From Aureobasidium sp. EXF-3400 (taxonomy: Eukaryota; Ascomycota; Dothideomycetes; Dothideales; Saccotheciaceae), in contig SWBL01000022.1 of assembly GCA_024195585.1 (NCBI GenBank), positions 124,001-188,000 on the forward strand: a stretch of 64,000 bases of DNA. The letters are read 5' to 3'. Each line of letters begins with the position of its first letter. Within the stretch, counting starts at the first letter, position 1. This document shows positions 1-64,000 of this stretch, piece after piece. The notes beneath the pieces were generated by a model. It was given only the letters and a program-made list of their open reading frames with translations. It made no database searches and was not told the origin of the DNA. Position numbers and translations under genes: made by a program.

Positions 1-1043
1 TGTGCGTAGATGACTCCTGCGACGACGATGGTGGGAATGGCAATACCGTAGGCGACCTTGCGGACGATGGGGCTGGCGGAACCGATGGCGGGGGACTTTA
101 CATCAGTGCCGGCGTAGCGGTAAATAACGACAGCGACGATGAGGTAGAGCGAGCAGGTGCTGATCTGCAACATGGCCAGGGCCTTGGGGAAGTCTCTGGG
201 CTTCTTCATCTCGGAGATGAAACCGAAGTAGGCAATGTTGGAGCAGAACGAGACGAGGATGTTGGCGACGGCCACAACGCCAGTGCGGAAAGATGTCATG
301 CTCGAGGGAGTGACAGCGTAAGCATGGGCGCCCTCGGGACGGTCGACTCCAATGCCGATCATGGCAATGAAGATGGCGGTTGCGATTGACAAGCAAGAAG
401 CGACTGACATAAGAGCAACATTCTTCATGGTTCTGGGAATGCAGAGGATCATGGATACAACCATACCAACGACGGTGAAGATGATTGTGCAAGTTCCGTG
501 GTTGGTCAGGACATTCATCATGATGGAGAACGTCAAGACATGAGCGGACATGATGAAGACCAAAAGGATGATTTGAGCGGCCTCAGAAACTTCCTTAGCC
601 CACCTTCCAAAGAAGAAGAGACCAGCGTCCGCGAAGTTGTGTATGCCCATCGCGTGAGTCTTAACTTGGTAGGTGACGTATCCCGTGTATGTTGTGAGGA
701 CGCCGAAGAAGATGATAAGAATGACACCAGGGACGAACCCCATACTGGCCACGACAGCGGGGAGAGAGAGAATACCCAAGGAGATGGTTTCGGCGACAAG
801 GAGGAAACCAGCGTTGAGCCATGTTAACGTCCTGTACTCGGTCTCGCCATTGGCATCATTCTCGAAAGGATTCACCATCAGGCCCTCTCTCCTGCTGTCC
901 AACGTCATCGTCTCATCTCCCTCGGGAATCGCATCCTTCTCTTTCGGAAGTCGCGGCGGCGGTGCTTGTTCCAAATCTGTGTTTGTTGATGAGCTGACGC
1001 TACCAGCGGTGTATCCGCCTCTTTTCTCTTCTTCCAATGCCAT
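1..1043 (-). CDS. Amino-acid transporter, AAAP family (Mtr-like), 3' truncated by window edge
   Basis: The reverse strand encodes about 347 residues from an ATG in a strong context (GCCACCATGG) and runs off the left edge without a stop. After a hydrophilic N-tail of about 70 residues comes TLTWLNAGFLLVAETISLG, then GILSLP, the signature of the first membrane helix of AAAP transporters, and then at least seven further hydrophobic segments. Families of this kind (Neurospora Mtr neutral amino-acid permease, yeast Avt proteins) move amino acids with protons across the plasma or vacuolar membrane. No intron is evident. Substrate cannot be read from sequence. The C-terminal helices are missing only because of the window edge. 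Family assignment is fairly sure; the Mtr-like subgroup is inference. Confidence 0.8.
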   Translation of the reverse strand, partial: MALEEEKRGGYTAGSVSSSTNTDLEQAPPPRLPKEKDAIPEGDETMTLDSRREGLMVNPFENDANGETEYRTLTWLNAGFLLVAETISLGILSLPAVVASMGFVPGVILIIFFGVLTTYTGYVTYQVKTHAMGIHNFADAGLFFFGRWAKEVSEAAQIILLVFIMSAHVLTFSIMMNVLTNHGTCTIIFTVVGMVVSMILCIPRTMKNVALMSVASCLSIATAIFIAMIGIGVDRPEGAHAYAVTPSSMTSFRTGVVAVANILVSFCSNIAYFGFISEMKKPRDFPKALAMLQISTCSLYLIVAVVIYRYAGTDVKSPAIGSASPIVRKVAYGIAIPTIVVAGVIYA

Positions 1044-2216
1044 GGTGGCAATCAATAAGGATGGGTGGTTTGGCGATGAAGGTCGGTCTTCAGGAAGACG
1101 ATTGATCGGAATGTCCTAGGACTGGTAGAGGGAACGAAATTGATAGTGGGCGAAGAAAATAAGGAAACAAGAAAGATGGTTAGAAGGCGGATGACGGAAG
1201 TATAAAAACTAGGTCAGCAGAAGTATGAGTCCGAACGAGCGAGACGTCAAGCAGCGATCTCGGGACACATGGCCGACGTGTTTGTAAAAAGTCTCGTGCT
1301 CTGGACTCGAGACACCGAAACATCCAGTTTCTATTACTTGAATATTATCAAAAAATTGTGGGTTAGTCAAGCGTTTGATGGAGAATATGGTCCAAGCTTC
1401 AGATGCGATGCCAGTCGGACCACCAGAATATCGAGGTTGGAAGCGGCATAAGGGGCTGGAAGGGGATGAGAAATGCAGGCGCAAGAGATGGTCTTGTGTA
1501 GCCGATGGAAAGAACAGGAAAGGCCTACCTGAGGCAACCTACCTTTGTTGTTGTAAGCAACAAATTTTTGAGATGGGCGTCGCGAGTGGATCTTGACTCT
1601 GGAGTTTGGGACAGCCGAGTGGCAAGAGCGAACATCAAAAAAGCAGCGACCTCTGGGTAATATATGGCGAGCAGTATGATGCCATAGGCATTGCGATCGT
1701 CTTCAACATGAGAGTTGATGTTGGTATGGCCTCCCATGAAGAAGGCAGACATCTTCATTCGAGTCATGACAGGGTTTCGCATCTCAGACTCAAAGTGAAG
1801 GCATCCCTAGCCAAGACGTCAAAGCAAAAGTGAACTCCGATCTCGTCGCGGCGGTCGAATTTCGAAGGCCAGAAGACCGGAGATTATTCCATCGCCTGAG
1901 GTTGGCGCGTGTGCTCTGAAATTTTGAAAAAAGGCCGGTCGGCGGTCGGAGTGTTCGGAGTGAGTAGTTGGTAGGGAAGCCTCCTGCCGAAATCAGGGTC
2001 AAGATTGCCGAAGGCGGGGTTTCGCGAAGCTCTCGAGAGCTGGCGCGTAAACTGCTTCAGAGCTCGCTCCTCGAGCTTCCTTGAGCTTCTTGCTGACAAT
2101 CAACCTTGCCGGTACTCTGTTATTAGCACCAGATAACGCGTGAACTCACTGCCTGATCTCGTCGTCTGTCGCGAACGTATATCTCTCGTCTTTCCAATCG
2201 ACTACTATCCGCGACC
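1044..2216. other. Divergent intergenic region, no gene seen
   Basis: About 1.2 kb between the divergent transporter and peroxiredoxin starts. Short open frames on both strands lack splice-consistent continuation or recognisable domains. It presumably holds both promoters and 5' leaders; no motif is convincing enough to annotate. Confidence 0.6.
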
Positions 2217-3040
2217 ATGGTCGAACTCCGCAAGCGCAAGACTCCCCCTCCGGCTCCGGCGCCAGCACCAAAGAAGGAGCGCAAGACCAAGGCCGCGAAA
2301 GCGAATGGAAAATCCGAGACTGTTGCTGAACCTGCTGCGCCCGAGCCGAGTGCTGTGCCTGATGCCGCGCCTGAGCCAGAGACCAAGGCTGCCTCTGGAA
2401 CACCCAAGCCTGGGGACAAGATTGACTTGGAAGGCTTTGGTGGTGAAGTCGAGACCAACGACGGTCGCAAGGTCACGCTCAAGTCGCTGGTCGATGAGAG
2501 CAAGGAAGGCGTTGTGCTTTTCACATACCCCAAAGCGAGCACGCCTGGCTGTGAGTTGCTTCGTTCTCATTGAGACACTGTCTCTCCTCTGGTTCGCTCT
2601 CTGCCTCATGTTGCCAAATGCTGACATGAAAACTTCAAGGCACAACCCAAGTTTGCCTTTTCAGAGACTCGTATGAACCATTGACAGAGGCTGGGCTCAG
2701 CATTTACGGTCTGAGTACCGATTCGCCCAAGGCCAACACGACCTTCAAAGACAAGCAGAAGCTCCCATACCCTCTGCTATGTGACCCTTCAGCTTCGCTT
2801 ATTGAAGCGATTGGACTGAAGAAGGCACCCAAGGGAACCACACGCGGAGTGTTCGTTGTCAAGAAAGATGGAGAAATTCTGGCAGCCGAGCCTGGAGGTC
2901 CAGCAGCAACACTTGATGTGGTCAAAGGTGTCGTCGCAAAGATGGGTGGGTCCGGTGTCGGAGAGAAGGCAGAAGCCAGAGCGGCCGAAGCCGAGAAAGA
3001 GGAATCAAAGAGTGCTGGCGAGACGGCCGCAAAGTTGTGA
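2217..3040 (+). CDS. Peroxiredoxin, PrxQ/BCP type (nuclear thiol peroxidase Dot5-like)
   Basis: Two exons (2217-2550, 2640-3040) give 244 residues. The intron splits the peroxidatic cysteine codon, and the join restores TPGCTTQVC, the PrxQ/BCP active site with peroxidatic Cys112 and a resolving cysteine five residues on (Cys117). The N-terminal ~70 residues are rich in Lys, Ala and Pro (PAPAPAPKKERKTK), resembling the basic tail that sends yeast Dot5 to the nucleus. The C-tail is also charged and Ala/Glu-rich. The family reduces alkyl hydroperoxides using thioredoxin. The start is ATG in ACCATGG. Nuclear location is inferred from the basic tail only. Confidence 0.9.
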
Positions 3041-3984
3041 TTATGAGATACGACACATGGTGTGATTGAATACAAAGGTTGATAGGTTTTTTCGATGGTT
3101 GAACGAAAAGAATGAATTGACATGTGGAAGGCGTGATTTAGGGCGCGAGGTCTCCAGTAATAATCATTCTTGACCACGGCACAGGGCCGGACAAGACGGA
3201 TGGCTTCCGTGCTTCCAGACCTTTTGCATTTGGTAATGGCAATTGAACGCAACCCTGATGGCCATCACAAATCACCGATGACATTCAAGAACAAGTCTTT
3301 GAGAGAGGGTTGTCTGGGATCAAGACTGGAGATTGTATGGTGGATAAGGGAAAGAGATAAGAAGCCATGGATGGCTTCATCCCTCGACTCCAGTACATAG
3401 GTAGACAATGCGAAGCAACATTGCTGCTGGGATGTAAGATGTTGCCGGCATCTATACCATGTCGGCGACGAGATTCATGACTTGTTGATGGCGTTCATGA
3501 ACTATTTGTGCGTCATGGACAAGGAGCGTTGACTCGTTCGTTGAATGATGATTTAACCATGAACCCCACTGCGGGCTGGCAGGCATGGAGACCCTGAGCC
3601 AGTGTTTTTGTGTTGACGGGCCGCAAACAAAGAAAAGTCAAGTCATTCTTGTCAGACTCTAAGAAAGGTGAAATCGATTCAGCGCTGCCATAAACTGAGC
3701 ATCTCGCGGCATGTCAGGGTGACACGCATGCCACTGACAAGGAATAAACAGCAGGCTACGACTTTGTTGACTCGGCGGGTGCGAGGCGCTGCAACCTGCC
3801 ACGCAAAGAGCTGCTCGCATACATACGTAACCTACCCTGCACCCTTGTCCATCACTTGACACTTCAAGTGTCTTTGTTGCATTGCAAGCATTCGTGTTCT
3901 TCTGGACTCTATACGAAAATATCTTCGAATTGAAAGAAACAAGTCGTCTTACAACCCAAGACAGGGCGGACAGACTGTTTCAGC
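3041..3984. other. Intergenic region, no gene seen
   Basis: About 0.95 kb between two plus-strand genes. It should contain the peroxiredoxin 3' UTR and the RhoGAP promoter. Short frames at 3170-3400 and 3668-3862 have no domain, and I see no RNA gene or repeat. Confidence 0.55.
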
Positions 3985-6288
3985 ATGAGGGCCTTTGCGC
4001 GAGGAGCGACTCGACTTCGGAGCACATCGCTGAGTGCAGTCCCACCACCACGAACCTCTTCCGAATACATCAATGACTACGCCGACACTGCCGCATCCAT
4101 CCTCTACCGCTCGCCCTTAGCTTCCGAATCTGGTCTACCCGTCTACATCCTCAATGCCGCCGCCTTTCCCGATGCCTTCGAAGTCGACTACGATGCCCTT
4201 CTACCCTACGTGCTCGCCAGACTCCCAGGAGAGGAAGAGTTGATTGCTGGCGAAGAATACGAGATTGTCTTCTTCGCTGGTGGACAAGCTGAGAGTGCCA
4301 CATCCGAGAAGAAGACCGGACCTGGCATGGGATGGTACCTGCAGGCGTACCACGTGCTGAGCAGGGCGGTGCGCAAAAGACTCCAGCGGCTCTATGTCGT
4401 GCACGAACGCAGCTGGGTGCGTGTGCTCATCGAGGTCTTTGGCACCATGGTCTCGCCAAAGTTTCGCAAGAAGATCGTTCACGTCTCGACTCTCTCATCT
4501 CTAGCTCTGCATATTCCCATCGAGAAGCTCCTCATCCCGCCAAGCGTCTATCTTCACGACCGCCGTCTCTCGCCTGACATCCATTCGCCATACGTCAGTG
4601 GACGCAGAGCTTTTGGCGCCAACGATCCCATGCCTCGCAACCTGTACGGCCAGAGGCGTCTACCTCGTGTGCTGAGAGAAACAACTACTTTCTTGTGCCA
4701 AAGTGAGAACATCAAGACGGAAGGCATCTTTCGCATTCCACCTCAGTCAATCTATGTTGGCATCTTGAGGGAGGCATACGACAGGGGTCAACAATTTATC
4801 GTCTGGAAAGAGGGTGGAATCACATATACTCAGCCTGATCTGGACCACCACACTCTCAGACGTATCCAACAGACTGATGCTTACGGCGTGCATCTGGCAG
4901 CTGGTCTCATCAAGCTTTGGTACCGAGAACTTAAAACGCCCATCTTCCACGAGACTTGCTACGATGAGTTGAGATACAAGTTCGGAAATCCTCAGGACGA
5001 CATTGAGCTGGACGATTTGGTCCAGATGCTATCTCCAACTTCAAGCGCCTCATGTCTTTCACAAACAGCAAGACTGATTCTAATACTCCATCTCTTTCCC
5101 CTACTCTCCCTGGTCACAAGTCATCAGAAGACCAACAAGATGACACCTGACAACCTAGCAATTTGCTTTTCTCCGGCCCTTGTATGCGGCTCAGATCAAT
5201 TAGCTGATGCGAAGATGACCTCTATCGTTCGCCGTATACTGGAAGCCGCGGTCGAACACTGGCCGCATGGCTTGAGAGATGCTTGTCAGACTGCTCCAGA
5301 CTCTTTTGCCGCTGCACTACGACCACCACCGGCTGCTCAAGACTACGAAGATCCGCTGCAAGAAAACTACAGGGATACAACATCTCACGACTCTGGAGAG
5401 CGATCTCACAGAATCCATCTCCAGGATGATGAATCTGATAATCCGCCTCTTCCACCTCGACCATCTGTAAAACCAAGACAACCTGAGGAGCCGAAGTCGA
5501 CATTTCCTGCAAGATCTGATAGCCTGGCTTCTCCCGTCAAGCGCAAGCCCGCATCAATAGGCGTGGCTCCACCACCTCATGCAACTTTCCCTAGCCGTTC
5601 CGTCTCACAGTCATACGCTACCCAGTCGAGTACATTGGACTTCACGGACGTCAGAAACGCGTTGCCATACACAGAATCTCCACCCAACGTTCCTACTAAG
5701 CCTAGTCCTCCCCAACCAGCGCCTCCCGTACAAAACGACCTGATGAAAGAATTGAAAAACTCACTAGCCACCGACATTGTAAAGCGAAAACCAGTTTCAT
5801 CCACAGCATCCCCAGGCTCTACAACAAGCAACGATCCCCCAGCTGTCCCACCCCACCGCTCAGTCTCCGCACGAGTGCCCTCACCACCAAAACGCGACAA
5901 CGACATCACCTTTGCCAAACCCACCTGGGCAGCCTCTTCACGCACAACCTCCCGTCAAACCTCCATCTCCAATCCTGCTCCAGCTCCCACTGCTCCCATT
6001 TTTGCTAGAACACCATCGCCAGGATTGCTTAAGCGTATGGCTTCTATTGAGTCTGTGCATAATACTTCTAGCACTGCTCAGGTACCGGATCACAACAGGA
6101 TTGCTCCTGTTGTTGAAAAGAGTGGATTGAGAAAGAGTTCGGTGGATGATCTTAAGAGAATCTATGAGGAGAGGGCTGGGCTGGCGAGGGCGGCTAGTGT
6201 CAGTAGTGTTGGCAGTGAGAGGAGGACGTCGAATGCTTCTTTGAGTAGGAGGACGTCGAATGCTGCTGTGGGAGGGTTCCCCTCTTGA
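3985..6288 (+). CDS. RhoGAP protein with N-terminal CRAL-TRIO-like domain (Ecm25-like)
   Basis: An uninterrupted 767-residue frame. Residues ~45-190 resemble the Sec14/CRAL-TRIO-like module found in Ecm25-type fungal proteins (LPVYILNAAAFPDAF, then a segment ending ALHIPIEKLLIPPSVY). Residues ~215-440 are a RhoGAP domain with the arginine-finger motif TEGIFRIPP (Arg250) and the later KMTPDNLAICFSPAL block. The C-terminal third is low-complexity, rich in Pro and Ser with several PPxP and PPLPPRPS stretches that could bind SH3 domains. The family stimulates GTP hydrolysis by Rho/Cdc42 GTPases in polarity and morphogenesis; the partner GTPase is not predictable. A short upstream exon cannot be excluded, but the ATG used gives a plausible N-terminus. 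Confidence 0.85.
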   Translation: MRAFARGATRLRSTSLSAVPPPRTSSEYINDYADTAASILYRSPLASESGLPVYILNAAAFPDAFEVDYDALLPYVLARLPGEEELIAGEEYEIVFFAGGQAESATSEKKTGPGMGWYLQAYHVLSRAVRKRLQRLYVVHERSWVRVLIEVFGTMVSPKFRKKIVHVSTLSSLALHIPIEKLLIPPSVYLHDRRLSPDIHSPYVSGRRAFGANDPMPRNLYGQRRLPRVLRETTTFLCQSENIKTEGIFRIPPQSIYVGILREAYDRGQQFIVWKEGGITYTQPDLDHHTLRRIQQTDAYGVHLAAGLIKLWYRELKTPIFHETCYDELRYKFGNPQDDIELDDLVQMLSPTSSASCLSQTARLILILHLFPLLSLVTSHQKTNKMTPDNLAICFSPALVCGSDQLADAKMTSIVRRILEAAVEHWPHGLRDACQTAPDSFAAALRPPPAAQDYEDPLQENYRDTTSHDSGERSHRIHLQDDESDNPPLPPRPSVKPRQPEEPKSTFPARSDSLASPVKRKPASIGVAPPPHATFPSRSVSQSYATQSSTLDFTDVRNALPYTESPPNVPTKPSPPQPAPPVQNDLMKELKNSLATDIVKRKPVSSTASPGSTTSNDPPAVPPHRSVSARVPSPPKRDNDITFAKPTWAASSRTTSRQTSISNPAPAPTAPIFARTPSPGLLKRMASIESVHNTSSTAQVPDHNRIAPVVEKSGLRKSSVDDLKRIYEERAGLARAASVSSVGSERRTSNASLSRRTSNAAVGGFPS

Positions 6289-6693
6289 TTGAACCAGAAG
6301 GTGGAAGAGGGAAATGGCGCACGTTAGTGGTTTATCTGGTTATTCTCTTGTGACGAGTTTTTGGTCGATTCTCTTTTGGCGTTGATTCCCAGGGGTTTCT
6401 CATCGGCCTTTTGTGTGTCGTGGTGTGTTTCGTCTTTTCGTTGTGGTTACTTGTATCAGATACCCAATCTTTCTGCTCTTTCATCTCCATAACTGCTATG
6501 CTTTCCTTGTCCATACAGCTTCTGTACTCACCTGTCGTGATTTCGACTATTGCCGGAAGCATTGGTAGTAATTGAATTGTATAGATTGAGGCAGGATCGT
6601 ACAGTCATTAGCCATCCACGTGACTCGCATGTCAAGGATCATATCAGTCAAGCACAGAAGCAGAATATCACGTGATAATAACATCACCTCACA
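6289..6693. other. Intergenic region between RhoGAP gene and tRNA-Gly
   Basis: About 400 nt containing the RhoGAP 3' end and the 5' flank of the tRNA. No other feature seen. Confidence 0.5.
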
Positions 6694-6764
6694 GTCGCAG
6701 TGGTTTAGTGGTAAAATTCGTGCTTGCCATGCACGAGCCCCGTGTTCGATTCACGGCTGCGACA
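6694..6764 (+). tRNA. tRNA-Gly (anticodon GCC)
   Basis: A full cloverleaf can be folded by eye. The acceptor stem GTCGCAG pairs perfectly with CTGCGAC, followed by discriminator A. The D-arm carries box A (TGGTTTAGTGG). The anticodon stem CGTGC/GCACG encloses the 7-nt loop TTGCCAT, so the anticodon is GCC. The T-arm carries box B (GTTCGATTC). There is no intron and no encoded CCA. It closely resembles fungal nuclear tRNA-Gly(GCC). Confidence 0.97.
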
Positions 6765-6766
6765 GT

Positions 6767-6776
6767 TCTTTTTCTT
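6767..6776 (+). terminator. RNA polymerase III terminator of tRNA-Gly
   Basis: A T-rich run (TTCTTTTTCTT) begins a few bases after the tRNA 3' end, as expected for pol III termination. Confidence 0.75.
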
Positions 6777-7916
6777 CGTATTTTTACCGCTCACAGTTTG
6801 TCGGTTCTCTATGTTGTCTTTGTGCATCTTTTCTGAGTGCCTTTTTGCTTTGCTTTTATGAATGTGATTGGTTTGAGGGTTCTTTGACAGGATGGTCATG
6901 ATCACGGGTATATGTAAGATTTTGGTCGGAGAATGATGGATAAGATGAGGAAGGAGAATCCTACCAACATAGGTATAAGAGGTGGATAAAGCATAAGGAG
7001 ACTATGATGTAGTAAGAATAAGGAAGCACGGTATCAGAGGCATTTACTGCGAGATTACAATACCAGACATTTAAGAAACCAACTACCAAGAAACAAGACC
7101 GCAGACTTGAAGATACTCCTAGGCTCAGAGAAGAGGAGGAAAGAAAGCTTGTTCCAACCAATCGAGTCCATAGTGTTGGTGCAATATATCAGATAAGTGA
7201 ACATTTCCATGATGACGTGGATTGCTTGATGCCATGAATCGTGTATTGTATGTATCATCTTCAAGTGTTGCAAAAAGGCATTTAGAGCGTATAGATATCA
7301 AAATGCACAGTACTTTCGAGAAACAGAACAACATCCATTGAGAGGTGTATACATTCTAGGTTCTCTCTGGAAAGATCTCCAATCTGGAAATGTTTGTGCC
7401 TTTTGATAGGAGCACGTCGCTTTGAACCATCGTCGAGGAGCGTGGGAGAGGCATGGAAGTTGCAGACTTTGGCACAGGTTGTTTCCACTTCCGCAAAGTG
7501 TCTGGCAATGGTTGATCCAGATCACGGCGGCCGAAGGTGAGAAGACCGACATCGCGATCTTGAGCCTCTGATTCAGACATGAGGTATCGCGAAACTCCAC
7601 GTAGGTAGTGGTGTAAGACTGCACAGACTCGAGCTCTTCCATGCTTGGTGATCATGAATCTGGTGTTTGAGCATCATTGCCAGAAATAGCCACAGGCACA
7701 AACTCCAACACACACCACCACCTACCACCACCAAGCAAAAGAAATACCGGATTGCGGCGGAAGAAACTTGCATTTCGAAGGCAGTTTACTTTGGTTATTT
7801 TTCTGTCTTGCTTTCAGGACGGCTTTCCGCTTTTTTTTCTCTTTCACTTTTTTGCATTGTCTTTTTTTTTCTTGCTCTGCCCTTTTAGATCATTTCTTTC
7901 TGTCTTTCTGGTCTTG

Positions 7917-7998
7917 CTGGGGATTGAACCCAGGACCTTTGGGTTGCGGTGACGGTGACTTTGCCGGATTGGCGCCAACCAAGCGGGCCACCGCGTCC
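7917..7998 (-). pseudogene. tRNA-like relic (box B / T-arm present, acceptor stem lost)
   Basis: On the reverse strand, CTGGGTTCAATCCCCAG forms a perfect T-arm with a 7-nt loop and a box-B-like core. The preceding AGGTC resembles a variable loop, and a D-arm-like GGTTGGCGCC lies upstream. The segment 3' of the T-arm (CAAGACC) has no 5' partner, no anticodon arm folds, and the box A match is poor. This suggests a decayed tRNA or a tRNA-derived SINE head rather than a working gene. Confidence 0.35.
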
Positions 7999-8018
7999 GG
8001 TGGCGCCGACTTGGTTGG
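7975..8018. repeat. Long imperfect inverted repeat (hairpin)
   Basis: CCAACCAAG at the left pairs with CTTGGTTGG at the right. Inside, GCCACC pairs with GGTGGC around the 6-nt loop GCGTCC, with only small mismatches between the two blocks. The hairpin overlaps the upstream end of the tRNA-like relic. Function unknown. Confidence 0.7.
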
Positions 8019-8620
8019 TGAAAAGGGAGCGACGGCATGGTGTATATAGGTTGCTGTCGTTTTTGGAGTGATGGTGAGGGAGAAGTGAAGTGAAGGTCTT
8101 TGGATGTGCCCCTGAATGTTTTGATATTGCTCCATCGACAACACGAACACGCGAGTGATCCGATGGATGTATGCTCTCCCTTCTCTGCGCATTCCTGCCT
8201 TCCCTCATTGTGATGAGTGTGAGACCAGCGGCAATCTCTCATCGCCCACCGATGGTTGCATGAGCCTCTCTTGACCACTCTCCTTAGATCTCAGTCGCCG
8301 TCTCGCTCAGGCAATCTCGTCGAACACTCCGAGGAAGTCTTACACAGCAATGTCTTCGTAGCCGGAGAGTCTCTCAACCAATCGCGAATACCATGACATG
8401 CAGTCTCTCCACCTATTCCTAGTTGCCATTCTCATGGACTGACCGAGCACCATTGATCTCCAACAGTATGCTGGCGCAAGGATTGTCTCCAACGTACTTC
8501 CCGCAATACCGCTGAATTCGTATCGCCATGCACGTGGGTGTCGTCAGAACACAGTCGACCCCTGAGAGAAAAATCTGTCCAAGGCAGCGGTCATAAGGCA
8601 ACAGACTGTTCTTCGACAGA

Positions 8621-9235
8621 TCAATCTCCGGCATCTACCTTTTCAAGTAAAGCAGCACAACTTGTGACATGGACGGCAATCACAGTGCCGATGGTTGCTG
8701 CACCCCTGGGAATGGCATGACCCCAAAGAGCTTTACCTCTTGCACCTTCGAGAGCGGCGACAACAGCACTACCTGTAGCACCAGCAGTGGCTCCCATCAT
8801 CCAGCACTTCCAGAATGGCTTTGGTGGCAGAGTATCGCTGAAGGAAGTGCTCAGGAAGGTAAATGTGCCAAAGCAGAGAAAGAGGCGGAGTGTTTGAGCA
8901 CCAAGAGCGTGTACAGCAGGCAGCTTCCTCGCCTGGACCAGAGAGTGCAAAAGAACCTCGTTAAAGCCACCTGCTGCACCCCCTAATCCGCCGACCAACG
9001 ACACAGGCAAGTGGAAGGGGGCCAGAAGATGACGAGTTTGGTCAAAGGTCCAGAACCTGACACCAGCGCGGAGTACGGGAGGAGTGGCAGTCATAAGGGA
9101 AGGGACCTTGGGCAGAAAAGCCATTGGAAGACTCGCAAAGCCTGCGAGACAGCCAGAGGAGAAGAAACAGAGTTGGCGTGTTGGAGAAGGAAAGCTCAAG
9201 GACCCGAGACGGACAGGCTCCTCTGACAAGGCCAT
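8621..9235 (-). CDS. Small multi-pass membrane protein, Tim17-like glycine pattern
   Basis: An intronless 204-residue frame; the ATG chosen is the first in frame (MALSEEPVRL). It has about four hydrophobic segments with repeated small-residue motifs, VGGLGGAAGG near residue 80 and MGATAGATGSA near residue 155, reminiscent of Tim17/22/23-type membrane helices, though the match is too weak to assign that family. There is no signal peptide. It is head-to-head with chorismate synthase across about 410 bp, so the two may share a promoter region. Function not recognised; a mitochondrial inner-membrane location is only a suggestion. Confidence 0.65.
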   Translation of the reverse strand: MALSEEPVRLGSLSFPSPTRQLCFFSSGCLAGFASLPMAFLPKVPSLMTATPPVLRAGVRFWTFDQTRHLLAPFHLPVSLVGGLGGAAGGFNEVLLHSLVQARKLPAVHALGAQTLRLFLCFGTFTFLSTSFSDTLPPKPFWKCWMMGATAGATGSAVVAALEGARGKALWGHAIPRGAATIGTVIAVHVTSCAALLEKVDAGD

Positions 9236-9647
9236 GTTTGTGGTTCTATACTTCAGAGATGCGATCAAAACTTATGCAGACAAAGGACAATGAGTTTTAG
9301 AATATTCAAAGCGGGCCAACGAAGTCACGAGGCTTCAGTCAAATTCGTGAAAGAACGACTGACATTGGATCAGTGAGCAAGGAGATGCAATCTAGAGACG
9401 GACATTGCAAATGGAGAATATTACGGATATTTGATGGATGATAGTTGATGAAGTGGATCGAGTGACGTTGGAGGAGAAGTGGATTCACGATGCGGGAGAC
9501 AAGTCGCGGACAAGCGCCGATCGCGGGCTGGACTTTTTCGAGGCATGAGCAATAACGAATGACGAGCCATCGACCATTGACCATTCGCTCTTGCCTTGTC
9601 GCTTTGTTTTCCTGAATTATTGCCTAACTTTCTCACAAACACACATC
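9236..9647. promoter_or_regulatory. Shared divergent promoter region (membrane protein / chorismate synthase)
   Basis: The 412 bp between two divergent start codons must hold both promoters. No specific operator was identified. Confidence 0.45.
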
Positions 9648-11058
9648 ATGTCGACATTCGGATCGCATTTCAGAGTCACAACGTGCGCGACCACCCACAT
9701 CCCATACTTGTCCAACCCCTCCAACTAACCAATGTCCACACAGTTATGGCGAGTCGCACTGTCTCAGTGTCGGATGCATTGTCGATGGAGTGCCGCCAGG
9801 CATGGAGCTCACAGAGGCCGACATCCAGCCTCAGATGACCAGACGCAGACCGGGACAGAGCGCCATCACGACACCGCGCAATGAGAAGGACAAGGTTGAG
9901 ATCCAGTCGGGCACTGAGTTTGGCGTCACCCTGGGCACCCCCATTGGCATGCGCGTCATGAACGAGAACCAGAGACCCAAGGACTACGGCAACAGCACCA
10001 TGGACCTGTACCCCCGCCCTAGTCACGCCGACTGGACCTACCTGGAGAAGTACGGTGTCAAGGCCAGCAGTGGAGGTGGCAGAAGCAGTGCTCGCGAGAC
10101 CATCGGTCCGTTCCATTCTCCCTCTTCTCATTCCACTCTCTTCTGACACTAGCCAGGCCGCGTCGCTGCCGGCGCCATTGCCGAAAAGTACCTCACCCTC
10201 GCCCACGGCATCGAGATTGTCGCCTTCACCTCTTCCGTCGGCCACGAGCAGCTCTACCCTGCCACCGCAGACCACCCCACTCCTTCCACCAACCCCGAGT
10301 TCCTCAAGCTGATCGACGAAATCACCCGCGAGAAGGTCGACGAGTTCCTCCCCGTTCGTTGCCCCGATGACCAAGCCAACGACCGCATGGCCGACTTGAT
10401 CGCAAAGTACAAGGAAAAGGAGGACAGCATCGGTGGTAACGTCACTTGCGTTATCCGTAACGTGCCCTCTGGTTTAGGCGAACCCTGCTTCGACAAGATG
10501 GAGGCCAAGCTGGCCCACGCCATGTTGAGCATTCCTGCCACAAAGGGCTTCGAGATTGGTTCTGGTTTCGGCGGTACAAGAGTCCCTGGTAGCATTCACA
10601 ACGACCCCTTCATTGTTGCTCCTGCCCCCAAGGGCTCAGCCGCTGCTTCGGGTGCTGCCAAGGCCGGTATTCCTCGCCCTCGTCTGACCACAAAGACCAA
10701 CAACTCTGGCGGTATCCAGGGCGGTATCACCAACGGTGCCCACATCTACTTCACCGTCGGCTTCAAGCCTGCTGCCACCATTGGCCAGTCGCAGTCAACT
10801 GCCACTTACAACGAGACTGAGGGCACTCTCGAGGCAAAGGGCCGTCACGACCCTTGCGTTGTTCCCCGTGCCATTCCCATCGTCGAGGCCATGGCTGCTC
10901 TTGTCATCATGGACGCTCTCATGGCTCAGAACGCCCGCCAGGCCACCCGCTCTCTGCTGCCTCCTCTTCCCAACGTCATTTCCGTGCAAGCCGCACGTAA
11001 AGCCGATGAGCAAGCAAGAGAAGAGCAACAGACCATCAATGTCGAGACCAAGAACTAG
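9648..11058 (+). CDS. ARO2: Chorismate synthase
   Basis: Three exons (9648-9682, 9744-10105, 10157-11058) give 432 residues. The enzyme converts 5-enolpyruvylshikimate-3-phosphate to chorismate, the last common step of the shikimate pathway. The joins restore the family signatures: [17 protein letters not shown] at the N-terminus (FMN/substrate site), [30 protein letters not shown] across intron 2, and later [13 protein letters not shown]. Introns are 61 and 51 nt with canonical GT-AG ends. Fungal and yeast enzymes are bifunctional, with an intrinsic NADPH:FMN oxidoreductase activity; that is family knowledge. Length and motifs look intact. Confidence 0.97.
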
Positions 11059-11872
11059 ATCTGTCCTTCAAAAAGCAATGTGACGCAAAACATGTGGTGT
11101 ACGGCGTATCCAGAATATTAGAAGAGATGATGGTGCTACGACAAAAAGGAATCCTTATGTTATTTTGATTGTTTTCTTGTATAACCTCAATATATCCCAA
11201 TCCCGCGCTCGTGTCTGTCTTTAGTGCCTATATCACTCATCAATAATGTCCAGAGCTGACCAGTCGCTAGACTCGCCGAAATAATGCTAGCCCCGGCATT
11301 CTCAATCTCAGCTTGGCAATCTCAGAGCCGCCCAAGTTTCAGCCTTACGGTATCTTAGAGCCTCGCTCATCTCGTTTAATTACAGCCATTACGCAGTCGT
11401 AATTCGCTGCCATTCAGTGCGATGTTCTCGAATTTCCATGTTCTCGGCCCCTGATAGGCAGCGGTAAGAAGAAAATGACCATCAGGTGGAATATGGGGAA
11501 CAGCCCTGCCCTGGCCGCACTGCGTATATCGTTCCGTTTGCGAGGCTGTGGACGGCATAGATGATCTTTGTCTGCCGTTTTGCACTCTCGAGGAAATAGG
11601 TGTAAGTAATATAGATACCAGGCGGCCCTCGTGAGCGATCTCCTTTTGATCTTGGTTGGCTGCACTGAGGTAAGAAGGGATTGCCTCTTGGTTATTGAGT
11701 AGGCGTATACCTATTGATCTTGCCCACCACCACTCTCGCTTTGTCTCGGTCTACGTCAATCTTTCTTGGAATTGTTGAACTGTCTCTCATCTGCGGAAAC
11801 AACCACTGCATACTATCAGCTTCCCTGGTCAATTCTTCCACTAAAGCCTCCAAGAAGCTTTCATCCGCCTCC
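11059..11872. other. Intergenic region, no gene seen
   Basis: About 0.8 kb between two plus-strand genes. It would hold the chorismate synthase 3' UTR and the promoter of the RTA1-like gene. The frame of the downstream gene stays open to about 11714 but offers no better ATG. Confidence 0.5.
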
Positions 11873-12985
11873 ATGTCGCAATCTTCGAGAATGCTCATTC
11901 GAGAACCCACCACTCGACCTTCTCAATGCACCAAAGACACATGTCCAGCCTCCTACTCTATCTACGGCTACGCACCAAACCTGGGCGCTAACGCTTTCTT
12001 CGTCGCTCTCTTCGCCATTAGTTGTTTGGGTTTTTGCTACCAAGCACGTTTATACCGTAAATGGCTTGGATTTTCCATTGCTATGGTTTTGGGGACGGCT
12101 TTGGAGAGTATTGGTATATTCCTCCCATTCTTGCCTAGGAGAGAGAACGAGGGATGTGCTGACAGTGAAGGTGATAGGTTATGCATCCCGCCTCATCCTC
12201 TCTAACGACCCATTCTCACCTACTGGCTTTAAACTCAACATTGTCCTTTTAACTTTCGCTCCCGCCTTTCTCACTGCTGGGATTTATTTGTTGCTCAAAC
12301 AACTAACACTATCACTTCAACCTCGCCTCTCGCCCCTCAAACCCTCTTTCTACACTCCCATCTTCGTCTCCTGCGATATTTTGGCAATCCTCCTTCAAGG
12401 CGCCGGAGGAGCTTTGTCTGCAGCAGCAGCAAACGGCACAAATAAACATCTCCTAGATCTAGGCGTTGATGTAATGATAGCAGGACTAAGCAGTCAAGTC
12501 ATCACTCTCTTCATCTTCGCTTGCCTCGCAACCATTTTCTTTGCAAGGTGTGCTGGGAATAAAGATAAGTTGACTCCAAGTGCTGGATATCTCTGGCAAG
12601 CAAGGGGTTTTAGATGGTTTGTGGGAGCTGCGACGATGGCTTTTTTGTTGATATTTATACGATGCGCGTATAGAATTGCTGAGTTAAAGGATGGATGGGG
12701 AAGCAAGATTATGAGACGAGAGGCTGAGTTTGTGGTATTGGATTCTGTGTGAGTTGTCTTTTCCCGTTCCCTCTCTTCTGCATCTCGTTTTTTGTTGCGG
12801 TCGAAACATTGCTGACCTTTGATATTAGTATGGTTTCTGTGGCTGCGGTGTTGCTCAATATCTTCCATCCAGGCAGATGCTTCAAGCAGAATCTCAAGGA
12901 TACGGCTGTGGATCTATCGACGATTGATCAGAAAGATGGAGACGAGGATATCAATGTGTGCATGCAGTCTAAAGCACATGCTTGA
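11873..12985 (+). CDS. RTA1-like membrane protein (lipid-translocating exporter family)
   Basis: Three exons (11873-12113, 12178-12748, 12829-12985) give 322 residues. The first join restores LESIGYASRLILS, and the last restores VLNI-type ending AAVLLNIFHPGR, both typical of the fungal RTA1/RTM1 family. A Cys-containing lumenal N-tail is followed by about seven hydrophobic helices and a charged cytoplasmic C-tail. Family members (Rta1, Rsb1, Rtm1) are linked to resistance to toxic compounds or to sphingoid-base movement; the substrate here cannot be predicted. Introns are 64 and 80 nt. ATG 11873 gives a natural start just before CTKDTCPASYSIYGYAP. Confidence 0.85.
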
Positions 12986-13347
12986 AACTGAAAGTTCACA
13001 GACATGGAGGTTGCAATTCAAGTTACAAGGGTCAATCTGTTTTTTTTTTTCGTTTGGCTTTATCTATTTTTGGGGAACTGTATGGGAGCATAGCGAGGAG
13101 TCTTTGGAATCATGTCATGTTTCGTTGCATCGAGTAATGATGTGCTTGTTTGGAGAAAGATACACTAATTGTATACAGGTATAGAAAAGAAGATTTTGTA
13201 TATACTTGCTCTCTTCTGTGTGTCTCATAAATGGCGTTTACGCATCCTCAAGTCTCAAATCCGATGTACGCCGCTCGCAAGCAAAAAGAAATGAAACTAC
13301 TATACACATCTCAGAATCTGTCAGCTCAGAAGCTTCTACTGAAGCGT
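12986..13347. other. Convergent 3' intergenic region
   Basis: About 360 bp between the convergent RTA1-like gene and the Zn2Cys6 regulator. Holds only the two 3' ends; a poly-T run is at about 13041. Confidence 0.5.
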
Positions 13348-16126
13348 TTAACCCTGTCCACCGTTCGAAGACAAGAAAAAGTCCAGATCGCTAGGTCCCC
13401 CATGACCAGTCTGTTCGTTCTCAGCCAGTTGCTCTAGCAAACTCATGAACGGATCTTTGTCTCCTTCTGTATTCACACTGCCGTTCGCAGAAAGTCCTCC
13501 CGGAGTCTGCTGGTCAAACATCGCGTTGGAATGCGTGTTTTGCCCAGGGATACTGAACAGGTTGTCGAATTGAGCGGGATGGTTGAGGTTCGGATCCATA
13601 GGAAGAGAGAGATGTGATTGCCAGGGTGAAAAGGAAAATGATGGCGACAGCGGATTTTGAGTAAAAGTCTGGTTCTCGTCTGCTGCTGTGGTGTGCGGTG
13701 GAAGAGCAGTGGCGGATGGTGAAGTCAGAGGGTTTGTGAAGTCAGGGGACAGAGGATTGAGGGCTGGGTCGTGTATTACGGCGGGTAGATCGGGAGGACT
13801 CGTGGCATCGTTTGTGCGGCGGCGCTTACGACTTGCTGTAGAAACATGAAGATCGTTGATGAGATTGGAGGATGGTTTGGTCGTCGCTGTGGTAGAAGAA
13901 GAGATAGAAGGTCCATTTTGAGGTTGTGATGTCCACTGCCAGCTATTGCTGTTGCTGTTGTTGAATCCATTGTAGGCTGGTAGGCTCTCATGTAACGCTT
14001 CAACAGTAACGTCAGTGAATGTGATGTGTGCTCCGTCGATGAACTGTCCAGGGTATCGGTCGAAAAAGTCCTCCATTTGAAAAACAGGTGAAAATCGCAT
14101 AGGATTGGTCGCTAGCGACTTTACAAGCTGAGAATGGCAGCCGTAAACTGTTTGCAGCGTCTCTCTTTGATGTTGAACTCCAGCCCAGATGATGCGCATG
14201 TCTGACAGCTGGGACATTTCCTTCGACAAAAACTCGGCACTTCGTGTAAAGACATCCCCCTCTCGGCTCGGGTAATGCGCGCCATGAACGTGAATGGTAC
14301 CGGCAGTACAGAGACAGTATCCAACATAAGCTGGCCAGTCGGTTATTGATGAATGTTTGCCAATCTCAGTCAGCTCGGAAATGGCGTTCGCGTGCAAGAA
14401 ACATAAATTCGTCGCTTCGATTTGCCAGGATTGATGTTGTCCGGTGCCAGAGAGCTCAGTCAAGTCGATGGGTAGGAAAGGTCGATATATCAAACAATGA
14501 ATGAGGTGGTATACCAGCTTGCTCAAAACCAGTGTTTGACTCTCAGTCTGTCCGAATAATGCTTCAATCGACAGGAACGCGTCCTGTGCTCCTGAAGCCC
14601 AAGTATCGAGATCTTGCCGTATCTTGGACAAATTTGACTGAGCATGCCAGGGGAAGTGTGAATCGCCTTTAACGCCGCCTGCGGCAAGATAGCGATTCGT
14701 GATGCCCAGTATTCGTGAAATCTCAATCAACATGGAACCTCCGCTTTGGTGCAATCTCCCCGGTCCTGCAGACATGGGCAGATTTATTCCATTGGAGAAG
14801 AAATTGCCTTCGTATGGTATGGAGGTTGAATCGGACTGCCACCCGGGCAGTCGCAAGAAGATGGCTTCATCGGCGACTAAAGAAGGTCGTTTGGATCCAG
14901 AAGCAAGGAAGCGGTCCATGATGTAGCACGTCCAAAATAATTTGCGACGTCCCTCTCTTTCATTCGGCGAAATGCGAAGGCCTGCCGGAAGCTCACGGTG
15001 CAAGTTGAGCGCGTATGCCATGCTTATAGCACTAGCTTTAGAGAGGGTCAGCGAGTTTCTGTATGAAGGAGATGGAAAGTGGTACTGACTAAGAAGCATG
15101 TATGACTTCTTGCCCTTGCCGGCCTGGAAGAAGGCATTCGAGAGTAATAGCAGAACTTGTACGTTTTCGATGGTCGGATCATCAATATCCATGAGATTCC
15201 GCGCTCGTACTGCACATTCTTCGCTGTGACGGACTGCAGCATTGTGACCACCAAGATGTTGCGGCGCAAACCTGAAAATTGTCAGATGAAGATTTCTGAG
15301 CAAATCTCACAATAATTTCAGACGCACCGAGCGGTAACCGCATGGATAGCATTAATGACGCTGGGAGGTAGCTGTCCAGTCTGCCATCTCTGGCGAGTCG
15401 CAGCTTCATCAAGAATGTAATATGGCTTGCTGTGTATCCGTGTGAAATATGCATCGAGCAAGGTATTGTTCTGGAGAGCGGATGGCGCTTGTTGGCTAAT
15501 TCAAACTCTCAGCATGGTTTCACAGAAAAGGCAGTCACGATAGGTGCTCACCGCACAAACTGGTCTGGAAAGCCTATGCTTGGGTGGCGCTGTGGGGGCT
15601 GCGGTCGTTGCTGCTGTATCGGCTGTGCTTCGACTGGCGGTGGAGCCAGAGCATCTGGCGGAGAAGGAGCCTTCTTGGATGGCTTCTTGTCCACTGCATC
15701 CCTGACGCTCTCTGCAACTATTGCTTCTTGTGTGTCTTCGTCTGGATCTTTTCCTTCGTCTTTCAACCTCTTTTCCAATCCATTCACGCGTTTCAACAAT
15801 GCTTCGAGTACATCGGTCTTGGGACCTCTTTTCTTGGGAACCGCATCTACATGTCGGAATAAGTCAGCCTCATAAATCTTCATGTGTAAGGTATCCAATT
15901 CCCTACCGTAGACGCAGTCGCAGTTGAAGACTTGGCAGGCTTCACAAGATGGTCGCAGCCGGTTGCACTTGATCTTCGCCGAGTCTGAGTCTTCTGTGCG
16001 TACGTGACTTGATTATGCCAAACACACCTTTCTCTTGCGACAACTTTTGCAGTTCATGGCTTCCTTTGGTTCATTGCTGGATCGCCGCACCGGTAGGCGG
16101 TCTATACCGATCTGTGGCCGAGACAT
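13348..16126 (-). CDS. Zn2Cys6 transcription factor with fungal-specific TF domain
   Basis: Six exons (16126-16028, 15973-15907, 15846-15552, 15495-15328, 15271-15090, 15035-13348) give 832 residues. The first two exons encode the Gal4-type cluster with cysteines at about 26, 29, 36, 43, 46 and 53 ([13 protein letters not shown]..., spacing 2-6-6-2-6). A linker helix ([15 protein letters not shown]) follows, suggesting a dimerisation coil. Residues ~150-500 are a Fungal_trans-type region ([46 protein letters not shown]). The C-terminal 200 residues are Ser/Pro/Asn-rich and probably disordered. I chose ATG 16126 over an in-frame ATG at 16057 because the frame is open and gives a normal tail before the zinc cluster. 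The target pathway is unknown. Confidence 0.88.
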
Positions 16127-17112
16127 GGAGACGATTCCAATGACACAATGACGACCGGCTCAGCTCCAGTGAGATGTCGATCGAATGTACCTCATGCCAG
16201 CACTCTTTCGAGCAGCGAGTGGTGGTGGTGGGGGATGAGATGTAGCGGGGAAATCTGGGAGATGGACACCCACGCTGTCGATTTGCGCCGGAAAAGATAC
16301 AGACGGTCACGAATGTAGGAACAGGTAGGTGGAATGATGACTCGGTATGGGAGCAGGGCGCTTTACGGGCGCTGTGACTCCCGGATCTCGAGCTTCAACT
16401 TCTAGCCCCAGGGTCACGCCCCGTGGTCGCGGAGGCCATGTTTAAGAGCGGGGAACGGTGCATGAAGACGGTGCCGCCCTTGAAAGCCCTACATGATGAT
16501 ATATTGAAATTGTCATTCACGAGGCCAACCTTGTGTGTAATTACTGTTTCTACCCCAGACACACATCTTCCATCACCCTCATGCATGCTGCATCCCGTGT
16601 CCCATTCGCTCGAGTCCGCCATGTGCGATGCAAAGAGATCCCCGGACTCGGCTCGAATCTTGTTCAGAAGCTCGGTTTCGAAGCAGCCGAGATGACCCTC
16701 TCCGCACACGAGCTTCGGGCCCACTTCTCCCTCCTAGCCCTAACGCCTCGGTTAAATTATTGCTTTGGGCTAAACGATACCAGCATTGCTGCCGCCATCT
16801 GATGTGCACATGATCATTCGAATCTTTTCAAGGATCACATGCAAGAGCATGCTTCAGATCGCAGTACACGGAAAAAAACGATCATGGAATATGTGACATA
16901 TGTGACAGCAGATCTGGATGTGATAGGATCATCTTACTGATGATCTCTTCGAAAGTGGCTGCTTGTCGACTGCGAAGATATAATCCAGCACAGAACCTCT
17001 CACCTCGAATCTAAGTTGAGATGGAAGTAGCAGAAAGCAAAAGAAACAAGAAATGACAAGCCAGGTTATAGACCTCGCGCCAGAACGCCTAGCAAAATGC
17101 AGTCATCAGGTC
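16127..17112. other. Intergenic region, no gene seen
   Basis: About 1 kb between the TF promoter side and the 3' end of the QutR-like gene. Overlapping short frames on both strands at 16395-16813 lack domains. No RNA gene or repeat seen. Confidence 0.5.
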
Positions 17113-19113
17113 CTAATAGATACTTCGTCCAGCTGCAAGCCGGACGAAATCGTATGGGACATTTTGTCCCACCAAAAGCCTCAGTGTTTCGACTGTCGTC
17201 CATGCGTTGACGTCGGCGATGCCGTATGCAGCCCAGCCTTGTGTCTCGGCAAGGGCGACTGGATCACCTTTTCGAGGTCCGTTGCTCAAGTCCAAAAAGA
17301 CCTTTGCTGCCCTTCGCTGCTCTTGCTTGTGGCTTCCATAATGTTTCAGTAGAGGCGAGACCAGAAGCGATTTATCCGCTCGGAGCGCTGAGATGATGAC
17401 CGATGGCTGTTCGACTTTCTTGACATCTTCCAATCCCTTGAAAGGCGTAACAAAGCCAGACAGCGGTCCTTGGACCCTGAAGCCGATGGTGTAGATTGGC
17501 CCGATGTTGAGGCTACGAAGAGCGAATATTGCCGCTGCTGCTTGGGATTCTTGACTCGCCAGCAGGATTGCAGCTTGACCACTGTATGCCGAGGGAACAA
17601 AGTCACGGCAAAGGGTTGCTCTGATTCCTTTCCAAGTCGCATTGTCGCCTACGAGGTTCGTTCTGTCACCGTCTGAACGAGCGACCACGGTGTCGATCTG
17701 ACCGATCGAGGCCGCTGCATCTGAAATTGAAGGAAGACAGGGCGCCGATGCTGCAATAGGAGGATTGATGAAAGCACCTCCAAAGTGTGGTATCTTGACC
17801 ACAGTAGCAAGACCATCCTGTGAACTTTGCTCAACACAAACAAGTTGGTGCGGTAAGCTCAACTCGTTGATACATTTTTCGAAGAACATGGCTTGTCCTG
17901 TGGCGCGCATGCTACCAAAGCAGTACATGTCAAGTTTAGGCATCTGTCCCATGGAGTGGAGTGCGGAGTTGATCTCGGCAGCACTGAGCTGTCCTGGTGC
18001 AGCGATTATAGGTAATAGTGGATGTGTGATTGGCGTAAAGATCTTGTTCAGCGCTCTCGAAAGCTGACCCATGGGCCCCATATTCAATCCAGAGAAGGGC
18101 GGATAGGGATAGGTGCTTTGGATGATGGATCTGAAATATTCCAACTCGTAGTTTTCTTGCATGGTACTGACAAGAGCAATCATCTTGACAACATCTCCAT
18201 AGACAGCACCTTGCTCGAACAGCCTTTGTGCATCGGGCGACGTCCATTTGAAGTTTCCGGAAAAGTCGTGGAAGGCGGAGATGATCTTGCTGTTTCCTTT
18301 CTGAGAAGCGAGTTTGCGCCTGAGGTCCTCGGGAAGCCAGAGCTCAACATCGATGTACTCGCAGCCCCATTGTACAGCGCGATATAGATAGTCGTAGAAC
18401 AACTTGGGATCATCCATGGGGAAACGTCCGTTTTCTTTAGTGCAGCGGGTGGTGAAAATGATGGGCAACTCTGTTCGTTGACGCAGAGTCATCAGCTGCT
18501 CACCGACATACTGTAAGCTTGGTACGTCGCTGAAAGAACCGTCGGGTCTTGTCTCCTTCAGCAGATCAACACGAATCTCTATGGCATCTGCTCCGACAGA
18601 GAGGATATCGAGGTTCGGTAGAGCGGCATGTACATCGGGGAACGTTGTGGAGATTAGAGTTGTCTTTGCCTTCTTCGCAAGGTCCTTGTGTGGGTTAATT
18701 TGGCCTAGAATGAAGGAGAGAAACCTGGCTAGATCTCGCCTGAAGAAAGGTTTGGTTGTGTACAAGTATTCGTAGTCGCAAATGGAAGATCGAGAACCAA
18801 CTGCAGGGTTGGGATCGTCTAGACAGTGGGTTGCCAAGACGGTACTGGAGCCTCGCCATCTGGATGTGTCGTGAGCGTCGCATATACCAATGACGGTGCC
18901 GTCGATGGGAGAGGTTTCACGGTCTTCAGGACCGACAAGACGCCACTGTTGACCCAGCACGCCGGCTATCTCTGCAACAATGTGCTCTTGATCTCGTTCG
19001 TATAACACCAGAATGCTCGGCTCCTCGTGGCCTCGGACCTCCTCAACAGCAACGATGGGTCGGGGTTTCGCAAAGGACATGGTCGACGTCTCGACCTGGA
19101 CTCTGGTAGCCAT
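17113..19113 (-). CDS. qutR: QutR/QA-1S-like repressor: dehydroquinase- and shikimate-dehydrogenase-like domains
   Basis: One 666-residue exon homologous to the C-terminal part of the pentafunctional AROM protein. Residues ~140-385 are type-I dehydroquinase-like and keep EIRVDLL, the His of SAFHDF (His282), the Schiff-base Lys in VVKM (Lys310) and THPLLP. Residues ~395-666 are shikimate-dehydrogenase-like, but the substrate motifs are altered: the Ser-rich binding motif reads FGSMRATGQA, and the region normally holding the catalytic Lys reads AFINPPIA. VGDNATWKG remains. In Aspergillus QutR and Neurospora QA-1S, such AROM-derived proteins repress quinate catabolic genes. The N-terminal 140 residues show no kinase P-loop, so this is shorter than QutR (about 900 residues). 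An in-frame TAG lies just upstream of the ATG. The repressor role is inferred from homology. Confidence 0.82.
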   Translation of the reverse strand: MATRVQVETSTMSFAKPRPIVAVEEVRGHEEPSILVLYERDQEHIVAEIAGVLGQQWRLVGPEDRETSPIDGTVIGICDAHDTSRWRGSSTVLATHCLDDPNPAVGSRSSICDYEYLYTTKPFFRRDLARFLSFILGQINPHKDLAKKAKTTLISTTFPDVHAALPNLDILSVGADAIEIRVDLLKETRPDGSFSDVPSLQYVGEQLMTLRQRTELPIIFTTRCTKENGRFPMDDPKLFYDYLYRAVQWGCEYIDVELWLPEDLRRKLASQKGNSKIISAFHDFSGNFKWTSPDAQRLFEQGAVYGDVVKMIALVSTMQENYELEYFRSIIQSTYPYPPFSGLNMGPMGQLSRALNKIFTPITHPLLPIIAAPGQLSAAEINSALHSMGQMPKLDMYCFGSMRATGQAMFFEKCINELSLPHQLVCVEQSSQDGLATVVKIPHFGGAFINPPIAASAPCLPSISDAAASIGQIDTVVARSDGDRTNLVGDNATWKGIRATLCRDFVPSAYSGQAAILLASQESQAAAAIFALRSLNIGPIYTIGFRVQGPLSGFVTPFKGLEDVKKVEQPSVIISALRADKSLLVSPLLKHYGSHKQEQRRAAKVFLDLSNGPRKGDPVALAETQGWAAYGIADVNAWTTVETLRLLVGQNVPYDFVRLAAGRSIY

Positions 19114-22100
19114 AGGCGGCCGGGTGCTTCTGGCCGTGTTCTAGGCGACGAGAGACTAGGGACTGGTGGGTCGGATTGTAGAGAAATCGATTATGAGGGA
19201 AGAGGGATCAGGGCGGGGGGAAGCAAAGGCGATTGAGCGGTGGTGGTGGTGAGAGAAAGACCAGGCTGCTTCCCATATCTTCGCCTGCAGTTCAGGTAGG
19301 AGGAGGCAGTCGACAGGACGGAAGATCAACGGAGAGAATCGCGATGCTTAGTCGACACGGCCAGACGAGGATAGGCGTCCGTCATGCACGGCAAGTCTGA
19401 CCTAAAGCTGTCGTTACAGAAGATCTTTCCGCCAACATGGCCGTCGAACCGTCCTGACATCCATCCCGCATTGTACCCCTCGGCCTTAGGACTCTCAGAA
19501 AACGTTCCCCAGATCCCTGCGGACAAACCCCCCACAGTTTTTGCGCCAATCATACGCAATCTTGCATTTACGCGGTCCCGCCAATTCGTACCACTCGACT
19601 CGTGCACCTGTCAACTTCTTTTATCCTTTATGCACCAGCGATATACCGTCAAGTCACACCTCTTTATGCTGACGTTAAGCGCCTGTCTTCTATATCACGA
19701 CGGACGAGTTCGGCCGACGTATGAAGCGGTCAACTGGAGCTCGACTTCCAGCTTGGGGCCTCGCTATACGGGTACTCTGCGGATCTTCAGACTGCCTTCT
19801 ATTTAGCCAATAGACGGCAACGACTCGTGTTAATGCCGAGAACGACCAAGGTGCGGAGCATACACCGGAATCAGAACATCCGTCTCATCTGCAAAGATTG
19901 CTCTCAAGAGGATCCATTCCCTCCATCCACAAGCTCTCAAACACCAACGCCGAGATGGAAAAATCATTGACCTTGTCGCCGGACGGTCCTTGGTAGTATC
20001 GCGTGTGCTCTTGGTAGTATCGCTCGTACTCTAGCCAAGCCCAGCTCGAGGTCAGCGTTTCACCGCCGCAAGCTCAGCCTCGTTACTCTGGTCACGACAT
20101 ACACTACACGGATAGAGCATCAATATTCCATGCGTCCTATCGAAATCGCATGCACGACATTGTCTCGGATCGTTCCTTCGCGCGAGAACTATCATCCACG
20201 AATGGTCGCTCGTCATCGCAATGCATGATGTCGATGAGAAAGTTGAAGCCAGACAAGTATCTCTCTTTCCCTCGTTCTGTGACTCGATTTTCTTCTCGCA
20301 GCCAATGATCTTGGGAGTCCACGTCGCGCGTGGCGAGACATGGTCTGAAGTCAGCTTCGGTCGAGGGTCTCAGCAGTCTTTGGTCGTCTGATTAAATTGC
20401 AACACACTGAGCACAACAAGCAGAAACAAGATTCGCTGTTTGTGGTCAGCTCGTGTGTGGCTCGTTGACTTCGAGATCAGTGCTTTCAGCATCATCAGTG
20501 TCGTCAGTAGAGAGTGTTGTCTGGTTAAAGACTCAGGCTGCCAGGTGGTGTTGACCCGGAGACTCGCCGGAAAAGACACATGTCGTCAGCAGGGCATTTC
20601 TGGTCGTGTTCGGCACGACAGGGCCGCGGCTTGCCTGGCACGAGGCGACTTCTCGTGATCTCGTTTCATGTTGGCAGACACCCTTCAGGCCACCAGCTTC
20701 CACGTGTGCGCATTGCCCGGACATGCATGTCTGTCAAGATGTAGCCCTTTTACGAAACACCGTAGATCATGGAAATTTCCACCGTTACGTGTCTCGCAGA
20801 GATATCTCAAGGACCTGCAACCCTTGAATTGCAGAAGCACTGAAGACGTTGAGATGGCTAGACGACTAGGTAAGTTGGTGAGGTTAGTGAGCACGTTTCC
20901 TCGAACTTCCTTAGATTAAACAGGATGACTAGTCCCTGGATCCATGATACTGATAGATTTCTAGTCCGGCACTTTTCGCCTATCGTATAAGACCCCCATG
21001 TCGAAGATCCAAACACTTCATTTCAAAGCAGATCGATCATGTCTATACGCAACACAGTCAGTCGTGTTCTGCGAGATTGTGCTGAACTCTGTAGTATTGA
21101 TGGGTGCTGCTGGGCGAAACAAGGACAGGCAGATCAAGGTGGGCATGGAGTTGTCGGAATGACCAGCAAATTGCGGTCTGGAGTTGAGAGATCTGACAGC
21201 TCACGTCGCTGCGAGGCTCTGTTGGTGGTCCGCGTGTCTTGGTCTCGGCATTGGTGAGCGTTGCACGTACAGGATTAGTCGCATGGCCGTTGAAGTCTTG
21301 TTCAATATGCAAGAATGACAGACATAACGCAAGACGATACGGAGAGCATGCTACATGTTGCGACGCCTCGTATCGGCAGGTATGGTCGAGGCCTTCATTC
21401 GTAATCGCTATGGAACCCGGGCAATGGACCACCACCAACACACCGACTCATGCAAAGATTGCGACTGATTATTGGTTTCCTTTGTGGAGTATCAATGTGG
21501 CACAGGCATCGGGATCAGACAGCCGAATTCATTGGATCGGCGCAGAAAGGCCGACGAGAGATTTTATTGTTGGTCGAGGGCAAGCCAGCCAAGAAGCGCC
21601 AAAGGAAATGAGATGGTGCATCAATTCTTGGTAGACGACAAGAAGCCGAGAACAAAAGACCGCAACAGAGCTGGGCGTTGATATATTTTGGTCGCGACAG
21701 TTCCAGATGTTGACCAACGGTATAAAAATAGGGGATATCGCAACACACCAACCTCTGAGGACGGAAAGTATACGCTCTTCGAAACCGAACGGTGGTCGCA
21801 GTATATCGCAAATAAGCCGGGCAAAAGGGCGTGCAGAAGTTTGCCCAAGCTGCAAGCTGTCAGGTACCCGTTCAGGAACAAGCGATAAGGGGAAGGCGCT
21901 AGCCGCAGATCGCCACGCTAAGTGGTCCGTCCAACAACGGCCTGATTCGATGAAACGCACACCTTGACCACAGACTGCATCCTGCATTGAACCATTAGAT
22001 TGATGGTGATTATGGTTTTCTGCAGGCTAGTATAGATTGTAGGTCAAGCAATGATCCACCGGTGGGTGTGCCACACCGGGCGTCCATCCTGAATCGCCTT

Positions 22101-22369
22101 TTCTGAGCGCCTTCCCCAGCACTTCTCCCTCTTCTTCCTCACCCTCAAGACTACAAAGCGTTTCTCGTCCGGTCCCTACGTCTCTTTCAGACACCACACT
22201 CTTTTACAGAACCAGTCACTCTTTGATCATTTGCTTCGAGCGCGGAATTGATTTCTTGCCTCCACATTCTCTCATCCACAGCATACCCACGAGTACTCAC
22301 GACTTCGACGTTGTAATCGCATCCTAAACGGTCATACCTACTCCCGAGACATCTATACTCATCATCATC
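19114..22369. other. 3.2-kb gene-poor region
   Basis: The longest stretch without a recognisable gene. The longest frames (19384-19806 plus, 21529-21987 minus, 21239-21634 plus) overlap on opposite strands and show no domain, signal peptide or splice continuation. A short tandem duplication containing CTTGGTAGTATCGC occurs at about 19990-20025, and a small palindrome GTCGTG...CACGAC at about 20603. Probably regulatory DNA plus decayed sequence. Confidence 0.5.
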
Positions 22370-23356
22370 ATGCACTTCACCTCTTCCCTCGTGGCCGCCA
22401 CCCTGGCAATCGGCGCAAATGCTGCTCAGTACAAGCGCCAGGACTATGGCAACTTCAACCAGACCTCGACCGCTCCTGCCTTCAGCTACGCTCCTCTGTC
22501 CAGCTCTTCGGTTGTCGCTCCCGTCGCTTCTTCTGTTGAGGCTTCCTCAGTTGCCATCCCTCTCTCCACTGGCGCATACGAGAGCTCTGCCGCTGCCGTC
22601 GAGACCAGCTCGGTTGCCGCTCCCTTGAGCACCGGTGTCTCTGCTTACCCTAGCATCAACACCAACGCTGCCTTTGGAACTGGTGCCTATGGCTCTGGTG
22701 TCACTTCTGCCCCCGCTGCTGCTGCCACTGGACACGAGGTTGTCACTGCCTACACCACCTTCACCACTGATGTGACCCTTACCTACACCATTGGCGGTGG
22801 CTCGACCAAGTCGGTTATCACCACCACCATCCACAAGACCTCAACCGCCTACCAGACTCAGACTGTCTACGCCACCCCTGCCGCTTCGGGCGCTGCCACC
22901 TCGGCCTCGTCCGCTGCTGCCGGCTACGGCATGGACTCCAACTCCACCTCGACCACCACTCTGTCGACCACCAGCACCACCACCAACACCGTTACTGTTT
23001 CGCCTACTTCCACCGGCTCTTACCTCAGCTTCTGGGGCGAGAAGGCCGCCGTCACTGGCAACGGCTCGAGCTACGGTGCTCCCGGAACTGGCGCCAGCGC
23101 TACTGACTCTGCTGGCTGCGCTGCCGCTTCCACCGTCACTGTCACTGCCAGCGAGACTGTCTACATCACTGTTGACTCTGCCATGAGCACCATCGCTCAG
23201 AGCACTGCCACCGGTGCCAGCGTCGTCCCCAAGCAGAGCAGCGCTGCCCCTTACTACCCCACCACCTCTGGTGCCGCTAGCTCTTCCAGCTGCGCTTCTA
23301 CTGGTTTCATCACCATCCACAGACCTTCGGGCGCCGCCTACCCTACCGCTTACTAG
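22370..23356 (+). CDS. Secreted Ser/Thr/Ala-rich surface protein
   Basis: A single-exon 328-residue protein. It begins with a clear signal peptide (MHFTSSLVAATLAIGANA) followed by a Kex2-like YKRQ site. The rest is dominated by Ser, Thr, Ala and Val, with VVTAYTTFTTDVTLTY and later TVTVTASETVYITV, a beta-rich pattern common in fungal wall glycoproteins. Many Ser/Thr residues could be O-mannosylated. The C-terminus (RPSGAAYPTAY) is not hydrophobic, so no GPI anchor is predicted. Codon use is strongly C-ending (GCC, ACC, TCC), suggesting high expression. No enzymatic domain is recognised. Confidence 0.85.
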   Translation: MHFTSSLVAATLAIGANAAQYKRQDYGNFNQTSTAPAFSYAPLSSSSVVAPVASSVEASSVAIPLSTGAYESSAAAVETSSVAAPLSTGVSAYPSINTNAAFGTGAYGSGVTSAPAAAATGHEVVTAYTTFTTDVTLTYTIGGGSTKSVITTTIHKTSTAYQTQTVYATPAASGAATSASSAAAGYGMDSNSTSTTTLSTTSTTTNTVTVSPTSTGSYLSFWGEKAAVTGNGSSYGAPGTGASATDSAGCAAASTVTVTASETVYITVDSAMSTIAQSTATGASVVPKQSSAAPYYPTTSGAASSSSCASTGFITIHRPSGAAYPTAY

Positions 23357-24645
23357 ATACACTAGCAAGTGCCCGCTCTTATGAGCTGTAACGACCCCAA
23401 TCCGGCATTGATGATCTCCTCCAACCCCCCAAAATCCACTCGTGTGTATCTATGCACCGTCCTTTTCAGATAACGGCATGACATGTAAATGTCTTACGCT
23501 TGTCATCTGTCAGGATATCTATTGTCTATTTTCACACTCTGGCTTCACATTTTCGTCCCCACCCTGAGGGTTTAGCATTGCGATCTATAAAGGGCTGGGC
23601 TCTTTTACTATTTTTGTTATTTCTTCTTCTTGCTTATACCCTTCCAATCGTCTTTGGACGCAATCCTACCGCTCACGTAGTTTGGTACCATTACACGAAC
23701 CGCGTTCGTCCTTGTTTCCATCTGTTGATATCGATTGACGTGTGTTTTTATATCTTTCCTTTGTATATCAAGTTTCCTATGTTCTCAACAGAAGAAAAGG
23801 AAATTCTCATGGAGCGATAGGCGCTGGTCTCTTGTCTCCTTTCTTCAGCTCTGTCTAGAACACTACGAACATTTGTATACAACTAGAAGGATCAAAAATC
23901 CTTTACTATCCATATCAACACATCTCTTTCCATATCTCTATCGCATACGACTTCATCTCTAGTGAAACCACCATGGGCCGAATTTGCCGAGCAGGGCAAA
24001 GCGACCCTGGGTGTTTGACCAGGAAACTCTCCCTCTCTCATCTCCAAGATGATCATAATCTCGCCAATCCATGCCAAAGTTTATCTTACCCTTCCAAGCC
24101 AGAGTTTCAAGTTTGATCACAATCGATTGCGAGTATCGACATCGATTTGATGCGTTCTTTGTTGTTGTCGCAATCAATTGCAATCGTTCGCCGTTCATCG
24201 GCTTTTGCAACGGCTATGGGGCTGCCTTCGTTTATCCCCCTATACTACGTTGGAGTTTATGGAGATGACGAATGCTGCTTGTTGTCGCGTGATTTGTCTA
24301 TTGCTTGCCCCCTTTGCTATGATCTATGCAATTGAGGGTGCCGAGAATCCGTGGTATAAGGAGTATGGGTTGTGGGGACCTCAGGGAGTGCGGGATTTGT
24401 TAGATGAAGTGGGGGAGTCACCCTGTCTCTATCCTGTGAGGCCTCTATCACGTTGAGTCTTGCTTTTATATCTTGGATAATAGCAATAATCGCTTCAACA
24501 TTCAATTCATAAGTACTGAGATGTGACGAGAAGTTGCAAGACCGGGAGTGTAACAAAATTTAGTGTTGCTGGGATGTCCGGTGCCATCTTCATCAAGCTT
24601 CGTTTCGCGTACTGAAAACAGATAGAATACGAATCACATCAATCA
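23357..24645. other. Convergent 3' intergenic region
   Basis: About 1.3 kb between the convergent surface-protein and reductase genes. T-rich runs at 23600-23800. Short frames only; nothing supported. Confidence 0.5.
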
Positions 24646-25623
24646 TCAATCTGCCTTCATTTGACTAGGCAGAGACATCTGCTGGACAACAACCTTCTTC
24701 CACTTTTCTTGTCCCTCCTTGATATCCTCTTTCCTCGGTGCATCTCTTTTGGCCCAATTCATGATATCCTTTGAATGTTGCAGTTTGCCAGCCCAAGTCA
24801 AGCAACTCCATTTTGACTCCTCTTCCCACACTGGCAACACAAGACCGTCTTCTCGTACGGTTAAGTTGCCTCTAGTACCGCATGTCGTACAACCAATAGC
24901 ATTCTTGTCATGTGCCGGCAGAAGTTCAAACTTGGCAAGATGGCAATGCGGACATGCGCCTTCTTCTTGGTCACCCAGATACTCTGCATCATCGTACGAC
25001 TTGCCAATTTGACTCGCAATGTTCGTGCCCATCCTCTGAGCTCGAGAAATCAAATCTTGATGTAAACACACCGCCCCTGAGCTTCCCAGGTCTTGCCCGA
25101 TGAATTGATCCACGATTCTGGCATGTAGGGCATAGAACAAGAGGTGCAATGATGGTAACACCATAGTGAATTGATCTGGTGTTGAAGACCCTCCCACAGC
25201 AATGAAACCCAATACTCGTGGTTTAGACAGACGGGGGTCGAGTTTGTCGGGATTGAAGGTCTTGCCAAAAGTGACGTCGAGAGAAGGTCCTCCTATTCTA
25301 TCCATGAGTAGCTTTAGAGTGCCTAAGGGTTGATGGCTGTATGTGGGCGTGGACACGATGATGGCATCGGCGTCAAGGATAGCTTCGCGGACGGCGGCTC
25401 GATCGTCGGGTGCATTATTGGAGGCCACATTGAGCTTTGAGGCGAGATCGAAACCGACTGGGCTATCCAGAGGTGCTGGGTTGGTTGGTATAGATATAGA
25501 CGGAACGTGTATCCATGATGTCGTGATGGTAGAGTCGGACTCGGTAGCTGCTGTCAAGGCAGCCTTGAGCAAGATCTCAGAATTACCAGAAGGCGTGCCG
25601 TTTCCTAAACCAAGAATATGCAT
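24646..25623 (-). CDS. NADPH-dependent FMN reductase-like protein with C-terminal zinc ribbon
   Basis: A single-exon 325-residue protein. Residues 1-190 match the flavodoxin-like FMN_red fold: MHILGLGNGTPSGNSE is the phosphate-binding turn, and DADAIIVSTPTYSHQPLGTLK is the second flavin loop. Residues ~222-260 carry two CxxC pairs (ACPHCHLAKFELL ... IGCTTCGTRGNL), a rubredoxin-like or zinc-ribbon module. The remainder is a Lys/Glu-rich tail. Proteins of this fold pass electrons from NAD(P)H through FMN to quinones, iron or azo compounds; the acceptor here is unknown. The ATG is the first in frame. Confidence 0.8.
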   Translation of the reverse strand: MHILGLGNGTPSGNSEILLKAALTAATESDSTITTSWIHVPSISIPTNPAPLDSPVGFDLASKLNVASNNAPDDRAAVREAILDADAIIVSTPTYSHQPLGTLKLLMDRIGGPSLDVTFGKTFNPDKLDPRLSKPRVLGFIAVGGSSTPDQFTMVLPSLHLLFYALHARIVDQFIGQDLGSSGAVCLHQDLISRAQRMGTNIASQIGKSYDDAEYLGDQEEGACPHCHLAKFELLPAHDKNAIGCTTCGTRGNLTVREDGLVLPVWEEESKWSCLTWAGKLQHSKDIMNWAKRDAPRKEDIKEGQEKWKKVVVQQMSLPSQMKAD

Positions 25624-25877
25624 TGCGCGACGATTGAAAAATAGGTAGATGTACTTACAGAACTATTGTCCTGAGCTTAGGATATATATCTTGATGCTCA
25701 AAGAGGGGTCAGTGGTTTGAATCGGATAGCTCGGATCTACAATCGAGCCCTAACCTAGGGCTTTCATCGGGATGTGGAGGAACGGCAGTGGGGAAGCAGT
25801 CTGCCAGATTGGCACATTGTGGAATCAGATGTGGTTGTTGAGAACAAAAAACCGCGCCTAATGAAACAGCAACTCAA

Positions 25878-26089
25878 CCTACCCATGTGCTGAATATTGT
25901 CACTCTCATCGCTCTCACGACAACACATACGCGGCGCTGGAGCTATAAAAATGCTTAGTGTTTTCCAGAAGGTAGTGAAGTCCATAGAGAGTCGATAACA
26001 TTACGACTATTAGTGGACACTTCCTATCTGTCAAAAGAACTGTGCATTTCGGTAGTTGTCCGCGTGACATGATTTTGCACATGGGGAGG
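25878..26089 (-). mobile_element. MITE-like element, copy 1 (212 bp)
   Basis: Bounded by ~26-bp terminal inverted repeats at 25878-25903 and 26064-26089, beginning CCTACCCATGTGC on the left; the right end reads as CCTCCCCATGTGC on the reverse strand. Both arms end in GTCAC after the same spacing. The reverse complement of the whole element aligns end to end with the 212-bp element at 48899-49110, with shared blocks such as GAAATGCACAGT, ATCGACT and TCTGGAA. It has no coding capacity. No target-site duplication is obvious, so the transposon superfamily is unknown. Confidence 0.75.
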
Positions 26090-27308
26090 AAGGACCGACA
26101 ACGTAGGTGGTGAGCAGTCTTCGTTATTATCGGTCTCCAGGCATAAGTTTGACTTGGCTTTCAGATGTTCGCATTGAAGCCTCTTGAACTGTCAGCATGG
26201 TACCGATTGATCCGAAATTGAGTCAAGCGCAGCAAGTTCAGCAAACCAAGAGGAGCCCAACCTCCACATGATTAGATTGTAGTGTCTCCATCCGGCAACC
26301 AAAGCTTGAAGGCAGGCAGAGACGTTGGCGAGATGCTCAACCGAGACATAGGCCTCACGGGTCTGCATGGCTCATCGAGGTCTCCTGAATCATGCAGCGG
26401 GAGGTCCATATGGAGATAGATCATTATTGTTGAGCGTCATAGATGGTTGTGTGAACCAGAAGGGAAGAGCGAAGGTCCAGACAACGCCATTGCCGCACAA
26501 GTCTCCGGTTGATCATTTTGCCGATGTTTCGCCAGGACTTTGTAAGCCGTCATTTCTCTCTGTTCAATCACCCTACATCAACTCTTGGCTTCAGGGTGAA
26601 CTCCGAATGTGACCATCGAGATTATGCGACTCTCAACGGCCGGCTAGATACAATCCTCTGCAGGCCGGTTTTAAAGTTGGCTAGTCTTCCATCCCTCTCT
26701 CTCCAGCTCGGCAGCTCCCGCCGTGCATCATATCATCTCGGCAAGGTCTACTTCCTTTCTTGGACGGCTCGAAATATCGCATACATGCAGAGTGGCAGCC
26801 TCCCGCAAGCAAGAGATTTGGAAGTATAGAGTCGGACCCGAAACTCAACCTGACATTGTATATGCAGAAGGATTCCGTGCCTGACGCGCAGGAACACCCG
26901 GTCTTGATCGTTAAGCTATCCCTGCCAACATGCCAGAGGTTGCCGTAACGTCGGGTTCGTGAACCGTGATCAGTTTACAGGTCCATTGTTCAGCGACCAC
27001 CATGGAGCAGCGCTATCTGATGCTGGCCTATGCTCAAGGACATCCAGAAGGCCATTGGAATGCCGCTATACTCGTAGCCACTCTTTCTACCGCGGCTGTC
27101 GCGACTCGCAAGCTTCACCAACTGAACCAGGTGCGAGTAAAACGGTCGTGCTTCTAACATTCCATAGCGTTCAGCCTCCCATATGCAGCTCTCTCCAAGT
27201 GACTATTCTCGTCCAGTTCTGGTAACCACATTCTCCTGATGGCGTCCAGAGCGGGTGACTGAAAGTCCTGAACAGCTGAGAAGGATTGTCCAGGATGTGA
27301 ACTAAAGG

Positions 27309-27315
27309 TATAAAG
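27309..27315 (+). promoter_or_regulatory. Putative TATA box of the esterase gene
   Basis: TATAAAG about 50 bp upstream of the ATG. The position fits a short 5' leader, but this is motif evidence only. Confidence 0.4.
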
Positions 27316-27362
27316 ACTCCAGCGTTGTCGTTGTCGAGAAGAGCTATCATCAAACACTCAAC

Positions 27363-29245
27363 ATGAAGACTTCGATCGTTCTGTCCGCAGCCTTCTATGC
27401 TGTGGCACAATCTGCCGCAACTGCAGGGTGTGGAAATCCTTTATCGCCTCAATTCACTCGTGGAGGTGCCGATCAGACCAACACCTTAAGCTTCACAACC
27501 TCGGGCGGAGTTGTTCGCAGCTATTTACTTCATATCCCTTCTTCCTACGATACTAACACACCCGCGCCCTTCGCGTTCTCTTTCCATGGCAGAGGCGCAT
27601 CTCCCCAGGAAGAGGAGAGTATCTCGGGGCTGTCAAACGAGACCTTCAACCCAAACTATCTGGTGGCATACCCGTTGGGTATCAATGCGGAATGGCAAGG
27701 TGATCCGGACGCTGTTGGCTTTGATGACATCAGTTTTACACTTGAACTTCTCACCAATTTGACAAGCACTTTCTGTCTCGACTCATCCAGGTTGTACGCA
27801 ACAGGAAAGAGCAATGGAGGAGGGTTTGCTGCGAACATCCTAGCCTGCGACCCTCAGGCGTCTCGCGTTTTTGCAGCATTCTCCGGTGTGTCAGGAGCCT
27901 ATTACCAAGGAACGACTGATGTCAACTGCAATGATGCCACCGTATCTATTGCTTGCAACCCAGGCCGTTATCCCGTGCCGCTTTTCACGACTCATGGCGA
28001 TTCTGATACGACGATTCCATACGTAGGAGGGGGCCGTCGTGGTCGTTGTTTACCCTCTATCCCACTGTTCATGACAAGCTGGTCAAGTCGCAACAACTTG
28101 GGATCTTCAAACACTTCGGTCTCACTTTACAACAACAATGTGGTCCGCTACGACTACGGAAACGAGACTTTCCCACAGCTGGGCGCCCATTACTATGTGC
28201 ATGGTCTTGGACATACCTGGCCTTCCATTGCAGCTGGATCATGGTTTGATGCAACACCTCTGATGCTCGCTTTCTTCAACAAATGGACCCTGGACACGAC
28301 GCCCTATAACTTCGTGAACGCCACTACTAGTACAACTACCACTACCAGCTCCTCATCCACACGAACGTCTTCGACAGCCACATCAACCTCCAGCGCGTCG
28401 TCGTTGCCTAACTTGTGTCCATCGGCAAATGGTCAGACAGTGACTGACTCTAACGGCAATGGCTATCGCGTCACCTGTTCGGCGGACAACAGCGTTGGAT
28501 CTTATGCCAATACTCAGGCTTCTACATCATACCTGGACTGTATGAATGCTTGTGATGCCGCGAGCTCGGCTGGTTGTGTGGGCTTCACGTACGTTGGCGG
28601 CGGCGGAGGCGGTTCATCGGGCACTTGTTGGTTGAAAAAGAGCATGGCCACCTACACAACTGCTGGTAGCAACACGATCTCTGCAATCAGGGTATCTGGT
28701 GGATCATCTGGCTCCAGTGTCTCATCTGTTGCATCAAGTGCATCATCGTCATCGACATCAACATTGTCGGCCACTTCATCCGTGGCACTATCTTCCGCTC
28801 CTGCTACCTCGGCTCTATCTTGCCCTGCTTCGAACAACCAGATATACACCTACGCGGCCAATGGAGCACAATTCGTAATCGAGTGTGGCATAGACCATTC
28901 AGGAGGTGATATGTCTAGTCTCTCTGTCAAGAACCTCGAAGGCTGTATCGCAGCTTGTGCAACTACCACCGGCTGTGTCGATGTGTCGCTGTCTGGATCG
29001 GCTTGCTATTTGAAGAAGACCCTCGGAGCAGCTGTCAACAACGGTGGTATTCTCGGAGCCAGGTACATTGGTATTGCCTCGACATCGTCGTCCTCTTCGG
29101 CATCATTGTCCTCTCCGACATCATTAATATCAACATCACTATCATCATCATCATCTTCGTCATCATCATCATCATCAACGTTGGCAACGTCAACAGCATC
29201 ATCAACGTTGGCAACGTCAACAAGCGTACTGAGCAGTAGCGCTGT

Positions 29246-29278
<33 letters not shown>

Positions 29279-30299
29279 TTCTTCTTCTTCTTCTTCTTCT
29301 TCTTCTTCTTCTTCCTCCTCAACACCTGCAACCCAATCGTCATCGTCGTCGTCGTCGTCGTCGAGCGTATCGCCATCTGTTGGCGCGGATGGTTACACCA
29401 CGACTAGCTATCCTCCTACTTGCACTTCTATCAACACCAATATCTATGCAGTGGTAGACAACAGTGGAAAGCCCTACCTATACATGTGCGGCGGCGGTTC
29501 AGCAGGAGGTACAGCATCGACAATCACCAATGTTGCCAACTGGACTGCTTGCTTCCAAGCTTGTGATAGCTACACCGGCTGTACTGGTTTCAGTTACAAC
29601 CAAGGCGCCGCTCTCGGCAATGGAGTCGGCCAGTGCTTGATTAAGACAGATAGTCCTCAGTCTTTCGTCAGTACTGCTAATCTTCTGAGCACAAGAGTTG
29701 CTGGATACATTCGTCCAATCACTACTACCTCTAGCTCAGTATTGACGAGTGCAAGTACGACTGCCACTTCCAGCTCGGTATCAACAAGCGCAAGTATCAC
29801 TGCGAGCACTAGCGCCTCTTCAACGCTGAGCACAAGCAGCTCGAGTACGCTGAGCTCTACAACGACACCATCCATGACCTCGTTCAGCACTTCGACTATT
29901 CCTTCCAGTTCGGCTACAACCTCTTCTTCGATTGTTTCGAGCCCTAGTTCCTCGTCATCTACGACGAGCTCCAGCTCCTCTAGTTCCTCATTTGTGATCT
30001 CAAGCTCGAGTACCTTATCGACGGCAGTCACTCCCTCATCCACTGCCGTCGCCGCACCTTCCTGTCCGGCATCCAATGGCACTATGTACACTGACGCCAG
30101 TGGATTTGCATACACCGTTCTCTGCACCTACGACACCTCAGCCAACAACATTGTCGTATCATCCAGCGCCAGTAGCTTTGGAGATTGTGCTGTACTCTGT
30201 GATACCACCACTGGATGCACTGGTCTTACGTTCAACGGCACTGTTTGTTCGCTCAAGCAGTCTTTTGGTCAATACATTCTTGGTGCTATCAAAGCATGA
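27363..30299 (+). CDS. Secreted CE1/LpqC-type esterase with four apple/PAN-like modules
   Basis: A single-exon 978-residue protein with a signal peptide. Residues ~20-320 form an alpha/beta-hydrolase related to feruloyl esterases and polyhydroxybutyrate depolymerases: FHGRGASP, nucleophile Ser150 in GKSNGGG, an Asp at about 213-215 in THGDSDTT, and His284 in GLGHTWP. Four Cys-rich modules start near residues 352, 485, 682 and 898, each with a C..C pattern, a middle TGC(V/T)G(F/V) or AGCVGF and a final LKK or LIK, resembling apple/PAN domains. They are joined by long Ser/Thr linkers, including an almost pure Ser stretch of about 28 residues. The family hydrolyses plant-wall or polyester ester bonds; the PAN-like modules probably bind carbohydrate or protein. 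Substrate unknown. Confidence 0.82.
29098..29363 (+). repeat. Coding microsatellite (poly-Ser linker)
   Basis: Runs of (TCA)n, (TCT)n and (TCG)n trinucleotides, including a near-perfect TCT block at about 29245-29315, all reading as serine. A locus of this kind is prone to length variation without breaking frame. Confidence 0.9.
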
Positions 30300-30478
30300 G
30301 GGATAGCTGGAGTAAGACTTCGTGTTGAACGTGGACAGCATATTTTTCGGGGTTTCTTTCCTATAGGGTCAGGATTTTAGGCGTTATTGGAGATGATCAT
30401 GGGTTGACTAGAGCACTAGATATGAGCAATATATTACCTTCATGAACCTCAAACAAACAAGACCCCGCATGGACCACG

Positions 30479-32541
30479 CTATTCCGATTTGATAGCAGCA
30501 CGACCTAGCGCCAATTCTTCCAAAGTCAAAGTCTGCCCATTCTTGTCGCGTGAGCGAGGGATCCAGTATATCGTCAGTACAAGCCCGATAAGCATGAATG
30601 CTGAAAAGCTGCAGACGACTATAAGCCTGGTCACAAACAAACATGACTTTTTTGATAGGAAACTTACACAAGTAAATATGTCTTGTCGTCTTTGATACTG
30701 CCTGTGATCCATCCGAGAATACATTGAGACAGCACAGCTCCGAACTTGCCGAAAGCAGCGCTGATACCATGGGCCGTACATCTATAGCGCGTAGGGAACA
30801 CTTCTGCTGGTATGATGTAGGTAGTAGCATTTGGTCCTGTGTTTGATGTCAATATCAACTCCGATTGCAGGTCTTAGAGGCTTACCAAAGTTGAAGAAGA
30901 TCTGTGTCAGTATATATAACACCACAAGTACCGATGATCTTTGTGAGTCCATTAGTTTGCGATAGCTTGTACCGATCACAAGAAATAGTATGAACAACCA
31001 GAAGAAACCATTGATCTGGATAGTCCTTCGTCCCAAGCGATTGATCGAGATGAGCGTGACCAAGTTGCCCAGTATAGCTCCGAGTGACACGATCAATAAG
31101 CTTTGCCATGCGTTGGCCAGGAGAGATTGGTACAATGGTGGCTCTGACTGATTGTTGTTTGTCCAGATCTTCTCGAGAGTGGTATAGTCATTCTGTAGAG
31201 TAAGTTAGCAGACACATGGCCTGGTTTTAGGCAAACATACCATGCCAAGCCCATAGAAGGCCAAATCGAGAGACAACCATGTCAAGGAAGTCGCTACCAA
31301 GGTGCGATAGTTTCCTTGATGCCAAAAGTACTCCTTGATATCTGCCCACGAGGCTTGTGGTGGTTGCGACATCTCATCTGACTCCATGACTGAGAGGGGG
31401 ACGATTGGGTTCAATCCTTCGGCCTGAAATTCGTCTTCATGGTCCTGTTGGAAAGAGTCTCGGCTTTCGGTCGAGAAGTGATCACCAGAGTAGAAGTAGC
31501 GGTCGACATCAACAGCTGCTTGATGATCATCTCTTACAATGTCGACAGTGTATCTCGGGCTGTGCAATCGAACAGTCAGCATATACACATATGAAAGATC
31601 AGCATTCTTGCAACGCACCTTTCTATGATGGTGAGACGGAACCAGAGGGAAGCTGCCGCCGGTACTGCTCCAAGACCGAGGATCAAACGCCATATGACAT
31701 CCAGAGTCTGCTTACATTCATAATCACAGTCTGTGGTATTGTTCGGGAGTGACCCACGAGCGGCGTATACCGCAACCAGTGGAACCAATGTAGCGAGAAG
31801 CTGGCCAAGTGGCTGGCACATGAAGACGGCAGCCAACATCCTGCCTCGAAGTCTGGTCGGAGCCATTCTGAGAGCATACGTTAGTGATTACGAATGCTTA
31901 AGTCCCAATATGTCATACTCTGAACAAAGAACAGCACTCAATGGATAGTCAGCTCCGATGCCAATTCCCATCACAAGTCGCCAAAAGATAAGCCACCCAA
32001 CAAGCGACATGGATTGATTGGCACCGGTGGAGGCCATGGCTGAACCTAGAGCGGCGGCCACAGTGATGACAAGCTCAAGGCCGTAGGCCTTCCTTCGACC
32101 TGAGCTGGTTCAGCAGGAGCATATCTGTGTTCATGTAGATTGTCTCACCCAACCAGTCTCCAGCAAGACCGAAGCCTAGTTGGCCTAGAATACTACCTCC
32201 CAGAGTCGCAATATTGATGGCGACAGCATACTCATGTGGTACCATTCCTGTATTGGGGTAGTAGATGTGTCCTATCATGGGCATTACGAGATTGATGGAG
32301 AAGATCTGTATGATATGAGCGGGAACATGAGCTTCTCGACAGTCATCTTACATTGTACGCGTCTGTCAAGAAGCCAACTCCAGCGACTACGACAACCCAT
32401 AACCACTCTCTTCGTCTTGAATGCTCGAGAGAATCGAGAACATACTGCCGTCTGTCTGTGGGCTAATAAACCATCAGTGCCTGTATTGTCGCATTCAAGC
32501 GCCTGGTCATGATACCGAGATATCTTCAAATTTGGAGACAT
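30479..32541 (-). CDS. MFS inorganic phosphate transporter (Pho84-like)
   Basis: Nine exons fit (32541-32516, 32451-32352, 32305-32149, 32099-31919, 31867-31619, 31559-31241, 31192-30886, 30836-30668, 30626-30479), giving 551 residues. All joins after the first keep phase and restore Pho84-family motifs: [73 protein letters not shown] and [19 protein letters not shown]. Twelve helices fit, with a long central hydrophilic loop ([14 protein letters not shown] region). Pho84 relatives import phosphate with protons at the plasma membrane. The first exon, nine residues, is my least certain join; an in-frame TAG upstream of the second exon shows that some upstream exon is needed. Confidence 0.85.
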
Positions 32542-33320
32542 TGGCCCAAGGGTTAAGGTGCAATTTGACCCAAGTCAGTCCGGTCATCATACAGTATATA
32601 TCGAAGGTATTCAGTATTACAAGAGAGTCACCGGACACGATGTCGAAGAATACAAGAGGAGAATTATGAGATGCATAGCTGGCTCAAAAAATATAGGACT
32701 GCCAGCGAGGCGCAGGAACGGCTGGTGGAAGCCGCGACGCGCAGTAGTACATAGTCGTGTCTGCCTGAGTGCCTACTGCACCAATTGAGCGCCAGCTCGA
32801 GTTTTCATGCCTCAAACTCATCGAGCAGAATCAGAGATCCTTTGACCGGTTCAAGCCACACGCTGAAGTTTTCGCGTCACAGCCTGGCTGCATCTGAGAA
32901 CCAAGCATCATACCCCGTTGCTTACGGGTTTGATTAGAAACGACGAGCGATGTTCTGGCCGAGGACATGCGAGCTGCGCTCTGAGCTCGAATGACCAAAT
33001 GATGGTGCAGATGGAAGGAGGCTGGGTGGAAGGAGCGAGCAGAGGTCGCGAGAAACAGAAGGCTTGGCGGGGCCACGTTCCGCTGTCCGCAGTTTCCATT
33101 CGCTCGTTCCTTTATTGTCATGCACCTGCACCGTGACTCTTTTGCAGATGTCTATGTTTGTATCCAAGAGAAGTGTGTCTTATCAGCCTTGTTGCCACTT
33201 GATGAGTTGCGATGGATTCGACCGGGCGCTGGCTGGCAAGGAGGCTTTTCAACCAAGTCCCGCTGAACACAGTCAAGATGCTCGTCGCTCGCACTTGGAG
33301 ACACATTTCGCTTCTGCACT
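32542..33320. other. Divergent intergenic region, no gene seen
   Basis: About 0.8 kb between the divergent transporter and the 33.3-kb gene. Short frames on both strands lack domains. Presumed to hold both promoters. Confidence 0.5.
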
Positions 33321-35663
33321 ATGAGCTTTGGCTGGTCCATTAGCGATGTCATCCTGCTCGCACAGTACAGCTGGAAAATATATGAAAGCTTCGCTGACGG
33401 CAGCTACAATGCTACCAGCGAGTACGAATGCTTCAAACAGGAATATCGACAAATAATTACCTGTCTTGAGAGGCTCATAAACGTCAGCCCCGACCTCGCC
33501 TCGCTCGCAGGTTTCGACGAAACATTTGGAGACACCATCAAGTTCATCGACAAGCACCGGGTTCTCACGGCGAAAACAACTCGTCCTTTGATTACCACTT
33601 TGCCACAAACGAGTAACAGAATCAAGGACTTTCTCGAGCGTGTCGGCTACGGGTACCAGACGGCGACATGGCCTATCTATCGTGAGGAGGCAGAGAAGCT
33701 TCATAGACAGCTTGATCGGGTTGTTGCTATTGCAACTCTACACGCAACGACGACGACCCTACACAACACTCAAGGCATCGAGAGACAGTCGGAAGACATC
33801 ATGCGTGCAGTGAAGTACAAGTTGGCAAGCTCTTTCTAGCAGTGTGCAATCTGACATACGTCTAGGTCCCTGAGCGACAAGGTCAACTTCATCCTGAAAA
33901 GGATCGCGCCAACATCAATCGCAAGCACAACTGCGATGGATTTGGACTACCTCACAACATTATCCCATATTAGCATCGATCAACCACACACACTACATCA
34001 AGTAGCTGCAAATGTGAATCGGAATGAGTCACCGACCGACATGCTTCAGCTGCTGCATCAGTTCTCGCAAAAGATGGAATTTCTGATCATGCGAGACTCT
34101 GGTGGAGTACGCTCGGAGTTTAGGCATCAAACATATAGCAGCCCAGGCTCTGTCCCAGCCGAGCGGATTGTACCTGTCCTTCAGCTTCTAGACAGTGCCC
34201 GCAGTGTTGTGGATACTGCACTCGGTCTTCCTCGTACCCAGAGTCACGTTCACGGGCGTTCGGCAAGCGTCAGTCTCGGCGTTCGTGCCGAAGATTGGGA
34301 TGTATTTGGACAATGGCTGAAATGGCATATGCTGCATGAGCCGACTCGTTCAACCCTCCCTGCACAACCTCGGAGAGTCGCCACAATAGAATCCTCCCCA
34401 CCCACAAGTCCGGGTGCTCTCGAAGTGCCTCGTCAACAACTCAGTGGACAGCTTCGAGCGGATATATCTCCATTAGGAAGTCCTCTTCCGGAGCCAGTCT
34501 TTACGCCCGGGGCCGATGCATTCTCGACACCAGGTACCGTGTTCACTTCCGCTAGCGGCGAAAGACGATTCTCATCAATTGACCTCGGAACTTCTTACGC
34601 CGAACAAAACACCCAGTTCGCTTTGCCTACATGGCCCGTGACTGTTGTTCTCGAGAACAAACGAACATTTGACGCTTTGTTGGAGATACTGATCTCCCCG
34701 TCTGGAGTGGTGGAGAAGCTTCGAAGCAAAACAAGAGACCAGAGATTCACGATATACCATGTAACAAATAGTGGCGCCAACCAAGTCAATGCCTTTGTCC
34801 CATGGATCGACAACAGTCGTGTACACAAGTCAAGCATAAACGAGGCCAGGCTTCAGTTCAAAGGCTCGCACCAAGTTATCATCAAGGATGAAAGAGCTCA
34901 CAAAAGCACGATATCCAACACCAGGCCTGTGTATAACTTCGAGGAATCCGAAGGCAGGTGCTGAACATCCGATTGTGCAAACAATGGGACGCTAACGAGT
35001 CTTATAGATTTACTGCATGTACAGGAACAACTGCTTGGTAAGAGTGTGGTCGCGACTATCGATGTTGTGCGAATATCAACACGTGCTGGCCAAGACCACT
35101 GCGCATCCGAGACTTTACGTGTTTTGGAGGACGCAGAGAGGCATAGATCACTTCTGTATTATGCTCACAGGATGCCGTCAAAATCGGCTAAGACCAATCC
35201 TGGCTTTGTCGAGTGGTCTTGTAAGTGGATAGTTTTCTTAAGCTTGTTGTTAGCGCTGACTGTACCCAGTGAATGATTTTGCAGAGATCAAGAAAGTGGA
35301 TAAGAGGAAGATGAGATTAACGTTCGGTCGCCGAGACAGTTTGCCACGCAGGTCAACAATCTGCAGTATCGATTCCGTTCTTTCACACGATTCGACGTCA
35401 AGCAACGACCCCCAAACAAGCATCACGGACCGCATCAAAGCGATCGATTGCGAATTCTACGATCAGGAAGGTACGATTACTTGAAATCTCATGTCGAAAT
35501 TCAAATACTGATTCATAGAGTAGACCGCGAAGCATTTGAGGAGTTGTGTAAACCGTCGTCTGCGCCTGTGTTTCGTATGCCTTTTAGACCTCGAGATCTG
35601 GGTATTGGTTCACCACTAGCGGAGTTGAGCATTGGACCACCACTTGCAGAACTGGAGGGATGA
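33321..35663 (+). CDS. Unrecognised multi-exon fungal protein (coiled-coil N-terminus)
   Basis: Five exons (33321-33814, 33866-34953, 35008-35220, 35270-35470, 35521-35663) give 712 residues. The N-terminus (MSFGWSISDVILLAQYSWKI, then an alpha-helical segment with TSEYECFKQEYRQIITCLERL) resembles the helical N-terminal regions of many uncharacterised fungal proteins, including those attached to STAND or ankyrin modules, but no NTPase follows. The middle (~residues 290-430) is Ser/Pro-rich. The region after residue ~430 (WPVTVVLENKRTFDALLEIL) looks folded. The C-terminus contains a near-duplicate GIGSPLAEL / SIGPPLAEL. Intron 2 seems to use a GC donor (AAG|GCAGGT); no GT donor keeps phase. Function unknown. 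Confidence 0.72.
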
Positions 35664-36249
35664 TTGAATCGAATGGCTGGTTGGTCATTCTTCATGACAA
35701 GCAAGTCACACTCGATCGTAGTCGTGAATGTCATGCGGCCACAATGCTTATCTTGTTCAACATCCGGTGTCTGCCGGACGACATCGATGTGAGAAGCCGT
35801 CACTTGCTGCGGCACCAATTGATCTCCAGCAGGTGCAAAGCGACTCTGACTAATCTACAAGCCACAAAACTGACGATTCAAGTTGGGAAATGCTTTTAGA
35901 GTCTGGATGGTGAAAGGCTAGGAAGAATTGTTGCTCGGATCGAGGTCTGGTTCCTGAGGTGGCAAGTAGTCGTTGAAGTCACATTGATGGAGGCAGGAGC
36001 GAATCTCGTATACTTAGCCGCCGAAGTTGGGCGGCACAGATCCGCTAGGTCAAGTTTGATACATCAGCACCAATGAACTCTTGACTGTTTATTCCGTGCC
36101 GCAGCAATGCGGCACAGCTCAAAGATACCGACATGTTGAAGTGTCTCTCAGGCCAGAGCTCATAATATGAAGATGGGCCGATCACCGAACATATCGCCTG
36201 CGGTCAGAGCGACCTGACTTCCTACCATACTTTCCAGCCTACCACCAGT
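35664..36249. other. Intergenic region, no gene seen
   Basis: About 0.6 kb between two plus-strand genes. The frame at 35660-35899 has no domain and is not supported as a gene. Confidence 0.5.
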
Positions 36250-37231
36250 ATGAAGGCAGCAACTCGACTGTGGCCAGCCATATTGATACTAGCATGCTTC
36301 TTCTTGATCAGAATATACTTGTGCCGCTCGCCGATCGCGAATGTAGTCCATAGCCCGGACATCGACTCATTCATCGATGTTGAATATGGAGCGTCAAGAG
36401 AGGTCAACGAAGCATTGAGACTGGCTCCAATGTCTGCGCTCGATGATGCGCAATCTCAGCATCGAGCCTCAGCTGCCGTAACCGCCACTACTCAGGACCA
36501 AACTCCAACTCCTACAACTAGCTCGAGCTCCATGGACCAGATCATTGTGATGGGCAGAGTAAACAGCGACGATACATCTTGGGTCGAAAAGCTTCCGATG
36601 TCTGTCATCTCGGCGATCTGGGCCTTTTCATACAACGAGTGCTGACATGGATCGCAGGTGGCAGAACGCTGTGTACTCGGTCGACAACGATACTTGGCCT
36701 TTGCACACTTCAAGAAACAAAGGGCGCGAGGCTAATGTCTATCTTACTTACCTGGTAGAAAACTACGAAAAGCTTCCCTCGACCATAGCATTTGTGCATC
36801 CTCACGAAGACGGCTATCCACGGGCATGGCATACAGATGCAGACAGTTATTCAAACCCCAAAAGCTTGTCGTCTCTCAGAACGGCTTTTGTACAGAGCAA
36901 TGGTTATGCCAATCTTCGTTGTATCGCCATCCCAGGCTGTCCAGACGATATTCAACCCTTCCGCGAAGAAGACGGTAATGAGGACAGAAGAGCCGAACAC
37001 GCGATTGCGGATGCGTGGAAACAGATCTTTGGGGACGACAACGTGCCTCACGTTATAGGCTCTCCATGCTGCGCTCAATTCGCCGTGTCGCGAGATCAAG
37101 TCCACAAGCGGCCCTTGGAATTCTATGTTGGTGCTTTGAAATGGCTGCATGATACACCTCTCGACGATGATACGAGTGGGCGTGTGTTTGAACACATATG
37201 GCACATTATCTTTGGCCAGGACCCGGTTTAG
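36250..37231 (+). CDS. DUF3431 family protein with N-terminal membrane anchor
   Basis: Two exons (36250-36599, 36658-37231) give 307 residues. A hydrophobic segment at residues ~7-22 (LWPAILILACFFLIRIYL) looks like a type-II signal anchor, followed by a Ser/Thr-rich stem. From residue ~98 the DUF3431 pattern is clear: VNSDDTSWVEKLPMWQNAVYSVDND across the intron, then NKGREANVYLTYLVENYEKLP, FVHPHEDGYPRAWHTD, GYANLRCIAIPGCP and a late CCAQFAVSRDQV. Related proteins look like Golgi glycosyltransferases (the stem plus the PCCAQF-type motif), but no activity is established to my knowledge. Splice ends are GTCTGT and CGCAG. Confidence 0.85.
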
Positions 37232-39712
37232 TAGGTTGATTTTAGAGTGCTGATTGAGGCATTGACTGACTGTACTTTATCACAGTTGTCCCGATCTGAA
37301 CCAATGTTACCACGATGTCTATGGAAGAGGTTAGCATATAAGAAATATGACGATATATGAGCCTGCAACGGCCATACTGATCAACGTCCATTTCGAGCCA
37401 AGACTACTGCAGGAGTAGAACATTTTGTGTATATATCATGAGCCCTGATCAACAGTGTTGTGATAACACTCTTACTTATCCACTGCGCAAAACAAGAAGA
37501 CAGATTGATGTTTTCTATAGTCACTCTTGGGTAAGAGTGCGCTGTCCCAGCCAAGATGCTTGGGTATAGGATCCGACACAGTCTCTCTGGACGGTGTTGT
37601 CCTGATGATAGCATGACAAGAGAGCGCTTTCGTATAACATGCTGACGATTGTTGCGGGCTTGTCCACAAGATCAATGATGCCGAGGTTGGCATCGCAAAC
37701 TCGGGTTTGCTACTGATTGTGTCAACAGTGACTTAGCTGCTTAGCTGATTGCTATACTCTAAACGAAGTTGGTCTCGGTATCTTTAATCCTAAAAAAATC
37801 CTTTGCCACTTCCTCTCCATCAGGTAGCCGGTGCCCGATGCTTGCATCAGTACGATACGCTGTTGACCTTTTGGATGGTGTTGTTTACTACTTCCTCAAG
37901 CTCATCAGCTTCTTCGATGTTGCAAGAATCACATAGTTTGTAATAGTCGTGTTACGCTGGTAATGCGACTATAGTTGTGAACCACTAGGAGATGATTTCA
38001 AGACCAACGAGCCTTTCCTCATCCCGATGTTCAAGAGCCGGAAAGGATATGTCTATCGTGACTGGCAAAATAGGTTCCGATGCTGTAGTCGAACAGACTC
38101 CATCGAAAGGCCTGGTGGAGTGTCCTGAGATGATCATCGACCATTTTAAATTGTACAAGCAGAGAAGTTGATGCGATCGTGACGGTGCAGTTTGAGGTGA
38201 TACTTGGATTCGTCTTCATATCTATGTCTTGGATAGATCCGGGATGCCGCACATGTTGACCTCTTATGATGATTACAGCAGACCGACAGAAACTGCTCGT
38301 TCATCGCTGAGATGAATCCCAATCGTCAGCGCGTAGAATATACAACAGTTTTCTAAGGATCAATGGAGGTTCCATGTATCCATTGGTAGCCGGTAGACCA
38401 AAGATGCTACCCATACCCGCGTAGGCTAGGTATCTGACGACGTAATTCATACCATAATATTTGGCAGCATCTTCGAGCAGTGGATCTCGGCCGAGACGAA
38501 GCTTCGTAATACTATTGGTACCCACAGGCCATAGGTCCGCTGATAAGGGAAAAAACAACCAGATGTTGGAATGTCGAAGTCAGAGTGACACCTGAATTGT
38601 CAACGGGGATCTTGAGAGATAACCCCACAGCGTGTTGCGTGTACTCTGATAGAGTTGGCGAGGCGTTGAAAGGAGAAGACAGTATCCGAGCATCTGCTTT
38701 TTTGCCTCGTACTGTCGCTGTGTCCTGGACGTATGACCGCTGACGGATCGCCGCACGATGGGCATGGACAACCTTATCATGATATTTGCTGTTCAAGGGG
38801 ATCAGGGACGCGATGCGATATTTGATCAAATTCGACTCTGAATCAAGGTCATTGCCGTCACACCCCTTATCACTGTACTGCGACGGTCAGTCTGTTTGAG
38901 AATGCGCATTTTGAGGACTTGCAACAAATTTGGCAGATACATGCCAAATCTAACGAAGAGGGGACGAAAGCGAGAAGCGAAATGATTGCGCTCTCCTCAT
39001 ATTTGATCAATTCATGTCTGTTCACTTGGTGAGTATATTGTGTTCAAATCCCGAGCCTGGACCTTGGTATCATTGGCCCATATTTTAAGGTTCACTTTCC
39101 CCCATGTTCCCCTCAAGGCTTCGCGTGTCCTCTTTATAGCCGGACCAATCAGATCGAGAGAAGCAATCTGCGGCGAGAAAGCTTCTCCATGACAAAGACG
39201 ACATAGCCGGACGTGCAGATGAGCAGTTGAGCTTCATCAAACACCAACTGAGGCGCTCCTTAGGATGCAACCATTTAATGAAAGCCAAGCAGAGGTCAGG
39301 CCTGATGCCTGAATCACATCGTATCATTGCATGAGGGCACGAGGAAGGAGTAATCACTGAACCCGAAGAGGAAGGTCATGGTGGTACGGTATCACAAAGA
39401 TAACCCCTCGGGATCCTTTGTGTGTGAGCATAGGATTTGTAGGAACGATTATCGGCCGGTCACCTGCGGTCATCCGACGCCACTCGCTACTACACTTCAT
39501 TGACCGAGGCTTATCGAAGATAAGTACGTCCCCAAGCCGTAAGTGGCGTCTTCTTCTGGACGAGGAGAGCTTATCATTGGAACGTTGCGCTCGGCGGATT
39601 CTTGCATTCCGTGAGGCATCTTATTTCCCGCAGCCCCCGAGAGACATCAAAACAAGGGTGGCCGCAGTCGCACTTCTAACCCACGTTTTCTCACTAATCG
39701 TCTGTCGCAAAC
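37232..39712. other. 2.5-kb intergenic region with possible gene relic
   Basis: No intact gene. Overlapping minus-strand frames at 38512-38829 and 38301-38558 read somewhat protein-like (for example KYYGMNYVVRYLAYAG) but are offset by a frame and have no recognised domain, so they could be a decayed exon pair. The remainder is AT-leaning non-coding sequence. Confidence 0.45.
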
Positions 39713-41732
39713 ATGAGTGACGAAGAAATCAAAGGCTACGGCGAAAAGCACCCGCGCCATGGAACGCTCGGCGACCATATGCATGGTCACCAAATGGGCA
39801 ACGACCCTGAAGTCCACGACCTGGTGGTTGGCGACCAAAATGAGCTTCACCGTGAGCTCAAGGGCAGACACATGCAGATGATTGCCATGTAAGTTTGCCA
39901 CCACTTTTTGTATTGATGTATAGTGGGTGCTAATCAGAATGTTAGTGGTGGTGCAATCGGTGCCGGTCTGTTCGTTGGTTCTGCCAGTGCATTCCAAACT
40001 GGTGGACCCGCCTCTGTGTTCATCGGTTTCATGGTCGTTGGTGAGTGAAGTCTTGCAATAATCACAATGCGCTTGCTAACTGTTCCAAGGTATCCAAGTG
40101 TATGATCTCGGCCATCTTCTTTACCATTAATCTCGACTAACATGACTATCCAGATACCTCATGATGCAAGCTCTCGCAGAATTGACCGTCCTATATCCTA
40201 TCAACGGAGCTTTCTGCATGTACATCTGTCGCTTTGTCGACCCATCGTTCGGTTTCGCTTGCGCTTGGGAATACGCCATCAGTTGGCTGACAGTCCTTCC
40301 TTACGAAATCTCCGCCGCTGTCAACATCATCCATTATTGGCCAGGATCTGAGAACGTCAACGCCGCTGCTTTCATTGTCCCATTGTTGGTCGCTCTCGTC
40401 ATCATTCAGTTCTTCGGTGTGCGCGGATACGCAGAGGTTGAATATGCCCTCAGTCTGATGAAGATCCTCGCCTGTCTCGGATTCATGATTCTTGGTATCA
40501 TTATCGATGTCGGTGGTGTTCCAGGCGACCCGAGAGGCTATATCGGAGGAGAATACTGGTTCGTCTCAAAGACTCGAGAATTTTGAGCAGAAAGACTAAC
40601 ACATTGGGAACCAGGCACGCACCTTACTCGAACAATGGTTTCCTCAGCGGCTTCCATGGCTTCTGCAGCGTCTTCGTCACTGCGGCCTTTGCCTACACTG
40701 GCACTGAATTGACCGGTCTGGCTGCAGCTGAGACTATTGACCCCAAGAAAGAAATCCCCAAGGCCTCAAAACAGGTTATCTACCGTATCCTGATCTTCTA
40801 CGGAGTCAACCTCCTGCTCGTTGGCTTGATTGTACCAGCGAACAGCGATGCATACAACGGTCCTGGTTCTTCGTCTCGCCACTCCCCCTTCGTCATTGCA
40901 ATTCAGCTTGCTGGCATTAAGGTCCTTCCATCCATCTTCAACGCCGTCATCCTCATCGCCGTCATGAGTGTCGCGAATTCTTGTACATTCGGCTCCACCA
41001 GAACAATCCAGGCTTTGGCTGCAAACGGTAAGTGAAAGATGAACTTTATATCACCTGCATATACTGATTGTGATTGAAGGCATGGCGCCGAAATTCTTAG
41101 CGTATGTCGATAAGAAGGGTCGTCCCGTCAATGTCATCATCCTCCAGCTGCTCTTCGGATGTCTTGCATTCATCAACCTGGCGCCAAGTGGTGGAGACAT
41201 TTTCAACTGGCTCTTGGCCTTGTCAGGTCTTTCGATTCTGTTCATCTACGGTGGTATCGGCCTTGCCCATGTTCGATTCCGCAAGGCTTGGTAAGCAATA
41301 ACCCACTTATCTTTTGTTTCATGTCTAACCATCAGCAGGAAAGCCAATGGTCGTACGCTCGACGAGCTGCCTTACAAGGCTGCTTTCGGCGTTTGGGGCT
41401 CGTACATCGTAATGCTCGTTACCGTACTCGCTCTCCTTGCCCAGTTCTATGTTGCACTTTATCCCCCCGGTGGCACCCCTCTGGACCCTACTACTTGGTT
41501 CCAGGCTTACCTCGCCGGTCCTCTGCTTGTCTTCCTCTATCTAGGTTGGAAGATCTACAGTTGGTTTGTCAGACCAGCAGACAGACCGCTATTCATCAGA
41601 ACAAGGGACATTGATATCCTTACTGGCATGAGAGATCTCCAAACCGACAGAATCGAGTCCGAATTCGTTGATCAAAAGACCAAGAAGGGTCCCGTGGGAT
41701 ACATCAAGGGAATCTTCGGTGCTGTTTTCTAA
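39713..41732 (+). CDS. Amino-acid permease, APC/YAT family
   Basis: Seven exons (39713-39888, 39946-40040, 40090-40099, 40154-40558, 40615-41027, 41080-41290, 41339-41732) give 567 residues. After a hydrophilic N-tail comes the YAT signature (ELKGRHMQMIAIGGAIGAGLF then VGSASAFQTGGPAS), MQALAELTVLYPINGAF, AFAYTGTELTGLAAAE, NSCTFGSTRTIQALAANG and APKFLAYVDKKGRPV. Twelve helices fit. These plasma-membrane proton symporters import amino acids; specificity is not predictable. Exon 3 is only 10 nt, and the phase demands it: skipping it causes an immediate frameshift and stop. Introns are 48-56 nt. Confidence 0.93.
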
Positions 41733-42703
41733 GCTAGGGCTGCGGTCCTGGAACACGAGAATGTGGCTGCACTGTTCCTAGACAGCATTATCACATTCCC
41801 CAGAATAATTGGACATTTCTACTCTCATAAGTCAGGTCTCTATCTGCTGCTGGGGTAGAGATGGATCATTTTCAAGCTCAAGCACAAGCACCTCTTGCTA
41901 TGCTGCTGTACATAAAATCATCCTTTGTAATAACCAAAGTTTTCTGCTCAAACTCCAATCACTTCGTATGTGACACTTGCAAAAATTTCCTTCCCTAGCA
42001 GAGGAACTCTGTTAAAATTGTTTAATGCCTCAAGTTTTCTGGTAACGATTGTTGGCTCGTCCGAGTGACTTCCTCAAGCTGAGTGACTTCTGACCAGGGA
42101 AAGTTTAGCCGAGACTTTTTCAAATCCCTCCAACTGCTCTTTCGTCTTCTGTTCCCGTTCCAATTCTAGATCCCGACCAACGACATGAACTTTATGTTCT
42201 GTCACCGAGATTCGGTCTCGAAATACGGGACAGCCATGGGACGCGTCAGCAACTGGTAGGCTGGATGAATATATGCCGCACCCGCAGTGTATCTGGACGA
42301 CCGAACGCGAGGGCGCCTGAGGAAGGGGCTGTGTTGGTTGTTGCAATTCTCCACCCAACACAAAACACGAGCTTGTAGTAACAGCGCAATGTCGCATGCA
42401 CTCGAGTGAAAGATTTTTGAGATAGCAGAGCAGGATGCGATGGGTTAACTATCACATTACAACATCGGTTGGTCTACAACTTCACGCACTGGGCGTCCGA
42501 TCGGACCAACACCAACTCACCAACACTCAAATCCTGGCACGAACGCCGCCATGAACATAGCTTGTTGAAAGAGTCAGGTAGGCTGAGTGCTAGTAGACGA
42601 GAACAACAGTAATGTATGCGGCGGAAAGACTGACCCTTATATCTCGAGCAAGTATATCATTGCAAACATTAGATCTGATACACCGTATCAACGAAGAGCC
42701 GAC
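41733..42703. other. Intergenic region, no gene seen
   Basis: About 0.97 kb between two plus-strand genes. The frame of the next gene is open back to 42587 but contains no earlier ATG. No other feature recognised. Confidence 0.5.
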
Positions 42704-43903
42704 ATGAGAGTTCCTATTGACCTCTCGCCCTCAGTACCGGCTGCATATCTTGCAACCGCAAGTCTAGCCTTCTACATCCTTTTGAACATCCCACAACAAC
42801 TTCGGAATCTATGCTTCCCGATCTTCTTGGTGCCTGCATGGCGAGCTTTTGCTACAGCCGGATGCTTCACTTGGCCGACTTCCCTGTCCGGGATCTGGGG
42901 ACTTGCCGTTCTGATATGGATAGCACATATCATTGGCTTGCTGTACATCGACAAGATACCATCGCAGAGCAAGAGCAGAAAACAATGGGACATCAAGGCC
43001 GCTTACAAGCTTCTTTTTGATGTTCGCCATCTCGTTGCAAATCGGACAGCCCCTCCATCGGGTGCTGCATCGACTTCCAGAAAGACTCTGCTTACCTTTG
43101 TCGCATCTCGCCTCTTCAAGCTTGTTGTGTACTGGCAGCTTACAGCACATCTGTTTACTCCTCTCATACCAACAATATTCGGTCCCCTCGAATCATGGGA
43201 ATTCGACCAATATGCCCAAACTTACTTCCGCCGATTACCGATGTTCGAAACTCCAGAGCTGGTCACGGTACGCGAAACTTGGATTCGAGTTGTCTTTACA
43301 TTCCGCTGGATTTGGCTCAACTTCGTCGACGTCGATGCCGCACATACTTTCTTGAGCATCATCTTTGTTGGTGTATTACAACTTGACTCACCTGAAGAGT
43401 GGCCGTCTATGTTTGGAAGTCCTTTGGAGGCTTACAGTCTTCGTCGTTACTGGGGAAGATTCTGGCATCGCCTGGTGTACAGACCTTACCTCGGTCTTGC
43501 AAGCGTGGTAGCTGGAAGACTGCATGTGCGTAGCTTGGGTCCTAGAATCGAGAAGGCTTTCCTCGCCTGTCTGATCTTTCTGATCTCTGGTCTGGCTCAT
43601 GCTATCGTATCTCTTCACAGTGGTAACTTCGTCGAGGCTGTCGACGATGTTGCTTTCTATTGCATCAATTTTGCCGCCATCGCCGCGGAAGGAGTGATTA
43701 GGGATCTTGCTTCACCGATTCGAAGAATTCTGCCTAGCTGGTTCTGCAAGATTATTGGTTTCGTCTGGGTGTTCACGTTCTGGTTCTGGGCAGCACCAAA
43801 ATGGGCTTATCACGAGGTGCATGAGGAACTCCTCAACGAGATGGAAAGAAGAAATAGAGCGCAGGGATTAAGGTTATTCACAGGGTTGCTGGGTGGGGAG
43901 TAG
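42704..43903 (+). CDS. Wax-synthase-domain (MBOAT_2) membrane acyltransferase
   Basis: A single-exon 399-residue multi-pass protein. It carries the wax-synthase motif EEWPSMFGSPLEAYSLRRYW followed by GRFWHRLVYRPY, and downstream FLISGLAHAIVS, whose His is the expected catalytic residue of MBOAT enzymes. About eight hydrophobic helices are visible. Fungal proteins with this domain include the trichothecene and terpenoid O-acetyltransferases as well as uncharacterised enzymes; the acyl acceptor is unknown here, and no secondary-metabolite backbone gene lies nearby. The start is the first ATG in the frame. Confidence 0.85.
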   Translation: MRVPIDLSPSVPAAYLATASLAFYILLNIPQQLRNLCFPIFLVPAWRAFATAGCFTWPTSLSGIWGLAVLIWIAHIIGLLYIDKIPSQSKSRKQWDIKAAYKLLFDVRHLVANRTAPPSGAASTSRKTLLTFVASRLFKLVVYWQLTAHLFTPLIPTIFGPLESWEFDQYAQTYFRRLPMFETPELVTVRETWIRVVFTFRWIWLNFVDVDAAHTFLSIIFVGVLQLDSPEEWPSMFGSPLEAYSLRRYWGRFWHRLVYRPYLGLASVVAGRLHVRSLGPRIEKAFLACLIFLISGLAHAIVSLHSGNFVEAVDDVAFYCINFAAIAAEGVIRDLASPIRRILPSWFCKIIGFVWVFTFWFWAAPKWAYHEVHEELLNEMERRNRAQGLRLFTGLLGGE

Positions 43904-44523
43904 TTTATAACATTCATAGAGACGCGTATAGATACTTCAGACTCCATACTCGGCACTTGAATGTTGAATTAAGCATACTCATGGAAGTACCTTCAGCTGT
44001 CATCTGTGATGTTTCAAGCATAATCACGCTGACAAGAGTGTAATCAATCAACACACTTTCCACCCACATGGTACTTTGGTACAGTACCTGCGTTCTTGGC
44101 AGGGTGCTCCTCTGTCTGACATGTAGTTTATTTCGACCTCCTCCCTCGACTGCCAGTCCGAGTATTTAATGACTCTGTCAAGATACTAGCACTAAAACAT
44201 AAATCTCAGATCCAATGGGATTATTTGTTACAACTCAAATATTGTCATTTGTTAGCTTGGATGATGATCATGATGCATGAGAGTCAGGGAATCACAAGGC
44301 ACAGAGGATCGAAGAGTATGTTAAGAACCATGCATGGTAGGTTATATATAAGAGAGAACTAGCAGATACGAAAGCGGAAACAAAAAGAAAAATCAAAAAT
44401 CAAATGACAACCAAGGAAATTCTATCATCTGCTTCCACCACCACTGCCCTGCGATAGGCCAGTCCCCGAATCACAATCAGATCTGAACTGGTTGTCGAAA
44501 GTCGTGTGTATCGATCGTTCCAC
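43904..44523. other. Convergent 3' intergenic region
   Basis: About 0.6 kb between the convergent acyltransferase and small secreted protein genes. AT-rich; no gene seen. Confidence 0.5.
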
Positions 44524-44964
44524 TTAGTGGAAGTAGGACTGGAGCTGATGAAGCTCGTCATCAGTAAGACCGCTGAATCTGAGAGAGTCGGCACCAAGAG
44601 GAACAGGGTAGCCAGCATTGTAGCTGCCAGTCAAGACAGTAGCAAGGACCATGCAAGTAGAAGGCACACCAGCGACCTGGAAGCTACCAGGACCAGCAGG
44701 AGTGAAGCTGAGCTTAGCACCGCTGAGAGACTCGTGGCACATGTCGTAGTTGTACTGAGGAACAGAGTCGAGAGGGTCGGTTTGGCGACGCTCGTGAATA
44801 CCGCGGCGACCGATGGCACCACCGACCACACCACCGAGGAACTGGGCACCGGCGCCCAATACACCGTCTCCAGTGAAGCCTTTACCGTGAAGGCCCTTCT
44901 TGGCTTCGACGGAGGTGGCAAGGACCATGGTGAGGGAGATGAGGGCGTTGATGGAGAACTGCAT
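44524..44964 (-). CDS. Small secreted protein
   Basis: A 146-residue single-exon protein. It starts with a signal peptide (MQFSINALISLTMVLATSVEA), then a Gly-rich stretch (GDGVLGAGAQFLGGVVGGAIG), a dibasic HERR that may be a Kex2 site, and a compact C-terminal part with two cysteines (YDMCHES ... PSTCMVLAT) that could form one disulphide. No known domain is recognised; the size and secretion signal fit the broad class of fungal small secreted or effector-like proteins. The frame is open well upstream, but this is the first ATG and it alone produces a signal peptide. Confidence 0.78.
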   Translation of the reverse strand: MQFSINALISLTMVLATSVEAKKGLHGKGFTGDGVLGAGAQFLGGVVGGAIGRRGIHERRQTDPLDSVPQYNYDMCHESLSGAKLSFTPAGPGSFQVAGVPSTCMVLATVLTGSYNAGYPVPLGADSLRFSGLTDDELHQLQSYFH

Positions 44965-46088
44965 TTTGAAGGTGATTTGTTGGTGAAGGGGTTGTTGAGA
45001 GTTGAGAAGTAGTAGATGAAGAAGTTGTTTGGAGGTAGTAGAAGAGTAGTGTGGAAGAGTTGGTTGTTTGGTTGCTTTGGTTATTTGGTTGCTGAGTTGT
45101 GTGATGATTTGGTTTTGGTCGGATATCAAGGAGGTTTATATACCTTGTTGACCACGGAATCTTCTCACCGTGCCCTCACAGAGCTGAAGGATCGCTCGAA
45201 CATGTTGCTGCGGTATGCATCAAGATGCCATAATAGAAGTGGATCATGTTGGCGTTGGAGTGGACATCCAACAAGCCTCAGGGCTATACCAGGATTCTGC
45301 CACATTAGACAACGAGTGGGGCCAACTCGCACCAAGCGTAAGGTGTTGTTGCTTTCATCTCTGCAGTTCACATACCGATGGGCACTATAGTGTGGTCAAA
45401 AATAGGTTGCTAGATCCAAAGCTCCAATGTCTGTGTTGTGAAGGAGGAAAGATCGAAGAATGCGCAGCACCATAGCTTCCTTCCTTCCCCACAATGGTGG
45501 TGGCTGGGCTCGGCTTCCATACGTTTGCACCCAGGCCACAATGTGCAGAGTTGAAGTTGGACAATTTTTGACAATATACCGGGTTTCCCTCTTGCTGCCG
45601 TCGAAGCCATACGGATTAATGGGCCCAATCTTGATTCTCGACAGCACTTCCGTATATAGAATCGAGTTACTCATGTTTGACATGATCATGTGTAAGCATT
45701 TGAGTATTGTGCAAGTTTTGTGGGTTATGCAAGTTGTGAAATCATTGCTGTGCATGCAAGCGAAACACGGCGCCAACTCGAAGGATTCTGTGAACCAATC
45801 AGGCGGGCGCAGAAACAAGATGCAATCTATCTGGTATATTTAGGGACAACTGACCGCAGCTTTAGGCGCTCTGCAGGATTTTACCAACAGACACTGCGCC
45901 ATTGTCAGACAGTCAATTATGGGTCATCCTGACTGTCGCAGCAAACCGCGCCGCTGGGCGGACATGCCAACATGAAACAGCGTATTTGAACTTCAAAGGA
46001 CATCCTTTAGGAGTTTTCCTTCCAATTCATCCTTCTCGTTTGTGTTGCTGTTGACCAACTCGCATCACTATACACGTTGTTCAGGACC
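44965..46088. other. Divergent intergenic region
   Basis: About 1.1 kb between the divergent small secreted protein and aspartic protease genes. Overlapping frames at 45396-45843 on both strands have no domain. The putative TATA box of the secreted protein gene is annotated separately. Confidence 0.5.
45134..45141 (-). promoter_or_regulatory. Putative TATA box of the small secreted protein gene
   Basis: TATATAAA on the reverse strand about 170 bp upstream of the ATG. The distance implies a leader of around 130 nt. Motif evidence only. Confidence 0.4.
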
Positions 46089-47651
46089 ATGAAGTGCACT
46101 GGAACAGCTTCTGTCATACTCCTCTCCGCATCGTCAGCTTTGGCGGCAGGCACACTCGAGTTCTCACTCGGACGCGAACAACACTCGCACTTTCCGGATC
46201 TTGTCGAACGCGATGTGGACGGTACTTCCGAGTCTGCACTGCTTACAAACTTCGCCGGCTCCATTGGATTGAGATACTTTGTCAACCTCACTGTCGGCAC
46301 ACCTCCTCAACCACAGACAGTCTTCATCGACACTGGAAGCAGCGACACGATACTCCTAGCTGCCGATGCGCCTTTCTGTCAAGATGGAAAGTCCAAGTCG
46401 TCAAAATGTCCTGGCGGATCGTACAACACATCGGCCTCATCCACATTCGCAATGCTCTCTCAAGGTGCCATAGATGCGAATTATGGCGAGAACGCCTCTG
46501 TCACTTCTGAGGGTAGTTTCGTCGCAGACCTTGTGACCGATGTGGTGCAGATTGGTGACATTGTTGTGACTGGTGCCCACTTTGGCCTAGCACATGAAGC
46601 CGAAGGCAATTTCCTGGGTAATGGTCGTTACGCTGGCATCATGGGACTTGCTTATCCAGTCATTGAGGCTGTCAAGGAAGGCCAACCAAGGTATCCCACT
46701 TTTGTCGAGTCGCTGGTTGGAGCTAAAGCCATTGCTTCGCGTCTGTTCAGTCTCTATCTCAACGAGCTGAGCAGTTATGGCTCTATTCTATTTGGTGGTG
46801 TCGACACTGGGAAGTACACTGGTAATCTGACGACGCTTAACTTCCTACCATCGGGAACTGAGGAAAAGAAAGTTCAGCTCTTCGCGTTGCGTTTGGACGA
46901 AGTATCCGCAACACGCGAGGATGGCACAGAAGAGACTATCATTGCACCCAAGGAATTGCAGGGTGTCGTTTGGCCAGACTCTGGAACTGCAACTTGGAAC
47001 GTTCCCACAGACACTTACAACAAGATAATCAACATGACTGGCGTCATCATGTCAGGATCCAATGCAGTCATGCCCTGCAGCAAGATCTCAAACAAGACAT
47101 CCTTCACATTCACCTTCTCTGGCAACGGCACCAACAAAGCTCAGCTAGAAGTTCCACTCAGTTCCTTTTTCATCCCAGCAGCCCTCACCGATGGCTCAGG
47201 TGTTGCAAAGGTCCAGGGAGAAGCCGCTTGTGTGTTGATGGTCAAAGAAGCCGCCCCAAACTTGAGCATCTACCTCATGGGCGATCCAGTGATGCGTGCC
47301 GGCTACTGGGTCTTCGATCTCGACAACGGACAAGTGTCCGTCGCGCAAGCACGTCTGTCATCCACGCCTTCCAACATCGTTGCCATTGAGGCTGGTCCCG
47401 ATGGCGTCAAGAACGCAACAAATCAGCCTATTGAGCTTGGTGCTAATCAGACTGAGGAGATCGATGGCACTGCTACTGCTTCGGTCAGCTATTCGCTATC
47501 CACGGCGGCTAGTGCTGTGGGACAGACTGCCGGTCCTCAATCTACGGTCTTGAGCAGTGGAGCTATTGGATTGATGCACGAAACTACTCCTAGAATGTCT
47601 ATGGTTGGTGCTCTGTTGCTTTCGGTCCCATTTGGCGCTTTCCTGTTGTAG
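46089..47651 (+). CDS. Pepsin-like aspartic protease, yapsin type with GPI signal
   Basis: A single-exon 520-residue protein. It has a signal peptide (MKCTGTASVILLSASSALA), a short propeptide ending near LVERD, then FIDTGSSDTILL with the first catalytic Asp81. The second catalytic Asp is Asp297 in WPDSGTATW, where DSGT replaces the common DTGT; DSG is tolerated in yapsins. There are numerous NxS/T sites. The C-terminus is Ser/Thr-rich and ends in a hydrophobic tail (MVGALLLSVPFGAFLL), the expected GPI-anchor signal. The family cleaves surface and secreted proteins at the plasma membrane or wall. The frame is open upstream, but this is the first ATG. Confidence 0.9.
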   Translation: MKCTGTASVILLSASSALAAGTLEFSLGREQHSHFPDLVERDVDGTSESALLTNFAGSIGLRYFVNLTVGTPPQPQTVFIDTGSSDTILLAADAPFCQDGKSKSSKCPGGSYNTSASSTFAMLSQGAIDANYGENASVTSEGSFVADLVTDVVQIGDIVVTGAHFGLAHEAEGNFLGNGRYAGIMGLAYPVIEAVKEGQPRYPTFVESLVGAKAIASRLFSLYLNELSSYGSILFGGVDTGKYTGNLTTLNFLPSGTEEKKVQLFALRLDEVSATREDGTEETIIAPKELQGVVWPDSGTATWNVPTDTYNKIINMTGVIMSGSNAVMPCSKISNKTSFTFTFSGNGTNKAQLEVPLSSFFIPAALTDGSGVAKVQGEAACVLMVKEAAPNLSIYLMGDPVMRAGYWVFDLDNGQVSVAQARLSSTPSNIVAIEAGPDGVKNATNQPIELGANQTEEIDGTATASVSYSLSTAASAVGQTAGPQSTVLSSGAIGLMHETTPRMSMVGALLLSVPFGAFLL

Positions 47652-48416
47652 ATCCCATGATCAATAGAATTAGGACGATGTAGACAACCGCTTACAGGAT
47701 AAACAACTTTGAACTAAATGCAATCAACGCTCTGATGCTCACTCAAGTACTCCATTGTGTCTTATCCAGTGGTGATACCAATGTTGTAAGAGGCAGGCAC
47801 GCCCACCTCTAGTGGTACTCTTCCCTCGTAATAACTTCTTCTCCTCATGAACAACTTCTATACGCTCGTGTCCGTTCGGGATGCGTCGGTCGTGCTCTCG
47901 TTCTGTTTTGTTGCAGCGTTTCTGCAGAAGATGATTATTTGGGCAAACGATACGATCACGCACGAGTGTGCTATTGAATGAGACATACAACCGCAACAAA
48001 CAATAGAGCAGTAGCTGAAACAAATTGCAGCACCATCACACGCTCTTTTCATGTTTGTGATAGATTCCAGAGCGGGTAATTTAAAGAGCAGGGTCAGCCT
48101 CTCAGCATAAAATCTTTGAAGCATTTTTTGATCTGTATGACATATGGTCAAACACTTGGAGCAGATTTTGTTGACTCAACACATATACGCCTCGAGAAAG
48201 GTATTGTACTAATAGTGAACCATGCTAGTCTAGAGTTGGAGGTTTCGATAAGGTTACAAATGGATACATGATAGAAAGTAGAGGATATAGTGCTCGAAAT
48301 AGCAAGGTATGTCGTATAGGATATTATGCAGCAAGCACTGATGGTTATACTAGCTAAGCGGCCCCCTTTGTGCTCGTGATCGTCGCATCATCAGCTCTTC
48401 TTTAATACACATGATC
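47652..48416. other. Convergent 3' intergenic region
   Basis: About 0.77 kb, AT-leaning, between the aspartic protease and the orphan ORF island. No gene seen. Confidence 0.5.
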
Positions 48417-48917
48417 TTATACTTTTCGACCTTTTGTATTTTCGTAATAGCAATACTCGCTGTCTCCTTCGTCTTCGCCTTTGCCAGACTCTTCGGGTCT
48501 AGCACTGTGACCCCTAGGATTATGGTTCCTACGGGGTTGGAAGTAGTCGGATTTGGTACGGAGTTTGCCATCCTTGTGAAGCTGTCGCGCTATAGCTCCT
48601 GCTTCAAAGGCCTGTATCCGAGGACAGTCGGTCTTGCCATTCTCGAAGGCGATGATGTCTTCGAATGTAAAGACTGCATATTCTGGTGTGCCTCCACATA
48701 TCTGACACGGACCCTCGAGTTGTGTATCTCTCTTGTGGTGGCCATCGTAGTGAAATGCTAAGACACGAAGGGTGTTAGGGTCTTCTCGTTCGATCCAGGC
48801 GATAGACCTTTCCCAGTTTGATGTCAAGGTGTCGATGCCTTGTGACACAATAACGCTTAGTCCTGGTAGATAGAGGAGCCATGTAGCTGCACGTGTGACC
48901 TCCCCATGTGCAAACAT
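48417..48917 (-). CDS. Orphan ORF with CxxC motif, start codon inside a MITE
   Basis: A 166-residue frame without recognised homology. It contains GPCQICGGTPEYAVFTFE, a possible metal-binding CxxC, and a very charged C-tail (GKGEDEGDSEY). The ATG lies within the terminal inverted repeat of the element at 48899-49110. Either the true start is elsewhere, or this frame is the remnant of a gene whose upstream part lies beyond the element. No splice model links it convincingly to the ORFs at 49-50 kb. Confidence 0.4.
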   Translation of the reverse strand: MFAHGEVTRAATWLLYLPGLSVIVSQGIDTLTSNWERSIAWIEREDPNTLRVLAFHYDGHHKRDTQLEGPCQICGGTPEYAVFTFEDIIAFENGKTDCPRIQAFEAGAIARQLHKDGKLRTKSDYFQPRRNHNPRGHSARPEESGKGEDEGDSEYCYYENTKGRKV

Positions 48918-49110
48918 ATGTCACACGTATAGCTATAGAAATGCACAGTCCCTTTAGTAGATAGGGAGTATCCACCGAGAGTCGTGATGCGATCGACTTT
49001 CTACGGGGTCTACCACCGTCTGGAAGGAATTGTGCATTTTGACGGCTCTACGGCGCCTGTGTGTTCTCGTGAGAGTGGGTGGGAGTGACAAAATTTAGCA
49101 CATGGGGAGG
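48899..49110 (+). mobile_element. MITE-like element, copy 2 (212 bp)
   Basis: Terminal inverted repeats of ~26 bp at 48899-48924 and 49085-49110: the left begins CCTCCCCATGTGC and ends GTCAC; the right begins GTGAC and ends GCACATGGGGAGG. The two arms match at all but a few internal positions. The element is exactly the same length as the inverted copy at 25878-26089 and aligns with it throughout. It is non-coding. It separates two orphan ORFs and supplies the end of one and the start of the other. No clear target-site duplication. Confidence 0.78.
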
Positions 49111-49554
49111 AAGTACTTTAGCTGTACCAGGCCTCGATGAATGTCCGGATCCATCTACTGCGTCCTCACTGTTTTGCATAGTTCGTTTAGCCTTCTTGTC
49201 CGGCATCGTAGGAACACTTCTTGATGGAACGCCATATGCACCAAGTCCATCAATACGGACAAGATTGGGATTTATGCCAAGAGCGGAGCAGGCATTAGAT
49301 GCAGCGAGGGCGTGGTCAAATTGATATTTAACTTTGGGGAACCATCGAGAGTGCCGGTATACAACAAGGATGTTGGCTACCTTGAAATCTGCAAGATACC
49401 CGCCTGCAACGTCCAAGAGTTTGCTTGTGTCGAGCTGGACTTTGGATAAGTAGACCTGTGCCGGGCTTCTCGAGATTTTGACCACCTGGGATAATATAAT
49501 GTTAGTTAGAGTGACATTTACATCATTAAGAATGCATACCGGCTCACAAGGCAC
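49048..49554 (-). pseudogene. Orphan coding fragment, 3' end overlapping a MITE
   Basis: An open frame without an ATG at its start. A 54-nt intron (CCG|GTATGC ... CTAAC ... CCCAG) probably interrupts it near its 5' end. After it, VVKISRSPAQVYLSKVQL, then LLDVAGGYLADFKVANILVV, reads like real protein. The last ~20 codons (PPHVLNFVTPTHS...) are simply the MITE inverted repeat. Upstream, in the same phase, a Cys-rich segment (CKLCYDEKASCDW, 49632 downwards) is broken by an in-frame TAA at 49573-49575. I read this as the decayed 3' part of a gene, possibly including the ORF at 49646-50302. Confidence 0.35.
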
Positions 49555-49645
49555 TTGAGCCTTTTTGCGAGGTTAGCACGTCTGTCTAGCAACCCAGTCA
49601 CAGCTTGCCTTTTCATCGTAACATAGCTTGCACTGTATGAGATCA

Positions 49646-50302
49646 TTAGCACTTGACAAGCATAACCATTAGGTTTGGTATACGCATACTTGAGAGATCA
49701 GAGAGTCGAGCCGAGATGACAACGCCATGTTCATTACGAATCGCTTCTGGAGAGGATATAGCAGCATTCGGAACCGTATGATTGTTCCAGAAATATGGAC
49801 CATAGGTAGTGTCAAGATCGTCTGCATCAGCGATTCTGTCGTCTACGTTGACGTCAAGGGTAGATGTGTTTCCCTGTTCGTGTGTGTAGTAGGACATGGT
49901 AGTAGTAGCCATATTGTTGAGGTCATCGATGAGACTATAGTCCATGTCGAGAAGTTGTTCATCTATAATAGCATGATCTGTAGCCTGGTCGTACTGATCT
50001 GTAGCCTGGTCGTGCTCAACTGTCGCCTGATACGCTTGCATGTGATCCAAGGTATACTGTAGTATTCGAGCTGGTCTGAAGCCACCAACGTATACTTTAC
50101 CCCATAGAAAGAGCTCGACATTGCGGTAGTTGACATTTGGATCTTGGGCTAGTGCGCAGAGATCTTGACAGTGTTCGGTAAAGATGTCCTCTGTTGTATG
50201 TGGACCTTTACGGACTGGCTCAGTAGCTGGAGGTTTGGGCAAATAACGAGGAGGGATCTTGTTGGAAGGGATCTTGTTGAGAGGGATCTTGTTAGGAGGC
50301 AT
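49646..50302 (-). CDS. Orphan ORF with KIP repeats
   Basis: A 218-residue frame from the first in-frame ATG (MPPNKIPLNKIPSNKIPP). Three KIPxN units come from a 15-bp tandem repeat. The rest is acidic and polar, with a DQATDQYDQATDH duplication and TTEDIFTEHCQDLCALAQDP then NYRNVELFLWGKVYVGGFRP. No known domain. A donor-like GTATGC near the 3' end and a CTAATG...ATACAG acceptor beyond it suggest that the gene continues, but no join gives a long intact product. Confidence 0.45.
   Translation of the reverse strand: MPPNKIPLNKIPSNKIPPRYLPKPPATEPVRKGPHTTEDIFTEHCQDLCALAQDPNVNYRNVELFLWGKVYVGGFRPARILQYTLDHMQAYQATVEHDQATDQYDQATDHAIIDEQLLDMDYSLIDDLNNMATTTMSYYTHEQGNTSTLDVNVDDRIADADDLDTTYGPYFWNNHTVPNAAISSPEAIRNEHGVVISARLSDLSSMRIPNLMVMLVKC
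50251..50295 (-). repeat. 15-bp tandem repeat (3 copies), coding
   Basis: Three units of GAGGGATCTTGTTGG with minor changes, read on the reverse strand as repeated N/S-KIP units. Confidence 0.85.
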
Positions 50303-50864
50303 ATTAGGCGAGGCGAGATGCTTGGTGAAGGTGGCACGCGTCAAGGAGATGGTTTGAATGTTAAGTAGTAGGAGGGGTTAATGCGTGTGAAGTCTGTGGT
50401 ATTGAAGAGAATGTGAAACAGTAGCTTCTTATTCTGATGGAGGAAGGCAGGCGCAAATAGCATTATGACGTAAGGTTAGATTATAGGGAAGGAGCGAGGG
50501 ACATAAATGTAGATGGATGATTTCGCACTGTATGCTATGATAGATAATGTTAAAGTCAATATGGAGTTAAAGCAACGAATTCAGTAGGAAGGTATACTCT
50601 ACTATATGTTATTAACGCCTGGTATGATATTTTTTTTTTCAATGCTTATGTTTATGTTAGTATTTCTACCTTGTATAGCATATAGAGGATGAGCAACTTA
50701 AGCGCAACCTTATCTGATGCGGTAAGATATCGAAGTCTTATTCTCCTTGTTCTCCTCCTCCTTATCCTCCTCCTCCTTCTCTTCATCTTTATCTGTTCTA
50801 CTAGTATCACTAGGTTGCCATATGTCTTCATCCGTTCCTGTGTCTTCGGGTATAGGTGGTCGTT
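50303..50864. other. AT-rich non-coding stretch within the orphan island
   Basis: About 0.56 kb, markedly AT-rich with a poly-T run at about 50628-50638 and a CTCCT-rich stretch at 50740-50790. No gene seen. Confidence 0.5.
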
Positions 50865-51554
50865 CTAGCGGTAGTGGTAAGAGGCACCATTTCTGCGGGG
50901 TCGGTTAAGGAGAGCGAGCGTGGTTGGTACAGAAGGGGAGCGTTTAGCAGATTTCGAGACTTTCGCAGATTTCGAGACTTCGGCAGATTTCGAGACTTCC
51001 GTAGATTTCGAGACTTCCGCAGATTTCGAGACTTCCTTACGAGGAGCTTGCTGTCTAGGTCGGCGTTGTACACCGGGATCCCGGACATCAGATGATCGAC
51101 CAGCGGTGGGAACAGGATGCTTCGAGGATACGGGAGGGACGGCTGTAGTGTGTAGGGCGTCCTCGACATGCGGACTAGTAGTAGGAGCAGCTGCTCTTCC
51201 TAATGAACGACGAGGGGCTTGGATATCGAGGTCGCTCTGTGGAGGTGTTTGTGATGTTATACTTCTTGCACGGTTGGCTTCGTTAAGCCATGTATCAAAT
51301 ACTTGGCGGGCAAGACGTTGGAAGTTAGACGAGTTGAGTAGCTGTGGACGATGACTGTCAAGGTATTGTAGGCTACGTGATAGCATGTCATCATGGTTCA
51401 TGCTACTGAAACCACCGACAGGTCTAGTAGCGCGCATGATGTAGAAGCTGGTCTGATCTAGAAGGTGGTTAGTAGCGTAGCGAGAACAGCGATAGGATTC
51501 CATACTGTGAAGGTCTCTGCGATCACTGTCTGCTGGTTTTATATGGCGAGGCAT
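50865..51554 (-). CDS. Orphan ORF with EVSKSA repeats
   Basis: A 229-residue frame with a genuine ATG (MPRHIKPADSDRRDLHSMES). The first half is ordinary polar sequence (FQRLARQVFDTWLNEANRAR looks helical). The second half is Pro/Ser/Arg-rich and contains a run of six-residue units E/K-VSKSA encoded by an 18-bp tandem repeat. It is basic overall. No domain is recognised; it may be a nuclear or disordered protein. It lies on the same strand as the other island ORFs. Confidence 0.5.
   Translation of the reverse strand: MPRHIKPADSDRRDLHSMESYRCSRYATNHLLDQTSFYIMRATRPVGGFSSMNHDDMLSRSLQYLDSHRPQLLNSSNFQRLARQVFDTWLNEANRARSITSQTPPQSDLDIQAPRRSLGRAAAPTTSPHVEDALHTTAVPPVSSKHPVPTAGRSSDVRDPGVQRRPRQQAPRKEVSKSAEVSKSTEVSKSAEVSKSAKVSKSAKRSPSVPTTLALLNRPRRNGASYHYR
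50947..51036 (-). repeat. 18-bp tandem repeat (5 copies), coding
   Basis: Five consecutive units of GCAGATTTCGAGACTTCC with one or two substitutions each, exactly 18 bp apart, reading on the reverse strand as EVSKSA/T units. Confidence 0.95.
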
Positions 51555-51940
51555 ATCGGGATAGTGGAGCGTATAGCACAGGTAGATGGAGAACGAGTGA
51601 AGGTGAGGTGCTTAGCAGAAGACCCAATGTACGAGAGGGCGTAGCTTGCGCGAAGAACATATGACTGCTGACTGTCGAAGAGACTGAGGCGAATTGTGTG
51701 AGAAAATGCAACAATCAGAAGGAGCTCATGGTGTCGGCTGCCCGATAAATCGTGGAGGAAGGCGCGGCCAGAGAGCTAGACGAAACGAGCACCTTCTCCC
51801 TTACGTGCATTCGATATCAGTGGAATAGAGTCGTAAAACATATCGATTCGGCAATCCTGCCTCCATGCATATGTGTACTTCACATCTAAACCTCACACCC
51901 AAAATCCCTAATATCCCAGAACTCCAAAACCACCACCCTT
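51555..51940. other. Intergenic region at the island edge
   Basis: About 390 bp between the orphan ORF promoter side and the histidine kinase 3' end. No feature seen. Confidence 0.5.
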
Positions 51941-54900
51941 TCACCCTTGTTGTACGTTCCCTTCCCTAATCTCATTCAAAGACTTGGTAAGTCTATCCAA
52001 CTTGATAGGCTTAGTCAAGAAAAGATCAATACCCGAAACGAACGCCTCTTCCTGCGCCTCCGCAGACCCCAAACCCGTCAATGCGATAATAGTAGCCGGT
52101 GTGATATCCTGACTTCGCTCAAAGGCTCTGATTTGGCGAGTGGCTTCAAAGCCATCCATTATCGGCATGGAGATGTCCATGAGAACGACTTCAGGTTTTG
52201 GAGTTGGGTTTTCCGGGTTGCCCAGAGCGGCAGCTTTGTAGGCCTCAAAGGCTTCGAGGCCATTTGTTGCTGTAAGTCTGGCGTGACCGTGCTTTTTGGC
52301 GTAGGCGGTGATGAGGCGGAGGTTTACTGCCTGTTTTTGGAAGAGAAATTAGTTTGGTTCATGGTTTCTGTGGAGAGATCGGCTTACATTATCATCGACG
52401 AGCAGCAGTGTGGGTTTTGAAGGATCGATTTCTGTTGACGGCTTCGACATTTTGACCTGTGTGGTCTTTGTCGTGACAGTCACAGTTGTTTTTTGCTCGA
52501 TACCGTCCATAGGCGAATCTTTGGGAAGTGATGGAGGTATTTCATCCTGATCTCCCAGTCTGAAAGATTCGGGTAACGGTGGTCTTGGTGTTCGCATGTT
52601 GGGGTCCTCTGACAGACGTCTCGCAGGGAAAGGGAACCCAGGATCCGCGGGTTTCTGTAATGAGTTCGCTTGAGGTGTGGTCGAGGTTTCTGACCAAGAA
52701 TCGTCGTTGGGTGTATCGCTGAGACATCTCCTGATAGCGGCGGCAAGCTTTCGCGGACCACATGGTTGTGCCACATATTCGATATGACCGTGAATCAACT
52801 GATTGAGTGCCGACTCCTTCAACTCGCGTCGCGATCGGCAGTTCCTACAGATGACCAGAAGAGGTTTCGTCCGGATGGCGCGTATTGTGTCGGGGCCAGC
52901 ATGAGGTGTCCTTATCAATGTCGGCTGCAGAATGCGTAGAAGTTCTGGCACGTCTTCCTCGGTGACCATCGCTAAGTCGAAACTACCGGTAGCTGACCAG
53001 CTTGAAGGTGATATCATGACGTTGAGCTGTCGACACGTCTTGCGTAGTGTCTCAATCTGGAAGTCGCGACCGGCCATGATGCTTTTTTCCCGATGTGCCT
53101 CAGTAGGTGCGAAACCCAAGCAGTGCATCGAGATCATGTTTGGCCCAGATGATAGTGTACGATTGTGGATGCGTTGGGCATCTCCCGTCCCCCTGACGTC
53201 CAGCGGCAGAGTGACAGAAACTGTTGTGCCAACATCCTTTTTGCTTTGCACGTCGATATGTCCTCCGAGATTTTTGACAATCTTAGCAACCATGCTCATT
53301 CCGAGACCTGTCCCTTCTGATAATTGATCTTCTTGACTGAAGGCACGGAACAATTGGCTCGTCAAAAACTCCTTGGAAATACCCTTGCCACTGTCCGTAA
53401 TTGTTAGTCGCGCACGTGGACGCCTCTGCCTTTCTGTAGGTGGCATCAACTTCAAAGCCGCGACGATGTATCCTCGCTCGGTATATTTGAGGGCATTGTT
53501 GATCAAATTGATACACAGTCTTTTCCAAGCCCCGACTGCGATGACGCAGCCCAGAGATAAAGCGCTAGGGTCGATATCAGTAATGACTGTGACCTTACGC
53601 TGATCAAGCGTTTGACCATCTTTGGAGCAGCAGAACGAGTAGACTGCTGTATCAATCACCTCCTCTGTTAACTCGTCCAGCAAAACATTGGTCTTTTCAA
53701 CCACCATGCCTCCAAGAGTTTCGGCTCTAGACAAACCGCCAGAGCGATTATGAGCCCTCTGATCAGCACCAACTTGTTTCTTGTTGTGCTTCGAGACAGA
53801 GTTGACCTTCGAGAAATCGAGCAAGTGGTCCACTACGTCAAGCAACGTTTGACCACATACTTGAATCTGCCCAATCATCTCTGCGGTTTCATCGTCGTGG
53901 ATCTGATCATGAATGAACTCGGCAGTTCCAAGGATGCCATGCAGTGGACTGCGTAGTTCGTGACTGATTGATGACATGAAGTCTGATTTGACCTTGTGCG
54001 ACATTTCGACATCCAGCCTTCCAATCTTAGCAGTAATGACATCGCAGAATGCTTTGAGATAGCACATCTCGGACTCTAGAGAAAATACTCGGATTGGCGA
54101 ATTTGAGTATACTATACAGCTAGCATCCCATCGGTCTCGGGACATGTTCCAGAGCCCGAGTAACATCAGACTTCTTGCTTGTGGGAACAAAGCTCCCAGT
54201 TTCTTGCCCAGGGTAGACCGTGTTGATCGCTTGCGTCTTTGGAACGAGGAGTCTTTTGCGCCACGGCCAGTGGTTGATGTCAAGGAAGTGGATTGAGCAT
54301 CGAAAAAGCTTGAACCATCTGATGTATGTGTATCAGAAGTGTAGTCGCCTTCAGCGCCATAAAGGAAGACTTTCCCGTGCTTGTGACATCTCAGCAAAGA
54401 CTGTAACAGCTTCTTTGGAATCGCGGCATGTGGTGGTGTGAAGTTGGCTGGTACCAGTCCATAAGATGCTCCGAAGACCGAGCAAGGTTTTGAAACATCT
54501 TCCTGGTTGTTTGGCCTGTCCAGTGTGTCTGTGGCACTGCCAGCTCCTTCTGTGTCGCTAGTGAATGATTCAAGTTCGCGCCCGGGTTTGGTATTGTCGA
54601 TAGCGTCCTCATCTGCCATTTCTCCAAAATTTGACATTGAAGCATCCAGGAAAAGCACACCGTCTGCACCCACCGCTGTTCGGATGAAATCTGCAGCGGA
54701 CTGCATCGCGTTACCCGCAACTTGGTCTCGCAGCTTGAGTGGATCTTCTTCCTTCTTAGGGACCAGACCAGTGTTGGATTTTGTACTATCCCTGCGTGGC
54801 ATCGAGGGTCGCGCCATCTCAGACGCGATTGGCGCATTACTGTTGTTGTTGTTATTATTGGCTTCAGCGACGATTGTGTTCAATGTACGACCCGTGGTCA

Positions 54901-55880
54901 ACAGTGCCTCTTCATCTTCCAGTTTGTGTTGTAGAGTCAGCTGTTCGACAACGTGCTCAGATGATTCTGTACCCTCCGCATTTGCTATCTCCGTAGCTTG
55001 AGCAATGGCTTCTAGAGTCCTTGTGGCGGCAGGGGAAGGCGACTTGGACGGTTCTTGTAGAGCACCTGGTTCGTTTTCCATGAATGAGTTGAGAGCTTTC
55101 ACCATCAGGGTGCCTCTACGCTGTTCTGCGCGTGCCTTTAGCATTTCCAAATGCTCCATGACCAAGGATCCCATCTCCTGGATGAATCGTACATCCTTCT
55201 TCTTGAGACCGTCTCGAGGGCTGTCGTCCAACACACAGAAAGCGCCAATGTTGAAGCCTTTTGCAGTGGTGATGGGGACACCAGCATAAAACCGGGCTTT
55301 GATGCCTCCAGTGACATATGGTTGGTTACGGAACCTCGAATCCTCGCGAAGATCGTTGACAATGTGTATGCTTGTTGCGTTCTCATCGTTGGCGTTACTG
55401 CCGTGGTTGGTCGGTAGATTGATCGTATCCCCACAAACAGCGAAGCTACGGGGAATCTTGGTCATGCCTAACCAGAGTTTGTCTCCTTTGTCGTGGATGT
55501 CATCGTCTTCGAAAGACAAGGTCTGAGTAGCTTCGCCGAGGATATATGCATGCTGACTGTCGAAGCAAAAGATCATGGCCCGCCTGGCCTTCAGACGGAG
55601 GGCGGCAAGTTGGCAAAATGCAGTCAAGGCTTTGTCCGTGGAAGAGGTCGGGTTGTGCTCTGCAATAGATTCGGGAGAATTGGGGTCGGTCCATCTGATA
55701 TCGGGTCCAGCGAGTATTCGAAGCGGCTCATAATAGCTAGAAGGATCTTAATTCTGATGTCCGCGGGAAAGTGGAATTTGACTTCTGTCAAACCAACCTG
55801 TAGAACTCATGTTCGCGTTTCCTCTCATAACGTGCTCTCTCTTGAGCGCTCATGGCTTCGACGTCGACTGTGGCAGACAT
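51941..55880 (-). CDS. Hybrid histidine kinase with GAF domain
   Basis: Three exons (55880-55798, 55736-52388, 52330-51941) give 1273 residues. The N-terminus (MSATVDVEAMSAQERARYER, then EFYSYYEPLRILAGPD) is followed by a GAF-type sensor at ~90-235 (GDTINLP, ITTAKGFNIGAFCVLDD). The HisKA box SSISHELRSPLHGILG places the phospho-acceptor at about His620. The ATPase domain follows with NLINNALKYTERG, DSGKGI and GTGLGMSMVAKIVKNLGG. The C-terminal receiver has LLLVDDN, Asp1196 in VVLMDISMPIMDG, ALTG and LTKP. The protein should autophosphorylate and relay phosphate to an Ypd1-type carrier feeding HOG or Skn7 signalling. No membrane helices, so it is probably cytosolic. The signal sensed is unknown. 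Confidence 0.95.
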
Positions 55881-56897
55881 GGCTGTTCAAGTCCGAAGGC
55901 TAACCCATGGACTCTATTTGGTCCAGTTTCTACGAAGGACGATTCAAGATACCTAGAAGAAAGAAACCGAGGCATATGCCAAGCTGTTTGTGACCCTAGG
56001 CGCATGTTGATGGCTCATGCGTGTCCCAGATTGCGTTGTTGACACGATCAGACCCTGAACCGAGGGCAGCTGCCAGCCACTGGCGATTGCCGGGTATTCT
56101 ACTCTAACATGCTTCCTTCTTCAGGTAAAGTATGGTGTACGTACTCGATAGGCGCAATTGGGAGCCAGAGATCGACGATGCCACACCAATAGGTGGAAAT
56201 GCTCCACCCAAGCCTCGGGATTAGGGTCCGGGATTGCCTATCGGTCATGGCACTCGCGTCAGTATAACGTAGGCCTAAAGGAAACGACAAGTTCCTGAAC
56301 TGCCGTTTCGCACAACTCTCGGCATAGAACGTCCAAAAACATCCAAGCATCGCTTTTCGCGCGACGATCGCGAGTGACAGACAGGCAGAGCCTCACGCGT
56401 CGACATAAAAGTATGTTTGACGACCGTTCATCCGATGCTCGGGTATACTTGCCGCAACGCCACTACCACGTAATGAGGCTCGTGTCAACCTCAAGGGGGG
56501 CCTAACAACGCCCTGTGCCTTGATTTTTTCTCTTCCTTGCTCGCGGCCATCGCGGCTGCAGTTTGCTGGAAAGAGACTCGTGCTTGCACTTGACTGAACG
56601 GACTTCTTGGAAGTTGGAAAAGAACAACGTACGTGTGCACACCCACCAGATAAGGATCAGCGGAGGAATTGTCTCCGTCAATCGCGGTATCAACTGGCAA
56701 ATCGTGCGGACGGAGAACGCCCGGGTATAACGTGTTCGGCTGCAGATGGTTGGAAAGGGATTAGATACAGACTAAAATATGCATGATAACCAAGATATAA
56801 CGGATATGCCACAAAGGAAACAGAAAGCGGTCATCCCCATATGTTCATTCACGACGCCTTTCGTTAAGCATACAAAGTGGGAGTCAGGTGGGTGGCC
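55881..56897. other. Intergenic region, no gene seen
   Basis: About 1 kb between the kinase 5' end and the Lon 3' end on the same strand. Short frames only (for example 56099-56350 and 56491-56700 minus), none with a domain. Confidence 0.5.
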
Positions 56898-59666
56898 CTA
56901 CAAGCGACTCTCAAGACCATCCCACTGTCGCTCGCCTGGCCAGTGGTCATCAGGCCAAACTTGACGCATGGCTTCCCAAATGTGACCGACATGGCAGATC
57001 TCAAGGCCTGAAAGAACTTCTTCAGGCAAATCCTTGACATCTTTCTTGTTGGCGTTTGGTAATAGGACCTTCTTGACGCCAGCGCGAAGAGCACCAATCA
57101 ACTTCTCTTTGATACCGCCGACAGGAAGTACCTTACCACGTAGACTGAATTCACCAGTCATGGCGACTGTGGGTGGGACAGGCTTGCCGCTGAAAAGACT
57201 GACAAGTGCAATTGTGTGTGCCAACCCAGCAGAAGGCCCGTCCTTGGGTATGGCACCGCTTGGACAGTGTACATGGATGCTGCGACTCTTCATGATGTCC
57301 TCGGTAGGGTCGTGTGTCAATGCGAGTTCGAAAGCATGGGCTTTAACCCATGTCAGCGCGACCTCGACAGATTCTTTGAGCACATCACCGAGTTTGCCGG
57401 TGAGCTGCACACGACCAGAGCCAGGCATGTCTGCCACCTCAATGAACAGAATGCTACCCTGACTGCCAGAGCTGTAAGCTACAAGACCTGTGACGACTCC
57501 TGGACGTGATGTGGTAGCTGCAATTTCTTCCTCAAAGCGTTCAATGCCCAGGATCTCTTCCAGATCATCCATTCGTACCGTCGAACTGTAAGACGAAGCG
57601 GAGCTAGAGTCGGAGGCTTCTGCATAGGCGACAGCCTTGCTGCGACAAACAGAACCTATCTCACGCTCGAGATTACGTACACCAGCTTCTCGGGTGTAAG
57701 AAGTGATGATCTTGTCAAGGACATCTTCAGCAATCGTAACCTGGTCGTGATCAAGGCCGTTGGTAGTAATCTGTTTCGGGATCAGATGACGATTGGCAAT
57801 GTGTCGCTTCTCAACTGTCGTATATCCTGGCAGTTGGATGGTCTCCATTCTGTCGAGCAACGGTGCTGGTATTGTGTCGAGCGAGTTCGCCGTGGCAATG
57901 AACAAGACCTTACTGAGATCGATAGGAATGTTGACATAGTGGTCAGTGAAGCTGTTGTTCTGTTCAGGATCCAAGACTTCGAGCATAGCAGCTGAAGGAT
58001 CACCATGGTGGCTTGATGTGCCAATCTTGTCGATCTCATCCAGCAAGAAGACAGGATTTGAGACTCCGACCTTCTTAAGGCCGCTGACGACCAAACCAGG
58101 CATTGCTGCGACGTATGTTCGACGATGTCCACGAATCTCTGCTTCGTCTCTTACACCACCGAGAGAAATTCTGTGGAACTTACGACCCAGTGCAGTAGCA
58201 ACTGACTTGGCCAGACTGGTCTTTCCTACGCCCGGTGGTCCCACAAGCAGCAAGATGGGTGACTTGTCGACCATACGCTTCTTGTCCAATATCTTGACCT
58301 CCTCTGGTGTTTGTTCGAGCTTCTTTTGAGAAGTCTCGGCATCCTCAGGCTTGTTGGACGAATTTGCCTCCTCAGTAATCTTGTCAATTTGAGCTTGCAG
58401 GTTTGCATTGACTTGCTGCTTGAGCTTCAAGACAGCCAAGTACTCAAGTAGTCTCTTCTTGATCTTGTCAAGGCCATAGTGATCATCGTCTAGTTGCTTG
58501 CGCGCTCGAGACAGGGTTGCGGGATCAAGCTTATCTTCAGTAAACTTGGTCCAGGGGATCTCAGCGAGATTCTCAAGATAGGTTCTGCAAACCTGGTAGT
58601 CTGCCTGGGCAGGGTTCATCTTAGAAAGTCTCTTGAGCTCTCGATCAGCAACCTTGGCGGCCTCGGGAGACAGTTTGGCCTCATCAAGACGCTTCTTCAG
58701 TTCGTCAATCTCGTTAGGTTCTTCCTCATCGGAAGGTTTGCCGAGACCGAGGGGTGAACCAGGACGGCTGCCGGGCGTACCGCCTCCAAATCTCTTAATC
58801 AGTTGTTGGCGACGCATACGTGCGGCTTGATCTGAATCACCATCGCTATCTGGGACAGCAGTCTGGATAGACATGATACGATTGTTGCCCTGGATGCTTG
58901 AGACATTCCGTTGCAGTAGGTCGACAGCACGCTCAAGACGGAGCTTGATTGGGAGAGCAGATATAATGCGCAGTTTGTCCTCCTGGGAACACTCGATAAT
59001 GTTTGTCATGAAGTCAGCCAGGACGCCAGCTTCTTGTAAGTCTTTTCTAACGATGAAGAGTTCAAGGCGGCGGGCGAGGAGTGGCGATAACGAAGTAGGT
59101 GGAGCACGTGGTAGGAGCGATGAGAGTCTGATCAGGGCGAGCAGTTCACGAGAGAGTTGCTTGAGTTCGGCGAACAAAGCCTGGACCTCCTGGTCCGACT
59201 CGTCGACATGTTGATCGGTATGGACCGAGACGTCTGCCTCGAAGTATGGGCGATCCTTGACAAAGGAGTTGACCTGGAAGCGGCTCACACCCTCAACTAC
59301 AAGAGCCAACTCGCCTCTTCTCTTTCCCTGGACACCAGAAACCTTTGCGAGGGTACCGATGGAGAACAGCTGATCTTTGGTGGCCTGAGCAGGGTTGATG
59401 CCGGCGATGGGGCGAGCATTGGAGTCTTTGGCATCGTCGAGCAGTTTCTGGCCATCACGACTGAGATAGGGAGAGTTGACAGGGAGACATCCGACACTGA
59501 TCGAGTTGTGATCGGGATTGGGAGTGGCAGCTTTGCTGTAGATGTTTGCGAGGATGGCGGCGATATCGCCACGACCCTGAAGCGGAATGCGGAGAGTGAG
59601 GCCTGGTAGGAGGACAGATCCCTCTGCCAGCGGGATTATGGGTAGAGTTGTCGTCTGGGGAGACAT
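56898..59666 (-). CDS. LON2: Peroxisomal Lon protease
   Basis: A single-exon 922-residue ATP-dependent protease. The N-terminal LON substrate domain spans ~10-260 ([15 protein letters not shown]). The AAA+ domain has Walker A GPPGVGKT (Lys482), [24 protein letters not shown] and Walker B FLLDEIDK. The proteolytic domain has the catalytic Ser812 in PKDGPSAG and Lys855 in [10 protein letters not shown]. There is no mitochondrial presequence, and the last three residues are SRL, a PTS1 signal, which together point to the peroxisomal Lon rather than mitochondrial Pim1. The family degrades oxidised matrix proteins and supports peroxisome quality control. An insertion between sensor and AAA+ parts ([20 protein letters not shown]) is low-complexity. 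Confidence 0.95.
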
Positions 59667-59947
59667 GGTTGTGGTCTAGTAAGACGGCCAGATGTAACAG
59701 TGGCCTCCTACTCGTATAGATGAAGATGAACAGAAGACGGATGAGATGATGCGATATGGGATGGATGGTCAATGGCACATGTCATGATATGGTTAATGCG
59801 GAGTGAACGGGCCGAGGTCTTTGTTAAACGCCGATCGACGGACTTAAACTGCCTTGGCGGCGACTCGTGAAACTTTGGACTCGTCAACTTTTGCTGCCTC
59901 TTGACGCCGTCGACCTTCGCTTTGCCTCGCAGACATCAACAACAATC
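59667..59947. promoter_or_regulatory. Divergent promoter shared by Lon and Atp25 genes
   Basis: Only 281 bp separate the two start codons, so both core promoters and 5' leaders must overlap or abut here. No specific factor site was identified. Confidence 0.5.
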
Positions 59948-61978
59948 ATGTCTCTGAGCAGCTGTATACGCCGCTCTATCGCGAGCCGGCTCTCGCCAGC
60001 ATTCGTCCGTCCGTCTTCCGCCTCGATCCTCCGTCCAGCTGCATTGGCCTTCCGTCCCTTCTCACTATCCACAAAGCTCGCCCAAGAACACCAAGAGAAG
60101 CCTGAACACGATGCTCCCGATGCGCCCGCTGCCATTGTCCAGCCAGCCGAACCTGTCGAAGATGCTCAGATTCCCTCATCAACAGAGGTAGAAGCAGTTC
60201 CATGGTACCTACAAGTCGACACTCCTACGCCACAGTCAGCACACCCTTTCGCCGAGCGCCAGAAACTCCCCGAACTGCCCGACACTCCTCCTGCCCTTCT
60301 GCAACCCATCCTTGAGCATGTCTCGGTCGAGCTCGGCTTGGACCATCTTTCGCTGATCGATCTGCGCGAACTCGATCCTCCTCCCGCCCTCGGTGCCAAC
60401 CTTCTTATGGTCATCGGAACCGCCCGCTCAGAAAAGCATCTCCATGTTTCTGCTGATCGCTTGTGCCGCTGGCTGCGTACTGAGCATCGTCTGACTCCTT
60501 ACGCCGACGGTCTGCTTGGTCGCAACGAACTCAAGCTCAAGTTGAGGCGCAAGGCCAAGAGAACTCGCTTGCTGAGCGCTGTTGGTGCAAAGGAGACTGC
60601 AAGTCAAGACATCGATGACGGTATCAGAACAGGCTGGGTTTGTGTCAATGTCGGTAGAGTCGAAGGTGGTGCTCTCGAGAAGCCTGCCGAAGAGCTGGAA
60701 AACATTGTCGGTTTCGGCAGCCAATCTTCTGGCTCGAGGATTGTCGTACAGATGATGACCGAGGAGAAGAGAGGCCAAATTGATCTCGAGACACTATGGA
60801 GCGGTATCCTCAGGCGTTCCATCAAGGCCAAGACTGACAAGGACCAAGACGTCGACGATGCAGAGAAGCGTGTGCGTAGTGGCTTGCTGCTGGAGGAGTC
60901 GTCCGAAACACCTGGTGCTTACCGCTACCGTCCTCACGCTGCTGACTATCCCAGCGGACAACAGGCCCGAGCATTCCACTCGGCCGCCAAACCATCAACA
61001 CAACAAGGTGCGCAAGTCTCAACATCTACTCAAATCAACCCCCAATCTGACAGACTCGTTCAAAGTGCCCTCATCCTGAACCACATGGTTGACCATCTCA
61101 AAACCATGAACCAAAGCGATGCTTGCCAGGCACTTGGTAGAGACAGCAAAGACCAGGAGTCCACTCCTTTTCTCCAAGCCTTCTACAGCGCCATGCCCAG
61201 ATTCCCAGAGACGATGCATTGGCACGCGCACATCTCGCTGCAATGCTATGCCGTCCGCTTGTGTCATCCTGGCTACTCTTCCACGTGTTTGATTCACGGC
61301 GTGGAAAGTATGCACCTTGCCGGTCTTGTCCCGGACGAAAAGACATACCTAGCCGTGTTGGAGGCCATCATGCTTCTCCCCTCTGGAGAAGTACCAGTTG
61401 CCGAGACTCATATTGACCAAACAACACTGCGACGAGCCCTTGTTGTGCTGGATCGTATGTTTGAAGACGGCTATGATCCGATCAGCAAGTCAGTCTGCCA
61501 GATTTTTTATCAGGCCACCTCTACCAGACCTGCCATGGTCGAGGATTCTCAAAATACCGTGATTGGTACATCTACATCAACAAATCAACAGCCATCTGCT
61601 TTCAATCAACTCACCTCTGCTCTCTCTGTTTATGCTCTTCGCACTGCCGCTCAATCGTCTGCTTGGTCTGACTTCTGGGATGTGTGGCGCTCCTTCCCTC
61701 GCCGCATGTCGCCACGCTCAAGTGATATGTACGTGACCATGTTTGAGAAGGTTGCCGAGATGAACAGCCAGAAGGATGCCATGGATGCCTTGCGACAATG
61801 TGTTCCGGAGATGGTGCGTGAACAACCGGCCGTCAAGTTTGGAGGTCAGGTGGCTGCTGCCATCTTACGTTGTCTTCGCGTTGCAGAACCTCGAGCTGAA
61901 ACATTGGCTAGAGAGGGTAACCGTGGTGAGTGGGCAGTGCTCTATATGCGATGTGCCAAAGCCTTGGAGATGATATGA
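59948..61978 (+). CDS. atp25: Mitochondrial Atp25-like protein (ATP9 mRNA stability / F-ATPase assembly)
   Basis: A single-exon 676-residue protein. The first ~40 residues (MSLSSCIRRSIASRLSPAFV) are rich in Arg and Ser with no acidic residues, a mitochondrial presequence. Residues ~115-280 are the RsfS/Iojap-like domain (HLSLIDLRELDPPPALGANL, MVIGTARSEKHLHVSADRL, ELKLKLRRKAKR, GWVCVNVGRV). The C-terminal half is helical and corresponds to the M-domain that stabilises the ATP9 (OLI1) transcript in yeast Atp25. Fungal Atp25 is cleaved into the two halves after import. The frame is open a little upstream without an ATG. The function is by homology. Confidence 0.9.
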   Translation: MSLSSCIRRSIASRLSPAFVRPSSASILRPAALAFRPFSLSTKLAQEHQEKPEHDAPDAPAAIVQPAEPVEDAQIPSSTEVEAVPWYLQVDTPTPQSAHPFAERQKLPELPDTPPALLQPILEHVSVELGLDHLSLIDLRELDPPPALGANLLMVIGTARSEKHLHVSADRLCRWLRTEHRLTPYADGLLGRNELKLKLRRKAKRTRLLSAVGAKETASQDIDDGIRTGWVCVNVGRVEGGALEKPAEELENIVGFGSQSSGSRIVVQMMTEEKRGQIDLETLWSGILRRSIKAKTDKDQDVDDAEKRVRSGLLLEESSETPGAYRYRPHAADYPSGQQARAFHSAAKPSTQQGAQVSTSTQINPQSDRLVQSALILNHMVDHLKTMNQSDACQALGRDSKDQESTPFLQAFYSAMPRFPETMHWHAHISLQCYAVRLCHPGYSSTCLIHGVESMHLAGLVPDEKTYLAVLEAIMLLPSGEVPVAETHIDQTTLRRALVVLDRMFEDGYDPISKSVCQIFYQATSTRPAMVEDSQNTVIGTSTSTNQQPSAFNQLTSALSVYALRTAAQSSAWSDFWDVWRSFPRRMSPRSSDMYVTMFEKVAEMNSQKDAMDALRQCVPEMVREQPAVKFGGQVAAAILRCLRVAEPRAETLAREGNRGEWAVLYMRCAKALEMI

Positions 61979-62502
61979 AGAACGAGTGGTTTGTTGTTTT
62001 ATGCTCGGGTCCTCTGACGATGCTTATGACTTTATCTTTCTTTTCAGCATTATACCCATCCTCTTATGTATCAATAATCGATCTCATCTCTAGTATTATA
62101 TCACTTCTTGCAATATCACTCTGTCAATCAACAAGCCGACCTCGGAGCTCGGACATGTCGGCCGAACTTGTCAAACACCACTCTGGAACCCTGGAGATGT
62201 GGAGAAATCGATTCTTCCCCACCATGACCACCCGTCCCACTTTGCCGTGACGAAAGATGTAGCTTCATACCGCGCGGACGTGCCGTTGTCTATAACCGTA
62301 AATGTCTGTGTGTACGGTTATGGGAAGCGGCTTTTGAGTCTTTTGACTTGATTCGGTCGTAAGCGGTCGAGTATTTCTTGTGTCTGACCTTCCTTTTTAC
62401 TTTACCTTACTCTGATCGCTCAATATCCTGCACTTTCTACTTTTTTGAACCGTGGGTATAGCTTGATACAATAGTTTGATTGATCAGTACAACACCGTCA
62501 AC
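61979..62502. other. Intergenic region, no gene seen
   Basis: About 0.5 kb between two plus-strand genes. Contains the Atp25 3' UTR and the monooxygenase promoter; nothing distinct seen. Confidence 0.5.
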
Positions 62503-63892
62503 ATGTCGAACAACGTCAAGAACATGCATATTTGCATCGCCGGCTCAGGTATGTAGCCCATCATCCTCCTCCCTCGAGCTCTCCACTGACAAGGTCACAG
62601 GTATGGGCGGCCTCGCCTGCGCCCTCTCCCTCGCCCGTCAAGGCTTCACCAAAATCTCCGTCTACGAATATGCCTCCAACCTCGGATTCGTGGGTGCAGG
62701 CATCCAACTAGCACCCAACATGGCACGCATCCTGGACCGCTTGAACGTCTGGGCACCCATCCAAGCCGAAGCCGTAGACCTCAAAGACACCTCTATCCGC
62801 CAAGGTTCCTCAGATGCCGAACTCGCAAATGTGAAACTGGGTTACGTGAAAGATACATATGGATACCCGCATATGGTGGGACATCGCTCGAATTTGGCTG
62901 GAGAAATGTACAAAGGGTGTCAAGAGGAGGACGCAAACATCACATTCAACTTTTCGCATTCGGTGCAAAAGGTACACTCGTGGAGTCCGAAAGTCAAGTT
63001 TGAAGTCAAGCCTAGGGATGGAGAGGCATATGATGTGGAATGCGATGTTCTTCTTGGAGCCGATGGTGTCAAGTCCAACATTCGCGATCAGATGCTGGAG
63101 TTGCTAAACATCGATGCCAAAGTAGAGGATTCAGGACAAGCAGCTTACAGAATCATGCTTAAGAGAGAGGATATGGAACACGACCCCGAACTACTCGAGC
63201 TCATCGATGCAGAGAGAGCGACTAGATGGATTGGCGAACGCCGCCATATCATCGCTTACCCAGTTTCCAACAACACCATCTACAACCTTAGTACCGCACA
63301 GCCTGATGTCAATTTCGCTGCTGCACCTTCAGCTACCTATACGACCAAGGGAAGCAAGAAGGAAATGCTGGACGTGTACTCTGATTTCTGCCCTAAGGTG
63401 CAGAAGATGCTGAACATGGTGCCTGAAGGCGAAGTCTGCGAGTGGAAGTTGAGAGTACATGCTCCCCTACCCACCTGGGTACATGGAAACATGGCTTTGG
63501 TGGGTGATGCCTGTCACCCCACTCTGCCGCATTTGGCACAAGGAGCAGCTCAAGCCATTGAAGATGGAGCAGTATTGGGAGTTGTGTTGGGCAAGTTGCC
63601 TGATACAAGTGCTGAGAGCATCAACAAAGCACTGAAAGTGTATGAGGAGTTGAGGAAGAGTAGAGCTGAGGGTCTGGTTGCGTTGGCCGCGGCGAATGGA
63701 AAGGAAATGCATCTGGGTGATGGAGCGGCCAAGGAGGCCAGAGATGCAGCATTCAAGGCTATCAGAGAAGGCACAGAGGGAGCCAAGGTTCCAGACAGGT
63801 GGGCGGATGCTGATGTGCAGAAGATGATTTATGGGTGTGATATTTGGAAGGAGGCTGAAGAGCAGTTTAACACTTTGTTCGCTGCTGCTTAA
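62503..63892 (+). CDS. FAD-dependent monooxygenase (salicylate hydroxylase-like)
   Basis: Two exons (62503-62548, 62601-63892) give 445 residues. The 52-nt intron interrupts the dinucleotide-binding loop, and the join restores CIAGSGMGGLACALSLARQG (GxGxxG). Further class-A flavin hydroxylase motifs are LLGADGVKSNIR (DG motif) and ALVGDACHPTLPHLAQGA (GD motif, FAD ribityl contact), followed by EDGAVLG. There are no membrane helices or signal peptide. The family uses NAD(P)H, FAD and oxygen to hydroxylate aromatic rings; salicylate, hydroxybenzoate or a metabolite intermediate are all possible. Length is normal and no key residue seems missing. ATG 62503 is preceded by CAAC and gives a canonical N-terminal strand. 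Confidence 0.92.
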
Positions 63893-64000
63893 ATATTTAT
63901 GGTCACGTATAACGATCGAATCTCTCAGTGTAAGACATAGTGCTGTGCAAACAGAAGAGTAAACCATCGTGGAAGCGTGAGTGTAAATTTGCTGCTTGAA
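63893..64000. other. 3' flank at window end
   Basis: About 100 bp downstream of the monooxygenase; nothing seen. Confidence 0.5.

What the first reader, a model, noticed from the sequence alone, without database searches (positions are those of the whole stretch)
48899..49110. Two 212-bp inverted-repeat elements of one unnamed MITE family
Seen directly: this element and 25878-26089 are each 212 bp, have ~26-bp terminal inverted repeats starting CCTNCCCATGTGC, and align over their whole length when one is reverse-complemented. The inner sequence has diverged, so they are old copies in opposite orientation 23 kb apart. They are non-coding, so movement would need a transposase in trans. I do not recognise the family.
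Basis: seen in the sequence. Interest (0 to 1): 0.75.

Follow-up and report, generated by a model that had tools for sequence, protein, structure and literature searches.

The report
Old fungal hairpin transposon family
The two 212-base repeats are old, non-coding copies of a small mobile DNA element scattered through an Aureobasidium-like fungus: an ordinary kind of element, but one whose moving enzyme was not found and which leaves an unusual two-base footprint.

Summary
48899-49110 (A) and 25878-26089 (B) are 212-bp inverted-repeat elements, 76% alike over their whole length in opposite orientation. A third, decayed copy lies at 7275-7476. The own genome holds at least 131 distinct related places and 392 terminal motifs against 35 for the reversed control, so the proposed refutation fails. 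Of 53 elements with both ends, 31 carry an exact 2-bp target-site duplication (5.6 expected) and none a 3-bp one. The dinucleotides vary, and the flanks prefer a palindromic T-N-C-[WW]-G-N-A target. This is a genuine MITE family with several subfamilies. An inner inverted box (TAGCTATAGAAATGCACA / TGTGCATTTTGATAGC) is nearly as conserved as the TIR; I infer a second transposase-binding site.

The host is of the Aureobasidium clade, Dothideales. No autonomous parent was found: none of 47 hits to four transposase families lies within 50 kb of any of the 93 exact TIR copies. Mixed dinucleotides and 2-bp length argue against Tc1/mariner (TA), ISL2EU (AT) and hAT (5-8 bp). The superfamily stays unassigned. 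New member of a known kind, modest interest.

The parts
48899..49110 (+). Element A, 212-bp MITE copy (flanks GA / AA: the 2-bp duplication is imperfect)
48899..48924 (+). Left terminal inverted repeat of A
   Evidence: pair I5
49085..49110 (-). Right terminal inverted repeat of A
   Evidence: pair I5
48930..48949 (+). Inner box of A, left (TAGCTATAGAAATGCACAGT)
   Evidence: sequence; conservation
49030..49046 (-). Inner box of A, right (TTGTGCATTTTGACGGC), inverted partner of the left box
   Evidence: sequence; conservation
48977..49001 (.). Central palindrome of A (GAGAGTCG ... CGACTTTC)
   Evidence: sequence; fold
25878..26089 (-). Element B, 212-bp MITE copy in opposite orientation
25876..25877 (.). 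AA, one copy of the 2-bp target-site duplication of B
26090..26091 (.). AA, other copy of the 2-bp target-site duplication of B
7275..7476 (+). Third copy in the window, decayed at both ends, interior and inner boxes still recognisable
   Evidence: (E 4.5e-16)

Best explanation
A and B are old copies of a non-autonomous cut-and-paste DNA transposon (MITE) family in an Aureobasidium-clade fungus. Shown: shared TIR ends and near-fixed length, dispersal over many contigs, 2-bp target-site duplications with a symmetric target preference, and several subfamilies with the same ends and footprint. Inferred: a transposase supplied in trans recognised each end through two sites, the outer TIR (CCTCCCCATGTGC) and an inner inverted box (TAGCTATAGAAATGCACA), both with a TGTGCA core, and joined the ends two bases apart at T-N-C-W-W-G-N-A targets. 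Its source was not found here; it may be lost, too changed to recognise, or missing from this broken-up assembly. The copies have since decayed and I find no sign that they do anything for the host.
For: 131 distinct places; 392 TIR words against 35 in the reversed control; 31 of 53 paired-end elements with exact 2-bp TSD, 5.6 expected, maximum 15 in 2000 shuffles, 0 of 53 with 3 bp; the same in the main subfamily (14 of 27) and the others (17 of 26); T at -5 in 59 and C at -3 in 55 of 106 flanks, p 4e-10 and 2e-10; inner box the best-conserved interior window, 0 and 3 of 5000 column shuffles reaching it in the two alignments; 35 of 38 further exact-TIR sites have a family-like interior, the weakest at E 7.5e-4.
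Against: No autonomous element and no orthologous empty site was seen. 22 of 53 paired-end elements lack a perfect 2-bp TSD, A among them. TIR conservation is partly a product of how copies were recruited. The second binding site is inferred from conservation alone.
Confidence: 0.93

Rival explanations
1. The family belongs to a known superfamily (Tc1/mariner-pogo, PIF/Harbinger-ISL2EU, hAT, CACTA/CMC or MULE) whose autonomous copy is simply not recognised here. This differs from the best explanation only in naming the enzyme.
For: The genome does hold decayed and some open transposase frames: DDE_Tnp_4 2 hits, hAT dimer 22, DDE_3 11, DDE_1 12; some hits are pieces of one gene. CMC elements have 2-4 bp TSDs (PMC4482050, passage read).
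Against: None of these 47 hits has one of the 93 exact TIR copies within 50 kb (coordinates of those calls), and the loci that were read show no pair of these ends. Only 4 of 31 TSDs are TA and 6 are AT, while ISL2EU duplicates AT and Tc1/mariner TA (recalled). Transposase_21 and Plavaka gave 0 hits, but their control genomes were empty too; MULE and YqaJ gave 0 with working controls.
Confidence: 0.6
2. Introner-like elements: mobile introns inside genes that are spliced out.
For: Short, non-coding, many copies, in a class of fungi where introner-like elements are known (recalled).
Against: With the element and one TSD taken out, the stop-to-stop frame across the site has a median of 100 aa against 133 aa at random positions of the same flanks, and exceeds 200 aa in 4 of 41 sites against 21% of controls.
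Confidence: 0.02
3. A conserved structured RNA or regulatory hairpin family rather than a mobile element.
For: Strong single-strand folds; conserved inner box.
Against: Duplicated target dinucleotides at the ends; 2 of 33 predicted pairs with a double change and a covariation term of -0.23 kcal/mol in the main subfamily; no Rfam match here at gathering threshold.
Confidence: 0.03

Closest known systems
MITE families with 2-bp TSD of Mycosphaerella graminicola / Zymoseptoria tritici (PMC4522978, passages read)
   Same: Dothideomycete MITEs; nine of thirteen families have 2-bp TSDs; families that share TIR and TSD but differ inside are grouped into superfamilies there too
   Different: Eight of those nine use TA and one CT; here the dinucleotide is mixed. 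I had no sequences to compare, so relatedness is untested
ISL2EU group of the PHIS superfamily (PMC4482050, passages read)
   Same: 2-bp TSD
   Different: TSD is AT within A|AT|T and TIRs usually begin GG there; here mixed TSDs and CCTCC ends; no YqaJ protein in this genome
Tc1/mariner and pogo MITEs such as Fusarium mimp (recalled)
   Same: About 200 bp, 2-bp TSD, inverted repeats of similar length; some Tc1 elements have two binding sites per end (recalled)
   Different: Strict TA target (recalled); here TA in 4 of 31; the inner site is inverted relative to the outer one
CACTA / CMC elements
   Same: TSD of 2-4 bp (PMC4482050)
   Different: Ends CACTA (recalled) against CCTCC here; no Transposase_21 hit, with an empty control

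Membership tests
MITE (non-autonomous TIR DNA transposon) | Short and non-coding, with terminal inverted repeats | tested here: met
   212 bp, 26-bp TIR at 85%; the stop-to-stop frames listed by the mechanical ORF call are chance-like
MITE (non-autonomous TIR DNA transposon) | Many dispersed copies with the same ends | tested here: met
   131 distinct places; 392 TIR words against 35
MITE (non-autonomous TIR DNA transposon) | Target-site duplication | tested here: met
   31 of 53 exact 2 bp, 5.6 expected
MITE (non-autonomous TIR DNA transposon) | Autonomous partner with the same ends | tested here: inconclusive
   Not found; 100 of 392 TIR places were listed and only short stretches around many were read
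Tc1/mariner-pogo | TA target-site duplication | tested here: not met
   4 of 31 TSDs are TA
ISL2EU (PHIS) | AT duplication and a YqaJ protein | tested here: not met
   6 of 31 TSDs are AT; 0 YqaJ hits with a working control
PIF/Harbinger | 3-bp TSD (TWA) | tested here: not met
   0 of 53 with 3 bp
hAT | 5-8 bp TSD | tested here: not met
   0 of 53 with 3 bp or 4 bp; 0 of 27 at 3 to 10 bp
CACTA / CMC | 2-4 bp TSD with CACTA-like ends and matching transposase | tested here: inconclusive
   TSD length fits; ends are CCTCC; Transposase_21 0 hits with an empty control
Introner-like element | Sits inside genes and is spliced | tested here: not met
   Frames across the sites are shorter than at random sites; splicing itself not testable here

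The most novel reading that the evidence does not exclude
The family was moved by a transposase of an undescribed group or superfamily, marked by CCTCCCC ends, a TIR plus an inverted inner box at each end, and 2-bp duplications of varied sequence within a palindromic T-N-C-W-W-G-N-A target; its autonomous form should turn up in relatives of the Aureobasidium clade.
Probability: 0.2. Interest if true: 0.6.

Novelty: new member of a known kind. Interest (0 to 1): 0.33.

Why it matters
It gives a black-yeast lineage a well-sampled MITE family with a measured target rule and a likely second cis-site, so the missing transposase can be looked for in relatives by its ends. In one genome paper on the genus no DNA transposons were reported and 271 interspersed repeats stayed unclassified (A. 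pullulans NRRL 62031, PMC11905612, passages read); a family like this could be among such repeats, which I did not test. Biologically it is an ordinary, decayed genome parasite.

Tried and rejected
Rfam at gathering threshold: only a tRNA in the window. C18:17702-19414 looked like a 1.7-kb autonomous element but is two copies of another subfamily on either side of an unrelated stretch. Copies whose match ends near position 177 were checked for a shared longer right arm; their continuations are unrelated. Eight transposase families were searched; Plavaka and Transposase_21 had empty controls and say little. Of the 22 hAT hits 8 were read as DNA (plus larger stretches around 2 hAT contigs), of the 12 DDE_1 hits none (the C572 stretch did not reach its DDE_1 hit); for the rest I compared coordinates with the 93 exact TIR places. 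Many transposase hits lie on small contigs, so an element may be cut there. A second or empty site for the locus of A: none, where 40 of 80 candidates were scored, mostly MITE copies, so this is weak; the fetched loci share no flanks with each other. RIP: C-to-T 0.10 at CpA, 0.113 at CpG, 0.084 at CpT, 0.077 at CpC, no CpA bias. Viral collection: inner-box pattern 0 matches; TIR pattern 1 match without family interior, taken as chance. Papers: searches; of the three that name Aureobasidium I saw listings, and passages of one paper.

Recruitment and dropped rows: main-subfamily copies were found by similarity to A, the others mainly by their TIR, so TIR conservation is partly by selection; the inner box of the latter is not. 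One search kept 43 copies at E below 1e-6; 16 of them lacked a clean end and were left out of the TSD count. The 53 need both ends within 3 mismatches, a length of 165-240 or 361-389 and at least 12 flanking bases. (26 of 49) also held a few chance pairs and is superseded.

Full report
Observation. The window holds 212-bp elements at 48899-49110 (A) and 25878-26089 (B). A has 26-bp TIRs, 85% complementary, and A aligns with the reverse complement of B over its whole length: 150 nt ungapped at 74%, 75.6% over 212. Direct alignment is much worse. A profile made from full-length copies finds a third, decayed copy at 7275-7476 (E 4.5e-16).

Host. The window protein 13348-15303 (-) is 90-91% identical to proteins of Aureobasidium sp. 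EXF-8845 and EXF-3399 and 89% to one of A. pullulans. The host is therefore of the Aureobasidium clade, Dothideales. G000 has 53.4 Mb in 717 contigs. Haploid Aureobasidium strains are reported below 30 Mb and diploid A. melanogenum near 50 Mb (PMC11905612, passages), so a diploid or hybrid is possible by size; but neither the locus of A nor the fetched loci showed a second version.

Copy number. With A as query, 40 of 79 candidates were scored and gave 43 matches at 41 places, A and B included, 72-90% identical apart from A itself (merged). With a copy of a second subfamily (L047:3493-3715), 40 of 152 candidates were scored, at 40 places, the query included, the others up to 95% identical, so that subfamily has younger copies. 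The TIR word CCTCCCCATGTGC occurs 392 times with at most one mismatch against 35 for the reversed control; 100 places were listed, 93 of them exact. Of 38 further exact sites fetched, 35 have a profile-detectable interior, the weakest at E 7.5e-4, and 3 do not; one of those three, L106, looks family-like by eye. Merged, the calls give 131 distinct places, a lower bound.

Target-site duplication. Of 27 main-subfamily copies with both ends, 14 have an exact 2-bp TSD (3.7 expected). Of all 53 paired-end elements, 31 have it (5.6 expected, maximum 15 in 2000 shuffles) and none has 3 or 4 bp. The dinucleotides are AT 6, AA 5, AG 5, GA 4, TA 4, AC 2, TT 2, CT 2, TC 1. The main set (14 of 27) and the other subfamilies (17 of 26) both show it. 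Over 106 ends the flank prefers T at -5 (59, p 4e-10) and C at -3 (55, p 2e-10), which with the TSD reads T-N-C-W-W-G-N-A on both strands. B carries AA/AA; A has GA/AA, a duplication decayed or never perfect.

Anatomy. The element is a near-palindrome: TIR, inner box, central GAGAGTCG...CGACTCTC, inner box, a stretch of about 30 bp without a partner on the left, TIR. Single strands fold well (z -5.2 and -5.9). Conservation is uneven. In the 27 main copies the best 13-column window is GAAATGCACAGTT (0.974; 0 of 5000 column shuffles reach it). In the second alignment (A plus 24 elements of other subfamilies) the best interior window is CTATAAAAATGCA (0.88; 3 of 5000), after the two TIR ends (0.954 and 0.932). 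The 51 elements carry on average 3.1 TGTGC/GCACA words against 0.38 in shuffled letters. I infer two transposase sites per end, outer and inner, with a shared TGTGCA core in inverted order. Within the main subfamily pairs mostly decay on one side (2 of 33 pairs with a double change, covariation term -0.23), so I see no selection on RNA structure. Between subfamilies the subterminal word differs at both ends together (TGTAAC/GTTACA against GTCAC/GTGAC; up to 8 of 25 rows with a double change at a pair), as expected of paired binding sites.

Parent. Transposase hits: DDE_Tnp_4 2, hAT dimer 22, DDE_3 11, DDE_1 12; none for Plavaka, Transposase_21, YqaJ, MULE, of which the first two had empty controls. 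None of the 47 hits, some of them pieces of one gene, has one of the 93 exact TIRs within 50 kb (coordinates of these calls), and the loci read show no pair of these ends. A parent with changed TIRs, or one on a small broken contig, would have been missed. The mixed TSD is against Tc1/mariner (TA, recalled) and ISL2EU (AT; PMC4482050, passages). The superfamily is open.

Position. Frames across the emptied sites are shorter than at random sites of the same flanks (median 100 against 133 aa; over 200 aa in 4 of 41 against 21%), so most copies are probably not inside coding exons. By the ORF list and Pfam scan, B lies about 250 bp upstream of the start of a flavodoxin-like reductase frame (24646-25623, -) and A 1.2 kb downstream of an aspartyl protease frame (46077-47651, +).

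Known or new. Dothideomycete MITEs with 2-bp TSDs are known: nine families in M. graminicola, eight TA and one CT (PMC4522978, passages). The three library searches that name Aureobasidium listed no paper on a MITE in that genus by title or start of abstract; the library is partial. I file this as a new family of a known kind. What stays open is which transposase makes 2-bp duplications of varied sequence at a palindromic target.

Noticed in passing
L016, L023, L031, L032, L041, L042, L043, L045 (own-genome copies): Loss of the right end is commoner than loss of the left: by the match limits, seven copies are cut on the right only (several near positions 166-178), one (L044) on the left only and one (L016) on both. 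Too few to call significant; continuations are unrelated.
   Followed up: partly
L046:1057-1272 and L038:1021-1234: The interior between the inner boxes looks inverted relative to the main subfamily; L046 matches A from 33 to 144 on the opposite strand at 80%, as if the hairpin centre had flipped.
   Followed up: no
L048:1108-1483 (C1:67107-67482), with L083 and L093: A longer, 376-bp form with the same ends, a GA/GA duplication and an extra inner hairpin; L083 and L093 are 87-91% similar to it.
   Followed up: partly
L033 (C118:31853-32048 and 32110-32321): Two copies 61 bp apart in the same orientation; the outer flanks of the pair read TG/TG, which neither copy shows alone. Chance or a unit moved together.
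   Followed up: no
G000 as a whole: At 53.4 Mb the genome is about twice the haploid Aureobasidium size given in PMC11905612, yet no second version of the A locus or of the fetched loci was seen.
   Followed up: partly
window 50920-51035: An 18-bp tandem repeat (GAGACTTC-GCAGATTTC-like units) within overlapping open frames.
   Followed up: no
window 27363-30299 (+): A 978-aa frame whose first third resembles feruloyl esterase (PDB 9j07, E 2.4e-98) and whose rest carries PAN domains.
   Followed up: no
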